From the NCBI GenBank assembly GCA_021325235.1, contig JAJPHN010000017.1, forward strand, positions 1 to 64,000: a DNA stretch of 64,000 bases. The letters run 5' to 3'. Below the pieces are notes generated by a model. It was not told the origin of the DNA, made no database searches, and worked only from the letters and a program-made list of their open reading frames with translations. The position numbers and the translations under genes are program-made. Every line of letters starts with the position of its first letter. The first letter of the stretch is position 1. This DNA comes from Terriglobia bacterium (GTDB lineage Bacteria > Acidobacteriota > Terriglobia > Bryobacterales > Bryobacteraceae). Positions 1 to 64,000 of this stretch are shown piece by piece.

Positions 1-572
1 AAGCCAAATTCGGACGGCTGGAACTCCAGGTTCTCCTGTTCGAAGCGCTCGTACATCTTGGCGGCGGCGTTCAACAGCTGTTCGCGTCGTTTCAGGCGCT
101 CGGCCTGAAGTTCCTTGAGCTCGGCGATGTGGCGGTCGCGTTTGCGGGTGAGGCGTGCGTCCTGGAGTGCGAGGTTGCGAAGCTCGCGGCCTTTCACTTC
201 GTTGATGTGCGCCTCGAGCATCATGGAGCGAACGGGTTCGGGGTGGTCGGCAAAGAGGTCGGCGAAATTGTGGCGGGCGAGAGCCCAGGTGGCTTCGATC
301 AGAACCGGAATGCGGAGCAGACGCCATTCCGTGTCGAGGATGGACTGGACGAGAAATTCTTCCGCCTGGTTGGCGGGCTGCCAACGGGCATAGGCATTGC
401 GCGCGTATTGTTCGTAGACGGCGGCATCGTCGGTCGGGAGCAGGACGGTGGCGCCGGTGAGCGCGTTTTTGACGGCGTTGTGGGAGACCCTGGCTTTGCC
501 TTCAGGCGTTTTCGGACCCGTGGACAGTTCAGAATTGGCGCGATTGGCGGCGATTTGTGCTTCGGTGGCCAT
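1..572 (-). CDS. Hypothetical protein with STGPKTPEGKAR N-terminus (C-terminus beyond window)
   Basis: The reading frame is open from an ATG at 572 to the window edge, giving about 190 residues. It starts MATEAQIAANRANSELSTGP and continues KTPEGKARVSHNAVKNALTG. From memory this opening (ANRAN-x-STGP-[KR]T-x-EGKA) marks a multi-copy uncharacterised family that is frequent in Acidobacteria. The second half is rich in Glu, Arg, Lys and Leu and is predicted helical or coiled-coil. No catalytic motif, signal peptide or membrane segment is visible. The gene is divergent from mazG, with about 98 bp between them. Function unknown; the frame is well supported by the family motif and by the absence of stops. 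Confidence 0.7.
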   Translation of the reverse strand, partial: MATEAQIAANRANSELSTGPKTPEGKARVSHNAVKNALTGATVLLPTDDAAVYEQYARNAYARWQPANQAEEFLVQSILDTEWRLLRIPVLIEATWALARHNFADLFADHPEPVRSMMLEAHINEVKGRELRNLALQDARLTRKRDRHIAELKELQAERLKRREQLLNAAAKMYERFEQENLEFQPSEFG

Positions 573-670
573 GACGAAGGCTTTAGCACGGGCGGAAGGC
601 GAATGAGGACCATTTGCAGCGGACCGGGACGTCCAGGCTCACGTGATTCACTCAAGAATGAAGGGCTTAC

Positions 671-1498
671 GTGGAGAAAGAAAAAAAGACAACGGCTGTG
701 ACTGAGTTCGAGCGGGCGGGCGAGAAGTTTGAGGAGCTGGTGGAGATCATGGCGCGGCTGCGGGCGCCGGGCGGATGTCCATGGGACCGGAAGCAGACGT
801 TCGACACGATCAAGACGTATCTGCTTGAAGAGGCGTACGAGGTGATGGACGCGATCGATGCACGGGACTGGCCGCAGCTGGCCGAAGAGCTGGGGGACTT
901 GCTGCTGCAGCCGGTGTTCTTTGCCGAGATGGCGCGCGAGGAGGGACTTTTTTCGATTGGGGATTCGCTGACCGCGATTACGGAGAAACTGATACGGCGT
1001 CATCCGCATGTGTTCGGGGATGCGCAGGCGAAGACGGCCGAAGAGGTTCTGACGCGCTGGGACGAGATCAAGCGCCAGGAAAAGAACGGCGGGGCGAAGG
1101 CGGAATCGATTCTGGATGGGGTGCCGCGAGCGCTGCCGGCGCTGATGGAGGCGAACAAAATTGGACACAAAGTAGCGAAGGTTGGTTTCGAGTGGCCGAA
1201 CGTGGAGGGTGTCTTCGACAAGCTGCGCGAAGAGACCGAGGAATTGCGGGAGGCGTGCGCGCGCGGGGATCAGGAGCATATTGAACACGAGATCGGCGAT
1301 CTGCTGTTCAACGTGGTGAACCTGGCGCGGCATTTGAAGGTGGATCCGGAGCAGGCGCTGCGGAAGATGAACGGGCGGTTTCGCGCGCGCTTTGGATATA
1401 TCGAGCGGAAAATTGCGGCGGGCGGCGGAAAGGTGGAGGAATCCTCGCTCGAGCAGATGGAAGAGCTCTGGCAGGAAGCAAAAAATTCAAACGAATAG
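671..1498 (+). CDS. mazG: Nucleoside triphosphate pyrophosphohydrolase MazG
   Basis: MazG hydrolyses (d)NTPs to the monophosphates and pyrophosphate, and serves as a house-cleaning enzyme that also lowers (p)ppGpp-linked stress signals. The 275 residues hold two tandem MazG domains, as in the E. coli enzyme (263 aa). The first starts at the family landmark LRAPGGCPWDRKQT (about residues 30-43), with acidic metal-binding clusters EEAYEVMD (53-60) and EELGD (72-76). The second covers about 160-250, with REETEEL (186-192) and EHEIGD (205-210). The GTG at 671 is the only start giving a complete N-terminus; its Shine-Dalgarno is weak. Both active sites appear intact. Confidence 0.93.
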   Translation: MEKEKKTTAVTEFERAGEKFEELVEIMARLRAPGGCPWDRKQTFDTIKTYLLEEAYEVMDAIDARDWPQLAEELGDLLLQPVFFAEMAREEGLFSIGDSLTAITEKLIRRHPHVFGDAQAKTAEEVLTRWDEIKRQEKNGGAKAESILDGVPRALPALMEANKIGHKVAKVGFEWPNVEGVFDKLREETEELREACARGDQEHIEHEIGDLLFNVVNLARHLKVDPEQALRKMNGRFRARFGYIERKIAAGGGKVEESSLEQMEELWQEAKNSNE

Positions 1499-1561
1499 TA
1501 CCGGCAAGTTCATCCGGCTGGCCAGCAGCCTCGTACAGGCATATGTAAGGGAGGCTGATAC

Positions 1562-2443
1562 ATGGATCATGTTGCGGGCGCGATTACGGCGCCGAAGACG
1601 AATCATGGCCGCAGGAAGTTTTTCAAGGGCCTGGGAAAGATGGCGGCCGGCGGAACGGCGGCGATGCTGTTTGGCGAGCTGCCGGTCTTGCGCGCACAAA
1701 GCACGGGAGCGAGCCAGGATACGGCTAACCAGATCTTTCTCGCGGCGCTGATTGCAGAAGATCTGGCGACGACGTTCTATTACAGCGGACTGGTGGGGAA
1801 GGTGGTGCAGGATCCGAATCTGGCGGGTCCGGGCGGCACGGCCACGAAGCCGAATCCGACGAACAGCAATATCCCCAATCTGGATTATGTGCGGGCGGCG
1901 CTGAATCAGGAGATTCAGCATGCGGATCTGCTGCGCACGGTGGGAAATTTCGGGAAGGATGCCTCGACCGATCCGTACCAGACGTTTTATTTTCCGGCCG
2001 GGACATTCGACACGCTGAATAATTTCATCGCGACACTGGAAGCGCTGGAGAACGCGTTCATCGGGGCGTATCTGAATGCGATTCGCGAATTTGCGTCGCT
2101 GGCATCGCGCAGCGGAGAGCGCGGTGTGCCGAATGGTCCGTATGGCGGGCCGTACAGCGCGGCGCAGCTCGAGTATTTTGCAGAGGTGGCGGGCTCGATT
2201 CTGGGCGTGGAGGCGGAGCATCGCGTGCTGGGGCGAGTGATCACGAATACGCCGCAGGCAAACAACCTCAATTACGAGCAGACGGATGGATTGACGAGCG
2301 TGTATCACGGGTCGAGCTCTGCAGTGGCAGCGCTGACGCCGTTTCTGAATCCGAATACGGGTCCGGCGGTATCGCTTTCGACGGCGTTGTATGACGCGAA
2401 GATGATCGGGCTGAATTCGACGGGCACGATTCCGCCGCAGTAA
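1562..2443 (+). CDS. Tat-exported ferritin-like domain protein
   Basis: A 293-residue secreted protein of the ferritin-like (Ferritin_2/DUF4439-type) group. A twin-arginine signal RRKFFKG lies at 17-23, followed by a hydrophobic stretch and a likely cleavage site near LRA-QS (43-47). The mature part has the spaced acidic/His residues of a four-helix di-metal bundle: Glu66 in AEDLATTFYY, Glu117-x-x-His120, Glu163 and Glu217-x-x-His220 in VEAEHR. A strong Shine-Dalgarno (TAAGGGAGG, 1546-1554) fixes the ATG. Only 16 bp separate it from the PEP-CTERM gene, so the two are probably co-transcribed. It may bind iron or manganese outside the cytoplasm; substrate unknown. Confidence 0.82.
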   Translation: MDHVAGAITAPKTNHGRRKFFKGLGKMAAGGTAAMLFGELPVLRAQSTGASQDTANQIFLAALIAEDLATTFYYSGLVGKVVQDPNLAGPGGTATKPNPTNSNIPNLDYVRAALNQEIQHADLLRTVGNFGKDASTDPYQTFYFPAGTFDTLNNFIATLEALENAFIGAYLNAIREFASLASRSGERGVPNGPYGGPYSAAQLEYFAEVAGSILGVEAEHRVLGRVITNTPQANNLNYEQTDGLTSVYHGSSSAVAALTPFLNPNTGPAVSLSTALYDAKMIGLNSTGTIPPQ

Positions 2444-2459
2444 GGAGAGAGGCACAAAC

Positions 2460-3113
2460 ATGCTGAAGAGAACTCTTTTGGCTGCGGTTTTCTGCGCGCT
2501 CTCGAGTGGAGCAATGTTGGCGTCGTCGATTTGCCCGTCGACGCCGACGACCACGACGGACTGCGACTTCGTGATCACGATCGCGAGTTCGGGGACGGCT
2601 TCGGTGGCGAAGGTGCCGGGGTCAACGCCGTTTAACACGGCCATGACGCTGGTGGATGGAACGATGGTGCCGGGCGGGAATGGCTCGCTGGTGGGAGTGG
2701 TGAACGACTACGCGAAGCCGCTCGCGACGTTAACGATCGAAGGCGCCGGAGCGAATACGGGTATATTCGATTTCGATTTCAACGGAATCTGCATCTACAC
2801 GAAAGCAGCGTATTGCGCGACGGCAGCGACCGGGTATGAAGGGCCGACGACGACGTTCGGCAATCTGAAGCCGGGGACGAATCCATTTGAGACGGCGATC
2901 GCGACGGTGATGTTCCATCCGGGTCTGGCAATGGGCGCGGACACATATTTCGCGCTGGAGGGTAGTGCGGCCGATATCGAGGCGAACGGCGGGCTGAAAG
3001 TGCTCGGAGAAACTTTCGGCAGCACGACGGCAACGCCTGAACCGGCCGCACTCGCTCTGCTCGGGTTGGGCGGGTCGCTGCTTTATCTCCTCCGCTGGCG
3101 GCGGCCAAACTAA
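2460..3113 (+). CDS. PEP-CTERM sorted extracellular protein
   Basis: 217 residues with a Sec signal peptide (about 1-21) and a classical C-terminal sorting signal: TPEP at 192-195, then a hydrophobic helix (ALALLGLGG..LLYLL) and a basic end RWRR. Such proteins are cleaved and anchored by an exosortase (EpsH/XrtA type), usually together with exopolysaccharide export; no exosortase is in this window. The middle part is Thr/Gly/Ala-rich with four Cys (two near residues 25 and 35) and no known catalytic motif. Shine-Dalgarno AAGGAGAG sits just after the stop of the ferritin-like gene, suggesting a two-gene secreted unit. Confidence 0.85.
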   Translation: MLKRTLLAAVFCALSSGAMLASSICPSTPTTTTDCDFVITIASSGTASVAKVPGSTPFNTAMTLVDGTMVPGGNGSLVGVVNDYAKPLATLTIEGAGANTGIFDFDFNGICIYTKAAYCATAATGYEGPTTTFGNLKPGTNPFETAIATVMFHPGLAMGADTYFALEGSAADIEANGGLKVLGETFGSTTATPEPAALALLGLGGSLLYLLRWRRPN

Positions 3114-3147
3114 GCGTTGCCGTAGCGGCAGCGCGCGGTTCGCGGAA

Positions 3148-4296
3148 TTATTTTGCGGACTGTTTCATGGACGCTGCGGTTCGTTCGACCTGTCGCATGA
3201 GCCGCAGCGTATTTTCTCCGTAGATCTTTTTGATGTCGGCGACGGAGTAGCCCTTTTCGAGCAAGGCGCGGGTGAGTGCGGGAAATTTCGAGACGTCTTC
3301 GAGACCGGTGGGCGCGCAGTCGATGCCATCGAAGTCGGTGCCGAGGCCGATAGCATCGATGCCGGCGATCTGGCGCACGTGATCCATGTGAGCGACGACA
3401 TCGGCGAGAGTGGCGTGGGGTTCGCCGGGACGCGCGACAAAATTGCAGTAGAAATTGATCTGGATGACGCCGCCTTTTTTTGCCAGAGCGCGGATCATGT
3501 CGTCGGTCATGTTGCGGGGAACGTCGGTGAGCGCGCGGGTGGCGGAGTGCGAGGCGATCAGCGGCGCCTGGCTGACTTCCAGAGCATCGTAGAACGTTTT
3601 GTCGGCGACGTGCGAGATATCGACCATCATGCCGAGGCGGTTCATTTCGCGGATGAAGTCCTTGCCCTGCGGAGTGAGCCCGTTGTGGTGCTGGACGTCT
3701 GGCTTGTTGATATCGCCGGAGGAATCGGCCCAGTTATTGGTGTTGGTGTGGGTCAGGGTCATGTAGCGGATGCCGAGGCGGTAGTAATCACGTAGCAGAC
3801 GCGGGCTGTCCTCGATGGCGTGGCCACCTTCGAGTCCCATCAGCGCTGCGATTTTGTGGTGCTTGTGAGCGCGGACGATGTCGTCGGCGGTGAGGGCGAA
3901 TTGGAATGTATCGGGATAACGATCGATGATGTCGTGGCGAACGGTATCGATCATCTCGAGCGCGCGATGGGCGGAGTGGTTGCCATCGACGTATTTTGAG
4001 GCGACATAAACAGAGAAGAAGACAGCACCGACGCCACCCTGCCTGAGGCGCGCGATGTTGGTCATGGTGCTGGTGGAGGTGCCGATATCGGCGCCATCGA
4101 CGGTGAAGCTGGGGATGTCGTTGTGGGTGTCGATGAGGATCGCGGATTTGGTGATCTTCTGAACTTCGGCGTCAATTGCCGATTGCTGAGTCTTCGCCCC
4201 GCTGAAAAGGCGCGGGCTCATCTTTGAGTTTGTCGGAGGTGCGGCGAGCATAAGAGAAGCGGCGAGCGCGGGAATGCTGTGGAGGAGTTTAGCCAT
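3148..4296 (-). CDS. Membrane dipeptidase (peptidase M19)
   Basis: 382-residue zinc dipeptidase of the renal-dipeptidase family, probably periplasmic. The N-terminus has a signal-like hydrophobic stretch (MAKLLHSIPALAASLMLAAP). Metal-site motifs are present: DTHND (His58, Asp60), MGLEGGHA (Glu156), ISHVAD (His229), IASHSATRAL (His250) and GLGTDFDGI (Asp321). Residues about 26-37, between signal and catalytic domain, are encoded by a degenerate copy of the hairpin repeat that occurs three times at 5680-5796. The ATG at 4296 has no clear Shine-Dalgarno. The gene diverges from the MauE-like gene with only 34 bp between starts. Bacterial members cleave dipeptides or act in amino-acid salvage; the substrate is unknown here. 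Confidence 0.92.
   Translation of the reverse strand: MAKLLHSIPALAASLMLAAPPTNSKMSPRLFSGAKTQQSAIDAEVQKITKSAILIDTHNDIPSFTVDGADIGTSTSTMTNIARLRQGGVGAVFFSVYVASKYVDGNHSAHRALEMIDTVRHDIIDRYPDTFQFALTADDIVRAHKHHKIAALMGLEGGHAIEDSPRLLRDYYRLGIRYMTLTHTNTNNWADSSGDINKPDVQHHNGLTPQGKDFIREMNRLGMMVDISHVADKTFYDALEVSQAPLIASHSATRALTDVPRNMTDDMIRALAKKGGVIQINFYCNFVARPGEPHATLADVVAHMDHVRQIAGIDAIGLGTDFDGIDCAPTGLEDVSKFPALTRALLEKGYSVADIKKIYGENTLRLMRQVERTAASMKQSAK
4187..4222. repeat. Degenerate hairpin-repeat copy inside the dipeptidase gene
   Basis: This stretch matches the 39-bp tandem unit at 5680-5796 almost base for base (shared TGAGTCTTCGCC start and GCGCGGGCTCAT end), with one inserted base and a few substitutions in the hairpin. 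On the minus strand it encodes MSPRLFSGAKTQ in frame, between the signal peptide and the mature dipeptidase. Confidence 0.75.
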
Positions 4297-4330
4297 TGAG
4301 TCTGCACATCAGAATACAATTGAGAAAGAA

Positions 4331-5263
4331 ATGCAGGCAGCAATCGCAGATTCAAACGAGATACCGTCGTCGCGCGCGCAGGCCGGATGGCAGCGAAATG
4401 CAGCGGCGATTGCGGCGATTTTGCTCGGGATTGTTTTTCTGGTGTCGGGCGGATGGAAGGTGCTGAGTCCGTTTAAGACGGGCGAACTGCTGGAGCAGGC
4501 GCAGGTGCCGGCGGGATGGGGCGCGATCGGCGCGGCGGTGCTGGGCACGATTGAACTGCTGGCGGCGTTCCTGCTGTTCGTGCCGCGATTACGGCGCTGG
4601 GGCGGATTGCTGGGCTCGGCGTTGCTGGTGTTTTTTATCGGCTGGATCGCGTTTTATTACCAGAAGCTGGTGGGGCACGAGTGCAGCTGTTTTCCGATTA
4701 TCAAGCGCACAGTGGGGCCGGGATTTTTCGTCGGCGACGGAATTATGCTGCTGCTCGGGATTGCGGCGTTTGCGTGGTCGGCGCGAGTGGTGCGTAGTAA
4801 GTTGCCGGCGTTTGCGGCGGTGCTGCTGGCGGCTCTGGCGGCGGTGAGTTTTGGGGTGAATGCGGCAGAACGGTCGCATGCGCAGGTGCCGACGCCGGTG
4901 GTCGTGGATGGCAAGCCGGCGAATTTAGCGGAGGGGAAGGTATTTCTGTTTTTCTACGATCCTTCGTGCATGCATTGTGATGCGGCGGCGAAGTTCATGT
5001 CGAAGCTGGACTGGGGATCGACGCGCATCGTGGCGATACCGACGATCAATCCGCAGTGGGCGGCGAGCTTTCTGCACGATACGCATTTCAAGCAGGCGGA
5101 GACAAGTCTGGAATATACGAAATTGAAGAAGGCGTTTCCGTTTGGCGATCCGCCGTATGGGGTGGCGCTGGAGGATGGGCGGGTGAAGCAGACGTTTACG
5201 CAGATGCAGTTCAATGAGCCTTCGCCAGCGCCGGATTTGAAGAAGCTGGGGTTTGTGCGCTAA
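4331..5263 (+). CDS. MauE/DoxX-like membrane protein fused to a thioredoxin-like domain
   Basis: 310 residues. Four to five membrane helices (about 24-40, 64-85, 91-111, 132-150, 159-178) resemble the MauE/DoxX group, with a C-x-C (Cys118, Cys120) after the third helix. A C-terminal thioredoxin-like domain follows, with the redox pair Cys213-Met-His-Cys216 in FFYDPSCMHC. MauE-type proteins are thought to feed electrons or disulfides to periplasmic partners, so the fusion suggests a self-contained thiol/disulfide relay. The ATG at 4331 is preferred: GAGAAAGAA lies just upstream, and an earlier start would run into the divergent dipeptidase gene. Partner and substrate unknown. Confidence 0.75.
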   Translation: MQAAIADSNEIPSSRAQAGWQRNAAAIAAILLGIVFLVSGGWKVLSPFKTGELLEQAQVPAGWGAIGAAVLGTIELLAAFLLFVPRLRRWGGLLGSALLVFFIGWIAFYYQKLVGHECSCFPIIKRTVGPGFFVGDGIMLLLGIAAFAWSARVVRSKLPAFAAVLLAALAAVSFGVNAAERSHAQVPTPVVVDGKPANLAEGKVFLFFYDPSCMHCDAAAKFMSKLDWGSTRIVAIPTINPQWAASFLHDTHFKQAETSLEYTKLKKAFPFGDPPYGVALEDGRVKQTFTQMQFNEPSPAPDLKKLGFVR

Positions 5264-5351
5264 AGCGCCACTTCGGCCCCGACCAAGAGCGGGTCGGATC
5301 TGCGAATCGGCAGATGGAGTCTTGCGTTGGGTTTTGTATGCGGGAAATGAA

Positions 5352-5378
5352 AAAGGCAGGCTCGAGCGGCCTGCCTTT
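5352..5378. terminator. Bidirectional intrinsic terminator
   Basis: A perfect 9-bp stem (AAAGGCAGG / CCTGCCTTT) around a 9-nt loop, flanked by A and T tracts. It sits between the converging MauE-like gene (ends 5263) and the DUF465 gene (ends 5390), so it can serve both. Confidence 0.85.
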
Positions 5379-5389
5379 GTTTCCATGCT

Positions 5390-5629
5390 TCACGCTACGC
5401 CGGCGTGTTTATGCTGCTCGATGATTTCGAGCATCTGATCCTTTAATTGCAGTTTGAGCTTTTTGAGGCGCTGCTCTTCGAGCTCGTCGTCGGGCGTGAC
5501 GTGGCATTTGGCTTCGATCTCTTCGATCTGATGTTTCAAGCGCGCATGCTGCTCGGCGAGCGTGCGGAAGTGCTCGTCGGTAGAGAGCAGATGCGCCTTC
5601 AATTCTTCGTCTTGCGTGTGATTCTCCAA
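5390..5629 (-). CDS. DUF465/YdcH-like small coiled-coil protein
   Basis: 79 residues of the DUF465 (YdcH) family: almost entirely charged helix, with DEHFRTLAEQHARLKHQIEEIE followed by DDELEEQRLKKLKLQLKDQM, the typical arrangement of two helices forming a coiled coil. Family members are abundant small cytoplasmic proteins of unknown function. The start is TTG at 5629, supported by AAGGAG about eight bases upstream. The hairpin-repeat array lies immediately upstream, within its probable leader or promoter. Confidence 0.85.
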   Translation of the reverse strand: MENHTQDEELKAHLLSTDEHFRTLAEQHARLKHQIEEIEAKCHVTPDDELEEQRLKKLKLQLKDQMLEIIEQHKHAGVA

Positions 5630-5679
5630 AGGGAAACTCCTTTTCAGGGTGATGATCCACGCCGAGTTCGATTACAACA

Positions 5680-5796
5680 TTGAGTCTTCGCCTCGCTGAG
5701 AGGCGCGGGCTCATCCAGTTGAGTCTTCGCCTCGCTGAGAGACGCGGGCTCATCCAGTTGAGTCTTCGCCTCGCTGAGAGACGCGGGCTCATCCAA
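5680..5796. repeat. Three tandem copies of a 39-bp hairpin repeat
   Basis: Three head-to-tail units of exactly 39 bp (5680-5718, 5719-5757, 5758-5796). Units 2 and 3 are identical until the last bases. The core of unit 1 is a perfect stem-loop CGCCTC-GCTGA-GAGGCG; units 2 and 3 carry one stem mismatch. The period is a multiple of three, so both strands can be read through (minus strand WMSPRLSARRRLN repeated). I do not regard that as a gene. A fourth, degenerate copy is at 4187-4222. Confidence 0.92.
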
Positions 5797-5882
5797 ATTT
5801 CAGAACAATCGGGCCCGGTGGGTTTCGAGTGCATTCGTTACTCGCGGCAGGCGCGGGCGCGCCCGTCTCCCAAAAATTAGCA

Positions 5883-6311
5883 CTATTTCATCTGCATGAC
5901 AATAGCGGTTTCGACGGGGTGGCTGTAATACTTCGGGCGGCGGTGCAGTTCGGTGAAGCCTAATTTCCGGTAAAGTGTTTGCGCGGGTACATTCGATTCG
6001 CGTACTTCGAGGAAATAAATTGCACCGGAGGCGAGTTCGTTTTCGAGAAGACGAGTGGCGATTCCGGCGCGGCGGAAATCGGGATGGGTGGCGACGTTGA
6101 GAATTTCACGCTCGGCGCGGGTGTGGGTATTGCCGGAGAAAACTTCGCGCACGACGATGAAGCCGGCGATCTGGCCGTCGCATTCGGCGACGGTGCAACG
6201 GTCCTTCAGGAAATCGGCGGGGCGCCAGCGTGGACGCGAGAAGGACTGCTCTTCGATGGCGAGGAGGGCGGGCAGATCGTCGCGAGTGGCCGGGCGGAGG
6301 AGCAGATTCAC
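5883..6311 (-). CDS. rimI: GNAT acetyltransferase, RimI-like
   Basis: 142 residues of the GNAT fold. RimI acetylates the N-terminal alanine of ribosomal protein bS18. The acetyl-CoA site is seen as EILNVATHPDFRRAGIATRLL (the R-x-x-G-x-A loop), followed by FLEVRESNVPAQTLYRKLGF, the RimI signature in which ExRxxNxxAxxLYxxxGF helps bind substrate. The start is GTG at 6311, overlapping the stop of the TPR gene (GTGA). The usual neighbours tsaB/tsaD are absent, so a different protein substrate remains possible. Confidence 0.82.
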   Translation of the reverse strand: MNLLLRPATRDDLPALLAIEEQSFSRPRWRPADFLKDRCTVAECDGQIAGFIVVREVFSGNTHTRAEREILNVATHPDFRRAGIATRLLENELASGAIYFLEVRESNVPAQTLYRKLGFTELHRRPKYYSHPVETAIVMQMK

Positions 6312-7963
6312 TGCAGAGTGAGACTCGAGACTTCGCCGGTGGTTTGGAGATTGTCGTCGATGGCGGCGCGGTACTGGAGCGAGATACGGCGCGTGCGGGA
6401 GGGAGTGCCGCAGGGAAGTTGGGCGCCGCTGTCTTTGGAAAGAAAGAGCTGGGTGACGGCGCCGGTTTTGTCTTTTACGGCGAGACGCCAGCCGGACTTG
6501 AGGCAGTCGACGCGGGTGAGAGTACCGGACAATTTTTTGTTGCCGGCGAGCGAATCCCAGGAGACGACATCGGAGGGTTTTTCGGCGCCAGCGGCCTGAT
6601 CGGCTGCTGCGTTGGCTTTCTGCTCGGCGGCGTGGATGCGTGCCATTTCGGCTTGCTGAGCCTGCTGATCGGCGAGATGGGCGGCATCGCGTTCGCGGCG
6701 GCGGGCGGCTTCGTCGGCTGCGAGACGCTCGTCTTCGTAAGACAGACGGAGCTGGTGGACGCGGTCGCGCTCGGCGTCATTCGGTGCGGAATCTTCCGCG
6801 CGCAGCCAGGAGCCCTGCGCGGCGGTGCCTTCGCCGGCGGCGGTTTCGAGTTTGGCGAGTTCGATCCAATGATCGGTGGAGCGGGGATCCAGCTGGAGGG
6901 CTTGTTTCAGGAGGGCTTCTTTCTCGGCGGGCGTGGCGGCGAGTTCGGCCTGCTGGTAAATGGGCTCGGCCCAGCGATCATTGATCTGCGCGGCGCGCCT
7001 TAAGAGCGGGAGCGCTTCGGCGGGGGACAAACCTTCGGCTGCATCGACGTAAACGGGCGCGCTGCGGCTGCCGGCGCGGATGGCATTGTCCAGATTTACT
7101 TTCGGATTTTCATGCTGCTGCATATCGAGCGAGGCGAGACCTTCGTAGCCGAGTGCGGCGGCATCGCCACCAGCCCCGATCGCGGTTTTGTAAGCAGCCG
7201 CCGCGCGCCCGGGATCGTGCGCGGCGTAGCAATCGGCGAGATAGACATTTGCGATGACGGGATCGAGCGAATGCACGCCGAAATCGCGCTTGGGATCGAG
7301 AGGACGGCCGGAAACGGCGACCGCTTCCCAATGGCCCGCGGCGAGATTGGCCTCTGCTTCGGCTTCCAGTTCGGCGCTGGACTTACCGAAGGCGTTGCGC
7401 TCGGCTGCGGCGAGTGTGCTGCCGCCGCGGAGAGCGGTGAGGAAGATGTGGAAGCTGGCGCTGTATTCGAATTTCGTGGCGAAGAGCTGCATGCGGGCCC
7501 AGGCGAGATCGGGATGGGCGGGTGCGCTGCCCCAGGTGACGCGGCTGCCGTGGGCTTCGAGGGTGGAAAAAAGCGCGCGCAGACCGGATTCGACTTCGGC
7601 CGGCAGACGGGGTGTGTTGGCGTCGAGCAGAAGGCCGGCTACTTCGGCGAGCGGAGGACGATCGTTGGGCGCGGCCAGCCACAGATACTGACCGTTCTGC
7701 AGAGCGAAAGCGCCGGTGGGCGTGGCCTCGCGGGTGAGCAGAAAGCGAATGGGCCAGAGGCTGCGGAGATCTTTGCTTTCGAGCAGATTGCCGAGGACCC
7801 AGCGGGTTTGCTCGAGTTGCGTGAGAGTGTCGCGGGCGGCGGCTTCGTCGGTGTCGGTGGTGACGTAGAAGGGACCGATGTTGAGCTCGGTCCAGCGATC
7901 GCGGGCGGCGAGGGTGAGCGTAACGAAAAACAGAGCGGCAATGGTGCGGAGCGCGCGCGCCAC
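6308..7963 (-). CDS. Secreted TPR-repeat protein
   Basis: 551 residues beginning with a signal peptide (MARALRTIAALFFVTLTLAA). An N-terminal region (about 20-190) resembles DUF1570-type domains of peptidase-like fold but lacks a visible HExxH zinc motif. Degenerate tetratricopeptide repeats follow (about 190-390), then an Arg/Glu/Ala-rich coiled coil (about 395-460). A C-terminal domain (about 470-551) contains SGTLTRVDCLKSGWRL. The GTG at 7963 lies a few bases after the histidine kinase stop, so it may belong to the same transcript. Probably a periplasmic scaffold; no specific function recognised. Confidence 0.75.
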   Translation of the reverse strand: MARALRTIAALFFVTLTLAARDRWTELNIGPFYVTTDTDEAAARDTLTQLEQTRWVLGNLLESKDLRSLWPIRFLLTREATPTGAFALQNGQYLWLAAPNDRPPLAEVAGLLLDANTPRLPAEVESGLRALFSTLEAHGSRVTWGSAPAHPDLAWARMQLFATKFEYSASFHIFLTALRGGSTLAAAERNAFGKSSAELEAEAEANLAAGHWEAVAVSGRPLDPKRDFGVHSLDPVIANVYLADCYAAHDPGRAAAAYKTAIGAGGDAAALGYEGLASLDMQQHENPKVNLDNAIRAGSRSAPVYVDAAEGLSPAEALPLLRRAAQINDRWAEPIYQQAELAATPAEKEALLKQALQLDPRSTDHWIELAKLETAAGEGTAAQGSWLRAEDSAPNDAERDRVHQLRLSYEDERLAADEAARRRERDAAHLADQQAQQAEMARIHAAEQKANAAADQAAGAEKPSDVVSWDSLAGNKKLSGTLTRVDCLKSGWRLAVKDKTGAVTQLFLSKDSGAQLPCGTPSRTRRISLQYRAAIDDNLQTTGEVSSLTLQ

Positions 7964-7970
7964 GCTTTCA

Positions 7971-10247
<2,277 letters not shown>

Positions 10248-10268
10248 TGCGATTGCGAAGAGGTCGGG

Positions 10269-10697
10269 CTATTTGATTTTCAGAATTTTGACGCTGTTGA
10301 GGACAGCGGAAGAGCGGACGTAGCCGATGGCACCCCTGGTGCGGGCGATATAGGCGATGAGTTCTTCGTCGGACGCAAAGCTCTTGGGCATCGCGCCGCG
10401 GCCGGTGAAAAGCAGGCTGCGGTAGTAGGTCATGAGGGCGGAATCGGAACGGCCGATGAATTCCTTGAGGAAGGCGCTGTAGGCGGGGCCAGGTTTTTCG
10501 AGCACCGGCTCGACGCGTCCGGCGCCGGGAAGCGAAGTCCTGGTGAGCAGGAAGATGCGGGCCAGATCGTCGCGCGAGAGCTCGGCGACGGCGAGGGTAC
10601 GATTGGCGATAATGGTCAGCTCGCTGCTCGAGGCGTGCAGTGCAGTGCGGGTCAGCAAGACGGCCGCGAAAGCGAGATAGGAGGCGCGCTTCAGCAT
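10269..10697 (-). CDS. Small phosphate-binding-like (PstS/PBP fold) periplasmic protein
   Basis: 142 residues with a signal peptide (about 1-22, cleavage near LHA-SS). The remainder resembles the short PBP-like proteins related to PstS: ELTIIANRTLAVAELSRDDLARIFLL near the start and a C-terminal RGAIGYVRSSA, the GAIGY stretch being characteristic. Such half-length proteins often accompany two-component kinases. The gene immediately precedes the hybrid kinase, so a role as ligand sensor for that kinase is a reasonable inference. The ligand is not determined by the sequence. Confidence 0.8.
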   Translation of the reverse strand: MLKRASYLAFAAVLLTRTALHASSSELTIIANRTLAVAELSRDDLARIFLLTRTSLPGAGRVEPVLEKPGPAYSAFLKEFIGRSDSALMTYYRSLLFTGRGAMPKSFASDEELIAYIARTRGAIGYVRSSAVLNSVKILKIK

Positions 10698-10875
10698 TGG
10701 CTCAGGCGAACACCAGGAGGATTCCGGATCTGGGAAGAACTTTCCGTATGGGCACGAGCGCTCCGAGGGCGGAAAACCACCCTCAGAGAGTTATCGGCGA
10801 AATGCGGTGAATTCTGTAGGGAAAGTGGGATGCGGGCGCGAAACGCACCCGCGCCGACTGGGAGGTCCGCTCCAG
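10698..10875. other. Intergenic region with two hairpins
   Basis: 178 bp between the TonB-receptor gene end and the phosphate-binding-like gene. It holds two strong stem-loops: 10832-10852 (GCGGG..CCCGC with an inner GCG/CGC stem) and 10761-10788 (GAGGGCGG-AAAA-CCACCCTC). Neither is followed by a T tract on the minus strand, so termination is possible but not shown. No gene is visible here. Confidence 0.5.
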
Positions 10876-13800
10876 TTAGAAGCTGAAGCGGACCTGAAGC
10901 TCGACGACGCGGCCGCCCAGGGCGCTTTGCGCCAAGCCGAATTGCGAGCTGGTGATCAGCGTGTTGTTAGCGGCTGAATCGCTGGATGGGAACGGCGTCA
11001 GGTTCAGCTTATTGAAGATGTTGAATATGTCGCCGCGGAATTCGAAGCGGGCATTTTCGCCGAAGATGGGCAGTTTGGGTAAACCGAAGGATTTCTGGAT
11101 GGTGGCGTCGACGTCGAAATAGCCGGGCCCACGGAGAAAGTTGCGGCCGACGCTCGGCGCAGGCGGGATGCCGAAGCTGGCCGGGAATGAGCCGGTGACC
11201 GGGGTGTAGGCCGGAGGTGTGAAGTAAGCCAGACCGCCATTGGGGAAGTTGCCGGTCGTCATGAAGTTGCTGTTGCTGTAGTTGGTGCCGTAGGGGGCAA
11301 TCACCGCGCCGGGACGAAGGATGTTGTAGCCGCTGTTCTGGTAGACGAGATTGTTGCCGGTGATGTTGTTGTATTCGGGCGTCCAGGGGAAGCCGGTATG
11401 CCAGTTGAGAATGCCGCTGATCTCCCAGCCGCCGAGGAGTTTGCCGAGCAGGCCGTGGCCTTTCCAGAAGCTCGGCTGATAGCTGCCGTAGAGCTTGATG
11501 TTATGCGCGACATCGAAATCGGCGAGCCCGCGGCGGTATTGGTTGCCGAAGGGATATTCGCCGAGATAGTAGTCGTTGGAGCCCATGTCGATGGTGCGGC
11601 TCCAGCGGTACTGGAAGTCGAGCTGGAAGTTGTTGGCGAAGCGGTGCTCGAGTTCGGTGAGCAGCGCGTTGTACGTCGCATTGGCTTCGTTGGTGAAGAA
11701 GTAGAGATTCGCAATCTGCGGATTGAGCGGCGCGAAGTTCAGATTGTAGTTGTTTTGGATGGTCAGGTGATGGCTATCGGAACCCTGGTAGCCGATCTTT
11801 GCAGCCCAGTTGGCGGGCAGCTGATACTCGGTCTGGAGCGAGTAGCGGTAGGTCATGGGCGTCGGCAGGAAGGACGGAAAGCCAGTTAGATTGAGCGCGC
11901 CGGAGCCAAGTGGCAAACCGGTGGTGGGATCGAAGGTCTGGATGGCGTTCGGATTGACCGGCCAGTTGTAAAACTGATTCACATTCGAGGGAACCTGATA
12001 GAGCAGTTTCGAGGGATTGAAGCTCAGGCTGGTGACGAGCGGTGGATTGCTGCGGCCGTTGAGCGTGATCGCTTCCTGCATGCGGTTATAGCCGATGCCG
12101 AAGCCGCCGCGAACGACGAATTTTTCGCTGTTGGGGTTGGGACGCCAGGCGAAGCCGAACTGCGGGCCCCAGTTGTTCTTGCTGGCCTGATAGAGATCGC
12201 CGCCGACTTTGAGATGCACGCCGGTAAGCGGATCGGGGAGAGAGCCGAGCAGCACGTTGCTGATGTCGTTGTATTTTTCGCTGACGGGCGTGAAGTATTC
12301 CCAGCGCAGGCCGAGATTGAGCGTGAGGTTCGGCTTCGGTTTCCAATCGTCCTGAATGAAGCCGGCCCAGATGGAGGAACGAATGTAGCGCGTCTCGCTG
12401 GTTGGACGCCCGGTGCGCGGGTCGAAGTTGCCGCTTTCGAGATACGGCGCGTCGTTGGCGAGATCCCAGAGATTGCGGAAGCTGTAGGAAGGCCGTCCGG
12501 CGTAGGCCTGGGTGTCGTTGTCCTGCTCGAAGTAAATATCGACGCCGGCCTTGAGCGAGTGATTGCCCTGCACGGTGCTGACGGTGTCGCGGTAGTTGTA
12601 GGTCGTCTGGTAGAAAACGCCGGGACCGGGCGCGCCGAGGAATTGGGGCGAAGCGGTGCCGAGGCTGTCGATATTGTCGGTGGGCAGGCCCCAGGGCTCC
12701 TGCGGATTGCTGGAAATTTCGTTGAAGAACCAGCGCGTGACGTTGAAGCGGGCTTCGTTGATCCAGGCGGGCGCGAAGGTGTGGTTCCAGAGCAGCGCGG
12801 CGGTTTCATTCAGGCGGTCGCTGTGCCAGAGATTGGCGGCGCGTGCGGGGCCGTTGTAGAAGGTTGAATCATTGGGAACGTAGTAGGTGCTGAAGGTGAT
12901 CAGGTCTTTATTGGTGGCCTGAAAATCCATGCGCCCGTTGTACTGCTGCGGAACGGCGCTGAAGGGCGAGGAGGTCTGCACATACATGAGATCGGGAACA
13001 CCGTCGAGACCTCCGCCGGAGCCCGGGACGGCGGGACTGACGTAGCTGGGATCCTGTGCGCCGAGTGCGACTTTTTTGAGCGGCGAACCGATATCGAGGC
13101 CCTGATACGTGCCGTTGGAGTAGATCGCTTTGCAGGGCGAGATCCCGGCGAACGAGCAGGGCTCGGGGATGATCTGATAGCCGGAGACGCCTTCACCGGG
13201 ATAGCTGAAGAGTTTGGAAGCGATGCTGCCGGCCGTGGCGGCGGATTGCAGGAATTGCGGTGTTTCGTACCAGCCGGTGGCGAGCGTGTTGGTCTGGTCG
13301 CGCAAGGTCTCGTACGAGAAGAAGAAGAAGAGGCGATTTTTGATAATGGGGCCGCCGAGGCTGCCAGCCCATTGGTTGAAGCGATCAGTATCGCGCGTGA
13401 CGGGTGCGCCGTTGGGACCATTCCAGCGCTGATAGGCGTTAAGGCCGGGGCGATCGAACTTCATCAGCGCGCTGCCGTGAAAGCTGTTGGTGCCGTTCTG
13501 GGTAACGAGCAGCACCTGCGCGCCGCTGTTGCGGCCGGTTTCGGCGCTATAGGAGTTGGGCGCGACGGTGACTTCTTTGACGGCTTCTTTGTTGGGCGTG
13601 ATGACGGCGGCACCACCCCAGGCGAGGCTGTTGACGGAGGTACCATCGACCTGGAAGTTATTCGAGCTGTTGCGCGTGCCGTTGGCGACGATCTGCACCT
13701 GGTTTTCCGTTTGGAAGATGCTGGAACTGGCGCTGGTGCCGCCGGGACCGGCGCTGCCTGGCAGATTCTGCGTGGCGTTGCCGCTTGCATTGCGTGCGTT

Positions 13801-14316
13801 GCTTTCACCGAACGTGCCCGGTGCGAGGGCGGCTACCTGAAACGGATCGCGGCCGAAGGTGGGCAGCGCCTGCACGACGCGGCTGGAAAATGTGCCGGAG
13901 ATGGTGGCGTTTTCGGTGTCGAGCGCCGGGCCTTCGCTGGCGGTGACGGTGACGGTTTGCGCGGTCTCCTGGCCGACCTGCAATTGCACATCCTGCGATT
14001 GAATCTGCTCACTGACGAGCGTGATGTCGTTCAGGACACGCGTGGTGAAGCCGGTTTTTTCGACTTTGATGTTGTAGCGGCCAGGGCCGAGACCGGGAAC
14101 TGAGTACACGCCGTCGCCATTGGTGGTGGTGTCGCGCGAGATGTTGGTATCGGCATTGGTGACGGTGACCTTGGCATCGGGCACAACAGCGCCGGAGGGA
14201 TCCGTGACAGTGCCCTGAAAGCCTCCGCGAAACTGAGCGTGAAGAGAGACAGCAAAGAGGAGGAAAGCGGGCAGGAAAAACGGCACGCGCCCGCGAATTC
14301 GCGTGGAAAGAAACAT
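10876..14316 (-). CDS. TonB-dependent receptor with carboxypeptidase regulatory-like domain
   Basis: 1146 residues, outer membrane. A signal peptide ends near LHA-QF (27-28). A carboxypeptidase-regulatory-like domain follows (about 30-115: GTVTDPSGAVVPDAKVTV, VPGLGPGRYNIKVEKTGF), then a plug domain (about 120-270) and a long barrel ending in VVELQVRFSF, whose terminal Phe is the usual BAM signal. This Oar-like architecture is expanded in Acidobacteria and takes up large or oligomeric substrates such as glycans or peptides; the ligand cannot be told. ATG at 14316 is preferred, because an upstream TTG adds 15 residues in front of a normal signal peptide. No SusD-like partner is adjacent. Confidence 0.92.
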   Translation of the reverse strand: MFLSTRIRGRVPFFLPAFLLFAVSLHAQFRGGFQGTVTDPSGAVVPDAKVTVTNADTNISRDTTTNGDGVYSVPGLGPGRYNIKVEKTGFTTRVLNDITLVSEQIQSQDVQLQVGQETAQTVTVTASEGPALDTENATISGTFSSRVVQALPTFGRDPFQVAALAPGTFGESNARNASGNATQNLPGSAGPGGTSASSSIFQTENQVQIVANGTRNSSNNFQVDGTSVNSLAWGGAAVITPNKEAVKEVTVAPNSYSAETGRNSGAQVLLVTQNGTNSFHGSALMKFDRPGLNAYQRWNGPNGAPVTRDTDRFNQWAGSLGGPIIKNRLFFFFSYETLRDQTNTLATGWYETPQFLQSAATAGSIASKLFSYPGEGVSGYQIIPEPCSFAGISPCKAIYSNGTYQGLDIGSPLKKVALGAQDPSYVSPAVPGSGGGLDGVPDLMYVQTSSPFSAVPQQYNGRMDFQATNKDLITFSTYYVPNDSTFYNGPARAANLWHSDRLNETAALLWNHTFAPAWINEARFNVTRWFFNEISSNPQEPWGLPTDNIDSLGTASPQFLGAPGPGVFYQTTYNYRDTVSTVQGNHSLKAGVDIYFEQDNDTQAYAGRPSYSFRNLWDLANDAPYLESGNFDPRTGRPTSETRYIRSSIWAGFIQDDWKPKPNLTLNLGLRWEYFTPVSEKYNDISNVLLGSLPDPLTGVHLKVGGDLYQASKNNWGPQFGFAWRPNPNSEKFVVRGGFGIGYNRMQEAITLNGRSNPPLVTSLSFNPSKLLYQVPSNVNQFYNWPVNPNAIQTFDPTTGLPLGSGALNLTGFPSFLPTPMTYRYSLQTEYQLPANWAAKIGYQGSDSHHLTIQNNYNLNFAPLNPQIANLYFFTNEANATYNALLTELEHRFANNFQLDFQYRWSRTIDMGSNDYYLGEYPFGNQYRRGLADFDVAHNIKLYGSYQPSFWKGHGLLGKLLGGWEISGILNWHTGFPWTPEYNNITGNNLVYQNSGYNILRPGAVIAPYGTNYSNSNFMTTGNFPNGGLAYFTPPAYTPVTGSFPASFGIPPAPSVGRNFLRGPGYFDVDATIQKSFGLPKLPIFGENARFEFRGDIFNIFNKLNLTPFPSSDSAANNTLITSSQFGLAQSALGGRVVELQVRFSF

Positions 14317-14448
14317 AGCAAAACCCCATAGGAGACGGGCCTTTCGACCCGCCTTCACCAAAACGTACTGTTACCCCAACGGTAAGCCCATTACGGGAAG
14401 CGTGTCAAGCCCGAAGTGCGAACAAACCGTTATACTTAGCGCTAAAAG

Positions 14449-15972
14449 ATGATCCAGCTTTTGCGGACCAAAAACATAGATGCGCTGATGGACGAAGCGC
14501 ATACAGAGGGAAAACGGTTAAAACGCACGCTGGGTCCGTGGAGCCTGATCGCGTTCGGAATTGGGGCGGTGATCGGGGGTGGGATTTTTACGGTGACGGG
14601 CACGGCCGCGGCGGGGCAGCACATGGCCGTGCCATCCATATTGAATGCGCCGCTGCTCGATCTGATTCTGCATGGCACATCGGCAAGTTCGGTGATTGGC
14701 AGACCGGGTGCGGGACCGGGGCTGACAATTTCCTTTCTGCTGGTAGCGATCACGTGCGGATTTGCGGCGCTTTGTTATGCGGAGCTGGCTTCCATGATTC
14801 CGATTGCGGGCAGCGCGTATACGTATGCGTACACGACGCTGGGCGAAATTTTTGCGTGGATTATTGGTTGGGACCTGATTTTGGAGTACGCCGTATCGAA
14901 CATGTCGGTGGCGGTGGGATTTTCGGCGTACTTCAACGTAATGTGCGATTACCTGTTTGGCGGGCATCATTTGCCGAAGTGGTTATCGGAACCGGCGATT
15001 GTGGATGGGCGGCTGACGGGTAGCGTGTTCAATCTGCCGGCGCTGATTATCGTGATGCTGCTGAGCTGGCTGCTGGTGCGGGGTGTGAAGGAGAGCGCGG
15101 GCGCGAACAATGTGATGGTCGCGATCAAGATCGGCGCGATTCTGCTGTTTGTGTTCGGCGCGGCGAAGGCGGTTACGGCGGCCAATCTGCATCCATTCTT
15201 TCCGAACGGAATGGGCGGCGTGGTGAGCGGGGCGGCGATCGTGTTTTTTACCTTCATCGGATTTGATTCGGTGTCGACCGCAGCGGAGGAGTGCCGGGCT
15301 CCGCAGCGCAACATGCCGATCGGGATTATCGGGACATTGATCGTGTGTACGATTTTGTATACATCGGTGGCGTTTGTGCTGACCGGGATCGTTAACTGGA
15401 AGACTCTGGAGAATGCGTCGCCGGTGGCGAATGCACTGGAGGCGATCGGCATGAACCGGCTGCGGTTTACGGTGACCGTAGGCGCGCTGCTCGGAATGTT
15501 GTCGTCGCTGCTGGTTTATCAATATGGACAGGCGCGCATCTGGTTTGCGATGTCGCGCGACCGGCTACTGCCCGCTGTGTTTTCGCGCGTGCATAAAAAA
15601 TTTCAGACGCCGCATGTGAGCACGTGGATTGCAGGGCTGGCGGTTGGGATTCCGGCGGGGATCTGGGATATCGGGACGCTGGCGGATCTCTCGAATATTG
15701 GAACACTGTTTGCGTTTATCATCGTTTCTTTTGGTGTGCTCATTCTGCGCAAACAGCAGCCGGAGCGCGTGCGGTCATTCAAGGTGCCGTTTTCGCCGGT
15801 GACGCCGATTATTTCGGTGGTGTGTTGTTTCGGGCTGATGCTGGGGTTGCCGCTTGAGACCTGGATCCGGTTTGTGGTGTGGCTGGTGATCGGGCTGTTT
15901 ATTTATGGGCTGTACAGCAAGAGAAGGAGTGCCCTGTTTGCGCCGGTTGAGGAGAGGGTGGAGCGCGGATAA
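14449..15972 (+). CDS. APC-superfamily amino-acid permease (CAT-like)
   Basis: 507 residues with about 12-14 membrane helices. The first helix carries the APC substrate motif FGIGAVIGGGIF. The conserved CYAELASMIPIAGSAYTYAYTTLGE segment matches the cationic amino acid transporter group, and GFDSVSTAAEECRAPQRNMPIGI is the loop typical of that group. It probably imports amino acids by proton symport; specificity is uncertain. A -10-like TATACT lies at 14431-14436, and the short gap to the divergent TonB-receptor gene likely holds both promoters. No clear Shine-Dalgarno. The phosphatase gene starts 12 bp after the stop. Confidence 0.92.
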   Translation: MIQLLRTKNIDALMDEAHTEGKRLKRTLGPWSLIAFGIGAVIGGGIFTVTGTAAAGQHMAVPSILNAPLLDLILHGTSASSVIGRPGAGPGLTISFLLVAITCGFAALCYAELASMIPIAGSAYTYAYTTLGEIFAWIIGWDLILEYAVSNMSVAVGFSAYFNVMCDYLFGGHHLPKWLSEPAIVDGRLTGSVFNLPALIIVMLLSWLLVRGVKESAGANNVMVAIKIGAILLFVFGAAKAVTAANLHPFFPNGMGGVVSGAAIVFFTFIGFDSVSTAAEECRAPQRNMPIGIIGTLIVCTILYTSVAFVLTGIVNWKTLENASPVANALEAIGMNRLRFTVTVGALLGMLSSLLVYQYGQARIWFAMSRDRLLPAVFSRVHKKFQTPHVSTWIAGLAVGIPAGIWDIGTLADLSNIGTLFAFIIVSFGVLILRKQQPERVRSFKVPFSPVTPIISVVCCFGLMLGLPLETWIRFVVWLVIGLFIYGLYSKRRSALFAPVEERVERG

Positions 15973-15984
15973 GCGCGCGGGCGC

Positions 15985-18510
15985 ATGGTAGAGAAACAGC
16001 CGTTACAGCAAATTATTTTAGGAGTGCTGCTGCTGTGGGCGCTGGCGGCGCAGCTAACGTTTTCGGGCGTAGCGGTGTATCTGAACGCGAATGCCAGCCG
16101 TTACCCGGACATGCCGTTTTTCCTGCACGGCTTCGAGACGAAAATTGCGGTCGTACCGGGCAAGTATCAGGCCACGGGATTGAAGCCCGGCGATGAAGTG
16201 ACGGCGATCAATGGTGAGCCTTTTGCCGGGGCAGAACAGCTGGGAAGGCTCACTCTTGAGTCGCGGCCGGGCGACAGAATGACGGTCGGGATCGAAAGGG
16301 ACGGAAAGCCGAGTACCGTATCGCTGACGTTAAAGGGCGGCGACTCGCGATGGATAGAGACGCTGGGGCTGCTGGTGCTGCTCCCACTAAGCTGTCTGCT
16401 GATCGGATTCTATATTGCCTTTGCCCGCCCGCGCGATCCGCTGGCGTGGGTAACGATGGCGATGCTTGCCTCGTTCGGCCAGCTTACGGATTCGGGTGTG
16501 GCGTGGCTGATCTCTTCGCCATGGCGCGAGGCGGTGCTGGTGTACCACGCACTGCTAGCCGGAACGTGGCCGCTGTGGCTGATTCTGTTTGCGCTGTACT
16601 TCCCGGTGCCGTTCGGGTGGTGGCGACGGCACAGCTGGCTGAACTGGATCCTGGCGCTCCCGGTGATGGTTCTCGCGCCATTGAACGTCTACGGATTCCT
16701 GAGAGCGGGCAGACATATTCAAGAGCTTCAGAGGCTGGCTCAGTTTTCAAGAAGTATAGAGAAGCCGTTCGAAATCATGGTGCTGGTGTACATCACCGGT
16801 TTTTTTGTGCTGCTCGGCTTCAAGCAGGGCGTGGTGAAGACACCGGATGCGAAACGCCGCCTCCGGGTGATGAGCGCGGGGTGCACGCTGGCCCTGGCAC
16901 CGCTCCTGCCGGTAGTGTTCTTAAAACCGCCCGAATGGGTGGAGACGATCTGCCTTTTGATGGTGCTCTTTTTCCCGATCACGATGGCGTACGTGATTGT
17001 GGTGCAGCGTGCGATGGACATCAAGATGGTCGTGCGCAGCGGCGTGCGGTATGCGTTCGCGAGCAACGGCATTCGGGTGCTGCGGATTGTGTTGATCAGC
17101 GGACTGGTAATGGCGGCGATTCAGGTGGAGCAGCGCAGTTCGCATCCGCTGGCCTGGATCGTGGTTGCGGCGGTGAGCGTGGCTTTGATCGTGATGGTGC
17201 AGAGGCTGGCACGCTGGCTGAGCGCATGGATGGACCGGCGCTTTTTCCGCGAGGCGTACGATGCCGAGCTGATATTGACCGATCTGGGCAATTCGGTTTC
17301 GAGTATTCGCGATGTGAAAACGCTGCTGCAGACCGTGGCGGGGCGGATTGCGACGTCGCTGCACGTGGACCGCATTGCGGTGCTGCTCGAACGGGGAACA
17401 CGCTACGAGCCGGCTTACGCGCTGGGGTTCAATGGCACGGCTCCGGCGGTGACGCTGGCGCGCGATACGGCGACAATCCGTTATTTGAAACAGGCGCATT
17501 CGCCCTCGAAGGTGTATTTCGACGATCCGCAGTCCTGGATCTACGGGACGCCGGAGCGGGAACAGGAAGCGCTGCGCGAATTGCAGACGCAGTTGCTTTT
17601 GCCGGTGGAGATGAACAGCCGGCTGCTGGGCGTGATCAGCCTGGGTGCGAAGAAATCGGAGGCGCCGTATTCGCAGGGTGATCTGCAGTTGCTGAGCGCG
17701 GTGGCGTCGCAGACGGGGCTGGCGCTCGAGAATGCGGATCTGACGGAGAAAATTCGCAGCGAAGTGGCGCAGCGCGAACGTTTGAACCGCGAGCTCGAGA
17801 TTGCGCGCGATGTGCAGCAGCATCTATTTCCGCAGAAGCTGCCGCGCGTGGAAGGACTGGATTTTGCGGGCTATTGCCGGCCGGCGGAGGGCGTGGGCGG
17901 CGATTACTATGACTTCGTGCGGCTGGCGGAAGGCTGCCTGGGCGTGGCGATCGGCGACGTTTCGGGCAAAGGGATTGCGGCGGCGCTGATGATGGCGAGT
18001 TTGCAGGCCTCGCTGCGGGGTCAGACGATCAAGCCATGCGCGACGCTGGGCGAGATGGTCGGGCATATCAACAAGCTGGTGTATGAGGCGTCGGCGGAGA
18101 ATCGATATGCGACGTTTTTCTATGCCGAGTACGACCCGGCGAACCGCGTGCTGCGGTATGTGAATGCCGGACACAACGCGCCGATGATTCTGCGGCATAG
18201 CGGGGGCGAGATCACGCGCTTGTGCGATGGCGGCATGGTGATCGGCTTGTTTCCCGATTGCGAATTCCGCGAGAGCCGCGTAGTGCTGGCGCCGGGCGAT
18301 ATCTTTCTGGCCTACACGGACGGCATCAGCGAGGCGATGGACAACGACGATGACGAGTTCGGTGAGGAGCGGCTGCTGAGCGCATTGCGCGAGCACAAGG
18401 CGCGAACCGCGGCCGATCTGATCGCGGAGATTCTCGAGCGAGTGGATCGCTTCACGGCCGGGGCGAAGCAGCACGACGACATGACGCTGATCGCGGTGCG
18501 CGTGCAGTGA
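15985..18510 (+). CDS. Membrane PDZ-GAF-SpoIIE (PP2C) serine phosphatase
   Basis: 841 residues. Order: an N-terminal TM (about 8-30); a PDZ-like domain (about 60-118: GLKPGDEVTAINGEPF); a block of about eight membrane helices (124-400); a GAF domain (about 430-590); a short coiled coil; and a SpoIIE-type PP2C phosphatase (about 620-840) with GGDYYDF, IGDVSGKGIAAAL, YTDGISEA and HDDMTLIAVRV, so the metal-binding aspartates are all present. Such RsbU-like enzymes dephosphorylate anti-anti-sigma factors to control stress regulons. No STAS or anti-sigma kinase gene is adjacent. It lies between a permease and a membrane protein in one tight plus-strand run. Confidence 0.92.
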   Translation: MVEKQPLQQIILGVLLLWALAAQLTFSGVAVYLNANASRYPDMPFFLHGFETKIAVVPGKYQATGLKPGDEVTAINGEPFAGAEQLGRLTLESRPGDRMTVGIERDGKPSTVSLTLKGGDSRWIETLGLLVLLPLSCLLIGFYIAFARPRDPLAWVTMAMLASFGQLTDSGVAWLISSPWREAVLVYHALLAGTWPLWLILFALYFPVPFGWWRRHSWLNWILALPVMVLAPLNVYGFLRAGRHIQELQRLAQFSRSIEKPFEIMVLVYITGFFVLLGFKQGVVKTPDAKRRLRVMSAGCTLALAPLLPVVFLKPPEWVETICLLMVLFFPITMAYVIVVQRAMDIKMVVRSGVRYAFASNGIRVLRIVLISGLVMAAIQVEQRSSHPLAWIVVAAVSVALIVMVQRLARWLSAWMDRRFFREAYDAELILTDLGNSVSSIRDVKTLLQTVAGRIATSLHVDRIAVLLERGTRYEPAYALGFNGTAPAVTLARDTATIRYLKQAHSPSKVYFDDPQSWIYGTPEREQEALRELQTQLLLPVEMNSRLLGVISLGAKKSEAPYSQGDLQLLSAVASQTGLALENADLTEKIRSEVAQRERLNRELEIARDVQQHLFPQKLPRVEGLDFAGYCRPAEGVGGDYYDFVRLAEGCLGVAIGDVSGKGIAAALMMASLQASLRGQTIKPCATLGEMVGHINKLVYEASAENRYATFFYAEYDPANRVLRYVNAGHNAPMILRHSGGEITRLCDGGMVIGLFPDCEFRESRVVLAPGDIFLAYTDGISEAMDNDDDEFGEERLLSALREHKARTAADLIAEILERVDRFTAGAKQHDDMTLIAVRVQ

Positions 18511-19808
18511 GCGAAGAGCGGCAGGCGCGGCTGCCTGCGCTACTGATTCTGGCACTCGGCGTGGGGATGATGGGGGCGGCGATTGCGCTGGCGGTGCGCG
18601 CGTACATGCCCTGCCCGTTCTGGGATGAATGGGCGGTGGTAAATGCGATTGCCAAAGGCGCAGGTGTGACTTCGTGGGGTTGGCTCTGGAGCGAGCATAA
18701 CGAGCACCGGCTGCTCGCGACGAGGCTGCTGATTCTGCTCGATCTGCGGGTGTTTGGCGGGAAAAATGTTTCGCTGTTTGTCGAGATGTTTGCAGCGCAG
18801 CTGGTGCAGCTCGGCGCGATTTGGCATGTGCTCGCGCGGTACACAGATCTTCCGCGTACTCTCAAGCTTTCGATTGCGGGGGTGTTCGCGTTCTGCCTGT
18901 TTCATCTGAACCAAGCGGAGAATTTCACCTGGGCTTTTCAGGCTTCGTTTGTGATTGCGTTTGCGATTGGCACACTGGCGCTGATCGGAGTGGCGTATTT
19001 TGAGCGCTGGCGATGGCCGATGCTGGTTTCAGTTGCGGTTGGCATTGCTCCGCTGGCGGCGGGCCTGAATGTGGCTGGCGGATTGATGATTGGGCCGGTG
19101 GTGCTTGTATATGCGCTACGGCGCAGGTTGGGAACGCGGTATGTGGTCGTGATCGCGGCAATCTTTGTCGCCAGCGTGGCGGCGTACCTGACGAATTACC
19201 ACGTGCCCGCTTCGCATCTGACGCCAATGCAGGCGCTGGCGCACCCGCGGGAAATCTTTGTGTATGTGCTGACGTATTTCGGTGCGAGCTGGACGCGGCT
19301 GATGCCGCACAAGGAACGAATCACCTGTCTGTTGTCGTTCGTGGCGCTCGCGGTAATGGTCGTGAAGAGCGCGAAGCGGAGAGCAGAGACAACGGCCTTC
19401 GAATGGTTCTGCATTGCGGAGTGCGTGCTGATGATCGTGGTCTCGATTACGACAGCGCTCGGGCGTTTGCAATACGGGGTTGGACAGGCGTTTGCGGGAC
19501 GTTACCAGACTCCGGCGATGCTGTATTGGGCGGCGCTTTGTGCGCTGGTGTTGGTGCAGATCGGGCGGTACTGGCCGGAACGATTGCGAGTGTTGGAGTG
19601 GGGCGTGGCGCTGATTCTGATCGCGTCGGCTGGGACGTGCCTGCCGATCTGGCGTGCGGAGGCGGCGCGCAATGATGCGCTCGCGCGTGCGTGTGACGCG
19701 GCGATGCATCGGAATGAGGATGAGCGCGCGGCGAAGTTGTTGTATGGCGGCACGACGCGCGATCTGGAGCCGGGCGTGGACTATTTGAAGAAGGTGTGGC
19801 GCGAATAA
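18507..19808 (+). CDS. Polytopic membrane protein, possibly GT-C-like
   Basis: 433 residues with about 9-10 hydrophobic helices. The first loop contains PFWDEWAVV and WLWSEHNEHRLLATRLL; acidic and His residues in the first extracytoplasmic loop are a feature of GT-C glycosyltransferases such as the PMT/ArnT groups. The similarity is only suggestive and no family could be assigned. The C-terminal 60 residues are soluble and end with GVDYLKKVWRE. Start GTG at 18507 overlaps the phosphatase stop (GTGA), so the pair is translationally coupled. It may modify a lipid-linked sugar, but the function is open. Confidence 0.7.
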   Translation: MSEERQARLPALLILALGVGMMGAAIALAVRAYMPCPFWDEWAVVNAIAKGAGVTSWGWLWSEHNEHRLLATRLLILLDLRVFGGKNVSLFVEMFAAQLVQLGAIWHVLARYTDLPRTLKLSIAGVFAFCLFHLNQAENFTWAFQASFVIAFAIGTLALIGVAYFERWRWPMLVSVAVGIAPLAAGLNVAGGLMIGPVVLVYALRRRLGTRYVVVIAAIFVASVAAYLTNYHVPASHLTPMQALAHPREIFVYVLTYFGASWTRLMPHKERITCLLSFVALAVMVVKSAKRRAETTAFEWFCIAECVLMIVVSITTALGRLQYGVGQAFAGRYQTPAMLYWAALCALVLVQIGRYWPERLRVLEWGVALILIASAGTCLPIWRAEAARNDALARACDAAMHRNEDERAAKLLYGGTTRDLEPGVDYLKKVWRE

Positions 19809-19829
19809 TCTCACCGCTACAATGCGGGG

Positions 19830-20708
19830 GTGTTGACGCTGGAACTAGAGATCGATCGGCTGTATGACAACCATGTAAAAGCGGATCGCGAGGAGATAAC
19901 GGCGGCGCTGGCGCGGCTGCGGCGACAACTGAACCGCGGTGAAGCTCGAGTGGCGGAGCCGGAGGGCGAAGGCTGGCGGCTGAACCTGTGGGTGAAGCGC
20001 GGGATTTTGCTGCATCACCTGATCGGCAGGCTGGAGCAGGCCGAGCAGGAAGTCGCGGGATTTTTCGAACTGGACACTTTGCCGCGGCGGCGGTTCACGG
20101 CAGCGGACCGGGTACGGATTCCTTCCGCTACCGCATATGTCCGCGATGGCGCGTTCCTGGGCGCGGGCGCAATGTGCATGCCGTGCTCGTTTGTGAGCAT
20201 CGGGGCGCATGTGGGAGAGAACGCGCTGATCGACACGCATGCCTCGGTGGGGCTTTGCGCACAGGTTGGCAAAGGAGTGCGCATCCACGCGGGGGCGAAG
20301 ATTGGCGGAGTGATCGATCCGCTGGATGCGCTGCCAAATATCGTGTGCGAGAACGCCGTGATCGGATGCAACTGCGGGATCTACGACGGAGTTTTCATCA
20401 GCCCGGATGCGGTGCTGACGGCAGGGGTGACGATTCGAAGGCAGAGCCGAATTTTCGATCCCGCGCAGAAGACGGGTTACAAAGCTGCGCCGGGACAGCC
20501 GCTGATTGTGCCGCGCGGGGCAATTGTGGTGAACGGCATGCAACCTGTCACGCGCGGGCCGATGGCGAACAGCGGACTGATGGTGGAAGCACTGGTGATT
20601 GCCGGGTATCGCAACGACACTTCGCTGGCGGAAGATGTCTACAGTTTGGTGCTGGGAGAAGCGGAGGCCGGTTCGGCTTTCGAAGGAGCGGGATTCAGCA
20701 GGAATTGA
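19830..20708 (+). CDS. DapD-like tetrahydrodipicolinate succinyltransferase paralogue
   Basis: 292 residues. The N-terminal helical domain matches DapD (GWRLNLWVKRGILLHHLIGR), then comes a left-handed beta-helix of hexapeptide repeats (about 90-230) with ALIDTHASVGLCAQVG and KIGGVIDPL. It aligns along its whole length with the DapD at 54698-55546, but differs at conserved places: the acidic residue in the NCGVYEG loop is Asp (NCGIYDG), the ISAAAQIGG segment reads IHAGAKIGG, and the C-terminus is extended and unlike the family. It therefore may acylate a different amino acid. GTG start at 19830. Its last 70 bp overlap the converging gene at 20639-21163. Confidence 0.8.
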   Translation: MLTLELEIDRLYDNHVKADREEITAALARLRRQLNRGEARVAEPEGEGWRLNLWVKRGILLHHLIGRLEQAEQEVAGFFELDTLPRRRFTAADRVRIPSATAYVRDGAFLGAGAMCMPCSFVSIGAHVGENALIDTHASVGLCAQVGKGVRIHAGAKIGGVIDPLDALPNIVCENAVIGCNCGIYDGVFISPDAVLTAGVTIRRQSRIFDPAQKTGYKAAPGQPLIVPRGAIVVNGMQPVTRGPMANSGLMVEALVIAGYRNDTSLAEDVYSLVLGEAEAGSAFEGAGFSRN

Positions 20709-21163
20709 TTGATCGCCTGGGCGGCTTCGTGCTGGCCATGGCGATCGGAATTGGTGAAGAGCGGAACGGCGCTGCCCGAGTGCAGATGAAGCAGGATGTT
20801 GCGCGTGACGTCGACCTGCACGACATCGGCGTAGGCGGCATCGGAGAGCGGACGGGCGGAGGCGGCGAGATTGATGCCGAAAACGCGCGTCTGGGTGAGG
20901 ATCTGATTGTCAGGGCGAGAGAAGGTGACGGCGCGAGTCCAGGTGGCAGTGGCGAATCCGGCAAGTGCGAGCAGGATGCCGGGGCCCAGCAGCGCAATGT
21001 AGGCGATGGCGCGGGCGCGGGGTCCACTCAAAAAAAACCAGGCGACGAGCAGCCACAGAATGCCTCCGACGGCGAGGACGTAACCGACGGTGTACGGCGG
21101 CTCGAGAATGACGAGACGGCCGGGCGTCTGTTCGATGATGCGAATGGCAGAAGCACCGAGCAT
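20639..21163 (-). CDS. Small membrane protein, last gene of the spike cassette
   Basis: 174 residues with two adjacent membrane helices (about 27-45 and 53-72) around a short SGPRARAIA loop, followed by a soluble domain with LLHLHSGSAVPLFTNSDRH and a Pro/Ala/Ser-rich tail. No family recognised; bacterial proteins with a short TM pair and a PH-like soluble part look similar. The ATG at 21163 lies 5 bp after the preceding stop, with GAGG just upstream, so it is coupled to that gene. Within a spike cassette it could be an immunity or anchoring protein; this is inference only. Its 3' end overlaps the DapD-like gene by 70 bp. Confidence 0.65.
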   Translation of the reverse strand: MLGASAIRIIEQTPGRLVILEPPYTVGYVLAVGGILWLLVAWFFLSGPRARAIAYIALLGPGILLALAGFATATWTRAVTFSRPDNQILTQTRVFGINLAASARPLSDAAYADVVQVDVTRNILLHLHSGSAVPLFTNSDRHGQHEAAQAINQFLLNPAPSKAEPASASPSTKL

Positions 21164-21168
21164 AAGAA

Positions 21169-21909
21169 TCAAGCCTCTATTGTCCAATGGCCAGGATGAT
21201 GTTCCTCGCGGCGGAAGCCGAGGGCTTCGAAAGCCGGGGTGAGCGATTCGCGCGAAGCGATGAGGAGACCGCCGTCTTCGGGGCTTTCGCGTAGATACAC
21301 ATTCGTTTCACAGAACCAGTCCCGGGCGCCATCGGCGCGGAGAGCGGCAGCGGCAAGGGTGGCGCTGTTGATCAGAGGGAAATAGTAGCGAAAGACGCGG
21401 AATTCGGGATCGCGAATCTGGGGAAGGAAGAGATCGCCGGCGGCAGCGGTGACTCTGGAAGCGGGCGACTGAGCGAAGGCGCAGAGGAGTGTCCCGGTGC
21501 CGAGCATGGTTTCGATGGCGTGCCGGTGGGAATTGCCGTTGGTCGTGATCTGAAACAGCTGGGGCATGAGAGTACGCGGCGGCTGTCCCTCCTCGAGTTC
21601 TTCCAGTTCTTCGCGGGTCCAGGAGTGGGGCGGCTCGCGGTCGGGCCAGACGCCGAGACCGAGCATCGGGAGCCAATGTGCGGCGTTGGAGGAGAAGCGC
21701 TGCGCGTTGCCGGCGCGATGGAGATGCTCAACCTGTATAAAGACAGCCGATTCGAGTGCGGCGTGCGAACGCAGGTAGTCGTACAGGCCGAGAACGAAGT
21801 GTTGCAGGATTTCGAGCTCCTGAGTGGGCACGGGAAAGGCCGAGACCGGAAGCAGGAGGGTATCGATCGAATCCGGTGACGGTTGGGGAATCAGCCGCAG
21901 GCGTGTCAT
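21169..21909 (-). CDS. Unknown protein C of the spike cassette (paralogue of protein B)
   Basis: 246 residues, cytoplasmic by composition, with no signal peptide or TM helix. Residues 167-220 (RDPEFRVFRYYFPLI, then VYLRESPEDGGLLIASRESL) match residues 228-281 of the neighbouring protein B (HDPQFRGLLYILPLL, then LYFRESPEDGGILLASKDDL), so the two share a C-terminal domain. The N-terminal halves diverge; both carry acidic helices before an Arg-rich segment. No catalytic motif recognised. Start ATG overlaps the stop of protein B (ATGA). Function unknown. The pairing with a spike-like protein suggests an adaptor, chaperone or effector role. Confidence 0.7.
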   Translation of the reverse strand: MTRLRLIPQPSPDSIDTLLLPVSAFPVPTQELEILQHFVLGLYDYLRSHAALESAVFIQVEHLHRAGNAQRFSSNAAHWLPMLGLGVWPDREPPHSWTREELEELEEGQPPRTLMPQLFQITTNGNSHRHAIETMLGTGTLLCAFAQSPASRVTAAAGDLFLPQIRDPEFRVFRYYFPLINSATLAAAALRADGARDWFCETNVYLRESPEDGGLLIASRESLTPAFEALGFRREEHHPGHWTIEA

Positions 21910-22817
21910 ACGTGCGCGGGCCTGATGCCCCGAGCGGCAAGTTCGGAGTGAATGGAAAGTAAGAGCTCGTCGAGATCGTCTTTGGAGGCGAGCAGGATGC
22001 CGCCGTCTTCCGGGCTCTCGCGGAAATAAAGCTCGAAGAGTTCGAACCAGAGCGGCGCGTCGATGGAAGCGCGCGCGAAGAAATCTTTCGAGGAGAGGAG
22101 CGGAAGGATGTAGAGCAGGCCGCGGAATTGCGGGTCGTGCTCGAGTCCGAGACCGAACAGCTTTTTGCTTTTGGCGAAGAACGGATTGGCGAGCGCCGAG
22201 GTGCTTGCGAAGATGCCGGGCAGATCGAATTCGGCGAGCAGCGGCTGCATGAGCGGGCTGCGCTGCATCATGGCGGGCATGCGGAAATTCAGCTGCGGCG
22301 CGTTGGGATTGGCTTTGAGGAAGAGCGTGGTCAGGCCGCCGAAGCCGGCAAAGGAGGTGCGTACGCGTGCTGCGTCGCGCGAGAGGAACCAGTAGGAATA
22401 ATCGGCGTGGAAGTCGCTGAAGCGAAACTGGCGGCGTCCCTGCTGGAGATCGCGTATCTCTTCGGGCGTAGGCAGAGCAGGCGGTTTGGCGTCGGGACGC
22501 CGGCTGAGACCGCCGAACGGAAGTAACTGCGGCGATTGAGCAACGAATTCATCGCGCACCTGCTCGTTTACGGTTTTGAATTCGAGGAAGATCTCGGGGC
22601 TGAGTTTCTTTTGGGCCTGCAGATGCCGGTCGAGGAGAGACGAGAAGGCGAGGAGCCATTCACGCTCCCGGGCGCGGAGCGGGAAGGTGCTGGCAGGCAT
22701 CCAGTAGAGCGCGCACTGGTTCAGCTCGCTGGCGCGGCGCCATGGGAGTATGTCGCGGCTGGTGGCGGCGGGAGCGAGCCGGGTGCGGCGTTTGGGTGTG
22801 GCGGCGGTTTCCTGCAC
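21906..22817 (-). CDS. Unknown protein B of the spike cassette
   Basis: 303 residues. A basic N-terminus (KRRTRL, WRRASELNQCALYWMP) is followed by a helical region with an acidic stretch PTPEEIRDLQQGRRQF (about 116-131) and a segment GLTTLFLKANPNAPQLNFRMPAMM. The C-terminal domain (228-281) is shared with protein C, with the motif FRESPEDGG. No signal peptide, TM helix or known enzymatic signature. The GTG start lies only 3 bp after the stop of the spike-like gene. The size and the shared domain suggest that B and C act together, perhaps as a loading complex for the spike; not demonstrated. Confidence 0.7.
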   Translation of the reverse strand: MQETAATPKRRTRLAPAATSRDILPWRRASELNQCALYWMPASTFPLRAREREWLLAFSSLLDRHLQAQKKLSPEIFLEFKTVNEQVRDEFVAQSPQLLPFGGLSRRPDAKPPALPTPEEIRDLQQGRRQFRFSDFHADYSYWFLSRDAARVRTSFAGFGGLTTLFLKANPNAPQLNFRMPAMMQRSPLMQPLLAEFDLPGIFASTSALANPFFAKSKKLFGLGLEHDPQFRGLLYILPLLSSKDFFARASIDAPLWFELFELYFRESPEDGGILLASKDDLDELLLSIHSELAARGIRPAHV

Positions 22818-22820
22818 GCG

Positions 22821-23564
22821 TCAGATGACCTGGTTGACGCCGAAGGCGAGTTCCATCAGCTTCAGAGCGACGCCCTGCATGTCGATTGGGCCAAGATGCC
22901 CGTTGAGCGCACTGACTTTGAGCGCCATGGCAAGAATGCGGTTATCGGAAAGCTTGACGTCCATTTTCAGACAGACGAGCTGCACCTGGAGGCCGACGCC
23001 GCTGCCTTTCATACCGTAGGCTTCGAGTTTAATGAGCGAGATGGCTGTTTCAAAGAGAGCGAACTGGAGCTTGGGGCCGAGAATGATATCGAATTTGTAG
23101 AAGTAGACCTTCGTATTTTCGGCGATGTACTGCAACCATCCGGCAGGCTCCTGGGTCTGCTTGGGAGCGGAGTGAACTTCGGTCTTGGGCGATACGAAGG
23201 TGTTGTTGCGGATGCCGATATTGACCTGAACGTGCGGCCCGACGATGGTCTCGTGGTAGCTCTGGACGATGGTTTCGTAGAAATTGCCGACGATGTTGGT
23301 GGTCTGATTCTGCTGAACGGTGAGATAGCCGTTGCCGAAGACGGTGACGCGCTCGTTCTCGAGGATGTTGATGGTTTCGTTGCCGGTGATCTGACTCCAG
23401 GAATCGCCATGATCGAGGCGGACATCGACCCCGATGGTTCCGGCGAGTCCGACGGGGGAGCAGATGCCGCCCCAGGAGAGACTGCCGGAGGGAGCGAGAC
23501 GCTTATCGGTTCCGGGATCGGGGACTACGGTTTTGGTTTTGGTGGAAGCGTCGAAAACGGGCAA
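22821..23564 (-). CDS. VgrG/gp5-like beta-helix spike protein (no gp27/OB part)
   Basis: 247 residues. Between about 50 and 120 lie short repeats of the form ItGnEtinI, NervtVfGNgyLTV, NqttnIvGNfyeTI and yhETIvGp. This matches the triple-stranded beta-helix repeats of phage gp5 and type VI secretion VgrG C-termini. Unlike VgrG, the gp27-like and OB-fold parts are missing. Instead there is a short Gly/Pro N-terminus (SGSLSWGGICSPVG) and a C-terminal domain (about 150-247, KMDVKLSDNRILAMALKV) of unknown fold. TTG start at 23564 with GGAG about eight bases upstream. First gene of a four-gene unit. No type VI or phage tail genes occur in this window. Confidence 0.7.
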   Translation of the reverse strand: MPVFDASTKTKTVVPDPGTDKRLAPSGSLSWGGICSPVGLAGTIGVDVRLDHGDSWSQITGNETINILENERVTVFGNGYLTVQQNQTTNIVGNFYETIVQSYHETIVGPHVQVNIGIRNNTFVSPKTEVHSAPKQTQEPAGWLQYIAENTKVYFYKFDIILGPKLQFALFETAISLIKLEAYGMKGSGVGLQVQLVCLKMDVKLSDNRILAMALKVSALNGHLGPIDMQGVALKLMELAFGVNQVI

Positions 23565-23667
23565 GAAGTTCTCCGGTGGATACGACGAAGCGTTTCGCGT
23601 GAACTCTCTTTATAAGAACACCGGAATATTGCAGGGGTGTTACGCAGCAGTGACGGGATGGTAAGCG

Positions 23668-24813
23668 TCAGGCGCGGGAACGGAAGCGGGAATAGAAGTA
23701 GGAAGCGGCGAGCAGCAGGATGCCGAGCAGGACAAAAGCGCTGACGCGGTAGAAGGTGCTGAGCTGCCAGACGTCCCACAGGTAGAGCTTGGCGATGAGC
23801 AGGCCGAGGAGAACCAGGCCGAGGGTGCGATTGACGAGTGAGCTGCGCGCGATTCCGAAAGCGAGCGCCGCGATACCGTAGACGCCGAGCAGTGCAGATT
23901 CGAGTGCGCTTCCAAAGCTGAAGCGATCGGCGGGCTGGGCGTGTGACTGGGCCCAGAGCGCGACCAGACGCATGGCGCCGAGGAGCAGCGCACCGTGTGC
24001 GGTCAGGTAGGGATAGAGACCGAAGCGGGATGCGGCGGCGAAGTGGATAGCGGCGAGGAGAAAAGCGAACGAGATCCACCAGCCGGGGTGACGCGTTTCA
24101 AAAGAAACGGCGGCGGCGATGAGGATGATGCCTGCGAGCGCCGGAATGAGCGTGAACCAGCGCTGGCGCAGACTGACGGCGAGTGCGCAGACGGCGATGA
24201 AGACGAGATAGGCAAACAGGAAAGACGGAGCGGTGGCTTCGCTGCGCAGCAGAATCGGCGTGAGCAGCGCACCGAGAAAGCCAAGAGCAGCGATAGCAGG
24301 GCTGGCATGGCGAATGGAGAGGATCACGGTGAGCGCGGAGATGAGAATGAGAAAGATCCAGGCCGCAGCCGCGATGATGAGGTGGTAATAGCCGAAAGAG
24401 GCGTAGGCGGAGGCGTAGATGATCGCGATGCTGCAGCCGGTAAGGCCGTTGGTGAAAAGATTCGATTCGCCGCGGTCGCGCCGGCGCAGCCACTCGGCTC
24501 CGGCGAGCATGGCCAGACCGGCGACCACGCCGATCAGCACGCGCGCTTCTGCGCCAATCCACTGATTGTCGGCCGCGTACTTGAAGAAGAAAATGATGCC
24601 GAGGGCGAGCGTCAGTGCGCCGGCGCGATTGACCAGCGCGAGACCGAAGCGGGGCTCGGTGTGTGAGGACGATGGAAGGATGGGCGGAGCGGCGGACTGA
24701 CGGTGTTCGAGGGCGTCGACACGGGCCGACAGTTGAGCGATTGCCTCGCGCAACTGCTTGAGCTCAAACTGTAACGGCGTCGAGTTCTCTGGCGGCAATT
24801 TGTTCGCGTCCAT
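23668..24813 (-). CDS. DUF2339-like polytopic membrane protein
   Basis: 381 residues. A cytoplasmic coiled coil (about 8-36, [23 protein letters not shown]) is followed by about 12-13 hydrophobic helices, the layout of DUF2339/YccS-like predicted membrane proteins. Landmarks include [20 protein letters not shown] after the first helix and a final [23 protein letters not shown]. Family function unknown, with cell-envelope roles suspected. ATG at 24813 is chosen because the coiled coil begins there; a start further upstream would read deep into ispG out of frame. It overlaps the 3' end of ispG by 50 bp and is probably cotranscribed with it. Confidence 0.8.
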
Positions 24814-26020
24814 AACGCCGCGCGATATAGTTGTCGAGAAGATCGCGGAACTCGGCGACGATGGTATCGCCGCGCAGGGTGGTGGAAAGCTTGCCGTCGA
24901 TGTAAACGGGCGCGACCGGCTTTTCAAAAGTGCCGGGGAGCGAGATGCCAATATCGGCGTGCTTCGATTCGCCGGGACCGTTGACGACGCAGCCCATGAC
25001 GGCGACTTTCATTTCCTCGACGCCCGGATACTTCTCGCGCCAGATGGGCATCTGCTCGCGCAGATAGGTCTGGATCTGGTCGGCCATGTCCTGGAAGAAG
25101 GTGCTCGTGGTGCGTCCGCAGCCGGGGCAGGCGGCAACCTGGGGCGTGAAGCTGCGCAGGTTCAAGGCCTGCAGAATCTGCTGGCAGACGACGACCTCTT
25201 CGCTGCGGTCACCATTGGGCAAAGGCGTGAGCGAGGCGCGAATCGTATCGCCGATCCCCTGCTGCAGAAGGATCGAGAGAGCGGCGGTGGTGGCGACGAT
25301 GCCTTTGGAGCCGAGGCCGGCTTCGGTGAGCCCGAGATGCAGCGCGTAATCACCGCGCGCGGACATCATCTGATACACGGCGATGAGGTCCTGCACGTTG
25401 CTGACTTTGGCGCTCAGGATGATGCGATTGCGGGGGAGGCCGTAGCGCTCGGCGGCTTCGGCGTTGCGGATGGCGCTCTCGACAATGGCGCGGCGAGTGA
25501 CTTCCATCGCGTCGAGGGGCTCGGGCAGACGGGAATTTTCGTCCATCATCTGCGTGAGCAGGACGGAATCGAGCGAGCCCCAGTTGACGCCGATGCGCAC
25601 GGGTTTGTCGTACTCGATCGCGGCCTCGATCATGGTGCGGAAGTTATCGTCCTGCTTGCGGCCGATGTTGACGTTGCCGGGATTGATGCGGTATTTCGCG
25701 AGTGCACGGGCGCAGTCGGGATATTTGCGCAGCAGGAGGTGGCCGTTGTAGTGGAAATCGCCGATGATGGGGACGTTGACGCCGAAATCGCGCAGCGTGG
25801 AGACGATCACGGGGACGGCTTTGGCGGCTTCTTCGGTGTTTACGGTGACGCGAACGAGTTCGGAGCCGGCGCGCGCGAGCTGCATGATCTGGTTGACGGT
25901 GGCGCTCGAATCCGCCGTGTCGGTGTTGGTCATCGACTGCACCACGATCGGGTTGGAACCTCCGACCATGACGCCTCCGATGTTGACGGCGACCGACTTG
26001 CGGCGCGGCGATGCAGCCAT
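24764..26020 (-). CDS. ispG: 4-hydroxy-3-methylbut-2-enyl diphosphate synthase IspG
   Basis: 418 residues; the [4Fe-4S] enzyme converting MEcPP to HMBPP in the MEP isoprenoid pathway. The N-terminal TIM barrel has [17 protein letters not shown] and [11 protein letters not shown]. The C-terminal ferredoxin-like domain carries the cluster cysteines in CPGCGRT and in [10 protein letters not shown], with the conserved glutamate following. Length fits the bacterial single-insert form. ATG at 26020. Other MEP genes are not in the window; the gene is followed by an overlapping membrane-protein gene. Confidence 0.96.
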
Positions 26021-26102
26021 TGGAAAGACCTCCGAACGCGAGTGTGCGTTGAACTTCCATTTTAACAGCGCGAGCGGCTGTAAGTGGTTCAGTTGCGTCG
26101 AG

Positions 26103-28616
26103 TTACTCGTAATGGAGCGCCCGGGAGACGTTGATGCGGAGGGCGCCGCGGGCGGGAACGATGGCGGCGAGGGCGAGAATCGCGAGCAGGAAGGCTATGG
26201 CCAGTGCGTAGCTTAATGGATCGAGATTGCTGATGCCGTAGAGCGCGCGACGCAGGACGCCGGAGGTGGAGGCGGCCAGCGCTGTCCCGGCGATGAGGCC
26301 GATGATAGCCGGCCAGGTGAACTGGGCGACGAGTGCTTGGAGCACACTGGCCGGTTTTGCCCCGAGGGCGAGGCGAATGGCGATCTCTTTGGTCTTTTGA
26401 ATGACGGTAAAGCTCATCAGGCCGACCACGCCGATGCTCGACAGTGTGAGCGCGATGAGGCCGATGAACGTTATGATTCCGGCCACCCGCTCGATTCCCT
26501 GGATGTTCTCGCTATACAACGCTTTGATCGTCCGGATTTCAGGAAACAGCTCCGGGTCGATACTTTCGCTCATGGTCTTGGCAAGCTTCGGCAGATTTTT
26601 GAGAACTCCGGCGGTGCGGACCATCAAAACCATGCCGGGCAGCTGAGTGTCATCAGCCGGCCAGTACTGTTCCACCGCATCGTCATCGTTCAAGGCATTG
26701 ACATGGGCATCACCCGCGACGCCGATGACGGTGTTCTTATGCGCGCTATCGCCGAGCAGCTTGCCGAGGGGGTTCTGATTCGGCCACTGGACGCGCGCGA
26801 AAGATTCACTGACGATGACGACATTCTTTTCGCCTCGCTCGAAGGTTCGGCCGAGGCGGATTGGAATCTGCATCGTGTCGAAAAAGCCAGGCGTGACCCA
26901 GTTTGGATAAATAATGACGGTGCGGCCATCGATCTCGGTGGTCGAGTTCGAGACGGTATGGCCGAGCGGCGGCAGCAGAACAAGAGATACGGAGCGAACG
27001 CCGGGAGTAGCCTGCAGCCGCGTTTGCATCTGATCCAGGTAATTTCTGGCCTGAGCGGCGCTATAGCCGTGCTGTCCAAGCTGCGGGTCAATCGAAACGA
27101 GACGTTCGTAGCCGAAACCCGGATCGGTGTAAAGCGCGTGATGCGCGGCGCGAACGAGCAGCCCCGAGACGATCAGCAGGATGCAGCTCCCGGCCACCTG
27201 CGCCCCGACCAGAACCTGGCGCGCTGTGGTCTTGTGTTTGCCCTGACGGGCAAGCTGCAGAGCGGGCGTGAAGCCGAAGAAGATTGCGGACAACAACGCG
27301 ACGATCGAGGCAAACGCGAGGACACGCACGTCAGGCACGGCGCTCAGCCATTTGGGCGTATCGAAAACGGTGAGTGCGATGCGTATCACTACGCAGCCGA
27401 GAATGAGACCGGCAATTGCCCCAAATGCCGCGAGCAAAAGGCTCTCGGTGAAGAGCTGGCGGAAGATGCGGGCGCGGCTGGCGCCAATGGCGGCGCGAAT
27501 TCCGATTTCGCGAGAACGCTGGACGGCGCGCGCCAGCAGCAATGCGCCGAGATTGCCGCAGGCCACGGCGAGAATCAGTAAGGTCAGAATGCCGATCATT
27601 GCGGCGATGCGATACATCTCGGGTTTCATTACTTGCAGGTGGCCGCCGGGCGAGACCTCGATGAATTCGCGATCCCAGACCGCGGAGGGGTGCTGGCGGC
27701 GGAGTTCATCCGTCAGAAGCCGCAACTCCTGTGCCGCAGACTCCGCGCTAATACCGGGGGCGAGGCGTCCCCACATTCGGACGCTCGAACTATTGAAGTC
27801 CGTGAGAATGTGGCTGCCTTCCACAAAATAGGGTTGCTGCGCGATCGGCAGCCAAATCTCAGGACCTTGTCCCCCTAAAGAAGCGAAGTCGTAGGCAGTA
27901 ACGCCCGCGATGGTCACCGGCTTTTTGTTCAGTCGGATGGTGCGGCCGACGGCTGATGGATCTCCGGCGAAACGACGCTGCCAGAAGGAGTAGCTGAGAA
28001 TAACTACGGGCGGCGCGCTGCTCGCATCGTCCAAATGGGGGTCGAGGAGGCGTCCATAGGCGGCATGGGTGCCGAGTTCCGTGAAGTAATTGGCGGTGGC
28101 GAACGAGGCCTTCGCACCCTGAAGATCGTCCTCGATCTGCATGGGCGGAACTCCAAGCACTGCCATGGCGGCGGACAGGGTTCTGGAATGTTCACGGTAG
28201 AAGAGGAACGAAGGATATGCCATCTCGCTCGTGTATTGATCGAGAGAGCGGCGTTCCAGCCTCACCAGGCGATCGGCGTTTGGAACCGGCAGGGGCTTGA
28301 GCGCGAACATATCGAACAAACTGAAGGCCGCTACGTTCACTCCGATGCCGATGGCCAACACGAGAACAGCGGTGGCGGTGAAGCCGGGTGAGCGCGCCAT
28401 TACGCGCAAGGCGTAGCGAAGATCCTGAGCCAGACGATCGAGCCAGGTCCAGCCCCAGGCATCGCGGGATTCTTCGCGAAGCTGGAGAGCGCGGCCGATA
28501 TTCGGGCGGCCTGCACGGGCGGCCATCTCGCGATGGAAGTCGATGTCGCCTGCGAGTTCGCGATCGCGACGCCGGCGGTTGAGCAGGTACTGGAAACGGC
28601 GAAAGAGCTCAAGCAT
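26103..28616 (-). CDS. ADOP-type ABC permease (MacB_PCD/FtsX, duplicated)
   Basis: 837 residues. The N-terminal ADOP helical domain (about 1-65, [27 protein letters not shown]) precedes two MacB-PCD/FtsX modules: TM at about 80-103 ([18 protein letters not shown]), a periplasmic domain, three helices ending near 420, a second TM with another periplasmic domain, and three C-terminal helices ending [18 protein letters not shown]. No ATPase domain. This 'acidobacterial duplicated orphan permease' group has no ABC protein next to it and is thought to act in macrolide/lipid export or mechanotransmission. It follows a PadR gene by 13 bp, its usual partner. Confidence 0.93.
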
Positions 28617-28629
28617 TGTTTGCCTCCTT

Positions 28630-28971
28630 TCAGGCGGTACGCAGGACGTCCTGGATGGCTTCGGTGACCCGATCGTAATCGGACAGCTCGGTTTTCAATT
28701 GCTCGCGCCCTTTGCGCGTCAATTCGTAGAAACGTACCTGGCGGTTGGTCTCCGAAATGCCCGATTTGGCGCTTACCAGGCCCTTGAGCAAGAGCTTCTG
28801 CAATGTGGGATAGAGCAGTCCTTCCTCGACCGCCAGCACTTCGCTCGAAAGCAGGTGGATGCGCTGGGCGATGGCGTATCCGTGCAGGGGTTCGGACTGG
28901 AGCACGCGCAGGATGAGCATGGGCAAAACACCGGGAGGCATTCCGCGTTTAGGTATCTGGCCATTAGGCAT
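28630..28971 (-). CDS. PadR-family transcriptional regulator
   Basis: 113 residues with the PadR winged helix: MLILRVLQSEPLHGYAIAQRI, LLYPTLQKLLLKGLV and YELTRKGREQLK. PadR repressors control efflux or permease genes in response to small ligands. It is followed directly by the ADOP permease, so the permease is the likely target. The ATG at 28971 is favoured because the conserved fold starts a few residues later and because a promoter-like TTGCAA-17-TAATAT ends about seven bases before it. That would give a nearly leaderless mRNA. A 21-bp palindrome covers the start codon, consistent with autoregulation. Confidence 0.92.
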   Translation of the reverse strand: MPNGQIPKRGMPPGVLPMLILRVLQSEPLHGYAIAQRIHLLSSEVLAVEEGLLYPTLQKLLLKGLVSAKSGISETNRQVRFYELTRKGREQLKTELSDYDRVTEAIQDVLRTA

Positions 28972-28986
28972 ATGAATATTATGCCT
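28966..28986 (-). promoter_or_regulatory. Palindromic operator and promoter of the PadR gene
   Basis: A perfect inverted repeat AGGCATA-N7-TATGCCT overlaps both the start codon and the -10-like TAATAT. Just upstream lies a second small palindrome, ACCTTTAGGT. The position is right for PadR autorepression. Confidence 0.6.
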
Positions 28987-29376
28987 TATACCTTTAGGTT
29001 GCAAAGGCGCGGGACATGCTGTGTATGCCACGGCAACGGAACGCTCGAAGTACATTCCTGAAAGAACTTGGCCGGGAGCGGGTTGCCACAGAGCTTTCCG
29101 CAGCATTTTACGCGCGGGTGCTCTGCTCGCTTCCGGTGCGGCATCGATGAGCGACCGCAAAGGTGATACATCGATTCAACGTGCAATTTATTGCTGCCAG
29201 AAGGCGGTCTCCGACAGGTTGGAAAATCGGAGATAGAGGCGAATCTCAGTTGGCCCGACGGCGGCTTGTGACATTGGCGACCTCAGCGTGTTCCCGGTAT
29301 GAATGGGATGCTGGTGCCCCATTGATGCCAATGCGTCTCACCGACGCATGATCAACTTGAGAAAGAGGAGTAACGA
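28987..29376. other. Non-coding divergent region; inverted repeat near DUF4188 gene
   Basis: About 390 bp without a convincing gene; short frames here lack ribosome sites and family motifs. A perfect inverted repeat ATGCGTC-TCACC-GACGCAT (29331-29349) lies 28 bp before the DUF4188 start and could be an operator or a small hairpin in its leader. Confidence 0.45.
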
Positions 29377-29895
29377 ATGGCTTCGCGGATTGAGCGACAG
29401 ACCGTAGACCTGACCAAGTACCCCGATCTCATTGTCATTTACCTCGGCATGCGGATGCGGAAGCTCTCTGGCCTCAAGCGTCTCTTTGGCCTCGGTCCTC
29501 AGATAACAAAAGCTGGAGAGGCAAACCCCGAGGGCCTACTGCATTGCGATAACGGAATCATCTATAGCCTTTTCCCGCTTCATGTGGGAATGCGATGGTA
29601 CTGGAGGGACTTCGAGTCGATGGAGCGCTGGGCGCGTTCAGAACCGCACCGTCGCTGGTGGCAGGACTTCTTACGCGATTCGGGTGGCACGGGCTTCTGG
29701 CATGAAACCTATTTCATGCGGGGCGGCATGGAAGCCATTTATGACGACACCGGACTTCCACCACTCGGCTTTCAAACGTTTGCACCCGTAAAAGGTGCAC
29801 ACGGGCCTATGTTCTCTGCCCGCACTCGTCTTCATCTTGCGGGCGAGACGCCCATTCAGCCGGAAGGCGCGAGTGAGCCGGAATTGCAGAAGTAG
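29377..29895 (+). CDS. DUF4188-family (monooxygenase-like) protein
   Basis: 172 residues resembling DUF4188 proteins: LIVIYLGMRMRKLSGLKRLFGLGPQI in the first third, then WRDFESMERWARSEPHRRWWQDFLRDSGGTGFWHETYF, a dimeric alpha/beta-barrel (ABM-like) pattern also seen in phenylacetaldoxime dehydratase-like haem proteins. The conserved His and Trp residues may bind haem, but no activity is established. Shine-Dalgarno AAAGAGGAG precedes the ATG. It lies alone between the PadR/ADOP pair and the mutase gene. Confidence 0.78.
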   Translation: MASRIERQTVDLTKYPDLIVIYLGMRMRKLSGLKRLFGLGPQITKAGEANPEGLLHCDNGIIYSLFPLHVGMRWYWRDFESMERWARSEPHRRWWQDFLRDSGGTGFWHETYFMRGGMEAIYDDTGLPPLGFQTFAPVKGAHGPMFSARTRLHLAGETPIQPEGASEPELQK

Positions 29896-29988
29896 GCCGC
29901 TGTACTTTTGGATGACAGTTATGGTCGCGCGCGATCCAGCCCGGGTCGAAATGGCTTAGTATCAAAGCGTCGGTCGAGGAGGGGATGG

Positions 29989-31596
29989 GTGGCGGCCCAT
30001 GAGAAAGCAGTAGAACAGCAGTTCACCACGATCAGCGGGGTTCCGGTGGAACCGTATTATGGGCCGGAAGCGCTGGCAGGCTTTGATCCGGCGCGCGAAT
30101 CGGGTAAGCCGGGCGAGTTTCCTTATACGCGCGGCATTCATCCGGAGATGTATCGGAGCCGGCTCTGGACGATGCGGCAGTTTTCGGGTTTTGCGACGCC
30201 GGAAGAGACCAACGAGCGCTATCGATATCTGCTCTCGCAGGGGCAGACCGGACTGTCGGTGGCATTCGATCTGCCGACACTGATGGGCTACAACGCGGAT
30301 GATGCGGTGAGCGCGGGCGAGGTGGGCAAATGCGGCGTGTCGATCTGTTCGCTCGAAGATATGGAGACGCTGTTTCGCGGGATTCCGCTCGAGCAGGTGA
30401 CGGTCTCGATGACGATCAACTCGCCGGCGGCGGTGATCTGGGCGATGTACCTGGTGGCCGCCGAAAAGCAGGGGGCGGGCTGGGGCGTGCTCTCCGGGAC
30501 TTTGCAGAACGACATTCTGAAAGAGTACATCGCGCAAAAGGAGTACATTTTTCCGCCGCGGCCTTCGATGCGGCTGGTGACGGATACGATCGAGTTTGCC
30601 ACGCGCCATGTGCCGCGCTTCAATCCCATTTCGATCAGCGGCTATCACATACGAGAAGCGGGTTCGACGGCGGTGCAGGAACTGGCGTTCACACTGCGTG
30701 ACGGGATCGAATACGCCGACTGGGCGCTGGAGCGCGGCCTGGCGTTCGATGAATTTGCGCCGCGGCTGAGTTTCTTCTTCAATTCGCACAGCGATTTCTT
30801 TGAGGAGATTGCGAAGTTCCGGGCAGCACGCAAGATCTGGGCGCATGTGGCGCGGGAACGCTATGGAGCGCGCGAGGAGCGCAGCATGAAGCTGCGTTTT
30901 CACGCGCAGACAGCGGGGTGTTCGCTCACCTGGCAGCAGCCCTACAACAACCTGATGCGGACGGCGTGGCAGGCGATGGCTGCGGTGCTCGGCGGGGCGC
31001 AGTCGCTGCACACAAATTCGCTCGATGAGGCGTATGCGCTTCCGAACGAGGAGGCCGTTACGCTGGCCCTGCGCACGCAGCAGATTCTGGCGTATGAAAC
31101 GGGCGTGGTGAATACGCCGGATCCGCTGGGCGGCTCGTACTTCGTCGAAAGACTGACGCTTGAAACCGAAAAGGCGGCGAACGATTACATTCAGCAGATC
31201 GACGCAATGGGCGGAATGCTTCCGGCGATTGAAGCGGGCTTTCCGCAGCGGGAGATTGCGGCCGCCAGTTACCGGTATCAGCGCGAAGTGGAAGCGGGTG
31301 AGCGGGTCATTGTGGGTGCGAACCGGTTTCAGGTCGAAGAAGAGCAGCCGATCGATTTGCTGAAAATCGATGCCGAGGCAGGCGAGCGGCAACGGGCCAA
31401 GCTCGATCGACTACGGGCGCGGCGCGATGGCAATGCGGTCGCCAGATCTCTCGACGGGCTAAAACGAGCAGCTACGGGGAAGGAAAACACGATGCCGCAG
31501 ATTCTCGACGCGGTGCGGGCGTACGCGACCGTTGGGGAAATCTGCGGTGCGCTCAAAGACGTTTTCGGGACATATACTGAAACAACTCACCTGTAG
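29989..31596 (+). CDS. Methylmalonyl-CoA mutase large (catalytic) subunit
   Basis: 535 residues carrying the CoA-binding TIM barrel of methylmalonyl-CoA mutase ([48 protein letters not shown], then [27 protein letters not shown]). The C-terminal cobalamin domain (DxHxxG...GG) is absent, so this is the separate alpha subunit of the split type, with the B12-binding small subunit encoded elsewhere. It isomerises methylmalonyl-CoA and succinyl-CoA in propionate metabolism; related isobutyryl-CoA-type mutases look alike. GTG at 29989 with GAGGAGGGG just upstream is clearly better than an earlier ATG without a ribosome site. Confidence 0.9.
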
Positions 31597-31626
31597 TTTT
31601 CAATCTCATTTCAAGAGGAGAATTGC

Positions 31627-31929
31627 ATGAGCACGAAATCGAATAACGGAGTAATCGGAGCAATTTTAATTGGCGCCGGTGTGGGCCTGGCGGCTGCGGG
31701 CCTGGTGCTGGTGGTGCCCGCCTGCCTGAACTGGTCGGCTGGATTGATGGATCAGGCGGTGCGCCGCGCGCGGGAAGGCGTGGGCAATGCGGCCAGCTCG
31801 CTCGGCGAGTTTGCGGGTCATGCGCAGGCGCGCTTTGGGGAAGCAGCCAAGACGGCGAAGGCTACTACGGCCAAGGCAGCGGGCGCCGTGGAGACGGCCG
31901 CAAGACACGTGCGCGAGTACACCTCTTAG
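31627..31929 (+). CDS. Small single-TM protein with Ala-rich tail
   Basis: 100 residues. One membrane helix (about 9-30, VIGAILIGAGVGLAAAGLVLVV) follows a short N-terminus, then an amphipathic Ala/Lys/Glu-rich tail (AKTAKATTAKAAGAVETAARHVREY). Strong Shine-Dalgarno AAGAGGAGA. It follows the mutase by 30 bp. No family recognised; it resembles small envelope-associated proteins with apolipoprotein-like repeats. Confidence 0.7.
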   Translation: MSTKSNNGVIGAILIGAGVGLAAAGLVLVVPACLNWSAGLMDQAVRRAREGVGNAASSLGEFAGHAQARFGEAAKTAKATTAKAAGAVETAARHVREYTS

Positions 31930-31939
31930 CGAGACGACC

Positions 31940-32077
31940 ATGCCGCGGGAAACCGATCCGAAGCCCGAGCGAAAGCAGCAGCAGGAGCCGGAGCCGAAGG
32001 GAAGTAAAGAGGAAGAGAAGAACGTGGATCGCGACGGGCGCGAGCGTCAGCCCACGGAGCATACCGAGAAGAAGTAG
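31940..32077 (+). CDS. Small highly charged disordered protein
   Basis: 45 codons from an ATG ten bases after the preceding stop: MPRETDPKPERKQQQEPEPK, then GSKEEEKNVDRDGRERQPTEHTEKK. Two thirds of the residues are charged or Pro/Gln, so it should be disordered. The position between two genes on the same strand supports reality, but there is no clear Shine-Dalgarno or family match. Confidence 0.45.
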   Translation: MPRETDPKPERKQQQEPEPKGSKEEEKNVDRDGRERQPTEHTEKK

Positions 32078-32093
32078 CTGCCACAATGTGGGT

Positions 32094-32411
32094 ATGGCAA
32101 CGAACCGTCTCGAGATTCTCAAATCGATGCTCGCGCAGGATCCGAATAACTCGTTCGCGCGCTATGGTCTGGCGACTGAATACGCCAACAGCGGCCAGTT
32201 AGAGGATGCGGTGAACGAGTTTCATACTCTGCTCGAGAAAGACCAGACGTACGTTGCCGCTTATTATCACGGCGGGCAGGCGCTTGAGAAACTTGGCAGG
32301 ATCAACGAGGCACGAGCTCTGTATGAGAAGGGGCTCGATGCGTGCAAAAGCAAAGGTGATCTGCACACGCACTCGGAGATCGAGCGGGCGCTGAGCTTGT
32401 TACCGGTTTAA
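32094..32411 (+). CDS. Short TPR protein
   Basis: 105 residues forming about two to three tetratricopeptide repeats (NNSFARYGLATEYANSGQLEDAVNEFHTLLEKDQ, YVAAYYHGGQALEKLGRINEARALYEKGL). Such small cytoplasmic TPR proteins act as adaptors. ATG at 32094 is used since the repeat framework begins right after it; an in-frame GTG six bases earlier is possible. Confidence 0.78.
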   Translation: MATNRLEILKSMLAQDPNNSFARYGLATEYANSGQLEDAVNEFHTLLEKDQTYVAAYYHGGQALEKLGRINEARALYEKGLDACKSKGDLHTHSEIERALSLLPV

Positions 32412-32548
32412 CTACTCTCGGCCTGCGCATATCCTGGCAATCGATATCAAAGTAAGTAACCGCAGAATAGTAACTGCTCCAGTCAGTAATTCGCACTTAT
32501 TAGTCGCACTAACGACTTATTTGCCGTCTTGAAAGTCAAGCCATAGTA

Positions 32549-32563
32549 ACTCGTTAAACGAGT
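32549..32563. promoter_or_regulatory. Perfect inverted repeat upstream of the barrel gene
   Basis: ACTCGTT-A-AACGAGT, 12 bp before the ATG of the outer-membrane protein gene. The AT-rich 164-bp leader also holds repeated AGTAAC/AGTAAT motifs at 32455, 32469, 32485 and 32545, plus AGTCG-N6-CGACT near 32501-32516. It looks like a regulated promoter region. Confidence 0.5.
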
Positions 32564-32575
32564 CGTCCGTCCAAA

Positions 32576-33235
32576 ATGACGATGAAACACTTAGCAAATT
32601 ACTTACCTAAGGTTCTGCCGTGCCTGCTGGGTATTTGCCTGATTCCGTGTGCATACGGACAGGATGAGATGCATCATTTTACGGCAAACGTAGGAGGCGG
32701 TTATACATCGGTCGTTGGAGGAATTGGCGACCGCTTAGATGGCGGCGGTAATTTCCAGGCTGCGGCTGGATTTAACTTTAACCGGTATCTGGGAGTGCTG
32801 GGTACGTTCTCGTTCAACCAGCTGGGAGTAACTCGCAGCGCATTGGATAACTTAAACGTGCCGGACGGAAACGGCCGCGTTTATACGTTCACAGTTGATC
32901 CGAAATTCACTCTGCCGCTGCGCGGACGCGCCAGCGTTTATGTGCTGGGCGGCGGCGGGTGGCTGCGGCGAACTGTACAGTTTACTCAACCCACGGTAGC
33001 GCAGACGATCGTCTTCGACCCGTGGTGGGGATATTTCGGGCCCGCGCTGGTTCCGGCCAACCAGGTTCTCGGAACCGTTTCGCAGAATGCGGGAGTGTGG
33101 GACGTCGGCGCCGGCGTAAATATCCCGTTGCCTCGGACGAACATGAAGCTATATGTGGAGTCGCGCTACTACGACGGACTGACGGACCGGACACATACGA
33201 CTGTGGTGCCGATCACGGTCGGCCTGCGCTGGTAA
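32576..33235 (+). CDS. Outer-membrane beta-barrel protein (OmpA-like)
   Basis: 219 residues: signal peptide (about 1-28, cleaved near AYG-QD), then alternating amphipathic strands (FTANVGGGYTSVVGG, NFQAAAGFNFNRYLGVLGTFSF, RASVYVLGGGGWLRR) and a final strand ending in VPITVGLRW, whose terminal Trp fits an eight-stranded outer-membrane beta-barrel. No OmpA peptidoglycan domain. The start region and leader use more AT-rich codons than neighbouring genes. Its terminator lies inside the 3' end of the converging amidohydrolase gene. Function unknown (porin- or adhesin-like). Confidence 0.8.
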   Translation: MTMKHLANYLPKVLPCLLGICLIPCAYGQDEMHHFTANVGGGYTSVVGGIGDRLDGGGNFQAAAGFNFNRYLGVLGTFSFNQLGVTRSALDNLNVPDGNGRVYTFTVDPKFTLPLRGRASVYVLGGGGWLRRTVQFTQPTVAQTIVFDPWWGYFGPALVPANQVLGTVSQNAGVWDVGAGVNIPLPRTNMKLYVESRYYDGLTDRTHTTVVPITVGLRW

Positions 33236-34490
33236 CGGCACTGGTTTTATAAACCGTGCCGTTTTTCATGACGAACGGCACAGTTTTGAGCGCGCTGATG
33301 TCCCTTAGCGGATCCCCTTCGACCCCGATCACATCCGCGAAGTAGCCGGGCTTCAGCGCGCCTATTTGTCCCTGCCAGTCGAGCAGACGCGCGCCTTCGA
33401 GCAGATCGGCGCGCAGCACGTCGACCGGCTTCATTCCGTACTGAACCATCAATTCAAATTCGCGGGCCTGCGTGCCGTGCGGAAATGGCCCCACATCGGA
33501 GCCGACCGCCATCGGCACTCCAGCAGCCAGCTGCTTTCGAAACTCTTCGGCATGCAGCTTCAGCATCTCGCGAAGGCGTTGCCCTGCTTCGGCCGATGCG
33601 GCGTGCTCGGCGAAGTATTCGGAGATGGTGAAGGTGGGCACAGCCGGGATGTGTTTCTCGCGCATAATGCGCATGGTTTCTTCGCCGAGCTGATCGGCGT
33701 GATCGACCGATTCGACCCCGGCCTGCGCAGCATAGAGCGTGCCGGGTTCTCCGGTGGCATGTACCGCGACGCGCTTGCCGACGCGGGCCGCTTCGTGCAC
33801 GGCGGCGGCGAGTTCGGCTTCGCTGTACTGATAGGGCGTCGAGAATTTGCCGTCCCGCAGCGTGTCGGGACCGGTCTCGTACATTTTGATGAAATCAGCG
33901 CCGAGCTTGAACTGCTGGCGAATTACCGTGACGATCTGGTCGATGCTGTTGGCGTAGGTGGCGTTGGAAAGGACGTGCTGGTCGGGATTGAAGTGGTTGG
34001 CATCTTCGTGGCCGCCGAGAATATCGATGGCGTTGCCCGAAATCCGGAGGCGCGGGCCGGGGATCAGGCCTTTATCGATGGCATTGCGCACCGCCGTATC
34101 GGCCGCCCCGGCGCCTTCGGTACCCATATCGCGCTCAGCCGTGAAGCCGGCCATGAGATCGTCGCGGGCAGCCAGCGTGGCCAGAATCGTCCGCTGCGGA
34201 ACGGATTCTTCCACGGTCTGCAGATCTTCGGCTCCGGGATGCAGGAACAGATGCACATGCGCATCGATCAGCCCCGGCATGAGTGTGAGATTGCCGAGGT
34301 CGATCACTTTTGCCCCTGGCGGATGAGAAACTTTGTTACCGGCTTCGGCGATGCGCTCGCCTTGAACCAGAACTTCGCCCGGACTGACCAACCGCCCGGC
34401 TTCGATATCGAGCAGATGCTCCGCGTGGAGCACAATCTGAGCCTGCCCGGCAGTGCTAGCAGCAAGGATAAGAATGGCAAGTCGTTTCAT
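33213..34490 (-). CDS. Secreted amidohydrolase-family (imidazolonepropionase-like) protein
   Basis: 425 residues with a signal peptide (MKRLAILILAASTAGQA). It has an amidohydrolase TIM barrel with the binuclear metal set: DAHVH, the carbamylation-type lysine in DFIKMYE, AVHATGEPG, ESVDHADQLG and the acidic ligand in AVGSDVGPF. Close to the prolidase/organophosphatase-like secreted amidohydrolases that hydrolyse Xaa-Pro or lactone-like substrates; substrate unknown. The C-terminal strand VPFVMKNGTVYK is the usual end of the composite domain. The 3' end overlaps the barrel gene by 23 bp and contains that gene's terminator. Confidence 0.9.
   Translation of the reverse strand: MKRLAILILAASTAGQAQIVLHAEHLLDIEAGRLVSPGEVLVQGERIAEAGNKVSHPPGAKVIDLGNLTLMPGLIDAHVHLFLHPGAEDLQTVEESVPQRTILATLAARDDLMAGFTAERDMGTEGAGAADTAVRNAIDKGLIPGPRLRISGNAIDILGGHEDANHFNPDQHVLSNATYANSIDQIVTVIRQQFKLGADFIKMYETGPDTLRDGKFSTPYQYSEAELAAAVHEAARVGKRVAVHATGEPGTLYAAQAGVESVDHADQLGEETMRIMREKHIPAVPTFTISEYFAEHAASAEAGQRLREMLKLHAEEFRKQLAAGVPMAVGSDVGPFPHGTQAREFELMVQYGMKPVDVLRADLLEGARLLDWQGQIGALKPGYFADVIGVEGDPLRDISALKTVPFVMKNGTVYKTSAVTSAGRP
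33234..33266 (+). terminator. Intrinsic terminator of the barrel gene, inside amidohydrolase coding sequence
   Basis: Stem AACGGCAC/GTGCCGTT continued by GGTTT/AAACC (one bulged T) with a TAT loop, then TTTTT. It begins in the barrel stop codon and lies within the last codons of the converging amidohydrolase gene. Confidence 0.8.
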
Positions 34491-34594
34491 GGCGCTGCTT
34501 CAATCATTCAGTCAGTTTATGCCGGACCACTTGAACGATTGGGTTCGCCGCCGGAGTGGTTCGTCGGAAACTTGGGCTAAACTGAGGGGAAGTT

Positions 34595-34960
34595 ATGCTG
34601 CGAACGATCCTGCTACTGGCTGTTTTGAGCGGTACCGGTTTGCTGCTGCTGGCGCGCGGACCGGCGAGCAACGATATCAGTGGTAAGTGGCACTTTGTCT
34701 ACCAGACTGAGGCGGGCGAGCGCGAGAACGATGCCAATTTCAAGCTGGACGGCGATCAGGTAACCGGCAAGTACGGCGAGGCGGACGTGAAGGGTACGTT
34801 CAAAGACGGCGAACTCGATCTCGAATTTCCGTACAACTCGGATGAGGCCGGCATGACCGCCACGCTCAAGATGAAGGGCAAGCTCAAAGACGGCAAATTA
34901 ACAGGCAACTGGCAGTTCGCCGACTACGACGGCACGTTTGTGGCGACCCGGGTCGAGTAA
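34595..34960 (+). CDS. Secreted small beta-structured protein
   Basis: 121 residues. The N-terminal hydrophobic stretch (MLRTILLLAVLSGTGLLLL) is a signal or anchor. The rest is repeated beta strands: ISGKWHFVYQTEAG, DQVTGKYGEADVKGTFKDGELDLEFPY, TATLKMKGKLKDGKLTGNWQF. It looks like a lipocalin- or calycin-like barrel of unknown ligand, a pattern common among acidobacterial secreted proteins. Shine-Dalgarno GAGGGGAAG. Confidence 0.72.
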   Translation: MLRTILLLAVLSGTGLLLLARGPASNDISGKWHFVYQTEAGERENDANFKLDGDQVTGKYGEADVKGTFKDGELDLEFPYNSDEAGMTATLKMKGKLKDGKLTGNWQFADYDGTFVATRVE

Positions 34961-34972
34961 ACAGCTGCGGAG

Positions 34973-35632
34973 TCAGCGTCCGGCTTTCCGAAACGTCAAG
35001 TTGAGCCGATACGCACCCGCCAGAGGATGCGCACCGGCGGCAAGCTTAGCGATGCCGTGATACGCGAGCCGCGCAGGTCCGCCGAAGACGACGACATCGC
35101 CGCTTTCGAGCGCGATCCGGCGCGGCCGTTCGCTGCGGCGCATTCCACCAAATAAGAACACGGCCGGGAGGCCTAATGACACCGAGACGATCGGCGCGGC
35201 AAAATCCGATTCGTCGCGATCCTGGTGCAGACCCATCTGCGCGCCGGGTGCGTAGCGATTGATCAGACAGGCGTCCGGGGCGAAGTCCGGGAAACCAGCT
35301 TCGGCGGCGGCACGGGTTGCTAAATCGCGGAACTCGGGAGGCATTTCGGGCCAGGGCGTCTTGCTGAGCGGATCGACGGGCGAATAGCGGTAGCCGGACT
35401 CGTCGCTGACCCAGCCGAGAGCCCCGCAGTTGGTCATGGCTACGGACATGCGCCGGCCTCCGCGGACGGCCATGTGCCGAAATGGAGAAGGGGTTGAGAT
35501 TTGCGCTATAAGTTTTACGATCCGTTCGGCTTCCCGGGCATCCACAAACCTATGGAGGAGGATCGCTCCGGGAGCGAGTAGCTCGCTTGAGGGAGCAGTT
35601 TCAAAGAGGCCTCCGGGGCTGGGTGGTGCCAT
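34973..35632 (-). CDS. alkB: AlkB-type 2-oxoglutarate/Fe(II) dioxygenase
   Basis: 219 residues. AlkB removes alkyl groups from damaged DNA bases by oxidative demethylation. The jelly-roll core has the iron ligands His and Asp in GLHQDRDE and the distal His in AYHGI, with RLNLTFRK providing the 2-oxoglutarate arginines. LINRYAPGAQMG is the usual preceding strand, and RGGRRMSVAMTNCGALGW matches the nucleotide-recognition region. The gene diverges from vapB with a 32-bp gap. It probably acts in DNA repair; the E. coli adaptive-response partner ada is not adjacent. Confidence 0.93.
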   Translation of the reverse strand: MAPPSPGGLFETAPSSELLAPGAILLHRFVDAREAERIVKLIAQISTPSPFRHMAVRGGRRMSVAMTNCGALGWVSDESGYRYSPVDPLSKTPWPEMPPEFRDLATRAAAEAGFPDFAPDACLINRYAPGAQMGLHQDRDESDFAAPIVSVSLGLPAVFLFGGMRRSERPRRIALESGDVVVFGGPARLAYHGIAKLAAGAHPLAGAYRLNLTFRKAGR

Positions 35633-35664
35633 GGTAGAATTTACGGTGGATAGGAGGAATAACC

Positions 35665-35925
35665 GTGCCGGTTCTTAACCTCAAAGATAGCGAGGTTCAC
35701 GCGATGGCGCTGGAACTCGCACAGCTCACCGGGAAATCCATGACGCAGGTGGTGAAGGAGGCGCTGCGGGAGCGGCTCGCTGAAACGAAAGCGGCACATG
35801 AGGATAGAAGGCGTCTGCTGCGCCGGGTGAAAGAGCTGGCGCGCGAGATCTCCTCCCGGCCGGTGCTTGATCCGCGCACGCCGAATGAAATTCTCGGCTA
35901 CGACGATATCGGAGTACCGCGCTAA
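35665..35925 (+). CDS. vapB: VapB-type antitoxin
   Basis: 86 residues of the Rv0623-like VapB group: an N-terminal ribbon-helix-helix (MPVLNLKDSEVHAMALELAQLTGKSMTQVVKEALRERL) and a charged C-terminal tail that wraps the toxin (RPVLDPRTPNEILGYDDIG). GTG start with GGAGGAAT upstream. The stop overlaps the toxin start by one base (TAATG), the usual coupled arrangement. Confidence 0.9.
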   Translation: MPVLNLKDSEVHAMALELAQLTGKSMTQVVKEALRERLAETKAAHEDRRRLLRRVKELAREISSRPVLDPRTPNEILGYDDIGVPR

Positions 35926-36317
35926 TGGTGATCGATTCCTCGGCGATTCTGGCGATCGTTTTTCAGGAGCCCGAAGCCGACCAGTTCACCGAGCAGATTG
36001 CGACCGCGCGCAAGCGGCGGATGTCAGCGGTGAACTGGCTGGAGACGCAGATGGTGGTGGAGTCGCGCTATGGCCGAGAGAGTGCGGACAAAGTCGAGAT
36101 CGTGCTGGATCAACTCGGTGTCGAACTGGTCGGGTTCGACCGGCAGCATGCCTGGGAGGCGCAGTCGGCGTGGCGGCGTTTTGGCAAGGGACGGCATCGG
36201 GCGGGTTTGAATCTCGGCGACTGCGCCGCTTATGCGACAGCGGTGATTTCAGGTGAGCCGCTGCTGGCAAAAGGCGATGATTTTCAGCACACCGATATCG
36301 CGCGCGTGGAATCGTAA
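35925..36317 (+). CDS. vapC: VapC-type PIN-domain ribonuclease toxin
   Basis: 130 residues with the PIN-domain acidic residues: Asp4 (VIDSSAIL), Glu40 in SAVNWLETQM, LNLGDCAAYATA, and the final KGDDF motif. The RNase cleaves a defined RNA, often tRNA or rRNA, and is blocked by the upstream antitoxin. Its stop lies 8 bp from the converging ADOP gene end. Confidence 0.92.
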   Translation: MVIDSSAILAIVFQEPEADQFTEQIATARKRRMSAVNWLETQMVVESRYGRESADKVEIVLDQLGVELVGFDRQHAWEAQSAWRRFGKGRHRAGLNLGDCAAYATAVISGEPLLAKGDDFQHTDIARVES

Positions 36318-36325
36318 GCGCGTTT

Positions 36326-38812
36326 CTATTCGGTGCGAAGAGCGACGGTCGGGTCGATGCGCGTGGCGCGCAGGGCAGGCAGATAACAAGCCAGGGCCGA
36401 AACCGCGAGCAGCAGAAGCGTCACCACGGCGAAGGTGAGCGGATCACCGGGATCGAGATGAAACAGCAGACTGCTCAATACCCGGGTGACGGAAGCTGCG
36501 ACGAGCAATCCGACACCGACGCCAATGAGCGCGGGAAGCATTCCCTGCTTGAGGACGAGCATGCGCACGTTGCCCGCATCTGCGCCGAGCGCCAGGCGGA
36601 TGCCGATCTCACTGGTCCGCTGCGTGACTCCGTAAGAAAGCACGCCGTAAAGTCCGACCGCTGCCAGCAACAAAGCCAGTGCGGCAAACGAGACGAGCAG
36701 CAGCATGTTGAAGCGGCGATCGGATGCCGAGCGTCCCAGCGCTTCGTCCATGGTGCGCATGTCGAAGACCGGCAGATCGGGCCGCACCTGATGAATGGCC
36801 TCGCGCACGCTGCCCATGACGGAGTGCGGGTCGGTCGCGGTGTGTAGCACGATCCAGATGTCGTTGGCTCGCCCGTCATATAGCGGGTAATACATGGTCG
36901 GCTGAATCTTGGCATCGATCTGCTCGAGCACATCGCCCACTACGCCCACGATCTGATAACGCGGCACCGGAATGTGCTGCAGGATGGCAAATTCGTAATC
37001 GATCCCGCGGGTGATGAAATGGCCGATGGGATCCTCGCCCGGGAAAAACTGGCGGGCGAAGGAGTCGCTGACGAGCACCGGGCAGAGGCGCGGCTTTTGG
37101 GGATCGAAGCCGATGCCGTCCTGCGGCGTGAAGTCGCGGCCGCGCAGTAACGGAACGCCGGCAGCGCTGAAAAAGCCGGGATCCACGTAGCGTGTGAGAG
37201 CATCGAGCATCTGCCCCGGCGGAAGCGGCCGGCCTTCGATGCGAAATACCCAGTCGTTGCAATGGCCGAGCACCGGCGGGCAGCTGGTTGCGCCGGCGGC
37301 ACGCACCCCGGGTGTCTGGCCCACACGCTCGACCACATTGCGAATGATCTCGGCGGTCTTGGCGCGATCGGTGTGCAGGGGGTCGGGAATGGAGAGGCCC
37401 ACCGTGGCGGTGTTGGCGATGCGCACACCGGGGTTCACGCGATACAAGCGCATGAAGCTGCGGCCGAGCAGGCCGGCTCCGGCGAGCAGCACAAGCGAGA
37501 GAGCGACCTCAGCGGCAACCAGAATATTGCGGAAGCGGCCATGGGAACGGCTGGCAGTAGAGCTGCGCGTGCTGTCCTTGAGACTGTTGGCGAGATCGGA
37601 GCGCGCCGATTGCAGTGCCGGGTAGAGGCCAGCAGCTGCCCCGGCGAGCAATGCCACACCGAAAGCAAAAAGAAACACCATGGGGCTGAAGGGCACCGAT
37701 CCCGGCGGCAGCACGGCTCCAGCATTCGGAGCGTGCGAGATCAACATATTCGCGATGAAGCTGGCGAGCAGTAGTCCGCAGGCGGCACCCGCCACGGCCA
37801 GCACAATGCTCTCGGTAAGCAGTTGCTGAATGATCTGACCGCGGCTGGCGCCGATGGCTTCGCGGATGCCGATCTCGCGAGTGCGCGCGGCGGCGCGGCT
37901 CAGCAGCAGATTCGCCACATTCACGCAGGCAATGATGAGCACGCAGCCGACGGCGCCGAGCAGGACCAGCAGCGACGTGCGCACATCCTGCACGAGATAT
38001 TGCTGCAGCGGAACCACGTTGCCGCCCTTTCCGCTCACCTCGAGCGGATGATCGCGCTTGTAGCGCGAGGCGAAACCGTCGATCTCGGCTTTGGCCGCCG
38101 CCACCGTCACGTCCGGGCGCAGTCTTCCGACTACGAACAGGAAGTGGCTATCGTGCAGCACAGCCTGCTCCGGCGTGATGTTCTGGAGCAGCGGCATCCA
38201 GAGTTCGGTATCGCGATAGGGGAAGCCGAAGCCGCGCGGCATCACGCCCACAATTTCGTGGTTCGTGCCATTGATTCGAACCTGCCGGTGAATGATGTTG
38301 CGATCCCCGCCGAACTGCCGCTGCCAAAGACCGTAGCTGATGATGGCCACACGCGGGGCACCGGTGCGGTCTTCCTCCGGGCGGAAGGCGCGGCCCAGCA
38401 CCGGCTGGACACCGAGCGTCTCGAACATCGACTGCGAGCAGAAGCAGACCGGCGCCCGCTGCGGTTCGAAAAGATTCTGCGGGCTCGCCAGGTTCACCGC
38501 ATCACTCGATGCAGCTGCGATCGAGGTGAAGGTTTTGGAAAGCTTCTGCCAATCGAGGAAATTGCCCGGCGCAACCATGTTGTACGGATCGCTGCCCGGA
38601 GGCCCGACCGGGTCGCGTTCAAAGAGCGCCATGAGGCGATCCGGTTGCGGGTACGGCAGCGGCCGGAGCAGAAAGGCATTGATGATGCTGAAGATGGCCG
38701 TATTGGCGCCCAGCCCGAGTGCCAGAACCAGGATCGCGGTCAGGCTAAATGCGGGACGCTTGGAAAGCTGGCGGAAGCTGAAACGAAGATTCCGGGCGAA
38801 ATCGGATAGCAT
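36326..38812 (-). CDS. ADOP/MacB-like ABC permease without N-terminal ADOP domain
   Basis: 828 residues with two MacB-PCD/FtsX modules: FSLTAILVLALGLGANTAIFSI (first TM), a periplasmic domain, helices at about 305-425, a second periplasmic part and three C-terminal helices ending CYLPALRATRIDPTVALRTE. The CNVANLLLSRAAARTREIGIREAIGASRGQII and GIRLALGADAGNVRMLVLKQG loops are the coupling helices that contact an ATPase. None is encoded nearby. It differs from the permease at 26103 in lacking the helical N-terminal extension. ATG at 38812 is fixed by a perfect GAGGAGGTG ribosome site; no PadR gene is adjacent. Confidence 0.9.
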   Translation of the reverse strand: MLSDFARNLRFSFRQLSKRPAFSLTAILVLALGLGANTAIFSIINAFLLRPLPYPQPDRLMALFERDPVGPPGSDPYNMVAPGNFLDWQKLSKTFTSIAAASSDAVNLASPQNLFEPQRAPVCFCSQSMFETLGVQPVLGRAFRPEEDRTGAPRVAIISYGLWQRQFGGDRNIIHRQVRINGTNHEIVGVMPRGFGFPYRDTELWMPLLQNITPEQAVLHDSHFLFVVGRLRPDVTVAAAKAEIDGFASRYKRDHPLEVSGKGGNVVPLQQYLVQDVRTSLLVLLGAVGCVLIIACVNVANLLLSRAAARTREIGIREAIGASRGQIIQQLLTESIVLAVAGAACGLLLASFIANMLISHAPNAGAVLPPGSVPFSPMVFLFAFGVALLAGAAAGLYPALQSARSDLANSLKDSTRSSTASRSHGRFRNILVAAEVALSLVLLAGAGLLGRSFMRLYRVNPGVRIANTATVGLSIPDPLHTDRAKTAEIIRNVVERVGQTPGVRAAGATSCPPVLGHCNDWVFRIEGRPLPPGQMLDALTRYVDPGFFSAAGVPLLRGRDFTPQDGIGFDPQKPRLCPVLVSDSFARQFFPGEDPIGHFITRGIDYEFAILQHIPVPRYQIVGVVGDVLEQIDAKIQPTMYYPLYDGRANDIWIVLHTATDPHSVMGSVREAIHQVRPDLPVFDMRTMDEALGRSASDRRFNMLLLVSFAALALLLAAVGLYGVLSYGVTQRTSEIGIRLALGADAGNVRMLVLKQGMLPALIGVGVGLLVAASVTRVLSSLLFHLDPGDPLTFAVVTLLLLAVSALACYLPALRATRIDPTVALRTE

Positions 38813-38959
38813 CACCTCCTCAGTGTGCAACTCGAGGCCCGTTGGCGATCCATGTTTCCGGCGCCCGCGTGTTTCGGGCTGACCATTCGCGGAATTCCGG
38901 TGTGCGGGAGCGGACAATGCGCGAAATGCCCGGGCGGGACATGTTATGAAAGACGGTGC

Positions 38960-40054
38960 ATGGCGGAACCATTGAAAGTGGCGATTGCGGGATTGGGACG
39001 TATGGGCGCGGTACACGCATTCCATGCCGCGGAACTCGAACGCGAGACAGGAGCGTGCCGGGTCGTGGCCGTCGCCGATCTCGACCGCGAGCGAGCCCAG
39101 CGCATGGCCAAAGAACTTGGCGGTTCGGCGCGCGTTTTTGGCTCAATCGAAGAACTCGCGCCGGCGAGTGTTTGCGATGCGGTCGTCGTCGTGACCCCGA
39201 CAGAAAATCATCGCGAGCATGCGACGGCGATGCTGCGGGCCGGCAAACGGGTGCTGCTCGAAAAACCGCTTACCGGGACGCTCGAAGCCGACGAGGAATT
39301 TACCCAAGAGCTCGACCGGGCATACCCGCACGGATTGATGCTCGGTTTCCAGCGCCGTTTTGACGAACCGCTTATTTATGCGCGCGAGCTGATGCAAAGC
39401 GGACTGATCGGGCGCGTCTTCAAGATTTATTCCGCACTGGAAGATTCGAACCCGGCTCCGAATGGGTACAAGAGCGGCGGCGTTCTGCCGGACATGTCGG
39501 TGCACAACGTAGACGAAGTGCTGTGGCTGACCGGACGCATGCCGGAGCGAGCGCTGACGGTCGGCTCGCGCCTGTATAGCCATGCGCTCACCACGTGTGT
39601 CGAGGATTTTGACGATGCCCTGCTGTGCCTGTGGTTCGGTAACGACCTGCTGGCGCAGGTTCAGGTCGGGCGCAATCATGTTTCGGGCTATCGCGTGGAA
39701 ACGGTGCTGTTCGGTGAAGAGGGCCAGATTCATGTGGGCCGTTTCGAGCAGCAGCCCTTGGATGTGCTGGTCGAAGCATACGGCCGGCGCGGGGGCCAGG
39801 AGAAGCTGGCATCGCGAAATTTTCGGATGCGCGCATACGGGCGAGAGCTGCCTGAGTTTGTCGACCGTTTTGGGCCGGCCTACAAAGCGGAACTGGCGGC
39901 CTTCATCGAATGCTGCCGCCGCAATGCGCCGTTCCCGGTGACGCATACGGACGGCTTGCGCGCGCAACGGGTGATCGCGGCAGGTATGCGCGCCACCATC
40001 ACCTCCGAGCAAGGTGCAGAAGTGAACCAGCCCGCGAGACCAGCCGCATGCTGA
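38960..40054 (+). CDS. Gfo/Idh/MocA family oxidoreductase
   Basis: 364 residues with an N-terminal Rossmann domain (VAIAGLGRMGAVHA, FGSIEEL) and the catalytic EKPL motif in KRVLLEKPLTGTLEA; the second domain has DMSVHNVDEVLWLTG. The best resemblance is to myo-inositol 2-dehydrogenase and related sugar dehydrogenases that oxidise cyclitols or aldoses with NAD(P). The start is ATG at 38960. Its stop overlaps the ATG of the following enzyme gene (ATGCTGA), so both are one operon. Confidence 0.88.
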   Translation: MAEPLKVAIAGLGRMGAVHAFHAAELERETGACRVVAVADLDRERAQRMAKELGGSARVFGSIEELAPASVCDAVVVVTPTENHREHATAMLRAGKRVLLEKPLTGTLEADEEFTQELDRAYPHGLMLGFQRRFDEPLIYARELMQSGLIGRVFKIYSALEDSNPAPNGYKSGGVLPDMSVHNVDEVLWLTGRMPERALTVGSRLYSHALTTCVEDFDDALLCLWFGNDLLAQVQVGRNHVSGYRVETVLFGEEGQIHVGRFEQQPLDVLVEAYGRRGGQEKLASRNFRMRAYGRELPEFVDRFGPAYKAELAAFIECCRRNAPFPVTHTDGLRAQRVIAAGMRATITSEQGAEVNQPARPAAC

Positions 40055-41133
40055 CGCGCCGCGCATTTCTTCCGCTCCTGGCAGCTCCCTTTGCCGGAGC
40101 CGCACCACTAGCAAAGCACGTTGTTCTCTTCACTTCGGATGGCGTGCGCTGGCAGGATCTTTTCACCGGTATCGATCCGAAGCTCATGGGGCAGAAGCAG
40201 GCCGGTATGGGCGATGCGCGCGCGCTCGAGAAGGCGCTCTGGTTTCCTGATCCGGTGCAACGCCGCGAAGCACTTATGCCGTTTTTCTGGAAAACGCTGG
40301 CTCCCACGGGCATTGTGCTCGGCAATTTGAGGAAAGGCAGCTCGCTGCAGGTTTCGAATCGCTATCGTGTTTCGTACCCTGGCTACTCCGAGATCCTGAC
40401 CGGCCGCACACAGGACGACGTCATTCGCGGCAACGATTCGATCCAGAATCCGACTCCCAGCTTCCTGCAGTTTTTGAAACGCAAGCAGAACCTGCGCAGC
40501 GAGCAGGTTGCTGTTTTCGCGTCCTGGGACAATTTTCACTACAGCGCCGAGAACAAGCGCGGCGATCTCTATATCAACGCCGGTTATGAGAAATCACGCC
40601 TTCCCGCTGATTCGCCGTGGACGAACGAGCTCAATACGCTTCAGTTCGATGCGCGCTTCATTGAGGACAACGCACGCCACGATGCGTTCACGTTTGAACT
40701 CGCGCTCGAGTATCTGCAAAAGGTGCAGCCCGAACATCTCTTCCTGTCTTTTGACGAAACGGACGACTGGGCGCACGACCATCGCTACGACCGCGTGCTC
40801 GAGAGCCTTCAGTATTTCGATCGTTCGCTCGAACGGCTCTGGAGTTTTCTACAAAGCTCGCCGAAGTATGCGAATTCGACCCTGCTCGTCCTTACCACCG
40901 ATCATGGCCGCGGCGGCGCGCTCGCCGATTTCTCCGATCACGGGCCGGATGTAGCCGGAGATCAGCAGATCTGGGCGGCGTTCTTTGGACCCGGCATTGC
41001 CGGCGAGGGCGAAGCGCACAACACCGCTCCGGCGTATCAGCGAGATATTGCGCCCACGATTCTGCAGCTCCTGGGTTTCGATTACCGGGAATATCAAGGG
41101 CTCCAGGGACGACCTATTTCCGGCATCCCATAA
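40048..41133 (+). CDS. Alkaline-phosphatase-superfamily hydrolase
   Basis: 361 residues with a Tat-like or Sec signal (MLTRRAFLPLLAAPFAGAAP). The core shows the alkaline-phosphatase/phosphodiesterase pattern: VVLFTSDGVRWQ (first metal aspartate), RYRVSYPGYSEILTGR (nucleophile region), LFLSFDETDDWAHDHRYD (Asp/His ligands) and LLVLTTDHGRGG (Asp-His). A sulfatase formyl-Cys motif is absent, so a phosphatase or phosphodiesterase role is more likely than a sulfatase. It forms a pair with the dehydrogenase ahead, suggesting cyclitol- or sugar-phosphate breakdown. Confidence 0.82.
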   Translation: MLTRRAFLPLLAAPFAGAAPLAKHVVLFTSDGVRWQDLFTGIDPKLMGQKQAGMGDARALEKALWFPDPVQRREALMPFFWKTLAPTGIVLGNLRKGSSLQVSNRYRVSYPGYSEILTGRTQDDVIRGNDSIQNPTPSFLQFLKRKQNLRSEQVAVFASWDNFHYSAENKRGDLYINAGYEKSRLPADSPWTNELNTLQFDARFIEDNARHDAFTFELALEYLQKVQPEHLFLSFDETDDWAHDHRYDRVLESLQYFDRSLERLWSFLQSSPKYANSTLLVLTTDHGRGGALADFSDHGPDVAGDQQIWAAFFGPGIAGEGEAHNTAPAYQRDIAPTILQLLGFDYREYQGLQGRPISGIP

Positions 41134-41170
41134 GGCGCCTTCCATTAGGATTTTTTATAATTGTATTCTC

Positions 41171-41199
41171 TTGCATAAACAGCGCTTCTAGGCTAATTT
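41171..41199 (+). promoter_or_regulatory. Candidate promoter of the ilvBNC transcript
   Basis: TTGCAT, a 17-base spacer and TAATTT would start a transcript near 41206, placing the Ile/Leu/Val-rich leader frame and the terminator inside a leader of about 220 bases. The fit to a -35/-10 consensus is moderate. Confidence 0.4.
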
Positions 41200-41264
41200 G
41201 GTTTCAAGCAGAATGCACGGCAGCAAGCCTTACCGGGCGTTCCGGGTGTTCTGTTCCTTTCGGC

Positions 41265-41318
41265 ATGATACGGTTTTCGTTGATTAGCGTCCTCGTAGCG
41301 GTTCGCAACACCGCTTAG
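41265..41318 (+). CDS. Putative ilv attenuation leader peptide (17 aa)
   Basis: A short frame encodes MIRFSLISVLVAVRNTA; seven of 17 residues are Ile, Leu or Val, clustered as I-S-V-L-V-A-V. It ends inside a small stem-loop AGCGGT-N7-ACCGCT (41297-41315), 25 bases before an intrinsic terminator and upstream of ilvB. This is the classical layout of a branched-chain amino-acid attenuator: ribosome stalling at Ile/Leu/Val codons would prevent the terminator. No good Shine-Dalgarno is seen. Conservation is untested. Confidence 0.55.
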   Translation: MIRFSLISVLVAVRNTA

Positions 41319-41342
41319 GGGAGCCTGAACACAAGCATTCGG

Positions 41343-41385
41343 GGCCACCGGCGGGGTTGACCAGACCAGCCGCGTGGCCTTTTTT
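41343..41385 (+). terminator. Intrinsic terminator (attenuator) before ilvB
   Basis: Stem GGCCAC-CGGC paired with GCCG-C-GTGGCC around a loop of about 16 bases, followed at once by TTTTTT (41380-41385). It sits 45 bases before the ilvB ATG, in the leader and on the coding strand, so it can stop transcription before ilvB. Confidence 0.8.
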
Positions 41386-41429
41386 ATTGGCAGTTGAGTT
41401 AAAAGAAAAGCAGAGGCAAAAGTTAAAGC

Positions 41430-43157
41430 ATGTCTTCCAATACGCTTTCCGGGGCCAAGATTCTATTGCATTGTTTGCAGCGGGAAGGAGTCGAGTGCAT
41501 TTTCGGCTACCCGGGCGGCGTTACGCTCCCGCTCTATGACGCCCTTTACGACTATCCGGTAAAGCATGTTCTGGTGCGGCATGAGCAGAACGCCGCTTTT
41601 GCGGCTCAGGGGTATGCGCGGGCTACGGGAAAGGTGGGCGTCTGCTGCGCGACTTCCGGGCCTGGCGCGACCAATCTGGTCACGGGACTGGTGGATGCCG
41701 TGATGGATTCGATCCCGATTGTGGCGTTGACGGGCCAGGTGACGACCAAGCTGATGGGCACCGACGCGTTTCAGGAGGCCGATACCTTTGGCATCACGCG
41801 CTCAGCAACGAAACATAACTTTCTGGTCAAAAACATCCAGGAACTTCCTCGTGTAATACACGAAGCCTTTTATATCGCTGCTTCGGGACGTCCCGGTCCG
41901 GTGCTGGTCGATATCACGAAGGATGTTTTCCAGGGGCAGGCGCAATATACGCCGGTGACAGAGATCCACCTGCCCGGCTATAAAGTGTACAGCGAAGGGC
42001 ACGGCGGGCAGATCCGGCGTGCCGCGCAGATGATGTGGGAAGCCGAGCGGCCCTTCATCTATGCCGGAGGAGGTGTGATCGCGGCCGAAGCGAGCGAGCA
42101 GTTGCGGGCGCTCGTGGAAGCGCTAGATGCACCGGCGGTCTGTACGCTCATGGGCCTGGGCGCGCTTCCGGCCGATCATCCGAATTTCATCAGCATGCCG
42201 GGGATGCACGGTTCGTATGCCGCAAACATGGGCATGACGCACACGGACTTGATCATCGCGCTGGGCGTGCGCTTTGACGATCGCGTAACGGGACGCCTCA
42301 ATGCCTTCGCGCCGCACGCCAAAGTGATTCACGTCGATGTGGACCCGGCCGAAATTGGGAAGAACCGGCACGCCGACCTGCCGATTGTGGGTAATCTCGC
42401 GCGAGTGCTGCCGAAGCTCGTAGCCGAACTGAAAGAGCTCGAACCCTCGATGCGCGACAAGAACGCGAAGACGCGCCAGCAATGGTGGCAGCAGATTCGC
42501 GAATGGAAAGCCGAGCATCCGCTGAAAGCCGAAAAGAGCGACAGCGAGATCAAGCCGCAGCATCTGATGGCTGAGATCGACGCGCTCTCGGGCGGCCGCG
42601 CGATCGTCACAGCCGACGTCGGACAGCACCAGATGTGGTCCGCGCAGTTGATTCGCTTCAACGAGCCGCGGCTTTGGATCAATTCGGGCGGACTCGGTTC
42701 TATGGGCTTCGGTCTCCCGGCGGCTATAGGCGCGCAGTTCGCACGGCCAGACAAGCTCGTCTTCTCGATCGTCGGGGATGGCGGTTTCCAGATGTCGATT
42801 CCGGAGCTGGCAACCATCGTCAATCACGCGCTGCCGATCAAGATCATCGTCATGAACAACGGCCATCTCGGCATGGTGCGCCAGTGGCAGGAACTGTTCT
42901 ACAACAATCGTCTGAGCCAGGTGGAACTGGCCTCGTTCCCGGATGTCGAAAAGCTCGCGGGCGCGTACGGTTTCAAAGGGCGCACGGTGGAGCGCGTCAA
43001 CGAACTCTCGAGCGCGCTGCGCGAAGCGGTGAACGAGCCCGGCCCGTATCTTTTGAACGTCAAGGTGTCGCCGTTTGAGAATGTCTTTCCGATGGTGCCA
43101 GCGGGAGGCGCGATCAACGAAATGGTGCTGCGTCCGCCGCAGCCGGTGGAAGTGTAA
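41430..43157 (+). CDS. ilvB: Acetolactate synthase large subunit
   Basis: 575 residues; ThDP- and FAD-dependent enzyme for the first common step of Val/Leu/Ile synthesis. It has the catalytic glutamate in RHEQNAAFAAQGYARA, the FAD domain (FISMPGMHGSYAANMGM, GVRFDDRVTG) and the ThDP motif (IVGDGGFQMSIPELATI .. IIVMNNGHLGMVRQWQ). The length is normal for IlvB. Start ATG at 41430. First gene of the ilvBNC unit, controlled by the leader described at 41171-41385. Confidence 0.97.
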   Translation: MSSNTLSGAKILLHCLQREGVECIFGYPGGVTLPLYDALYDYPVKHVLVRHEQNAAFAAQGYARATGKVGVCCATSGPGATNLVTGLVDAVMDSIPIVALTGQVTTKLMGTDAFQEADTFGITRSATKHNFLVKNIQELPRVIHEAFYIAASGRPGPVLVDITKDVFQGQAQYTPVTEIHLPGYKVYSEGHGGQIRRAAQMMWEAERPFIYAGGGVIAAEASEQLRALVEALDAPAVCTLMGLGALPADHPNFISMPGMHGSYAANMGMTHTDLIIALGVRFDDRVTGRLNAFAPHAKVIHVDVDPAEIGKNRHADLPIVGNLARVLPKLVAELKELEPSMRDKNAKTRQQWWQQIREWKAEHPLKAEKSDSEIKPQHLMAEIDALSGGRAIVTADVGQHQMWSAQLIRFNEPRLWINSGGLGSMGFGLPAAIGAQFARPDKLVFSIVGDGGFQMSIPELATIVNHALPIKIIVMNNGHLGMVRQWQELFYNNRLSQVELASFPDVEKLAGAYGFKGRTVERVNELSSALREAVNEPGPYLLNVKVSPFENVFPMVPAGGAINEMVLRPPQPVEV

Positions 43158-43168
43158 GGAGTCGAGCG

Positions 43169-43714
43169 ATGCAGCAGATTATTTCCTTACTGATGGAGAA
43201 CAAGCCGGGGGCGCTTATGCGCGTCACCGGACTGCTCAGCCAGCGGGGCTACAACATCGAAAGTTTGACGGTTGCGCGCACGCTTGATGCCACGCTTTCG
43301 CGTATGACCATCGTGGTGGATGTGGAGGCAAGCATTCGCGCGCAGGTGATCAAACAGATGAACAAGCTGATCAACGTGCTGCAGGCCACTGACGTGACCG
43401 AAGGCCCGGCGGTGAATCAGGAGCTGGTGCTGGTGCGCGTGCGAACCAACCAGCAGAGCCGCACGGCAGTGCTGAAAGAGGCGGAGATTTTTCACGCGCG
43501 CGTGGTCGATTCGACTCTCGAAGGCTTTGTGCTCGAAGCGACTGGCGATTCCGAGAAGCTCGACGAATTCATCGATGTGATGCGCAGCTATGGCGAGATC
43601 GAGATCACGCGCTCGGGGGTTGTATCGATGTCGCTCGATAATCGCAAGCTGAAGCTCTCGCCGCCGATTCCGCGCGGTGCCGCGCCTGAAGAAGTTTTGG
43701 AATTGCAGAGTTAG
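43169..43714 (+). CDS. ilvN: Acetolactate synthase small (regulatory) subunit
   Basis: 181 residues. An N-terminal ACT domain (IISLLMENKPGALMRVTGLLSQRGYNIESLTVARTLD) binds valine for feedback control. The C-terminal domain (about 90-181) contains FVLEATGDSEKLDEFIDVMRSYGEIEITRSGVVSM and activates the large subunit. Good Shine-Dalgarno (AAGGAG) 11 bp after ilvB, so both subunits are coordinately made. Confidence 0.95.
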   Translation: MQQIISLLMENKPGALMRVTGLLSQRGYNIESLTVARTLDATLSRMTIVVDVEASIRAQVIKQMNKLINVLQATDVTEGPAVNQELVLVRVRTNQQSRTAVLKEAEIFHARVVDSTLEGFVLEATGDSEKLDEFIDVMRSYGEIEITRSGVVSMSLDNRKLKLSPPIPRGAAPEEVLELQS

Positions 43715-43765
43715 GTATCGAAGCGCACCAACACACTGCGCCAGTGATTGGTCTGGAGACAATAA

Positions 43766-44809
<1,044 letters not shown>

Positions 44810-44819
44810 CAAGTATCCG

Positions 44820-45380
44820 GTGAGTGCCCGCGGCGGCGACCGTTTTTTCATCATCACCGGCGGTCCCGGGGCGGGCAAGACTACGCTGATCGAGGCGCTG
44901 CGCGAGCGCGGTTTGCAGACGATGCCGGAAGCGGGCCGCGCCATCATTCAGCATCAAGTCGCGATCGGCGGTAATGCCCTGCCCTGGGCCGATCGCGAGC
45001 TCTTTGCGGAGCTGATGCTCAGCTGGGAGATGCGTTCCTATGCGGAGGCGCAGACGCTCGAGGGAACGATCTTCTTCGATCGCGGCGTGCCCGATGTGCT
45101 CGGATACCGAAGGCTTTGCGGTCTTCCGATTGCTGCACACTGCGAGCGCGCGGCGGCCAATCTGCGTTATGCGCCCCGCGTATTCGTTGCGCCACCCTGG
45201 CGCGAGATTTTCGCCGCTGATACGGAGCGCCGACAGACGGCGGGAGAAGCTGAGGCCACTTACGAGGCGCTCGTCCATGTCTACTCGACTCTCGGCTACG
45301 AACTGGTTGAGCTTCCGCGCGCAGATGTTGCCGATCGCGTGCGCTTTGTTCAGGCCCATCTTGCGATTCATCACGGCTAG
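44820..45380 (+). CDS. AAA-type P-loop NTPase (AAA_28-like)
   Basis: 186 residues with FFIITGGPGAGKTTLIEAL (Walker A) and a probable Walker B GTIFFDRGVPD. The size and fold match the AAA_28/nicotinamide-riboside-kinase-like group of small NTPases, whose functions range from nucleoside kinase to DNA repair. It starts GTG ten bases after the ilvC stop, so it may share the ilv transcript, but a metabolic link is not evident. Confidence 0.78.
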   Translation: MSARGGDRFFIITGGPGAGKTTLIEALRERGLQTMPEAGRAIIQHQVAIGGNALPWADRELFAELMLSWEMRSYAEAQTLEGTIFFDRGVPDVLGYRRLCGLPIAAHCERAAANLRYAPRVFVAPPWREIFAADTERRQTAGEAEATYEALVHVYSTLGYELVELPRADVADRVRFVQAHLAIHHG

Positions 45381-45516
45381 GCCTTTTGCGGCGTAAGACA
45401 CTGTCCCGGGTACCATGTCAATTCTCACAGTTTTGGTACGACAGTTCTGCCAAACATCGCATTCGGCTGTTTACCCAACACCTCTGGCGCATGTCTAAAC
45501 GGCAGAGAGCTGTCTC

Positions 45517-46545
45517 GTGCCCGTCGCAAGAGTCATCTCGAAAGCAGCCTTCGGAACGCTGGAAAGACTTCACCTCTTCGATATCCTGAGCCGCACCGAC
45601 TGGCGCAGGTCGCAACTGGTTATTCTCTGCTATCACGGCGTGGCGCAGTGGGACGAGCACCTCTGGCGCCCCGACCTCTACCTCTCGCCGGAAACGTTCG
45701 AAGCCCGGCTCGCAAGCCTCAAAGCCTGTGGAGCGAATGTGCTCCCGCTGGGCGAGGCGCTCGAACGCTTAGCACGGAATGCGCTGCCGCCACGGAGCGT
45801 GGTCATTACCTTTGACGATGGGTTCACCGATTTCTGTTCCAAAGCCGCTCCCGCGCTGGCGTCGTACGGGTATCCGGCGACCATTTACCTGACGACCCAC
45901 TACACACGCCATCGGGTCCCGGTGAGCAATCTGATGATCGATTACTTGCTCTGGAAAGCAGGCGCGCGCAGCATCGCCGTTCCCGAATGCGGCATTCACC
46001 GCCCGCTCGAAATCGCCGGTCCGCGTTCGCGCATCGAGATTTCACAGCGGATCATCCGGCGCGCCGAGAGCCGCCAGCTCGGGACCTGCGGCAAGAACGA
46101 GATGCTGAGCCAGATTGCCGAGCGTCTCGGAATCGACTACCAGCAAATACTGCGGAGCAGGATCCTGCAGATTCTATCCGGTGATGAGGTGAACCAGCTC
46201 TCGGCTGCGGGTTTCGGTTTTGAACTGCACACCCACCGACATCGCACGCCGGACAGCGAGGCAGTCTTTGAAGAGGAGATCCGGGAAAACCGGCGTCTTG
46301 TTTTCAAATTCACAGGCGTTGACCCGCGGCATTTCTGTTACCCGAGCGGGCGGTACAGCCAGCAGCTGCGGCCCTGGCTTTCGCGGTGCGGGATTCGAAG
46401 CGCCACTACGTGCGAATTCGGCGTGGCGAAGCTCGATTCAGACCTGTTTCAACTACCGCGCATCCTGGATCACGACCACTGGTGCGCATCGAAGTTTGAA
46501 GGAGTCGTAGCGGGATTCCCGGCGCTCACTCGGTCGTGTAGTTGA
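45517..46545 (+). CDS. Polysaccharide deacetylase-family protein
   Basis: 342 residues with a NodB-like (CE4) fold: VILCYHGV near the start, SVVITFDDGFTDF (catalytic Asp and first metal Asp), then FELHTHRHRTPD (metal His pair) and FCYPSGRYSQ. It removes N-acetyl groups from cell-wall or capsular glycans; substrate unknown. GTG start at 45517. Its last 20 bp overlap the converging ABC permease gene. Confidence 0.87.
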   Translation: MPVARVISKAAFGTLERLHLFDILSRTDWRRSQLVILCYHGVAQWDEHLWRPDLYLSPETFEARLASLKACGANVLPLGEALERLARNALPPRSVVITFDDGFTDFCSKAAPALASYGYPATIYLTTHYTRHRVPVSNLMIDYLLWKAGARSIAVPECGIHRPLEIAGPRSRIEISQRIIRRAESRQLGTCGKNEMLSQIAERLGIDYQQILRSRILQILSGDEVNQLSAAGFGFELHTHRHRTPDSEAVFEEEIRENRRLVFKFTGVDPRHFCYPSGRYSQQLRPWLSRCGIRSATTCEFGVAKLDSDLFQLPRILDHDHWCASKFEGVVAGFPALTRSCS

Positions 46546-47380
46546 TCTCGAGCCGCCGCACGCGTTTCATGGAAGCAACCAGAATCAAGGCCGAGAGAAG
46601 CAGCAAGCCTGTAACGGCGAGATATCCGGCAACGGGTTCGGCATTCGAAACGAGCAGCGCAAGCAGCGACGGCATGCCGGGATCGACGGGAATGCTCACC
46701 GGGCAGAGCGATTTGAGGTAATAGATCACGCTGATTTTTTTCAGAATGGACGGCAGCACCGGATTGGCGGCTTCCCACACGAGCACCACCGCGGCGGGAA
46801 TGATCGGGTTGCGAAACAGCATGCCGGCCGCGAGAAAAACGCTGCCGTACCCGAGGCAGGCCAGGATTGTGACGCCGAGATAGGAGGCTATCTGGCTGAG
46901 GCCGTGGCTTTGATAGAGGAAGTGCGAGATCGTGGCGGAGTCGAACTGCGCAAGGACCGCGGCAAGCTGCAGGGCCGTGCTGATGCTGAAAATAACCGAG
47001 GCCGCGATCAGGCCGGCCAGATACTTGCCGACGAGCAGTACTTCCCGCCGCATGGGCGTGAGCAGATAGAAGTGCAGGCTTTTGTCGAGCATCTCGCCCC
47101 GAAAGAGGTTCATGAAGATGCCGAGGCAGCCGAAGAAAATCGCCAGCCGAAGATAGAAGAACTGGAAGATGCCGGCGTAAATGAAGCTCATCTGGCCGAT
47201 GCTCGCGTCGCGCGTACGGCCCATATGACGGAGCTGTATTTCGATAATCGTATGCAGCAGAAACAGGCCCACCGGCGCGAGCGCGAGCAGATAAATCCAG
47301 AAGCCGCGTTTGGCGAAGAAGGTCTTGCGAATTTCGAGCCGGATCACGCCCAGCACCTGTTGCCAGCGAAGCAGGTTCAT
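46526..47380 (-). CDS. ABC-2 type permease (second pair)
   Basis: 284 residues with six membrane helices. The first cytoplasmic stretch [36 protein letters not shown] is the standard ABC-2 start. TM helices at about 32-46, 87-110, 126-148, 172-196, 202-220 and 250-268. It pairs with the ATPase at 47377, whose stop overlaps its ATG by 4 bp. It likely exports a peptide, lipid or glycan; substrate not deducible. Confidence 0.88.
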
Positions 47381-48312
47381 CGCGAGCCCTCCTCGCCGAT
47401 CAGGTACTCGTAGACCGAATTGACGTCATCATCGACCGGCGCCACCGATTCCAGGCCGACGCCCGTGCGCGCCAGGTGGTTCATCGAGCGGTAGAAGCGG
47501 GTCGGATTCGTGGTTTTCACCAGCAGTCCGGCGCGATCGTGATGCAGCCGCACTTCCACCACGTCGTCCTCTTCGAAGAAGCGGGCGGCGAGTTCGGAGG
47601 GCTGCTTGCACCGAATGAGAATCTGCATTGGCTGATCCTGAATTTCGTTGCGGACGCTTTGGATATTGCCCTCGGCGACGACGTAGCCGGCGCTCATGAG
47701 AATCACCTGATCGGAGATGATATCGACCTCGTGCAGCACATGACTGGAAAGAATGACGTGGCAGCCTTCGCCGGCAAACGAGCGAAACAGCGCGATGGTC
47801 TCGGCGCGCACCAGGGGATCGAGGCCGTTGAGCGGCTCATCGAGAATGAGGACACGCGGATTATGCGCGATCGCCTGCGCGAGGCGGATTCGCTGCCGCA
47901 TGCCCTTGCTGTATCCGCCGACTTTGCGCTGCGCTGCTTCGCGCAACCCGACGCGATCGATGGCGCGCCAGGCGAATTCGTCGGCCTGTGCGCGGTCGAA
48001 GCCATAGAGCAGCAGATACGAATAGATGAATTCGTAGCCCGACAGGCCCTTGGGAAAGGAATCGAACTGCGAGCTGTAGCCGACCACGCGAAACAAGTTT
48101 TCGGGATCGTCGATTGTCATGCCGAGAATTTGAATGCTTCCGCGGGTCGGACGTATCAGGCCGGTCATCAGATTCATGAGCGTGGTCTTGCCCGAACCGT
48201 TAGGACCGACCAGGCTAGTGATGCCGGGCGGAATCGATAGGTTTACGCGATTGACACCCAGCACGTCGCCGTAAAATTTCGAGACGTTGTCGAAAATAAT
48301 GCGATCGCTCAC
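47377..48312 (-). CDS. ABC transporter ATPase (second pair)
   Basis: 311 residues. Walker [11 protein letters not shown]-loop [17 protein letters not shown], signature YSKGMRQR, Walker [15 protein letters not shown] and the H-loop [11 protein letters not shown] are all intact. The C-terminal ~90 residues ([27 protein letters not shown]) resemble the substrate/regulatory tail of CcmA/NatA-type proteins. GTG start overlaps the previous permease stop (GTGA). Confidence 0.93.
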
Positions 48313-49166
48313 TCGATCACCTCGTTGGGCCGCACTTTACGCATCAGCAGCCACAAACAGCAGCCCGCAATGGCGAGCAAGGCGAGCGAAGCTTCAAGGG
48401 GCGAAAACGGCTGCGGCGTTCCGTCGCGGAAAAAGGAGACTTCGACGATTGAAATGAGCCGCGCGATATCGATCAGGTAGCCCTGCTGGGTCTGCAGTAC
48501 AGCGTTGATCGCATTCCCGAAACCACCGCCCATGAAGAAAACGGCCAGCAGCAGCGCACCCGCCACGACGCGCCATTTCACCCAGGCCGAGAGCGCGAGC
48601 GAAAGCAGCGAGAGCACCAGTATCCAGAGGAACGAACCGACCAGAACACCGATGAGCAGATTGAAATTTGCCGCCATCCAGCCTTTTTCCATGGCGCTTT
48701 GCGTGAAGAACAGAACCGCGCCCGGCACCCAGGTAATCCAGGACAGCGTGATCACCAGGACCGACAGTTTTCCCAGCACATATTCGGTCCGCGCTAGCGG
48801 CCGGCACAAGTACAACGTAAGCGCACCGTTTGCCAGATCGGGCGAGACGAGTCCCGGGCCGAGAAACGCCGTCAGCAGAAACGCCAGCGTGCACTGCACA
48901 CTCGTAAAGATGTAGAAGAATGAGCCGTCCATTTTGAGCAGCGGCCCACTGCGTTTTGTCAGAAAGGAGAACGCGCTCAGATGCGCATTGGCGTAGATGC
49001 CGAGCAGGCAGAGCAGCGGAAAGAAGAAGCAGAGCGTGAAAAAGCCGGTCTGGAAACGCGAGCGGAACATAGTGCGCCGTGCAAACCGGTACAGTACGAG
49101 GAAACGCGACCAGGCGGGAGTAAGCGCGCCCGAATAGCCGCGATAACTGCGCTTATAAACCGCCAT
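48309..49166 (-). CDS. ABC-2 type permease (first pair)
   Basis: 285 residues with about six TM segments: about 43-63, 94-117, 131-155, 170-190, 193-220 and 255-270. It contains the ABC-2 features [31 protein letters not shown], the family-typical loop before the third helix. The start overlaps the ATPase gene by 14 bp. Part of the same operon as the following ATPase/permease pair. Confidence 0.88.
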
Positions 49167-50151
49167 TGCGCGTCTCCATCGCTTTGAGGAAAATATCTTC
49201 GAGCGTGTCGCGGCGAAAGTTCAGGCGCCGGATCTGCACATTCTGCTCGGAGGCGATGCGGTACACATCCTCGACGCCGACCTTCTCGCCTAAAACCACT
49301 TTGAGCCGCTTCCCTGCTCCGGGTGCACACTCGCAACCGAGCGCTTCGATTGCGGTGCGAAACGTTTCGGTGTCGTCCTGCAGTTCGAGTTCGAGGAAGC
49401 GCAGGTTCGAGCGCCGCTCTTCGGCCAGATTCGCGTAGTGCACCACCTGGCCCTGCTTGAGAATGACAACTTCTTCGCAGGTCTCCTCCACATCGCGCAG
49501 CAGATGCGAGCAGAGCACGATGTGCATCTCGCCGGAATCGCGCATTTCGCGCACCAGCCGGATCATGCGCTGGCGCGCCGAAGGATCGAGCCCGTTGGTT
49601 GGCTCGTCGAGGATCAACAGCTTGGGCCCGTGCGCGATCGCCTGCGCCAGCTTTGCCATCTGCTTCATGCCGAGCGAGTAAGTACCCAGCGGGCGATAAC
49701 GCGCTTCGCCCAGACCCACATAAAACAGTGCCTCGTGCGCGCGTTCGAGCGCCGCGTCCGACGGTAAGCCGGAGAGTTCCGCCATCATGCGGATGAAGGA
49801 AACCGCGCTCATCTTGCTGATGAACGCATCGTTCTCCGGCATGTAGCCGATCTGTCCGCGAATCTGTTTCGCATGGCTGCGAATATCGGTGCCGAAGACG
49901 CGCGCGGTGCCCGAAGCCACCGGCCAGAAGCCGAGCAGCGTGTTGATCAGCGTGGATTTGCCGGCGCCGTTTGGCCCGAGCAGCCCGATTGTGCGGCCGC
50001 GAAACGAGCAGCTGATATTGCGCAGCACTTCACGATGCCCCAGGCGCACCGTGAGATTTTCGAGCTCGATGACAGGCGCAGCTGGACGCGCCGAAGCGCC
50101 CGCCGCAGCGAGCGCCTCTGATACAGGAGCGGATTGAGTGGAGGTATCCAT
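49153..50151 (-). CDS. ABC transporter ATPase (first pair)
   Basis: 332 residues. Walker [11 protein letters not shown], signature YSLGMKQ, Walker [15 protein letters not shown] and the H-loop [15 protein letters not shown] are intact. The C-terminal domain (about 240-332) ends [20 protein letters not shown], the usual GldA/NatA end. ATG at 50151, 13 bp after the anti-sigma stop, is preferred over an adjacent TTG. Confidence 0.93.
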
Positions 50152-50164
50152 CAAATTTGCGGAA

Positions 50165-52717
50165 TCAAATTTTGCTGGCCGCGGACTGCCGCGAATCGAT
50201 GATCTCGGGCAGCGGCTTCCCCAGCCCGAGCCCAGCCAGCGTGCTCAGATTGAAGCCCAGAAAATCGGTCTTGGTTGCGGCCACGATGCGGTCGGGTTCG
50301 CCATAAACACAAATGAGGCCCGGCCCGCTCGAAGCGAGTATCTGCAAAAACGAACCCGGTCCCTGCGCGCTGCCGAGCTTCTTCAACGCATCCTGCACAT
50401 TCTTTCCCGGATTGTGCCAGAGCAGCGCCGAACAGTTCAGGTAGTTATCCGACGGCAGCTGATCTTTGAACTGCTGGGAATTTGCCAGCGTGTAGCCGTT
50501 TTCCCGGTTCTGGATCGCCTGCAGCAGCAGTTGCTCTTCGGGTCCCGCAAGCAGGAAGCCGTCGACAAACGTGTAGTACACGGTCAGCGCAGACGCCTTT
50601 TCGTTGCGCAGCGTATAGAACGTCCGTCCGTTCACTTGCTCCTGCCCCCACAGCAGCTTACCCTTTTCGGCCGCAAACTGCTGGTTGAAGTGGTCGACAA
50701 TCGTCTGCACGGTGGTGTTCAGCTGCTCGGGATTATAGACCTCGACGGCCACCTTCCATGAGGGCACCGGCAGCAGCTCGCCATCGATCGCAAAGGTCGC
50801 GTCGCCGCCGAAGAGTGCGGCCACATCGTCGGTCAGTTTCACGCCCAGATGCTGCTCCAGCTGCGTAACCTGGTCCGCGCCATTGCCATCCTTGCGCCCT
50901 GCATAGCTGATCAGCTCCTGCATGATGGTCAGCGGATTTTTCATAACGATGGAAGCCGCCACAAAGGCATCGGGCGAGACGAAATCGAGCGAGCCCATGG
51001 GCCCCGGAGCGCCCAGCCAGGAAGCGATCCCCTGCCGGCTACCGGCGAAGGAAAGCGTGGCGCGCGTCTCCACATTGCTCTGCGCCGTGTCGCGGCGTTC
51101 GAGCAGCAGATATTGCGCATTGTCGAATCCAGGCGGAATCTCCCTGGAGCTATGTACGGAATTGGCGACCATTTGTTCCATATCAACCGCCAGCAGATAT
51201 TCGGCCCCGATTCCGTAAGACTGCGAAATGCGCTGGAAGAACGGCGTCTGCGCGAAACCTGATGCGTTCGGCTGCACCAGCGTGCTCTTCATTCGTTCCA
51301 CCGCGCTCTTATCCGGCGAAGCCACCACGATCTGTCCATTGGTGTAGAGCGCGAGATTGTTGGCGGCCGCCGGATTGATCTGCTTCACATAGTCTTCCAG
51401 GCCCGGCTTCTCGAGCTGCGCAATCAGCAACGGCGCATTGAATTGATGCGGGGCGTTGGAGGTCACAGCGAACACGATCTCGTTGCCCAGATAGGCGCTG
51501 ATCGCGCTCAGTTGATTGAGCGCGCGATCGAGTTCGCCCGAGCGCGCGGCCGGCTGCTGCTGCCACCACTCACGCAGCACCGCGCTCTCGCTCAGATGCT
51601 GCTCAAAGATCTGCCGGGCCTGCTGAATCGTCCCACCCAGGTTCGGAATGGCTGCGTAAATTACCGTGTTGACCGGCAGATGCTGCGCCAGATTAGTCGC
51701 ATATCGCAGACCGGGCGATGGAATGGCGCGAATGTCCTTTTGCACCGATTTCAGCTCATCGAGCAGCGCCCGATACTGCGGCGCATTGCTGCTCCAGGCA
51801 AACTCGTTTTCAAGCGATGCCTTGCGGACGTACGACGCATTCTGCAGCCGGTAACCGGCGAACTGCTCGCCCGCGCTCAGCGGCATTGTCCGGCCGCCCT
51901 GCTCGATCTCGGTGGAACCGGCGGCGAGTGACACGCGCGTGCCCTTCATGCCGCGATCGGCCGCCAGCACCGTGTTCCTCTTCACCGGCACACGCACATC
52001 GCCGACTGCCAGCAGCAACGGCTTCTCGCCGGCCGCCTGATGATCCACAATCACGCGCCCGCGCTCGACCTCGAGCGAGATGCCGCTCAGCCGTCCGGAA
52101 ACCGAAACGTCGGAACGCTCGCCCATCTCAACCTTTGCGCCATCGAGCAACTGAAAAATCGCGCGTGAACCTTTGGCAGTCCGCAGCTCGTCAGCATTCC
52201 GGATGAGCGAACCCGCTGCCACCAGGTGGGAGCCGAGCCGGTCAATCTGATACAGCACGCCCTGCACGCTGACGACCCGTGCGCGCACTGCATGCTGGCC
52301 GGGCAACAGGCCATTGAGCGCGCCCGTTACACCCAGCGCCACGCCCGCCGCCAGTGCCGCCGCCAATCCCCACTTGAGCCAGGGACTCGTTCCCGGCTTT
52401 CTGTTTGCATTCTTCGGCGGCAGAACTCTGGGCTGAATGCCGCGCGCCTCATTCAGCGCCCGCCGGCACGCCACACAGGCATGCACATGATCCTCAAAGA
52501 GCGCCGTGCGCGCGGGCGTCAGCGAATGCTCGAGATAAGCCGGAATCAGCGCCTCGAAATCGCCGCAGCCCTCGATGCGCCCCACCGCATCGGACCTGTA
52601 CGCTGCATCGAAAACCTTGCGGAACACGCGCCGCCCCGCATCCTGCACGGTCTCTTCCCTGGGCTCCTCCGCCCGCATCTGCGCGATGGCTTCATCCAGT
52701 TTTTTCTCTTTGTTCAC
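50165..52717 (-). CDS. Giant anti-sigma-like protein (zinc finger, TM, FecR-like, DUF3352-like)
   Basis: 850 residues. N-terminal anti-sigma domain with the zinc motif His77-x3-Cys81-x2-Cys84 (HVHACVAC), one TM (about 113-133), a FecR-like domain (about 145-260, with [14 protein letters not shown] and GARVSLAAG-like strands), then about 500 residues resembling DUF3352-type secreted proteins ([46 protein letters not shown]). GTG start overlaps the sigma-factor stop (GTGA) with AGGAGGG upstream. It would hold the sigma factor at the membrane and sense a periplasmic signal through its large outer part. Confidence 0.87.
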
Positions 52718-53232
52718 GATCGCCCTCCTGAATGAAAACGGATCTGTTTCTGCAACTGACGCCGGGTGCGGTGCAGGGTCACTGCCACCAGAACCTGCGA
52801 AATGCCGAGCGCCTGCGCAATCTCGGCGTTCGTCCAGCCCTCGATGAAGCGCAGCACGAAGATTTCCGCCGAGCGCGGCGTTAGCGTGGCAAACGCCTCG
52901 CGCAGCTCCTCGCGGAGATCACGATTTTCTGTGGCGGGCGCAGGCGCGCTTTCGTGAAGACTGACGCTCCGGTCGGCTTTACGCGCCCGGATCAGGTCGA
53001 GCGAAGCATTCACCGCAGCACGGCGAAAATAGCTCTCCCCTTGAGCAGGCACCGCCTCCGAATCGCGCCGCACCAGGCGCAGAAAGATCGTCTGCAGCAC
53101 GTCTTCGGCATCCGCCGCGCTGCCCGTCAGCCGGTACGCCGTCCGGAAAATCAGCCCGTTATATGCCTCGAAAAGCCGGCTAAACTGCGGATTTCGAATC
53201 GCAGTGCCCTCTCCAGTTGCCAGTTGCAGCAT
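52714..53232 (-). CDS. ECF-type RNA polymerase sigma factor
   Basis: 172 residues. Region 2 has AYNGLIFRTAYRLTGSAADAEDVLQTIFLRL, and region 4 has AEIFVLRFIEGWTNAEIAQALGISQVLVAVTLHRTRRQL, with an Ala/Glu-rich linker between. It is short, without region 3 or extra domains, as in extracytoplasmic-function sigma factors. First gene of the five-gene operon including its anti-sigma partner and four ABC genes. Confidence 0.93.
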   Translation of the reverse strand: MLQLATGEGTAIRNPQFSRLFEAYNGLIFRTAYRLTGSAADAEDVLQTIFLRLVRRDSEAVPAQGESYFRRAAVNASLDLIRARKADRSVSLHESAPAPATENRDLREELREAFATLTPRSAEIFVLRFIEGWTNAEIAQALGISQVLVAVTLHRTRRQLQKQIRFHSGGRS

Positions 53233-53339
53233 GGACTCCCGTTTTCAGCCCTAAAGACGAGAGACAGGGACGATTATTACAAACAGGCGCGGAAATTTTC
53301 GGAGGCCACTACGATTGTCCGTGATAGAAACAAACTACC

Positions 53340-53798
53340 TTGAAATTGCAGATCAATCCAGGCGATCAGAAAACCTTCGGTCCATGTGAATGCTGCGGAA
53401 ATCTCACTCGCCGAATCTGGGGGTATGTATACGAGCTCGAAACTCCGCTGGCCACCTATTTCGTCGAATGGACTCCAGGGCATGACGAGCAGGACGCCTA
53501 CTGGGATCTCATCATCGGCAAATGGGGCGAAGATACCGGCCCAGAGGACCGCGTCGCTGTCGCACTCGCATACCGGGTTCTGGAGTCCGGTCCGTCGTTC
53601 ATGGTGATCGATGCCGCAACGAGACGGCTCGCAACCGGAGCTCTCGCGAGCCGTGCGCTTCAACGCGAGGAAGTAATCGGCACCGAATTGGCTCAAACGG
53701 TCTTCGGAATTGTCGATGAAGTTTTTCTTCACGACCCCCGCCTAAACACGCTGCCAGGAACACCGGGCTACCTGGCTCCTGCGCCAGTAGACTACTAG
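53340..53798 (+). CDS. Conserved hypothetical protein with GPCECCG motif
   Basis: 152 residues with a Cys-rich GPCECCGNLTRRIWGYV near the start (three Cys), and further conserved blocks YFVEWTPGHDEQDAYWDLIIGKWGED and LHDPRLNTLPGTPGYL. I recall a widespread family with this pattern but cannot name its function. The CxCC segment could bind a metal. TTG at 53340 is used since the conserved block begins a few residues later; it lacks a clear ribosome site. Its stop is 12 bp before dapA. Confidence 0.68.
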   Translation: MKLQINPGDQKTFGPCECCGNLTRRIWGYVYELETPLATYFVEWTPGHDEQDAYWDLIIGKWGEDTGPEDRVAVALAYRVLESGPSFMVIDAATRRLATGALASRALQREEVIGTELAQTVFGIVDEVFLHDPRLNTLPGTPGYLAPAPVDY

Positions 53799-53810
53799 TA
53801 AGGATTCACC

Positions 53811-54701
53811 ATGTTCACCGGAACCGGCACGGCACTCGTCACGCCTTTTCGCACGGATCTTTCGCTCGACGAACCGACTTTGCGCGCGCTCATCCGCCGC
53901 CAGATTGAAGCCGGCATCGATTTTCTTTGCCCGTGCGGCACAACCGGCGAGAGCCCGACGCTGTCACACGAAGAACATCTGCGCGTCGTCGAAATCACCG
54001 TGGAAGAAGCAAACGGGCGCGTGCCGGTGCTGGCCGGCGCGGGCGGCTACGACACGCAGCATGTGGTCGAACTGGCGCGCGAACTGGAAAAGCTCAGGGT
54101 TTCGGGCCTGCTTTCGGTGACACCGTATTACAACAAGCCGACGCAGGAAGGACTGTACCAGCACTATCGCGCCATTGCGGAATCCACAGCGCTGCCCATC
54201 GTTGTTTACAGTGTGCAGGGCCGCACGGGTGTAAATGTCGAACCCGCAACGATTGCGCGACTGGCTGAGATTCCGAACATCATCGGCATCAAGGAAGCTT
54301 CGGGAAATGTCGCGCAGATGGCGAGCATTCTGGCGCGGGTGCCGGAATCATTTGTCGTCCTTTCGGGTGACGACTCGGTTACGATTCCGCTGATCGCGCT
54401 CGGGGGCCGAGGCGTGATCTCGGTCTTGAGCAACGAGATTCCCAGTGAATTTGCGCAGCTGACGCGGGCGGCGCTCAACGGCGATTTCGAGACGGCCCGG
54501 CGCATCCAGCGGCGATATCAGGATCTGGCGGAAGTCAACTTCGTGGAAACGAGCCCGGGGCCGGTCAAGTTTGCGATGGCGCGTATGGGGCTGCTCGAGC
54601 CGGTGTGGCGGCTACCGCTGGTGACGCCTTCGAAAGCGTCGCAGCAGAAGATTGAAGCGGTTCTGGAGAAGGCGGGTCTGGTGGCCGGAGTGCGCGCGTG
54701 A
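53811..54701 (+). CDS. dapA: 4-hydroxy-tetrahydrodipicolinate synthase
   Basis: 296 residues. It condenses pyruvate with aspartate semialdehyde in lysine/diaminopimelate synthesis. The class I aldolase barrel shows CGTTGESPTLSHEEH, SVTPYYNKPTQEGL (catalytic Tyr) and the Schiff-base lysine in IGIKEASGN. AAGGA upstream of the ATG. Overlaps dapD by 4 bp (GTGA), so the two consecutive pathway steps are made together. Confidence 0.95.
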   Translation: MFTGTGTALVTPFRTDLSLDEPTLRALIRRQIEAGIDFLCPCGTTGESPTLSHEEHLRVVEITVEEANGRVPVLAGAGGYDTQHVVELARELEKLRVSGLLSVTPYYNKPTQEGLYQHYRAIAESTALPIVVYSVQGRTGVNVEPATIARLAEIPNIIGIKEASGNVAQMASILARVPESFVVLSGDDSVTIPLIALGGRGVISVLSNEIPSEFAQLTRAALNGDFETARRIQRRYQDLAEVNFVETSPGPVKFAMARMGLLEPVWRLPLVTPSKASQQKIEAVLEKAGLVAGVRA

Positions 54702-55546
54702 CTTCGTCCGATACTTTGCAGCGCGATATTGAAGAACTCTTCGCGAATCCGCCGGCGGCTTACTCGCAATCGCACAAAACGCTTTTTGAACACTTTCGCG
54801 CACAGCTCAATGCAGGAGCGATTCGGGCAGCGGAACCCGATCCCGCTTCCGCAACCGGCTGGCGAGTGAACGCCTGGGTGAAAAAAGGCATTCTGCTCGG
54901 GTTTCGGATGGGCGGCATCGTTGCCATGTCCGAAGCCGGAGCGCAATTCTTCGATAAATCGACGTATCCGCTGCGGCCGATCACGATCGAGGATCGCGTG
55001 CGGGTCGTGCCGGGCGGTTCGAGCATTCGCGACGGCTGTTACGTTGCGCCGGGCGTGACCTGCATGCCGCCCATGTACATCAATGTGGGCGCGTACGTGG
55101 ATTCCGGAACGATGGTCGATTCACACGCGCTGGTGGGAAGTTGCGCACAGATCGGGCGCAATTGCCATATCTCGGCGGCAGCGCAGATTGGCGGGGTGCT
55201 CGAACCGGTGGGCGCGATCCCGGTGATCGTAGAAGACGACGTGCTGATCGGCGGCAACTGCGGCGTTTATGAAGGCACGGTGATCAAGAAACGCGCCGTG
55301 CTGGGCAGCGGTACGATTCTGAATCGCTCCACTCCCGTTTACGACCTGGTACGCAACACGATCCATCGCGCGACGGACGAGAGCCCGCTGATCATTCCGG
55401 AAGAAGCGGTAGTGGTGGCGGGCTCGCGCCAGGTCGCCTCCGGTATCGGCAAAGAATGGGGCATCGCGCTGTATACGCCTGTAGTCGTGAAGTACCGGAA
55501 CAGCCAGACCGACGCACGCGTTCAGCTCGAAGACCTGCTGCGCTGA
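54698..55546 (+). CDS. dapD: Tetrahydrodipicolinate N-succinyltransferase
   Basis: 282 residues. It succinylates tetrahydrodipicolinate, so this organism likely uses the succinylase route of DAP synthesis. An N-terminal helical domain (TGWRVNAWVKKGILLGFRMGG) precedes the left-handed beta-helix with CYVAPGVTCMPPMYINVGAYVDSGTMVDSHALVGSCAQIG, IGGVLEPVGAIPVIVEDD and the acidic residue in NCGVYEG; the C-terminal YTPVVVKYRNSQTDARVQLEDLLR is usual. This is the orthodox copy; the gene at 19830-20708 is a paralogue. Confidence 0.95.
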   Translation: MTSSDTLQRDIEELFANPPAAYSQSHKTLFEHFRAQLNAGAIRAAEPDPASATGWRVNAWVKKGILLGFRMGGIVAMSEAGAQFFDKSTYPLRPITIEDRVRVVPGGSSIRDGCYVAPGVTCMPPMYINVGAYVDSGTMVDSHALVGSCAQIGRNCHISAAAQIGGVLEPVGAIPVIVEDDVLIGGNCGVYEGTVIKKRAVLGSGTILNRSTPVYDLVRNTIHRATDESPLIIPEEAVVVAGSRQVASGIGKEWGIALYTPVVVKYRNSQTDARVQLEDLLR

Positions 55547-55590
55547 GGCGAGCCGGAACCCGGAGACGCTGCCGCGCATCGAAATAGGTG

Positions 55591-56451
55591 ATGTACGCCC
55601 GCCTGTGGGCCGCCTGCGCGTTCGTTCTCCTCATGAGCACCACTTTGAATGCTGCGGTTTCGTTTGAAACGCGGCGCGATATTGAGTACAGCCATCCCGA
55701 CGGGATCGGCCTGCGAATGGATGCGTCGATTCCGGGCCGCGGCGCGGCTGTTCCGGCGGCGATTCTGGTGCACGGTGGAGGGTGGGTGCGAGGCGATCGA
55801 CGGGTGGAAGTCGAGCCGTTGTTTCAGCCGCTGAAGGATGCGGGGCTGGCGTGGTTCTCGATCGATTACCGGCCCGTTTCGGATCTCACGCGCCTGGGTT
55901 GCGGCATTGACGATGTACTGGCGGCGCTGCAGTATGTGCGCGCGCATGCGACTGAGTTCGGTATCGATCCGCACCGCATTGCGCTGATTGGCGAATCGGC
56001 GGGAGGCCAGCTGGCCGCCTCGGCGGCGCTCCGGCTTTCCTCGGAAGATGCCGTTCAGGCAGTGGTCGCGTTTTACGCCCCGACGGATCTGGTGAAGCTG
56101 GCCAAGACCTCGAAATTTATTCCGGCGCAGATCCGCAACGCGATCGAGGGGACACCCTGGGAGGGGTTGTTCCTCAAGCAGCTCGCGTCGCTTTCGCCGG
56201 TCGAGAATGTCAGGCCGGGTATGCCGCCGCTATTGCTGATCCACGGTACCGCTGATCCGCTTGTCCCTTTCGAGCAGTCGGTGGAGATGTGCCGGCGCGT
56301 GAAGCAGGTGGCCGGATCGTGCCAGGTCTATGCGCTCAACGGGGCCGGGCACGGGCTGCGCTGGTGGCCCGCACGCTACCAGAGCTATCAGCAGGTGATG
56401 ACCGACTGGCTGCATAAGCAGCTCGGAACGCGGACGGAGTCCACAGATTAA
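55591..56451 (+). CDS. Secreted alpha/beta hydrolase (BD-FAE/esterase-lipase-like)
   Basis: 286 residues with a signal peptide (about 1-22, ending LNA-AV). The hydrolase core has the oxyanion HGGGW, the nucleophile in GESAGGQ, the catalytic Asp region HGTADPLVPFEQS and the His in GAGHG. This is the pattern of secreted carbohydrate or aryl esterases (BD-FAE/HSL group). Substrate unknown. An in-frame GTG three bases upstream is an alternative start. Confidence 0.87.
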   Translation: MYARLWAACAFVLLMSTTLNAAVSFETRRDIEYSHPDGIGLRMDASIPGRGAAVPAAILVHGGGWVRGDRRVEVEPLFQPLKDAGLAWFSIDYRPVSDLTRLGCGIDDVLAALQYVRAHATEFGIDPHRIALIGESAGGQLAASAALRLSSEDAVQAVVAFYAPTDLVKLAKTSKFIPAQIRNAIEGTPWEGLFLKQLASLSPVENVRPGMPPLLLIHGTADPLVPFEQSVEMCRRVKQVAGSCQVYALNGAGHGLRWWPARYQSYQQVMTDWLHKQLGTRTESTD

Positions 56452-56461
56452 CGGAATACTG

Positions 56462-57073
56462 TCAGTTGCCGGCTTCGAGCTCGGCGAAGATGTTGGCCAG
56501 GTAGCCTTGTGTCTCGAGCGGATACTGCGCGGGAGTGAGCTGGTCAGCGCGATTGGCGCCGGCGTTGTAGGCGACGAGCGCCAGGCGCAGATCGCCCTTA
56601 TACCGATCGATCAGGCGCTTCAAGAAAGCTGTTCCGGCCATGACATTCTGCACGGGATCGAAGGGATCGGCAACGTGGAGTTGATAAGCCGTGGCGGGCA
56701 TGAGCTGCATAAGACCCTGGGCGCCTTTTACCGATACAGCGCAAGGGCGAAATCCCGATTCCTGATGCATAACCGCACGGATCAGACGCGGTGAAACCGA
56801 ATGTTTCTTAGCGGCGGCGTCGATGAGGTTATCCAGTTCGTCGGCATCGAGCACCGGACAATCGGCCTGCGCAAGAGGCGGCAAGGCGGGAAGCAGAATG
56901 AACGTTTCGGAAGCCGAGCTGTCGTCCTTGAGACCAGCCTGCTGGCGCACGGCCGCACGCTGCTTCTCGAGAGAGGCGCGCTGGAGCTCAATTCCTTTCA
57001 ACTGATCCGGAACATCGGCTGCGAAAAGGGAGCCGGCCACGCACAACAGGATTGCCAGAGGGATAAATCTCAC
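56462..57073 (-). CDS. Soluble lytic murein transglycosylase-like protein
   Basis: 203 residues. Signal peptide (about 1-19), a coiled/charged linker (LKGIELQRASLEKQRAAVRQQAG) and an SLT domain with the catalytic glutamate in MHQESGFRP, followed by GAQGLMQLMPATA and VAYNAGAN. It cleaves the peptidoglycan glycan strand with formation of a 1,6-anhydro product. GTG start. Adjacent to motA and in the flagellar region: it may supply the muramidase missing from the short FlgJ. Confidence 0.9.
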   Translation of the reverse strand: MRFIPLAILLCVAGSLFAADVPDQLKGIELQRASLEKQRAAVRQQAGLKDDSSASETFILLPALPPLAQADCPVLDADELDNLIDAAAKKHSVSPRLIRAVMHQESGFRPCAVSVKGAQGLMQLMPATAYQLHVADPFDPVQNVMAGTAFLKRLIDRYKGDLRLALVAYNAGANRADQLTPAQYPLETQGYLANIFAELEAGN

Positions 57074-57149
57074 GGGTGCATAAGCTTAGTAGCCGGCACG
57101 CGCGTAAGCTCTCAGGCCGCCCGGGCTTCTCGTAATGCAATCAGCCGCG

Positions 57150-58022
57150 CTAAGCCGCCATGGACTGGACGGTTGCGCCCTTGAAGGATTCTTCCATTTC
57201 CTTAAAGGAAGGGCGTACGTCGGCCGGGATGGAACGGCGCGAAAATTCGACCGCGAGGATCGGCGCCGCACCGCGGAAATAGGCGATCAGGCCGGTTCGC
57301 AAACAATGGTAATACTCGGATTCGGCGTCGTTCTGCTTGGTGATGCTGGCGGCAAGGGGCGAGAGAAAGCCGTAACAGAGCAGAATGCCGAGAAAGGTGC
57401 CGACCAGCGCGGCGGCAACCTTCTTTCCGATCTCTTCCGGCGGACCGCCAAGCGAACCCATCGTGATGACGACGCCCAAAACGGCGGCTACGATGCCCAG
57501 GCCGGGGAGGGCGTCGGCCACGGTGGTGAGCGCATTGACCGGGATACTGACCTGACGGTGATGCACTTCGAGATCAAGCTCGATCATGGCGTCGAGGTCG
57601 TAGTGGGAGACGCTGCCGCTCATCCCGGTCCGCACGGTGTCGCAGATGAAGTCGAGGACATGGTGATCCTTGAGCACGTCGGGATAGGCTTTGAACAATT
57701 CGCTGTTTTCCGGCTCCTCGATATCGGTCTCGAGCGCCGAAATTCCACCCTTGCGGCCCTTTTTGAAAAGATCGTTGAGCATCTTGAGCGTGCTGAGATA
57801 GCGGGCCTTGCTGTATTTTCCGGACGAGAGAACGCCGAGCATAGCCTTAATGATCTTGATGATCACCGGCAGCGGGTTGGCGATCAGGAGCGTTCCGATG
57901 GCAGCGCCTCCGATGATGATGAGCTCGGCGGGCTGGATCAGCACTTTCAGATTGCCGTGCTCCATGAGGTAGCCGCCCAGAATGGCGCCGATAACTACCA
58001 CAATTCCGATGATCGAAAACAT
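57150..58022 (-). CDS. motA: Flagellar motor stator protein MotA
   Basis: 290 residues with four membrane helices (about 2-17, 34-50, 170-190, 205-225). It contains PAELIIIGGAAIGTLL, VADALPGLGIVAAVLGVVITMGSL and the cytoplasmic loop residues that face the rotor. MotA forms the proton channel stator with MotB. No motB follows here, so the partner must be elsewhere. ATG at 58022; the promoter region is shared with the divergent fliS. Confidence 0.94.
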   Translation of the reverse strand: MFSIIGIVVVIGAILGGYLMEHGNLKVLIQPAELIIIGGAAIGTLLIANPLPVIIKIIKAMLGVLSSGKYSKARYLSTLKMLNDLFKKGRKGGISALETDIEEPENSELFKAYPDVLKDHHVLDFICDTVRTGMSGSVSHYDLDAMIELDLEVHHRQVSIPVNALTTVADALPGLGIVAAVLGVVITMGSLGGPPEEIGKKVAAALVGTFLGILLCYGFLSPLAASITKQNDAESEYYHCLRTGLIAYFRGAAPILAVEFSRRSIPADVRPSFKEMEESFKGATVQSMAA

Positions 58023-58108
58023 TGTCCGGAGATAACCTCAGCAGACATATCGTTGATCTGGCCGCGTTCCTCTAGCCTTTTTATTTCAAGATTTTGCGAA
58101 AACAAGCC

Positions 58109-58136
58109 TAAACACCAGGCGGTGTTCTGCCGATAA
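58109..58136 (+). promoter_or_regulatory. Sigma-28 (FliA)-like promoter of fliS
   Basis: TAAA at 58109-58112, a 16-base spacer (consensus 15) and a full GCCGATAA -10 box at 58129-58136. Transcription would begin near 58143, about 15 bases before the fliS start codon, with GAGGAG at 58144-58149 as the ribosome site. Confidence 0.75.
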
Positions 58137-58157
58137 GTCCTGCGAGGAGTTATTGCT

Positions 58158-58652
58158 TTGAGTTTCTTCGATCCCTACCAGGCTTACGTGGAAGGCAGCG
58201 TATTCAGCGGGAATCCGCTGAGCAATGTGATCGCGCTCTATGAGGGCGCCATTGATTCGGTTCGCATGGCCCGCCAGTGCTTTGAAACGGGCGACATCCT
58301 GGGGCGCGGAAGGTCGATCAACAAGGCGATTACGATCTTGACGGAGCTTATCGCCACACTCGATCACGAGAAAGGCGGCGAAATCAGCGCCAACCTGCTG
58401 CGCCTTTACGCGTATATTCAAAACCGGATCCAGGCGGCGCATTGCCAGAAGACCGAGAAACCGCTTTTTGAGGCAGAAAAGCTTCTGGAAACGATGCTGG
58501 AGGGCTGGCGGCAGGCGGCGGAAAAGCTGGATGCGGAAGCGCGCGGGGTGGGCTATGCAACGCCCGGGGTGGAAGCTCCCAATCCGGGCTTTTACGGCGG
58601 TTTTTTTAGCGACGCGCCAGCCTATGTTGGAGCAATTTCAGCAACATTCTAA
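58158..58652 (+). CDS. fliS: Flagellin export chaperone FliS
   Basis: 164 residues of the four-helix FliS family: DPYQAYVEGSVFSGNPLSNVIALYEGAIDSV near the start, GRGRSINKAITILTELIATLDHEKGGEISANLLRLYAYIQNRI in the middle. FliS binds the C-terminus of flagellin to prevent its polymerisation in the cytosol. TTG start with GAGGAG eight bases before. About 35 residues beyond the usual length at the C-terminus are Gly/Ala/Phe-rich. Confidence 0.9.
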   Translation: MSFFDPYQAYVEGSVFSGNPLSNVIALYEGAIDSVRMARQCFETGDILGRGRSINKAITILTELIATLDHEKGGEISANLLRLYAYIQNRIQAAHCQKTEKPLFEAEKLLETMLEGWRQAAEKLDAEARGVGYATPGVEAPNPGFYGGFFSDAPAYVGAISATF

Positions 58653-58658
58653 CGAAGC

Positions 58659-58680
58659 TTGTACATGCTACGATGTACAA
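58659..58680 (+). promoter_or_regulatory. Palindromic operator over the second vapB start
   Basis: Perfect inverted repeat TTGTACAT-N6-ATGTACAA; the right arm includes the vapB ATG (58673). A further TGTACA half-site follows at 58687-58692. Typical position for VapB-VapC autorepression. Confidence 0.65.
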
Positions 58681-58927
58681 CGTGGCTGTACACATCAACA
58701 ATCCCGATGTTGAACGGCTGATCTCCGAGTACCAAAAACAGCTTGGGAGCACCAAAACGGAAGCGGTCCGGCACGCCTTGGAACTTGCACTCCGCCAGGA
58801 GCGGAGCAGAGCACGGCGCGAGCGCTTTTTGAGAACCGCTCAGGATCTCATCCGCGAAGCACGCGAGCAGAAGCTGGCGCCTTACACGAAAGAAGAGTCC
58901 GATTCGCTGTTTGAAGAGCGAAACTGA
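58673..58927 (+). CDS. vapB: VapB-type antitoxin (second pair)
   Basis: 84 residues: ribbon-helix-helix-like N-terminus (VAVHINNPDVERLISEYQKQLGSTKTEAVRHALELAL) and a charged tail (APYTKEESDSLFEERN). Belongs to the same VapB group as the first pair but is only distantly alike. The stop overlaps the vapC ATG (TGATG). Confidence 0.88.
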   Translation: MYNVAVHINNPDVERLISEYQKQLGSTKTEAVRHALELALRQERSRARRERFLRTAQDLIREAREQKLAPYTKEESDSLFEERN

Positions 58928-59304
58928 TGGTCATCGACACTTCGGTGCTTATGGCGATTCTGCTGGGCGAGCCGGAGGCCGATGAGATTGCACGTAAGCT
59001 GGACCTCTGGGCGGATGAGCTGAAAATCAGCGCCGGAACGGTCCTGGAACTCGAGATTGCAGCGCGCCGGCGCGGATTAGGCAGCAAGGCCGCGCAGCTG
59101 TTGGAGGCACTTTCGCCAGAAGTCGTTCCGTTTACCAGCCAGCTTCTCGCTTCTGCGATCGAGGCGTATCGAGAGTACGGTCCGCCCCACGCGGCACGGC
59201 TGAATTTCGGCGATTGTTTCAGTTACGCAGCGGCGCAGGTGCTGAATGAGCCGCTCTTTTACAAAGGCAACGATTTTGCGGGGACGCCGATCGGAAAGGC
59301 GTGA
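58927..59304 (+). CDS. vapC: VapC-type PIN-domain toxin (second pair)
   Basis: 125 residues. PIN acidic residues in VIDTSVLMAILLGEPEADEI, TVLELEIAARR and LNFGDCFSYAAAQ, then KGNDFAGT. RNase toxin neutralised by the upstream antitoxin. Its last 46 bp overlap the 3' end of the flgJ-like gene on the other strand. Sits between fliS and the flagellar rod/ring genes. Confidence 0.9.
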   Translation: MVIDTSVLMAILLGEPEADEIARKLDLWADELKISAGTVLELEIAARRRGLGSKAAQLLEALSPEVVPFTSQLLASAIEAYREYGPPHAARLNFGDCFSYAAAQVLNEPLFYKGNDFAGTPIGKA

Positions 59305-59627
59305 GCCGGTTGTGAGGCCGCCGGCGGATCGGTCGAGGCTAATCGCGGGGCCATGGTTTTCTCGATCACGCTGGCCAGGCCGAGACCTTTGCCGTTGGAA
59401 AGCGCTTCGGCAAACTGCGACTGCGCCATCTGCATGGCCGAGTCGCTTCCGGCGGAGTCGCCGCTTCCGAACCAGCCATCGTCGCTGTCGGCGTGCGCGG
59501 ATTTGAGCATTTCGCCAATCAGCAGGGACTCGAACTCGTGGGCGGCTTTGTGCAGCCGTTCCGGTTTATCGAGGCCGGTTGTGTTCAGATTGAGCCCGGT
59601 GGATGGAATAGCCAGCTGCGGGGTCAT
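59259..59627 (-). CDS. flgJ: Rod-binding FlgJ N-terminal domain protein
   Basis: 122 residues: KAAHEFESLLIGEMLKSAH and MQMAQSQFAEALSNGKGLGLASVIEKTM are the landmarks of the rod-cap domain (Rod-binding). The muramidase half of proteobacterial FlgJ is absent, which is common outside Proteobacteria. Its ATG overlaps the flgI stop by one base. It helps assemble the rod; a separate transglycosylase (56462-57073) may cut the wall. Confidence 0.88.
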   Translation of the reverse strand: MTPQLAIPSTGLNLNTTGLDKPERLHKAAHEFESLLIGEMLKSAHADSDDGWFGSGDSAGSDSAMQMAQSQFAEALSNGKGLGLASVIEKTMAPRLASTDPPAASQPAHAFPIGVPAKSLPL

Positions 59628-60793
59628 CAGATCACCTCGAGCTGCGCTTCGAGTGCACCGGCAGCGCGCAGGCTCTCCAGAATCGCGATTACGTCGCGCG
59701 TGGTCGAGCCGATCGCGGCGAGCGACTTCACGAGTTCTTCCACGGTGGCGCCCTCTTTGAGCAGGATATTGCGCGATTTCTCGTCTTTGGCGCCAACCGA
59801 GACGTCGGGAACGACAGTAGGCGGCGCAGAGGAGAACGGCCCGGCGGGAATGCCCGCGTAATGAGTCTGAATTTCAACCGTCAGGTTGCCGTGCATGATA
59901 GCAACCGGCGAAATGCGCACTTCATTGCCGAGCACGACTGTGCCGGTACGCTCGTTGATGACGACGCGGGCGATTTCATCCGGCTCGACAGTGAGACGCT
60001 CGAGTTCGGCCATGAATTCGATGGAACGGTTGGCATAGGTTGAAGGCACATTGACGGTGACCAGGCTCGAATTCTCGGCGTGGGCGGAGGAGTTGAATTT
60101 CTTGTTGACGGCTTCGGAGACGCGCGCGGCGGTGGTGAAATCCGCTTCCTTCAATTGCAGCTTGATGGTATTGCCTAACGGCACGGAGGGAGCAGTTCGC
60201 TCCACGGTGACGCCGTTGGGGATGCGTCCGACAGTTGGGTGATTGACGGTCTGGGAATTCGCCTGACCGCGACCAGCGATGAAACCGCCCGTGACGAGCG
60301 GGCCCTGCACGGTGGCGAAGACCTGACCGTTGATACCGCGCAAAGTGGTGAGCACGAGCAACCCGCCCTGCAGATTGGTGGCGTCGCCGATGGCGGCTAC
60401 CGTGGCATCGATACTGGTACCGGGCTGCGCGTAAGCGGGCAAGGTAGCGGTCACCATGACGGCCGCGGTGTTCTTCACGGTAATCAGCGTGGGCGATACG
60501 CTCACGCCCATTCGCTGCAGAAGATTGGTTAAGCTCTGGGCCGAGAAGAGGGTCTGCTGCCGGTCGCCGGTTCCATTGAGGCCAACGACCAGACCGTAAC
60601 CGATCAGCTGGTTGGCGCGCACGCCTTCGATGGTGACCAGGTCTTTGAGCCGAACTCCACGGCGAGCTGCCGCCGCGTCCTGCTCGTTCGTCACCGGCTG
60701 CACGATGGTGGGCGCTGGCGACTGTGCACTCGCGAGCGCGGCGGCCGTCAGCACAAGGATCAGAGCCTTCTTGAAACGCTTATTCAGTGTCAT
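59627..60793 (-). CDS. flgI: Flagellar P-ring protein FlgI
   Basis: 388 residues with a signal peptide (about 1-23). Landmarks: RLKDLVTIEGVRANQLIGYGLVVGLNGTGDRQQTLFSAQSLTNLL and NVIN-like SLAAIGSTTRDVIAILESLRAAGALEAQLEVI at the end. It forms the periplasmic P ring around the rod. 20 bp after flgH, same strand. Confidence 0.96.
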   Translation of the reverse strand: MTLNKRFKKALILVLTAAALASAQSPAPTIVQPVTNEQDAAAARRGVRLKDLVTIEGVRANQLIGYGLVVGLNGTGDRQQTLFSAQSLTNLLQRMGVSVSPTLITVKNTAAVMVTATLPAYAQPGTSIDATVAAIGDATNLQGGLLVLTTLRGINGQVFATVQGPLVTGGFIAGRGQANSQTVNHPTVGRIPNGVTVERTAPSVPLGNTIKLQLKEADFTTAARVSEAVNKKFNSSAHAENSSLVTVNVPSTYANRSIEFMAELERLTVEPDEIARVVINERTGTVVLGNEVRISPVAIMHGNLTVEIQTHYAGIPAGPFSSAPPTVVPDVSVGAKDEKSRNILLKEGATVEELVKSLAAIGSTTRDVIAILESLRAAGALEAQLEVI

Positions 60794-60813
60794 TTGCGAA
60801 GTGAATGAAAATC

Positions 60814-61524
60814 TCAGAACGGCAACAACCCGAGCAGCAGGCGATACAGGAAGTTGGGGCGGCGGATGGCATCGTTCACGACGCCTTTGCCGTTGATCTT
60901 CAATTCCATCTGCGCAATGTTCCCCGACACGACGGTATTGGCATTCGACAGATCGTTGGGCCGGATGACGCCGCGCAGCGTGATGACCTGATTTTCGGAA
61001 TTGACCATGGTGGTTTTACTTCCCGCGATCACAAGATAGCCGTTGGGCAGAACATCGACCACCCGGGCGCTCAAGGTTGTCGTCAAGGTAGTGGTGCGAG
61101 AGGTGGTTCCGTCTCCAGTGAGCGACTGATTGGAGTTGGCGTTCAGCAGATTGGCGAGGCGGCCGGCACTCGACAGAGCACCGGCAGCGGAGGTGATGGC
61201 GGCATTGGCACTCGATGCGCGAGACGTCTTGGTTTCGCCGGTAGTGACGGCCGAGGCCTGTTCGTTCACGACGATGGTGACCAGATCGTCCACATTGCGC
61301 GCTTTCACATCGGCAGCCAGATCGGTCATAGTAGCCGGAGAGCTGAACAGTGAGCCCGGGCTTTCGGCCTGCGCGGCTGCAGCGCGGCGATGCGCTTCGG
61401 CGATGTACTGGTCGAGCGCGGAAGGCCCCTGATCTTCGCCGGTAATTTTCTTGATGATTTTCGGTTTGGCTTCGAGCGCGCCCGCGAATACCAGACACAA
61501 CAAAATGCAACAAAAGCGATTCAT
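60814..61524 (-). CDS. flgH: Flagellar L-ring protein FlgH
   Basis: 236 residues. Family blocks AADVKARNVDDLVTIVVNEQASA, ARVVDVLPNGYLVIAGSKTTMVNSENQVITLRGVIRPNDL and ANTVVSGNIAQMELKINGKGVVND are clear. The signal peptide MNRFCCILLCLVFAGALEA-KPK lacks the usual lipobox Cys at the cleavage site, so this FlgH may not be a lipoprotein. It overlaps the flgA stop by 4 bp (ATGA). Confidence 0.95.
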   Translation of the reverse strand: MNRFCCILLCLVFAGALEAKPKIIKKITGEDQGPSALDQYIAEAHRRAAAAQAESPGSLFSSPATMTDLAADVKARNVDDLVTIVVNEQASAVTTGETKTSRASSANAAITSAAGALSSAGRLANLLNANSNQSLTGDGTTSRTTTLTTTLSARVVDVLPNGYLVIAGSKTTMVNSENQVITLRGVIRPNDLSNANTVVSGNIAQMELKINGKGVVNDAIRRPNFLYRLLLGLLPF

Positions 61525-62426
61525 GATTTCTTCGTCTCCACGGCCAGCCCGAACGGACCTCCGGGCACGACCAGCACGGTTCCTTTTGCTTCGACACGAC
61601 CGCGGAAGGAACGGCCGCTGCGCGGATTGCGCAGAGTAATGACCTGGCCCATGCGCCCGTCTTCCTGCGCCTCAGCCTGAACTTCGAGCCGCGCGGCGCC
61701 ATTCTCAACGACGGCGTTTACCAGCTCGCCCCGGCTGATTTCCAGGGCAGAATCGAGCATGCGATCCAGCAGCGCTGAGCCTGCACGCACGGCAAATTTC
61801 AGACGCTTGCCCTCAACCTGGCGGCCGTCGCTTAAGAACTGCTCGCGCGTGAGGGGACCTTCATAGGTTTCGGCCTTGAAATCGTTCTGGTCGAGCTCTG
61901 CGCCGGCGCTCAGATCCTTTGCGGCTACCAAATGTGTCTCTCTAACAGTTACGACGACCCGCGCCCAGACGGGAAAGCGGCGCGTCTCGCCGTATTGGAT
62001 GTAGCCGCGCCAGAGCGTGGCGGATTGCGCGGTGGTGATTGTAAGCCCAGCAAGCGGGAAGACAACGTCTCCGTGCGGCGCGCCCAGGTTGCTGCTCTCC
62101 AGAATCTGAATGGCAGCATTACGGCCGGTTAGCGTTTTTTCCATGGCGGCCTGCAGATCTTGGCGATCGGGCACAGCGGTTTCCCACTCGAAGCAGACGT
62201 CTTCGGAGGGCTCGGCGGCAATCTTGTACTGCTGTGCGATGCGCTTGAGCTCGAGGACGCGAAAGACACGCTGCTGGCCGGGCATGGGAGCCGCGCCAAT
62301 CCGTGCATCCAAGGGAATGGACGCGAGCGCCGGCACTGCTTTTGCCAGATCCTGCCCGTGAATAAAATCGGAATTCACGCTATGGCAGGCGAGCGGCGTC
62401 AACACCGCGAACAGGAGCGCGAGCAT
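61521..62426 (-). CDS. flgA: Flagella basal body P-ring formation protein FlgA
   Basis: 301 residues with a signal peptide. The SAF domain begins near LVAAKDLSAGAELDQNDFK, followed by RVEGKRLKFAVRAGSALL and the C-terminal GQVITLRNPRSGRSFRGRVEAKGTV, which is the family signature. It is the chaperone that lets FlgI form the P ring. Its ATG shares a base with the flgG stop (TAATG). Confidence 0.93.
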   Translation of the reverse strand: MLALLFAVLTPLACHSVNSDFIHGQDLAKAVPALASIPLDARIGAAPMPGQQRVFRVLELKRIAQQYKIAAEPSEDVCFEWETAVPDRQDLQAAMEKTLTGRNAAIQILESSNLGAPHGDVVFPLAGLTITTAQSATLWRGYIQYGETRRFPVWARVVVTVRETHLVAAKDLSAGAELDQNDFKAETYEGPLTREQFLSDGRQVEGKRLKFAVRAGSALLDRMLDSALEISRGELVNAVVENGAARLEVQAEAQEDGRMGQVITLRNPRSGRSFRGRVEAKGTVLVVPGGPFGLAVETKKS

Positions 62427-63217
62427 TACTGGGTGACTTGATTGACCTGCTGATACATCTCATCAGCCGCCTTCACGACGCGCGAATTGGCTTCGTAGGC
62501 GCGCTGGCTCTGAATGAGATTGACGAATTCGCCGACCACATCGACGTTCGATTGTTCGGTGAAACCCTGCTGCAGAGTGCCGAGGCCTTCGGTGCTTCCC
62601 GGATTGCCGACCTGCGGATCGCCGGAAGCATCCGTAACCGTATAAAGCGTGTTGCCGATGGCGTTAAGCCCGGCCGGGTTCTGGAAATTGGCGAGCGTGA
62701 TCTGTCCCGCCTTTTGCGCGGCGGTCTGGCCCGTGACGGTGAAGCTGACCGTACCGTCCTGCGCCACCGTGATGCTCTGCGCGTTCGCCGGGATGGTGAT
62801 CTGCGGCTCGAGCTGATTGCCGTTGGAATCGACGATGTTGCCGTTGCGATCGAGCTGGAAGCTTCCCGAGCGCGTATAGGCGAGATCGCCCGAGGGCTGG
62901 CGGATCTGGAAAAAGCCTTTGCCCTGAATCACGAGATCGAGCGGGTTGTTGGTCTGGGTGAACGCGCCCTGCGTAAAGATGATTTCGTTGGAGGCGGCGC
63001 GCGTACCGAGACCGAGCTGGAGGCCGGCGGGGACGGTGGTCTGCTGCCCGGCTGCGGCACCCGGCTGGATCATGTTCTGATACATCAGATCCTGGAACTG
63101 CGCACGGCGCGCTTTGAAACCAGCTGTATTCGCGTTCGCCAGGTTATTGGCGATGTTATCGACGTTGAGCTGCTGGGCGGTCATACCGCTGGCAGCGCTA
63201 TAGAGTGCTCTGATCAT
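62426..63217 (-). CDS. flgG: Flagellar distal rod protein FlgG
   Basis: 263 residues. N-terminal MIRALYSAASGMTAQQLNVDNIANNLANANTAGFKARRAQF and C-terminal SNVDVVGEFVNLIQSQRAYEANSRVVKAADEMYQQVNQVTQ are the paired rod helices. Distal rod subunit. 26 bp after flgF; Shine-Dalgarno AGAAAAGG. Confidence 0.97.
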   Translation of the reverse strand: MIRALYSAASGMTAQQLNVDNIANNLANANTAGFKARRAQFQDLMYQNMIQPGAAAGQQTTVPAGLQLGLGTRAASNEIIFTQGAFTQTNNPLDLVIQGKGFFQIRQPSGDLAYTRSGSFQLDRNGNIVDSNGNQLEPQITIPANAQSITVAQDGTVSFTVTGQTAAQKAGQITLANFQNPAGLNAIGNTLYTVTDASGDPQVGNPGSTEGLGTLQQGFTEQSNVDVVGEFVNLIQSQRAYEANSRVVKAADEMYQQVNQVTQ

Positions 63218-63243
63218 TTCTCAAAAACCTTTTCTGCGGAATC

Positions 63244-63978
63244 TCAAACTTTTGCGACTTCTTCGACTGCTGCCCGGTTCATATCCGATCCGAGCTTGAT
63301 GGCGTGCTGCAGCATTTCAAAGTGCCGCATGAGCGAAATCATACGAGCGGCTGTTTCGGCCGGAGCTGCATTCGAAGTCTCAGCCTTACCCTGCTGGACA
63401 TCGGCTGTGGCTGCACGCAGCGGATTCGTCTGCGGATCCGGATTTTCGAAGTACGTTCCCGCCTTCCTGGTAAGTAGTGTCGGATCGGCGAAATTTGTCA
63501 CCTGAAGTTTTCCGAGCGGTATGCCGTCCTGCGAAACCGTGCCGTCGCTTCCGACCTGAATGGGTCCGGTGCCCTGCGCCTGCAGCGTTTGTCCATTGTC
63601 GAGCCGGACGGGATAACCCTCGGCTGTGGTGAGGACACCCTGCGAATTGAATTGAAAACTGCCGCCGCGAGTGTAAAGCGGACCGTTGGGTCCATTCACA
63701 ACAAAGAAGCCCTGTCCGGAGAGAGCCAGATCGGTGGCGTTCCCGGTTGTCTGAAGCGTTCCCTGGGCAAAATCGGTCCACTGCTTCTGGACCACGGGCG
63801 AGACGCCGACCGTTGGGTTCATCAGATCGTCGGCTTCGGGCGCCAGATAGCTGCTGTAAAATTCGCGATCGGCTTTAAAACCGCTGGTAGAAGCATTCGC
63901 CATGTTGTTGGCCAGCATGTCGAACGAATCCATGTTGGCCTGCAAACCAGCCGCTGCTGCGGATGTGAGTGGGTCCAT
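63244..63978 (-). CDS. flgF: Flagellar proximal rod protein FlgF
   Basis: 244 residues. MDPLTSAAAAGLQANMDSFDMLANNMANASTSGFKAD and the C-terminal ETAARMISLMRHFEMLQHAIKLGSDMNRAAVEEVAKV fit a proximal rod protein; the shorter length and the C-terminus favour FlgF over FlgG. First visible gene of the minus-strand flagellar operon; the promoter is at or beyond the window edge. Confidence 0.9.
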   Translation of the reverse strand: MDPLTSAAAAGLQANMDSFDMLANNMANASTSGFKADREFYSSYLAPEADDLMNPTVGVSPVVQKQWTDFAQGTLQTTGNATDLALSGQGFFVVNGPNGPLYTRGGSFQFNSQGVLTTAEGYPVRLDNGQTLQAQGTGPIQVGSDGTVSQDGIPLGKLQVTNFADPTLLTRKAGTYFENPDPQTNPLRAATADVQQGKAETSNAAPAETAARMISLMRHFEMLQHAIKLGSDMNRAAVEEVAKV

Positions 63979-64000
63979 CTCGCAGCGGTAGTGTGCAAAT

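Follow-up and report, generated by a model that had tools for sequence, protein, structure and literature searches.

The DNA analysed here, a 64,000-nt stretch of a Terriglobia bacterium contig (the window), carries an M19 membrane dipeptidase gene in which an initial annotation noticed a degenerate copy of a hairpin repeat. Is this copy a member of a repeat family that was inserted into the gene, and if so, how did the reading frame survive? On the basis of sequence comparison, we consider that the segment is probably a short palindromic element, non-autonomous and inserted in frame, with a probability of about 85%. Features are collected in Table 1.

Table 1. Features of the dipeptidase locus, the neighbouring repeat array and the ArsM insert of strain KBS 96
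Feature	Position in window	Strand	Basis and remarks
M19 membrane dipeptidase gene	3148..4296	(-)	382 aa, uninterrupted frame; Pfam PF01244, E 8.3e-109
Catalytic M19 domain	3190..4152	(-)	Residues 49-369 from the Pfam match, coordinates converted by hand; element lies upstream
Start and signal-peptide-like segment, 5' of the insertion	4223..4296	(-)	Assigned by eye
Palindromic element core inside the peptidase gene	4186..4223	(-)	38-nt form with one additional loop base; models R1 and R2
Inferred inserted segment, 42 nt	4181..4222	(-)	Reconstruction and orthologues; placement ambiguous by a few bases
Array unit 1	5680..5718	(-)	Direct repeats; R1 65.4 bits
Array unit 2	5719..5757	(-)	Direct repeats; R1 64.5 bits
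Array unit 3	5758..5796	(-)	Direct repeats; R1 64.5 bits
ArsM insert of KBS 96			Peptide stretch DEPAIVSEAKTQ

The gene belongs to the M19 family, as positions 3-319 of the 319-position PF01244 profile match residues 49-369. Upstream of this domain, residues 26-37 of the 382 codons read MSPRLFSGAKTQ. We used two covariance models of the repeat: R1 includes the window copy, and R2 was built from 37 copies outside genes, because circularity was to be avoided; by our home-made gene calls, a few of these 37 overlap the end of an ORF by up to 20 nt. R1 matched the window copy, on which it was partly trained, with 51 bits (E 3.4e-9 for the genome). R2 gave 52.8 bits (E 3.4e-10 in 115 kb), which places the copy in the family. 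A weight matrix made from the same copies as R2 scored the window copy at 52.5, and the highest score in 300 codon-order shuffles of the gene was 8.6. A direct-repeat search also tied the copy to the three 39-nt units at 5680-5796, relative to which it has one extra loop base. The presence of a repeat copy in the dipeptidase gene is thus confirmed: the degenerate copy annotated at 4187-4222 is real, with a core at 4186-4223(-). Its kinship with the array also held, but the annotated unit of 39 bp did not, as 39 nt is the spacing of the array and the conserved core is 37-38 nt long. The copy is merely 38 nt long and lies in a weakly constrained region, where a linker may look repeat-like by chance or its residues may be ancestral. 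Given the score of a model trained without in-gene copies, the distance from the shuffles and 13 orthologues without these residues (below), such a resemblance is hardly credible.

Relatives show the empty site. Some M19 match was found in 37 of 40 genomes (the source genome of the window included), and 29 M19 loci outside the source genome were fetched. Thirteen were examined at the N-terminus, representing 10 of the 16 other genus genomes and three of the family; in the remaining genus genomes, M19 matches were cut off, distant or absent. Four of the 13 (L056-L059) have no ATG start and were read from the open frame. The insertion was missing in all 13, and among them we saw no orthologue that has the same residues without the repeat. 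The initial annotation had asked whether the insertion is present only here; among these 13 orthologues, the alignment agrees with this. Before IDAEV, there are 40 residues in the protein of the source genome and 21-28 in those genus orthologues that start with ATG. When 42 nt (4181-4222) are taken out, the gene reads NSKAIDAEV, compared with NSRKIDKQV or DSKKIDAEV in orthologues. The annotated 12-residue insertion thus stood as an insertion but not in its length: the net insert is best reconstructed at 42 nt, about 14 residues, a value that is blurred by poor alignment of the signal-peptide region and by a gap that the automatic alignment divides. Searching 66 orthologue-bearing loci with R2 gave nothing significant (best match 17.6 bits, E 0.27). 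The sister genome G001 keeps the order MazG, M19, MauE-like, YdcH, RimI and TPR, and no element was found in this syntenic stretch at the peptidase locus among the matches listed. Between MazG and the peptidase, the window additionally contains ferritin-like and PEP-CTERM-type genes (1562-3113, judged by eye), which were unmatched in the eight relative stretches searched, G001 included.

The position of MSPRLFSGAKTQ in frame between a signal peptide and the M19 catalytic domain also agrees with the initial annotation, the signal-peptide-like part being judged by eye. The element contains ATGAGC in frame, and passages of PMC3733652 caution that intragenic repeats near N-termini may reflect mis-called starts. 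Translation might therefore begin at the ATG of the element or downstream of it, which would leave the segment non-coding and the enzyme without a signal peptide. This is very unlikely, since the 24 codons upstream form a signal-peptide-like segment positioned as in the orthologues, and such a reading is inapplicable to the FeoB and CoxI copies described below, which lie deep inside their genes. An AlphaFold model of the peptidase (14 sequences) had a mean pLDDT of 72, with values below 50 at residues 1-35 and also at the conserved residues 49-68; because of the latter, the model tells little about the insert.

What is the element? Its unit is 37-38 nt long, GGATGAGCCCGCGNNN(N)YTCAGCGAGGCGAAGAYTCAA, and occurs as single copies and in short tandem arrays. 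In an alignment of 51 copies, columns 7-12 pair with columns 22-28 in a six-pair stem, GCCCGC / GCG-A-GGC, with a bulged A and a variable loop. Standard pairs occupied 97.4% of the cells of this stem, and RNAalifold returned the identical six-pair stem. The loop takes up all three variable bases as well as the extra base that some copies have. When the stem was taken together with the outer TGA/TCA pairs, 18 cells had two-sided changes, compared with a shuffled mean of 4.3, and none of 500 shuffles was as high; in the set without in-gene copies, there were 13 such cells versus 2.7 in shuffles. Three stem pairs had two-sided changes, a number matched by 41 of 500 shuffles, and we counted this against the best explanation. 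A compensatory swap was also seen in a subfamily with GAGGCC and GAGCCG. These compensatory changes support a predicted bulged hairpin with a variable loop. An earlier candidate, a stem TGAG/YTCA with an inner CGCCTC/GAGGCG drawn from one copy, was rejected because its covariation was no better than that of shuffles. By eye, the consensus of the 51 copies ends in GGATGA and TCAA, or the complements, and neither the tetranucleotide GTAG nor CGTC was found at the palindrome end in these copies. As to the terminal inverted repeats and target-site duplications of MITEs, only the TGA/TCA ends pair, and comparison of filled and empty sites by eye showed no clear target-site duplication: none was convincing in M19, FeoB, CoxI, aldolase or the L147 paralogue. 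Rfam gave no match at gathering scores in positions 1-9000 of the window.

The array lies between a YdcH-like and a RimI-like gene (judged by eye). The gap between these genes is 256 nt in the source genome and 141 nt in G001, and 256 minus the 117 nt of the array is 139. Because the array and the in-gene copy are on the same contig and the same strand, 1.5 kb apart, the latter could have arisen as a local duplicate of the array or by template switching from it, without transposition. Two features, both suggestive only, point away from this: the in-gene copy has its extra loop base and CAGCGGGG in common with the copy at locus L149, on a different contig (C8), and its GCAATC tail is that of the FeoB copy and not that of the array. 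In overall similarity, the in-gene copy is about equally close to the array and to the L149 and FeoB copies. We regard local duplication as quite unlikely, and retain insertion of an element as the preferred reading.

The element is abundant in the source genome and patchy outside it. R1 found at least 42 matches in the source genome with E 0.01 or better, at 30 sites (best 150 of 7,619 candidates scored), most of them between genes; the arrays reach six units. A pattern search, which matched at 22 places, missed the window copy through its one extra base; the reversed pattern had no match in this genome. Among the matches listed, the R1 copies per genus genome were 42, 37, 14, 9 and down to 0. 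When 150 genomes of the family were sampled and 45 candidates scored in each, six genomes, from 3 of the 76 genera, had matches at E 1e-4. Exact pattern matches in a sequence collection came from six stretches, all titled Acidobacteriota or its families. A viral contig (IMG/VR, L308) has a sense copy at 10347-10383, 3 nt before an ATG and between two long ORFs that look phage-structural by eye, with a further match at 6358-6429(-). The element may be carried by phages.

The dipeptidase gene is not the only gene with a copy. A search for further in-frame copies, as the initial annotation had proposed, recovered them in FeoB, CoxI, TrpB and aldolase of the source genome, in ArsM of strain KBS 96 and in a permease of G111; R2 found the FeoB, CoxI, TrpB, ArsM and permease copies, among others, besides the window copy. 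In FeoB, the copy reads DEPAVSSAAKTQ with a net length of 42 nt, and 10 of 10 examined orthologues are empty. For the FeoB and M19 inserts, identical bounds can be chosen, from GATGAG to GCAATC, with 42 nt in either case. In CoxI, SEPASLSKAKTQ follows the Pfam domain with a net length of 39 nt, and all six readable orthologues are empty. TrpB has the C-terminus DEPAFCQRGEDSR, and 13 of 13 examined orthologues end differently. A class II aldolase reads NEPASLSEAKV near its N-terminus, a net 36 nt absent from 8 of 8 examined orthologues; R2 gives this copy a low score (23.5 bits, E 0.0044). An ArsM-like methyltransferase of KBS 96 (G040), which belongs to another genus of the family, has two listed tandem in-frame copies in its C-terminal tail; they read DEPAIVSEAKTQKMDEPAVLSEAKTQ before ACCAPGCCS and are lacking in 14 of 14 examined homologues. 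In G111, from the genus of KBS 96, the one copy among the matches listed is in frame in the permease, as judged by eye against the permease of the source genome (L160) and not against orthologues. Orthologues were taken in through motif patterns (FeoB 10/14; CoxI 7/9, of which one ends before the site; TrpB 13/14; aldolase 8/11; ArsM 14/19). In the peptidase, CoxI, TrpB, aldolase and ArsM, the insert occupies either an end of the core domain or a stretch beyond it.

A multi-copy protein family with the motif ANRANSELSTGPKTPEGK is a repeated target, hit both in frame and out of frame (window 3-572(-), L147, L159, L244, L250 and L255); the members scanned had no Pfam or NCBIfam match. One gene of G009 has two in-frame copies, and others are found in G014, with the same site filled in G016. 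The source genome has two frame-shifting copies in this family, L147 (net 40 nt) and L159. The site filled in L244 (G014) and L127 (G016) reads RKAGLDEAAL.QRAEDS, which suggests a shared, retained in-frame insertion.

How, then, is the frame kept? Three of the six frames of the unit are open. On the sense strand, the DEPA frame is stop-free at both loop lengths, reading DEPAxLSEAKTQ or DEPAxxQRGEDS. Eleven of the 12 in-frame copies read the DEPA frame and the window copy alone reads the MSPR frame (binomial p 4.7e-5 against 1/3, 0.003 against 1/2), in a list assembled by inspection in which some copies may share ancestry. The count omits L148 and L155, whose start is uncertain, L147 and L159, whose frame is broken, L242, which has the insertion of L244, and L120, L127 and L133, which have the L244 site in another species. 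Net insert lengths vary among 36, 39, 40 and 42 nt, those of 36 (aldolase) and 40 (L147) being counted by eye, and this speaks against a frame-aware landing. In view of the varied lengths and the two frame-shifting copies, the in-frame copies are most plausibly those that survived selection. The initial annotation suggested that tolerant linkers can take up the element with the frame intact. The in-frame copies elsewhere and the empty orthologues support this reading of the window segment as a probable tolerated insertion. Keeping the frame is not a property of the element, however, as L147 and L159 are shifted; the in-frame position most plausibly marks the copies that selection spared.

Could the element instead have been recruited, as an RNA hairpin that acts in mRNA leaders and operon gaps or as a peptide tag, so that copies are kept for function? 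Among copies outside genes in the source genome with a downstream gene within 300 nt, 20 were in sense and 2 were not (p 1.2e-4), and in the other genomes pooled, the downstream gene was on the same strand in 16 cases versus 5 (p 0.027). These calls came from a home-made codon-usage gene scorer that produced at least one spurious ORF, and the sites from other genomes in the orientation count number 38, versus 45 in the larger set. A same-strand start codon lay within 15 nt at 10 of 22 sites in the source genome, a count that includes a spurious ORF downstream of L147 and misses the real start at L155. Recruitment would also fit the viral copy just before an ATG, the hairpin kept by compensatory changes and the predominance of the DEPA frame. 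On the other side, the sense bias is missing from G001, which is the second genome rich in copies (3 same versus 4 opposite), and only 2 of 21 sites outside the source genome are near a same-strand start. In the source genome, upstream genes are likewise mainly on the same strand (14 versus 4), as codirectional gaps predict, and short operon gaps could lie behind part of the start-codon proximity. Furthermore, copies are missing in the examined orthologues, most family genomes have no match, the frame count was made by inspection, and recognition of the hairpin by a transposase would maintain the same covariation. We therefore consider recruitment unlikely. It is also doubtful that the element is at once a mobile coding palindrome and a cassette for translation leaders. 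In this reading, the unit lies in sense between the genes of operons in the source genome, its 3' end often 1-13 nt away from a start codon, multiplies there in tandem and can be read through on landing in a protein. Both readings were rated lower because of the missing sense bias in G001. At eight loci of the source genome (L143, L144, L145, L146, L155, L160, L164 and L165), copies end 1-9 nt 5' of a same-strand start; L143 has six tandem units before a gene that looks like a trehalose synthase by eye. These start-adjacent copies could reflect a translation-leader effect or simply short operon gaps, and the arrangement is not general in other genomes.

We return to insertion of a non-autonomous element, our preferred reading. 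Building on the family membership of the window copy, its absence from the examined orthologues, the conserved hairpin and the further in-frame copies, all of which are read directly from the sequences, we propose that the element would be mobilised in trans by a hairpin-recognising ssDNA enzyme of the IS200/RAYT type or similar. It would insert mostly in intergenic gaps and occasionally be retained in genes, if the net length is divisible by three and the reading frame is free of stops. Selection and not mechanism would then lie behind the in-frame bias, and the extra residues would be translated as a neutral or nearly neutral extension. The covarying hairpin fits a single-strand-recognising enzyme that acts in trans, and an RNA role would also explain the covariation.

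In REPtrons, small hairpins are the non-autonomous partners of a Y1 transposase (RAYT). The genus has 52 Y1-transposase matches. R2 found the element at none of the 30 Y1 loci searched among these, with up to 1.5 kb of flank each, and R1 gave one chance-level match at the same loci (16.6 bits, E 0.11). One Y1 match outside these 30 is about 2.5 kb from a copy (contig C40 of G014). G002, G006 and G011 carry copies, yet they gave no Y1 match. The single Y1 match of the source genome is flanked by a different repeat, ACCGA.CCGCGACC..AGGGAGCGGT, in three copies. At this locus (L081:1294-2770, contig C23), the Y1 gene has weak REP-associated and IS200-type matches below the NCBIfam cut-offs and is surrounded by these three hairpin-like copies (ACCGASCCGCGACC..AGGGAGCGGT); L081 is thus apparently a REPtron of another family. 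The source genome therefore resembles REPtron-bearing genomes in having a Y1 gene flanked by a repeat, but it is another repeat, and the element studied here has no cognate RAYT among the 30 loci.

The findings matter in several ways. Because empty sites are present in close relatives for several genes, insertion boundaries and frame rules can be read directly. The natural insertions in FeoB, cytochrome oxidase, ArsM and dipeptidase can be tested for their effect. Caution is also advised: orthologue-specific inserts of 12-14 residues in this group may be repeat-derived and not adaptive.

How does this family compare with known repeats? Many short repeats are reported for Solibacter in parts of PMC3174227, and the portions of PMC12306157 at hand tabulate palindromes for three Acidobacteriota. 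In literature on REPs, repeats and palindromes in Acidobacteria, Acidobacteriota, Solibacter and Bryobacter, which was mostly open-access and represented chiefly by titles and abstracts, we found no description of this family. According to excerpts of PMC3733652, REPs of the GTAG and CGTC super-families are 20-40-bp hairpins that lie mostly in intergenic, codirectional or convergent gaps, near the 3' end of the preceding gene and separated from the following gene by a variable distance; some are within ORFs, they often form dimers or tandem groups, and CGTC REPs apparently have no dedicated transposase. The present element, a multi-copy, mainly intergenic hairpin of 37-38 nt, falls within the 20-40-nt description of GTAG-tagged REPs and, as far as those excerpts go, shares the intragenic copies and tandem groups. 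It is unlike them in that it has no GTAG or CGTC end and that its copies in the source genome often abut start codons in sense. RPEs, as outlined in sections of PMC10969869 (citing Ogata 2000 and 2002), are palindromic repeats of about 150 bp that are found in frame in unrelated genes and encode a recurrent peptide; the excerpts of PMC3733652 add that RPE sequences of R. conorii have a CGTC end and that the short RPE-4 and RPE-6 are treated as CGTC repeats. In these accounts, the likeness to our element lies in the in-frame insertion, here in M19, FeoB, CoxI, TrpB, aldolase, ArsM and permease, with the DEPA frame in 11 of 12 copies. The difference is that the element measures 37-42 nt, occurs in Acidobacteriota and has no CGTC end, whereas RPEs are about 150 bp long and belong to Rickettsia. 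In-frame palindromes were already known from Rickettsia and some REP-rich genomes; what is new here is a compact, separate family in Acidobacteriota. In summary, we regard the element as a new family of a known kind, the intragenic REP/RPE-like palindromes, which is set apart from the RPEs by their description.
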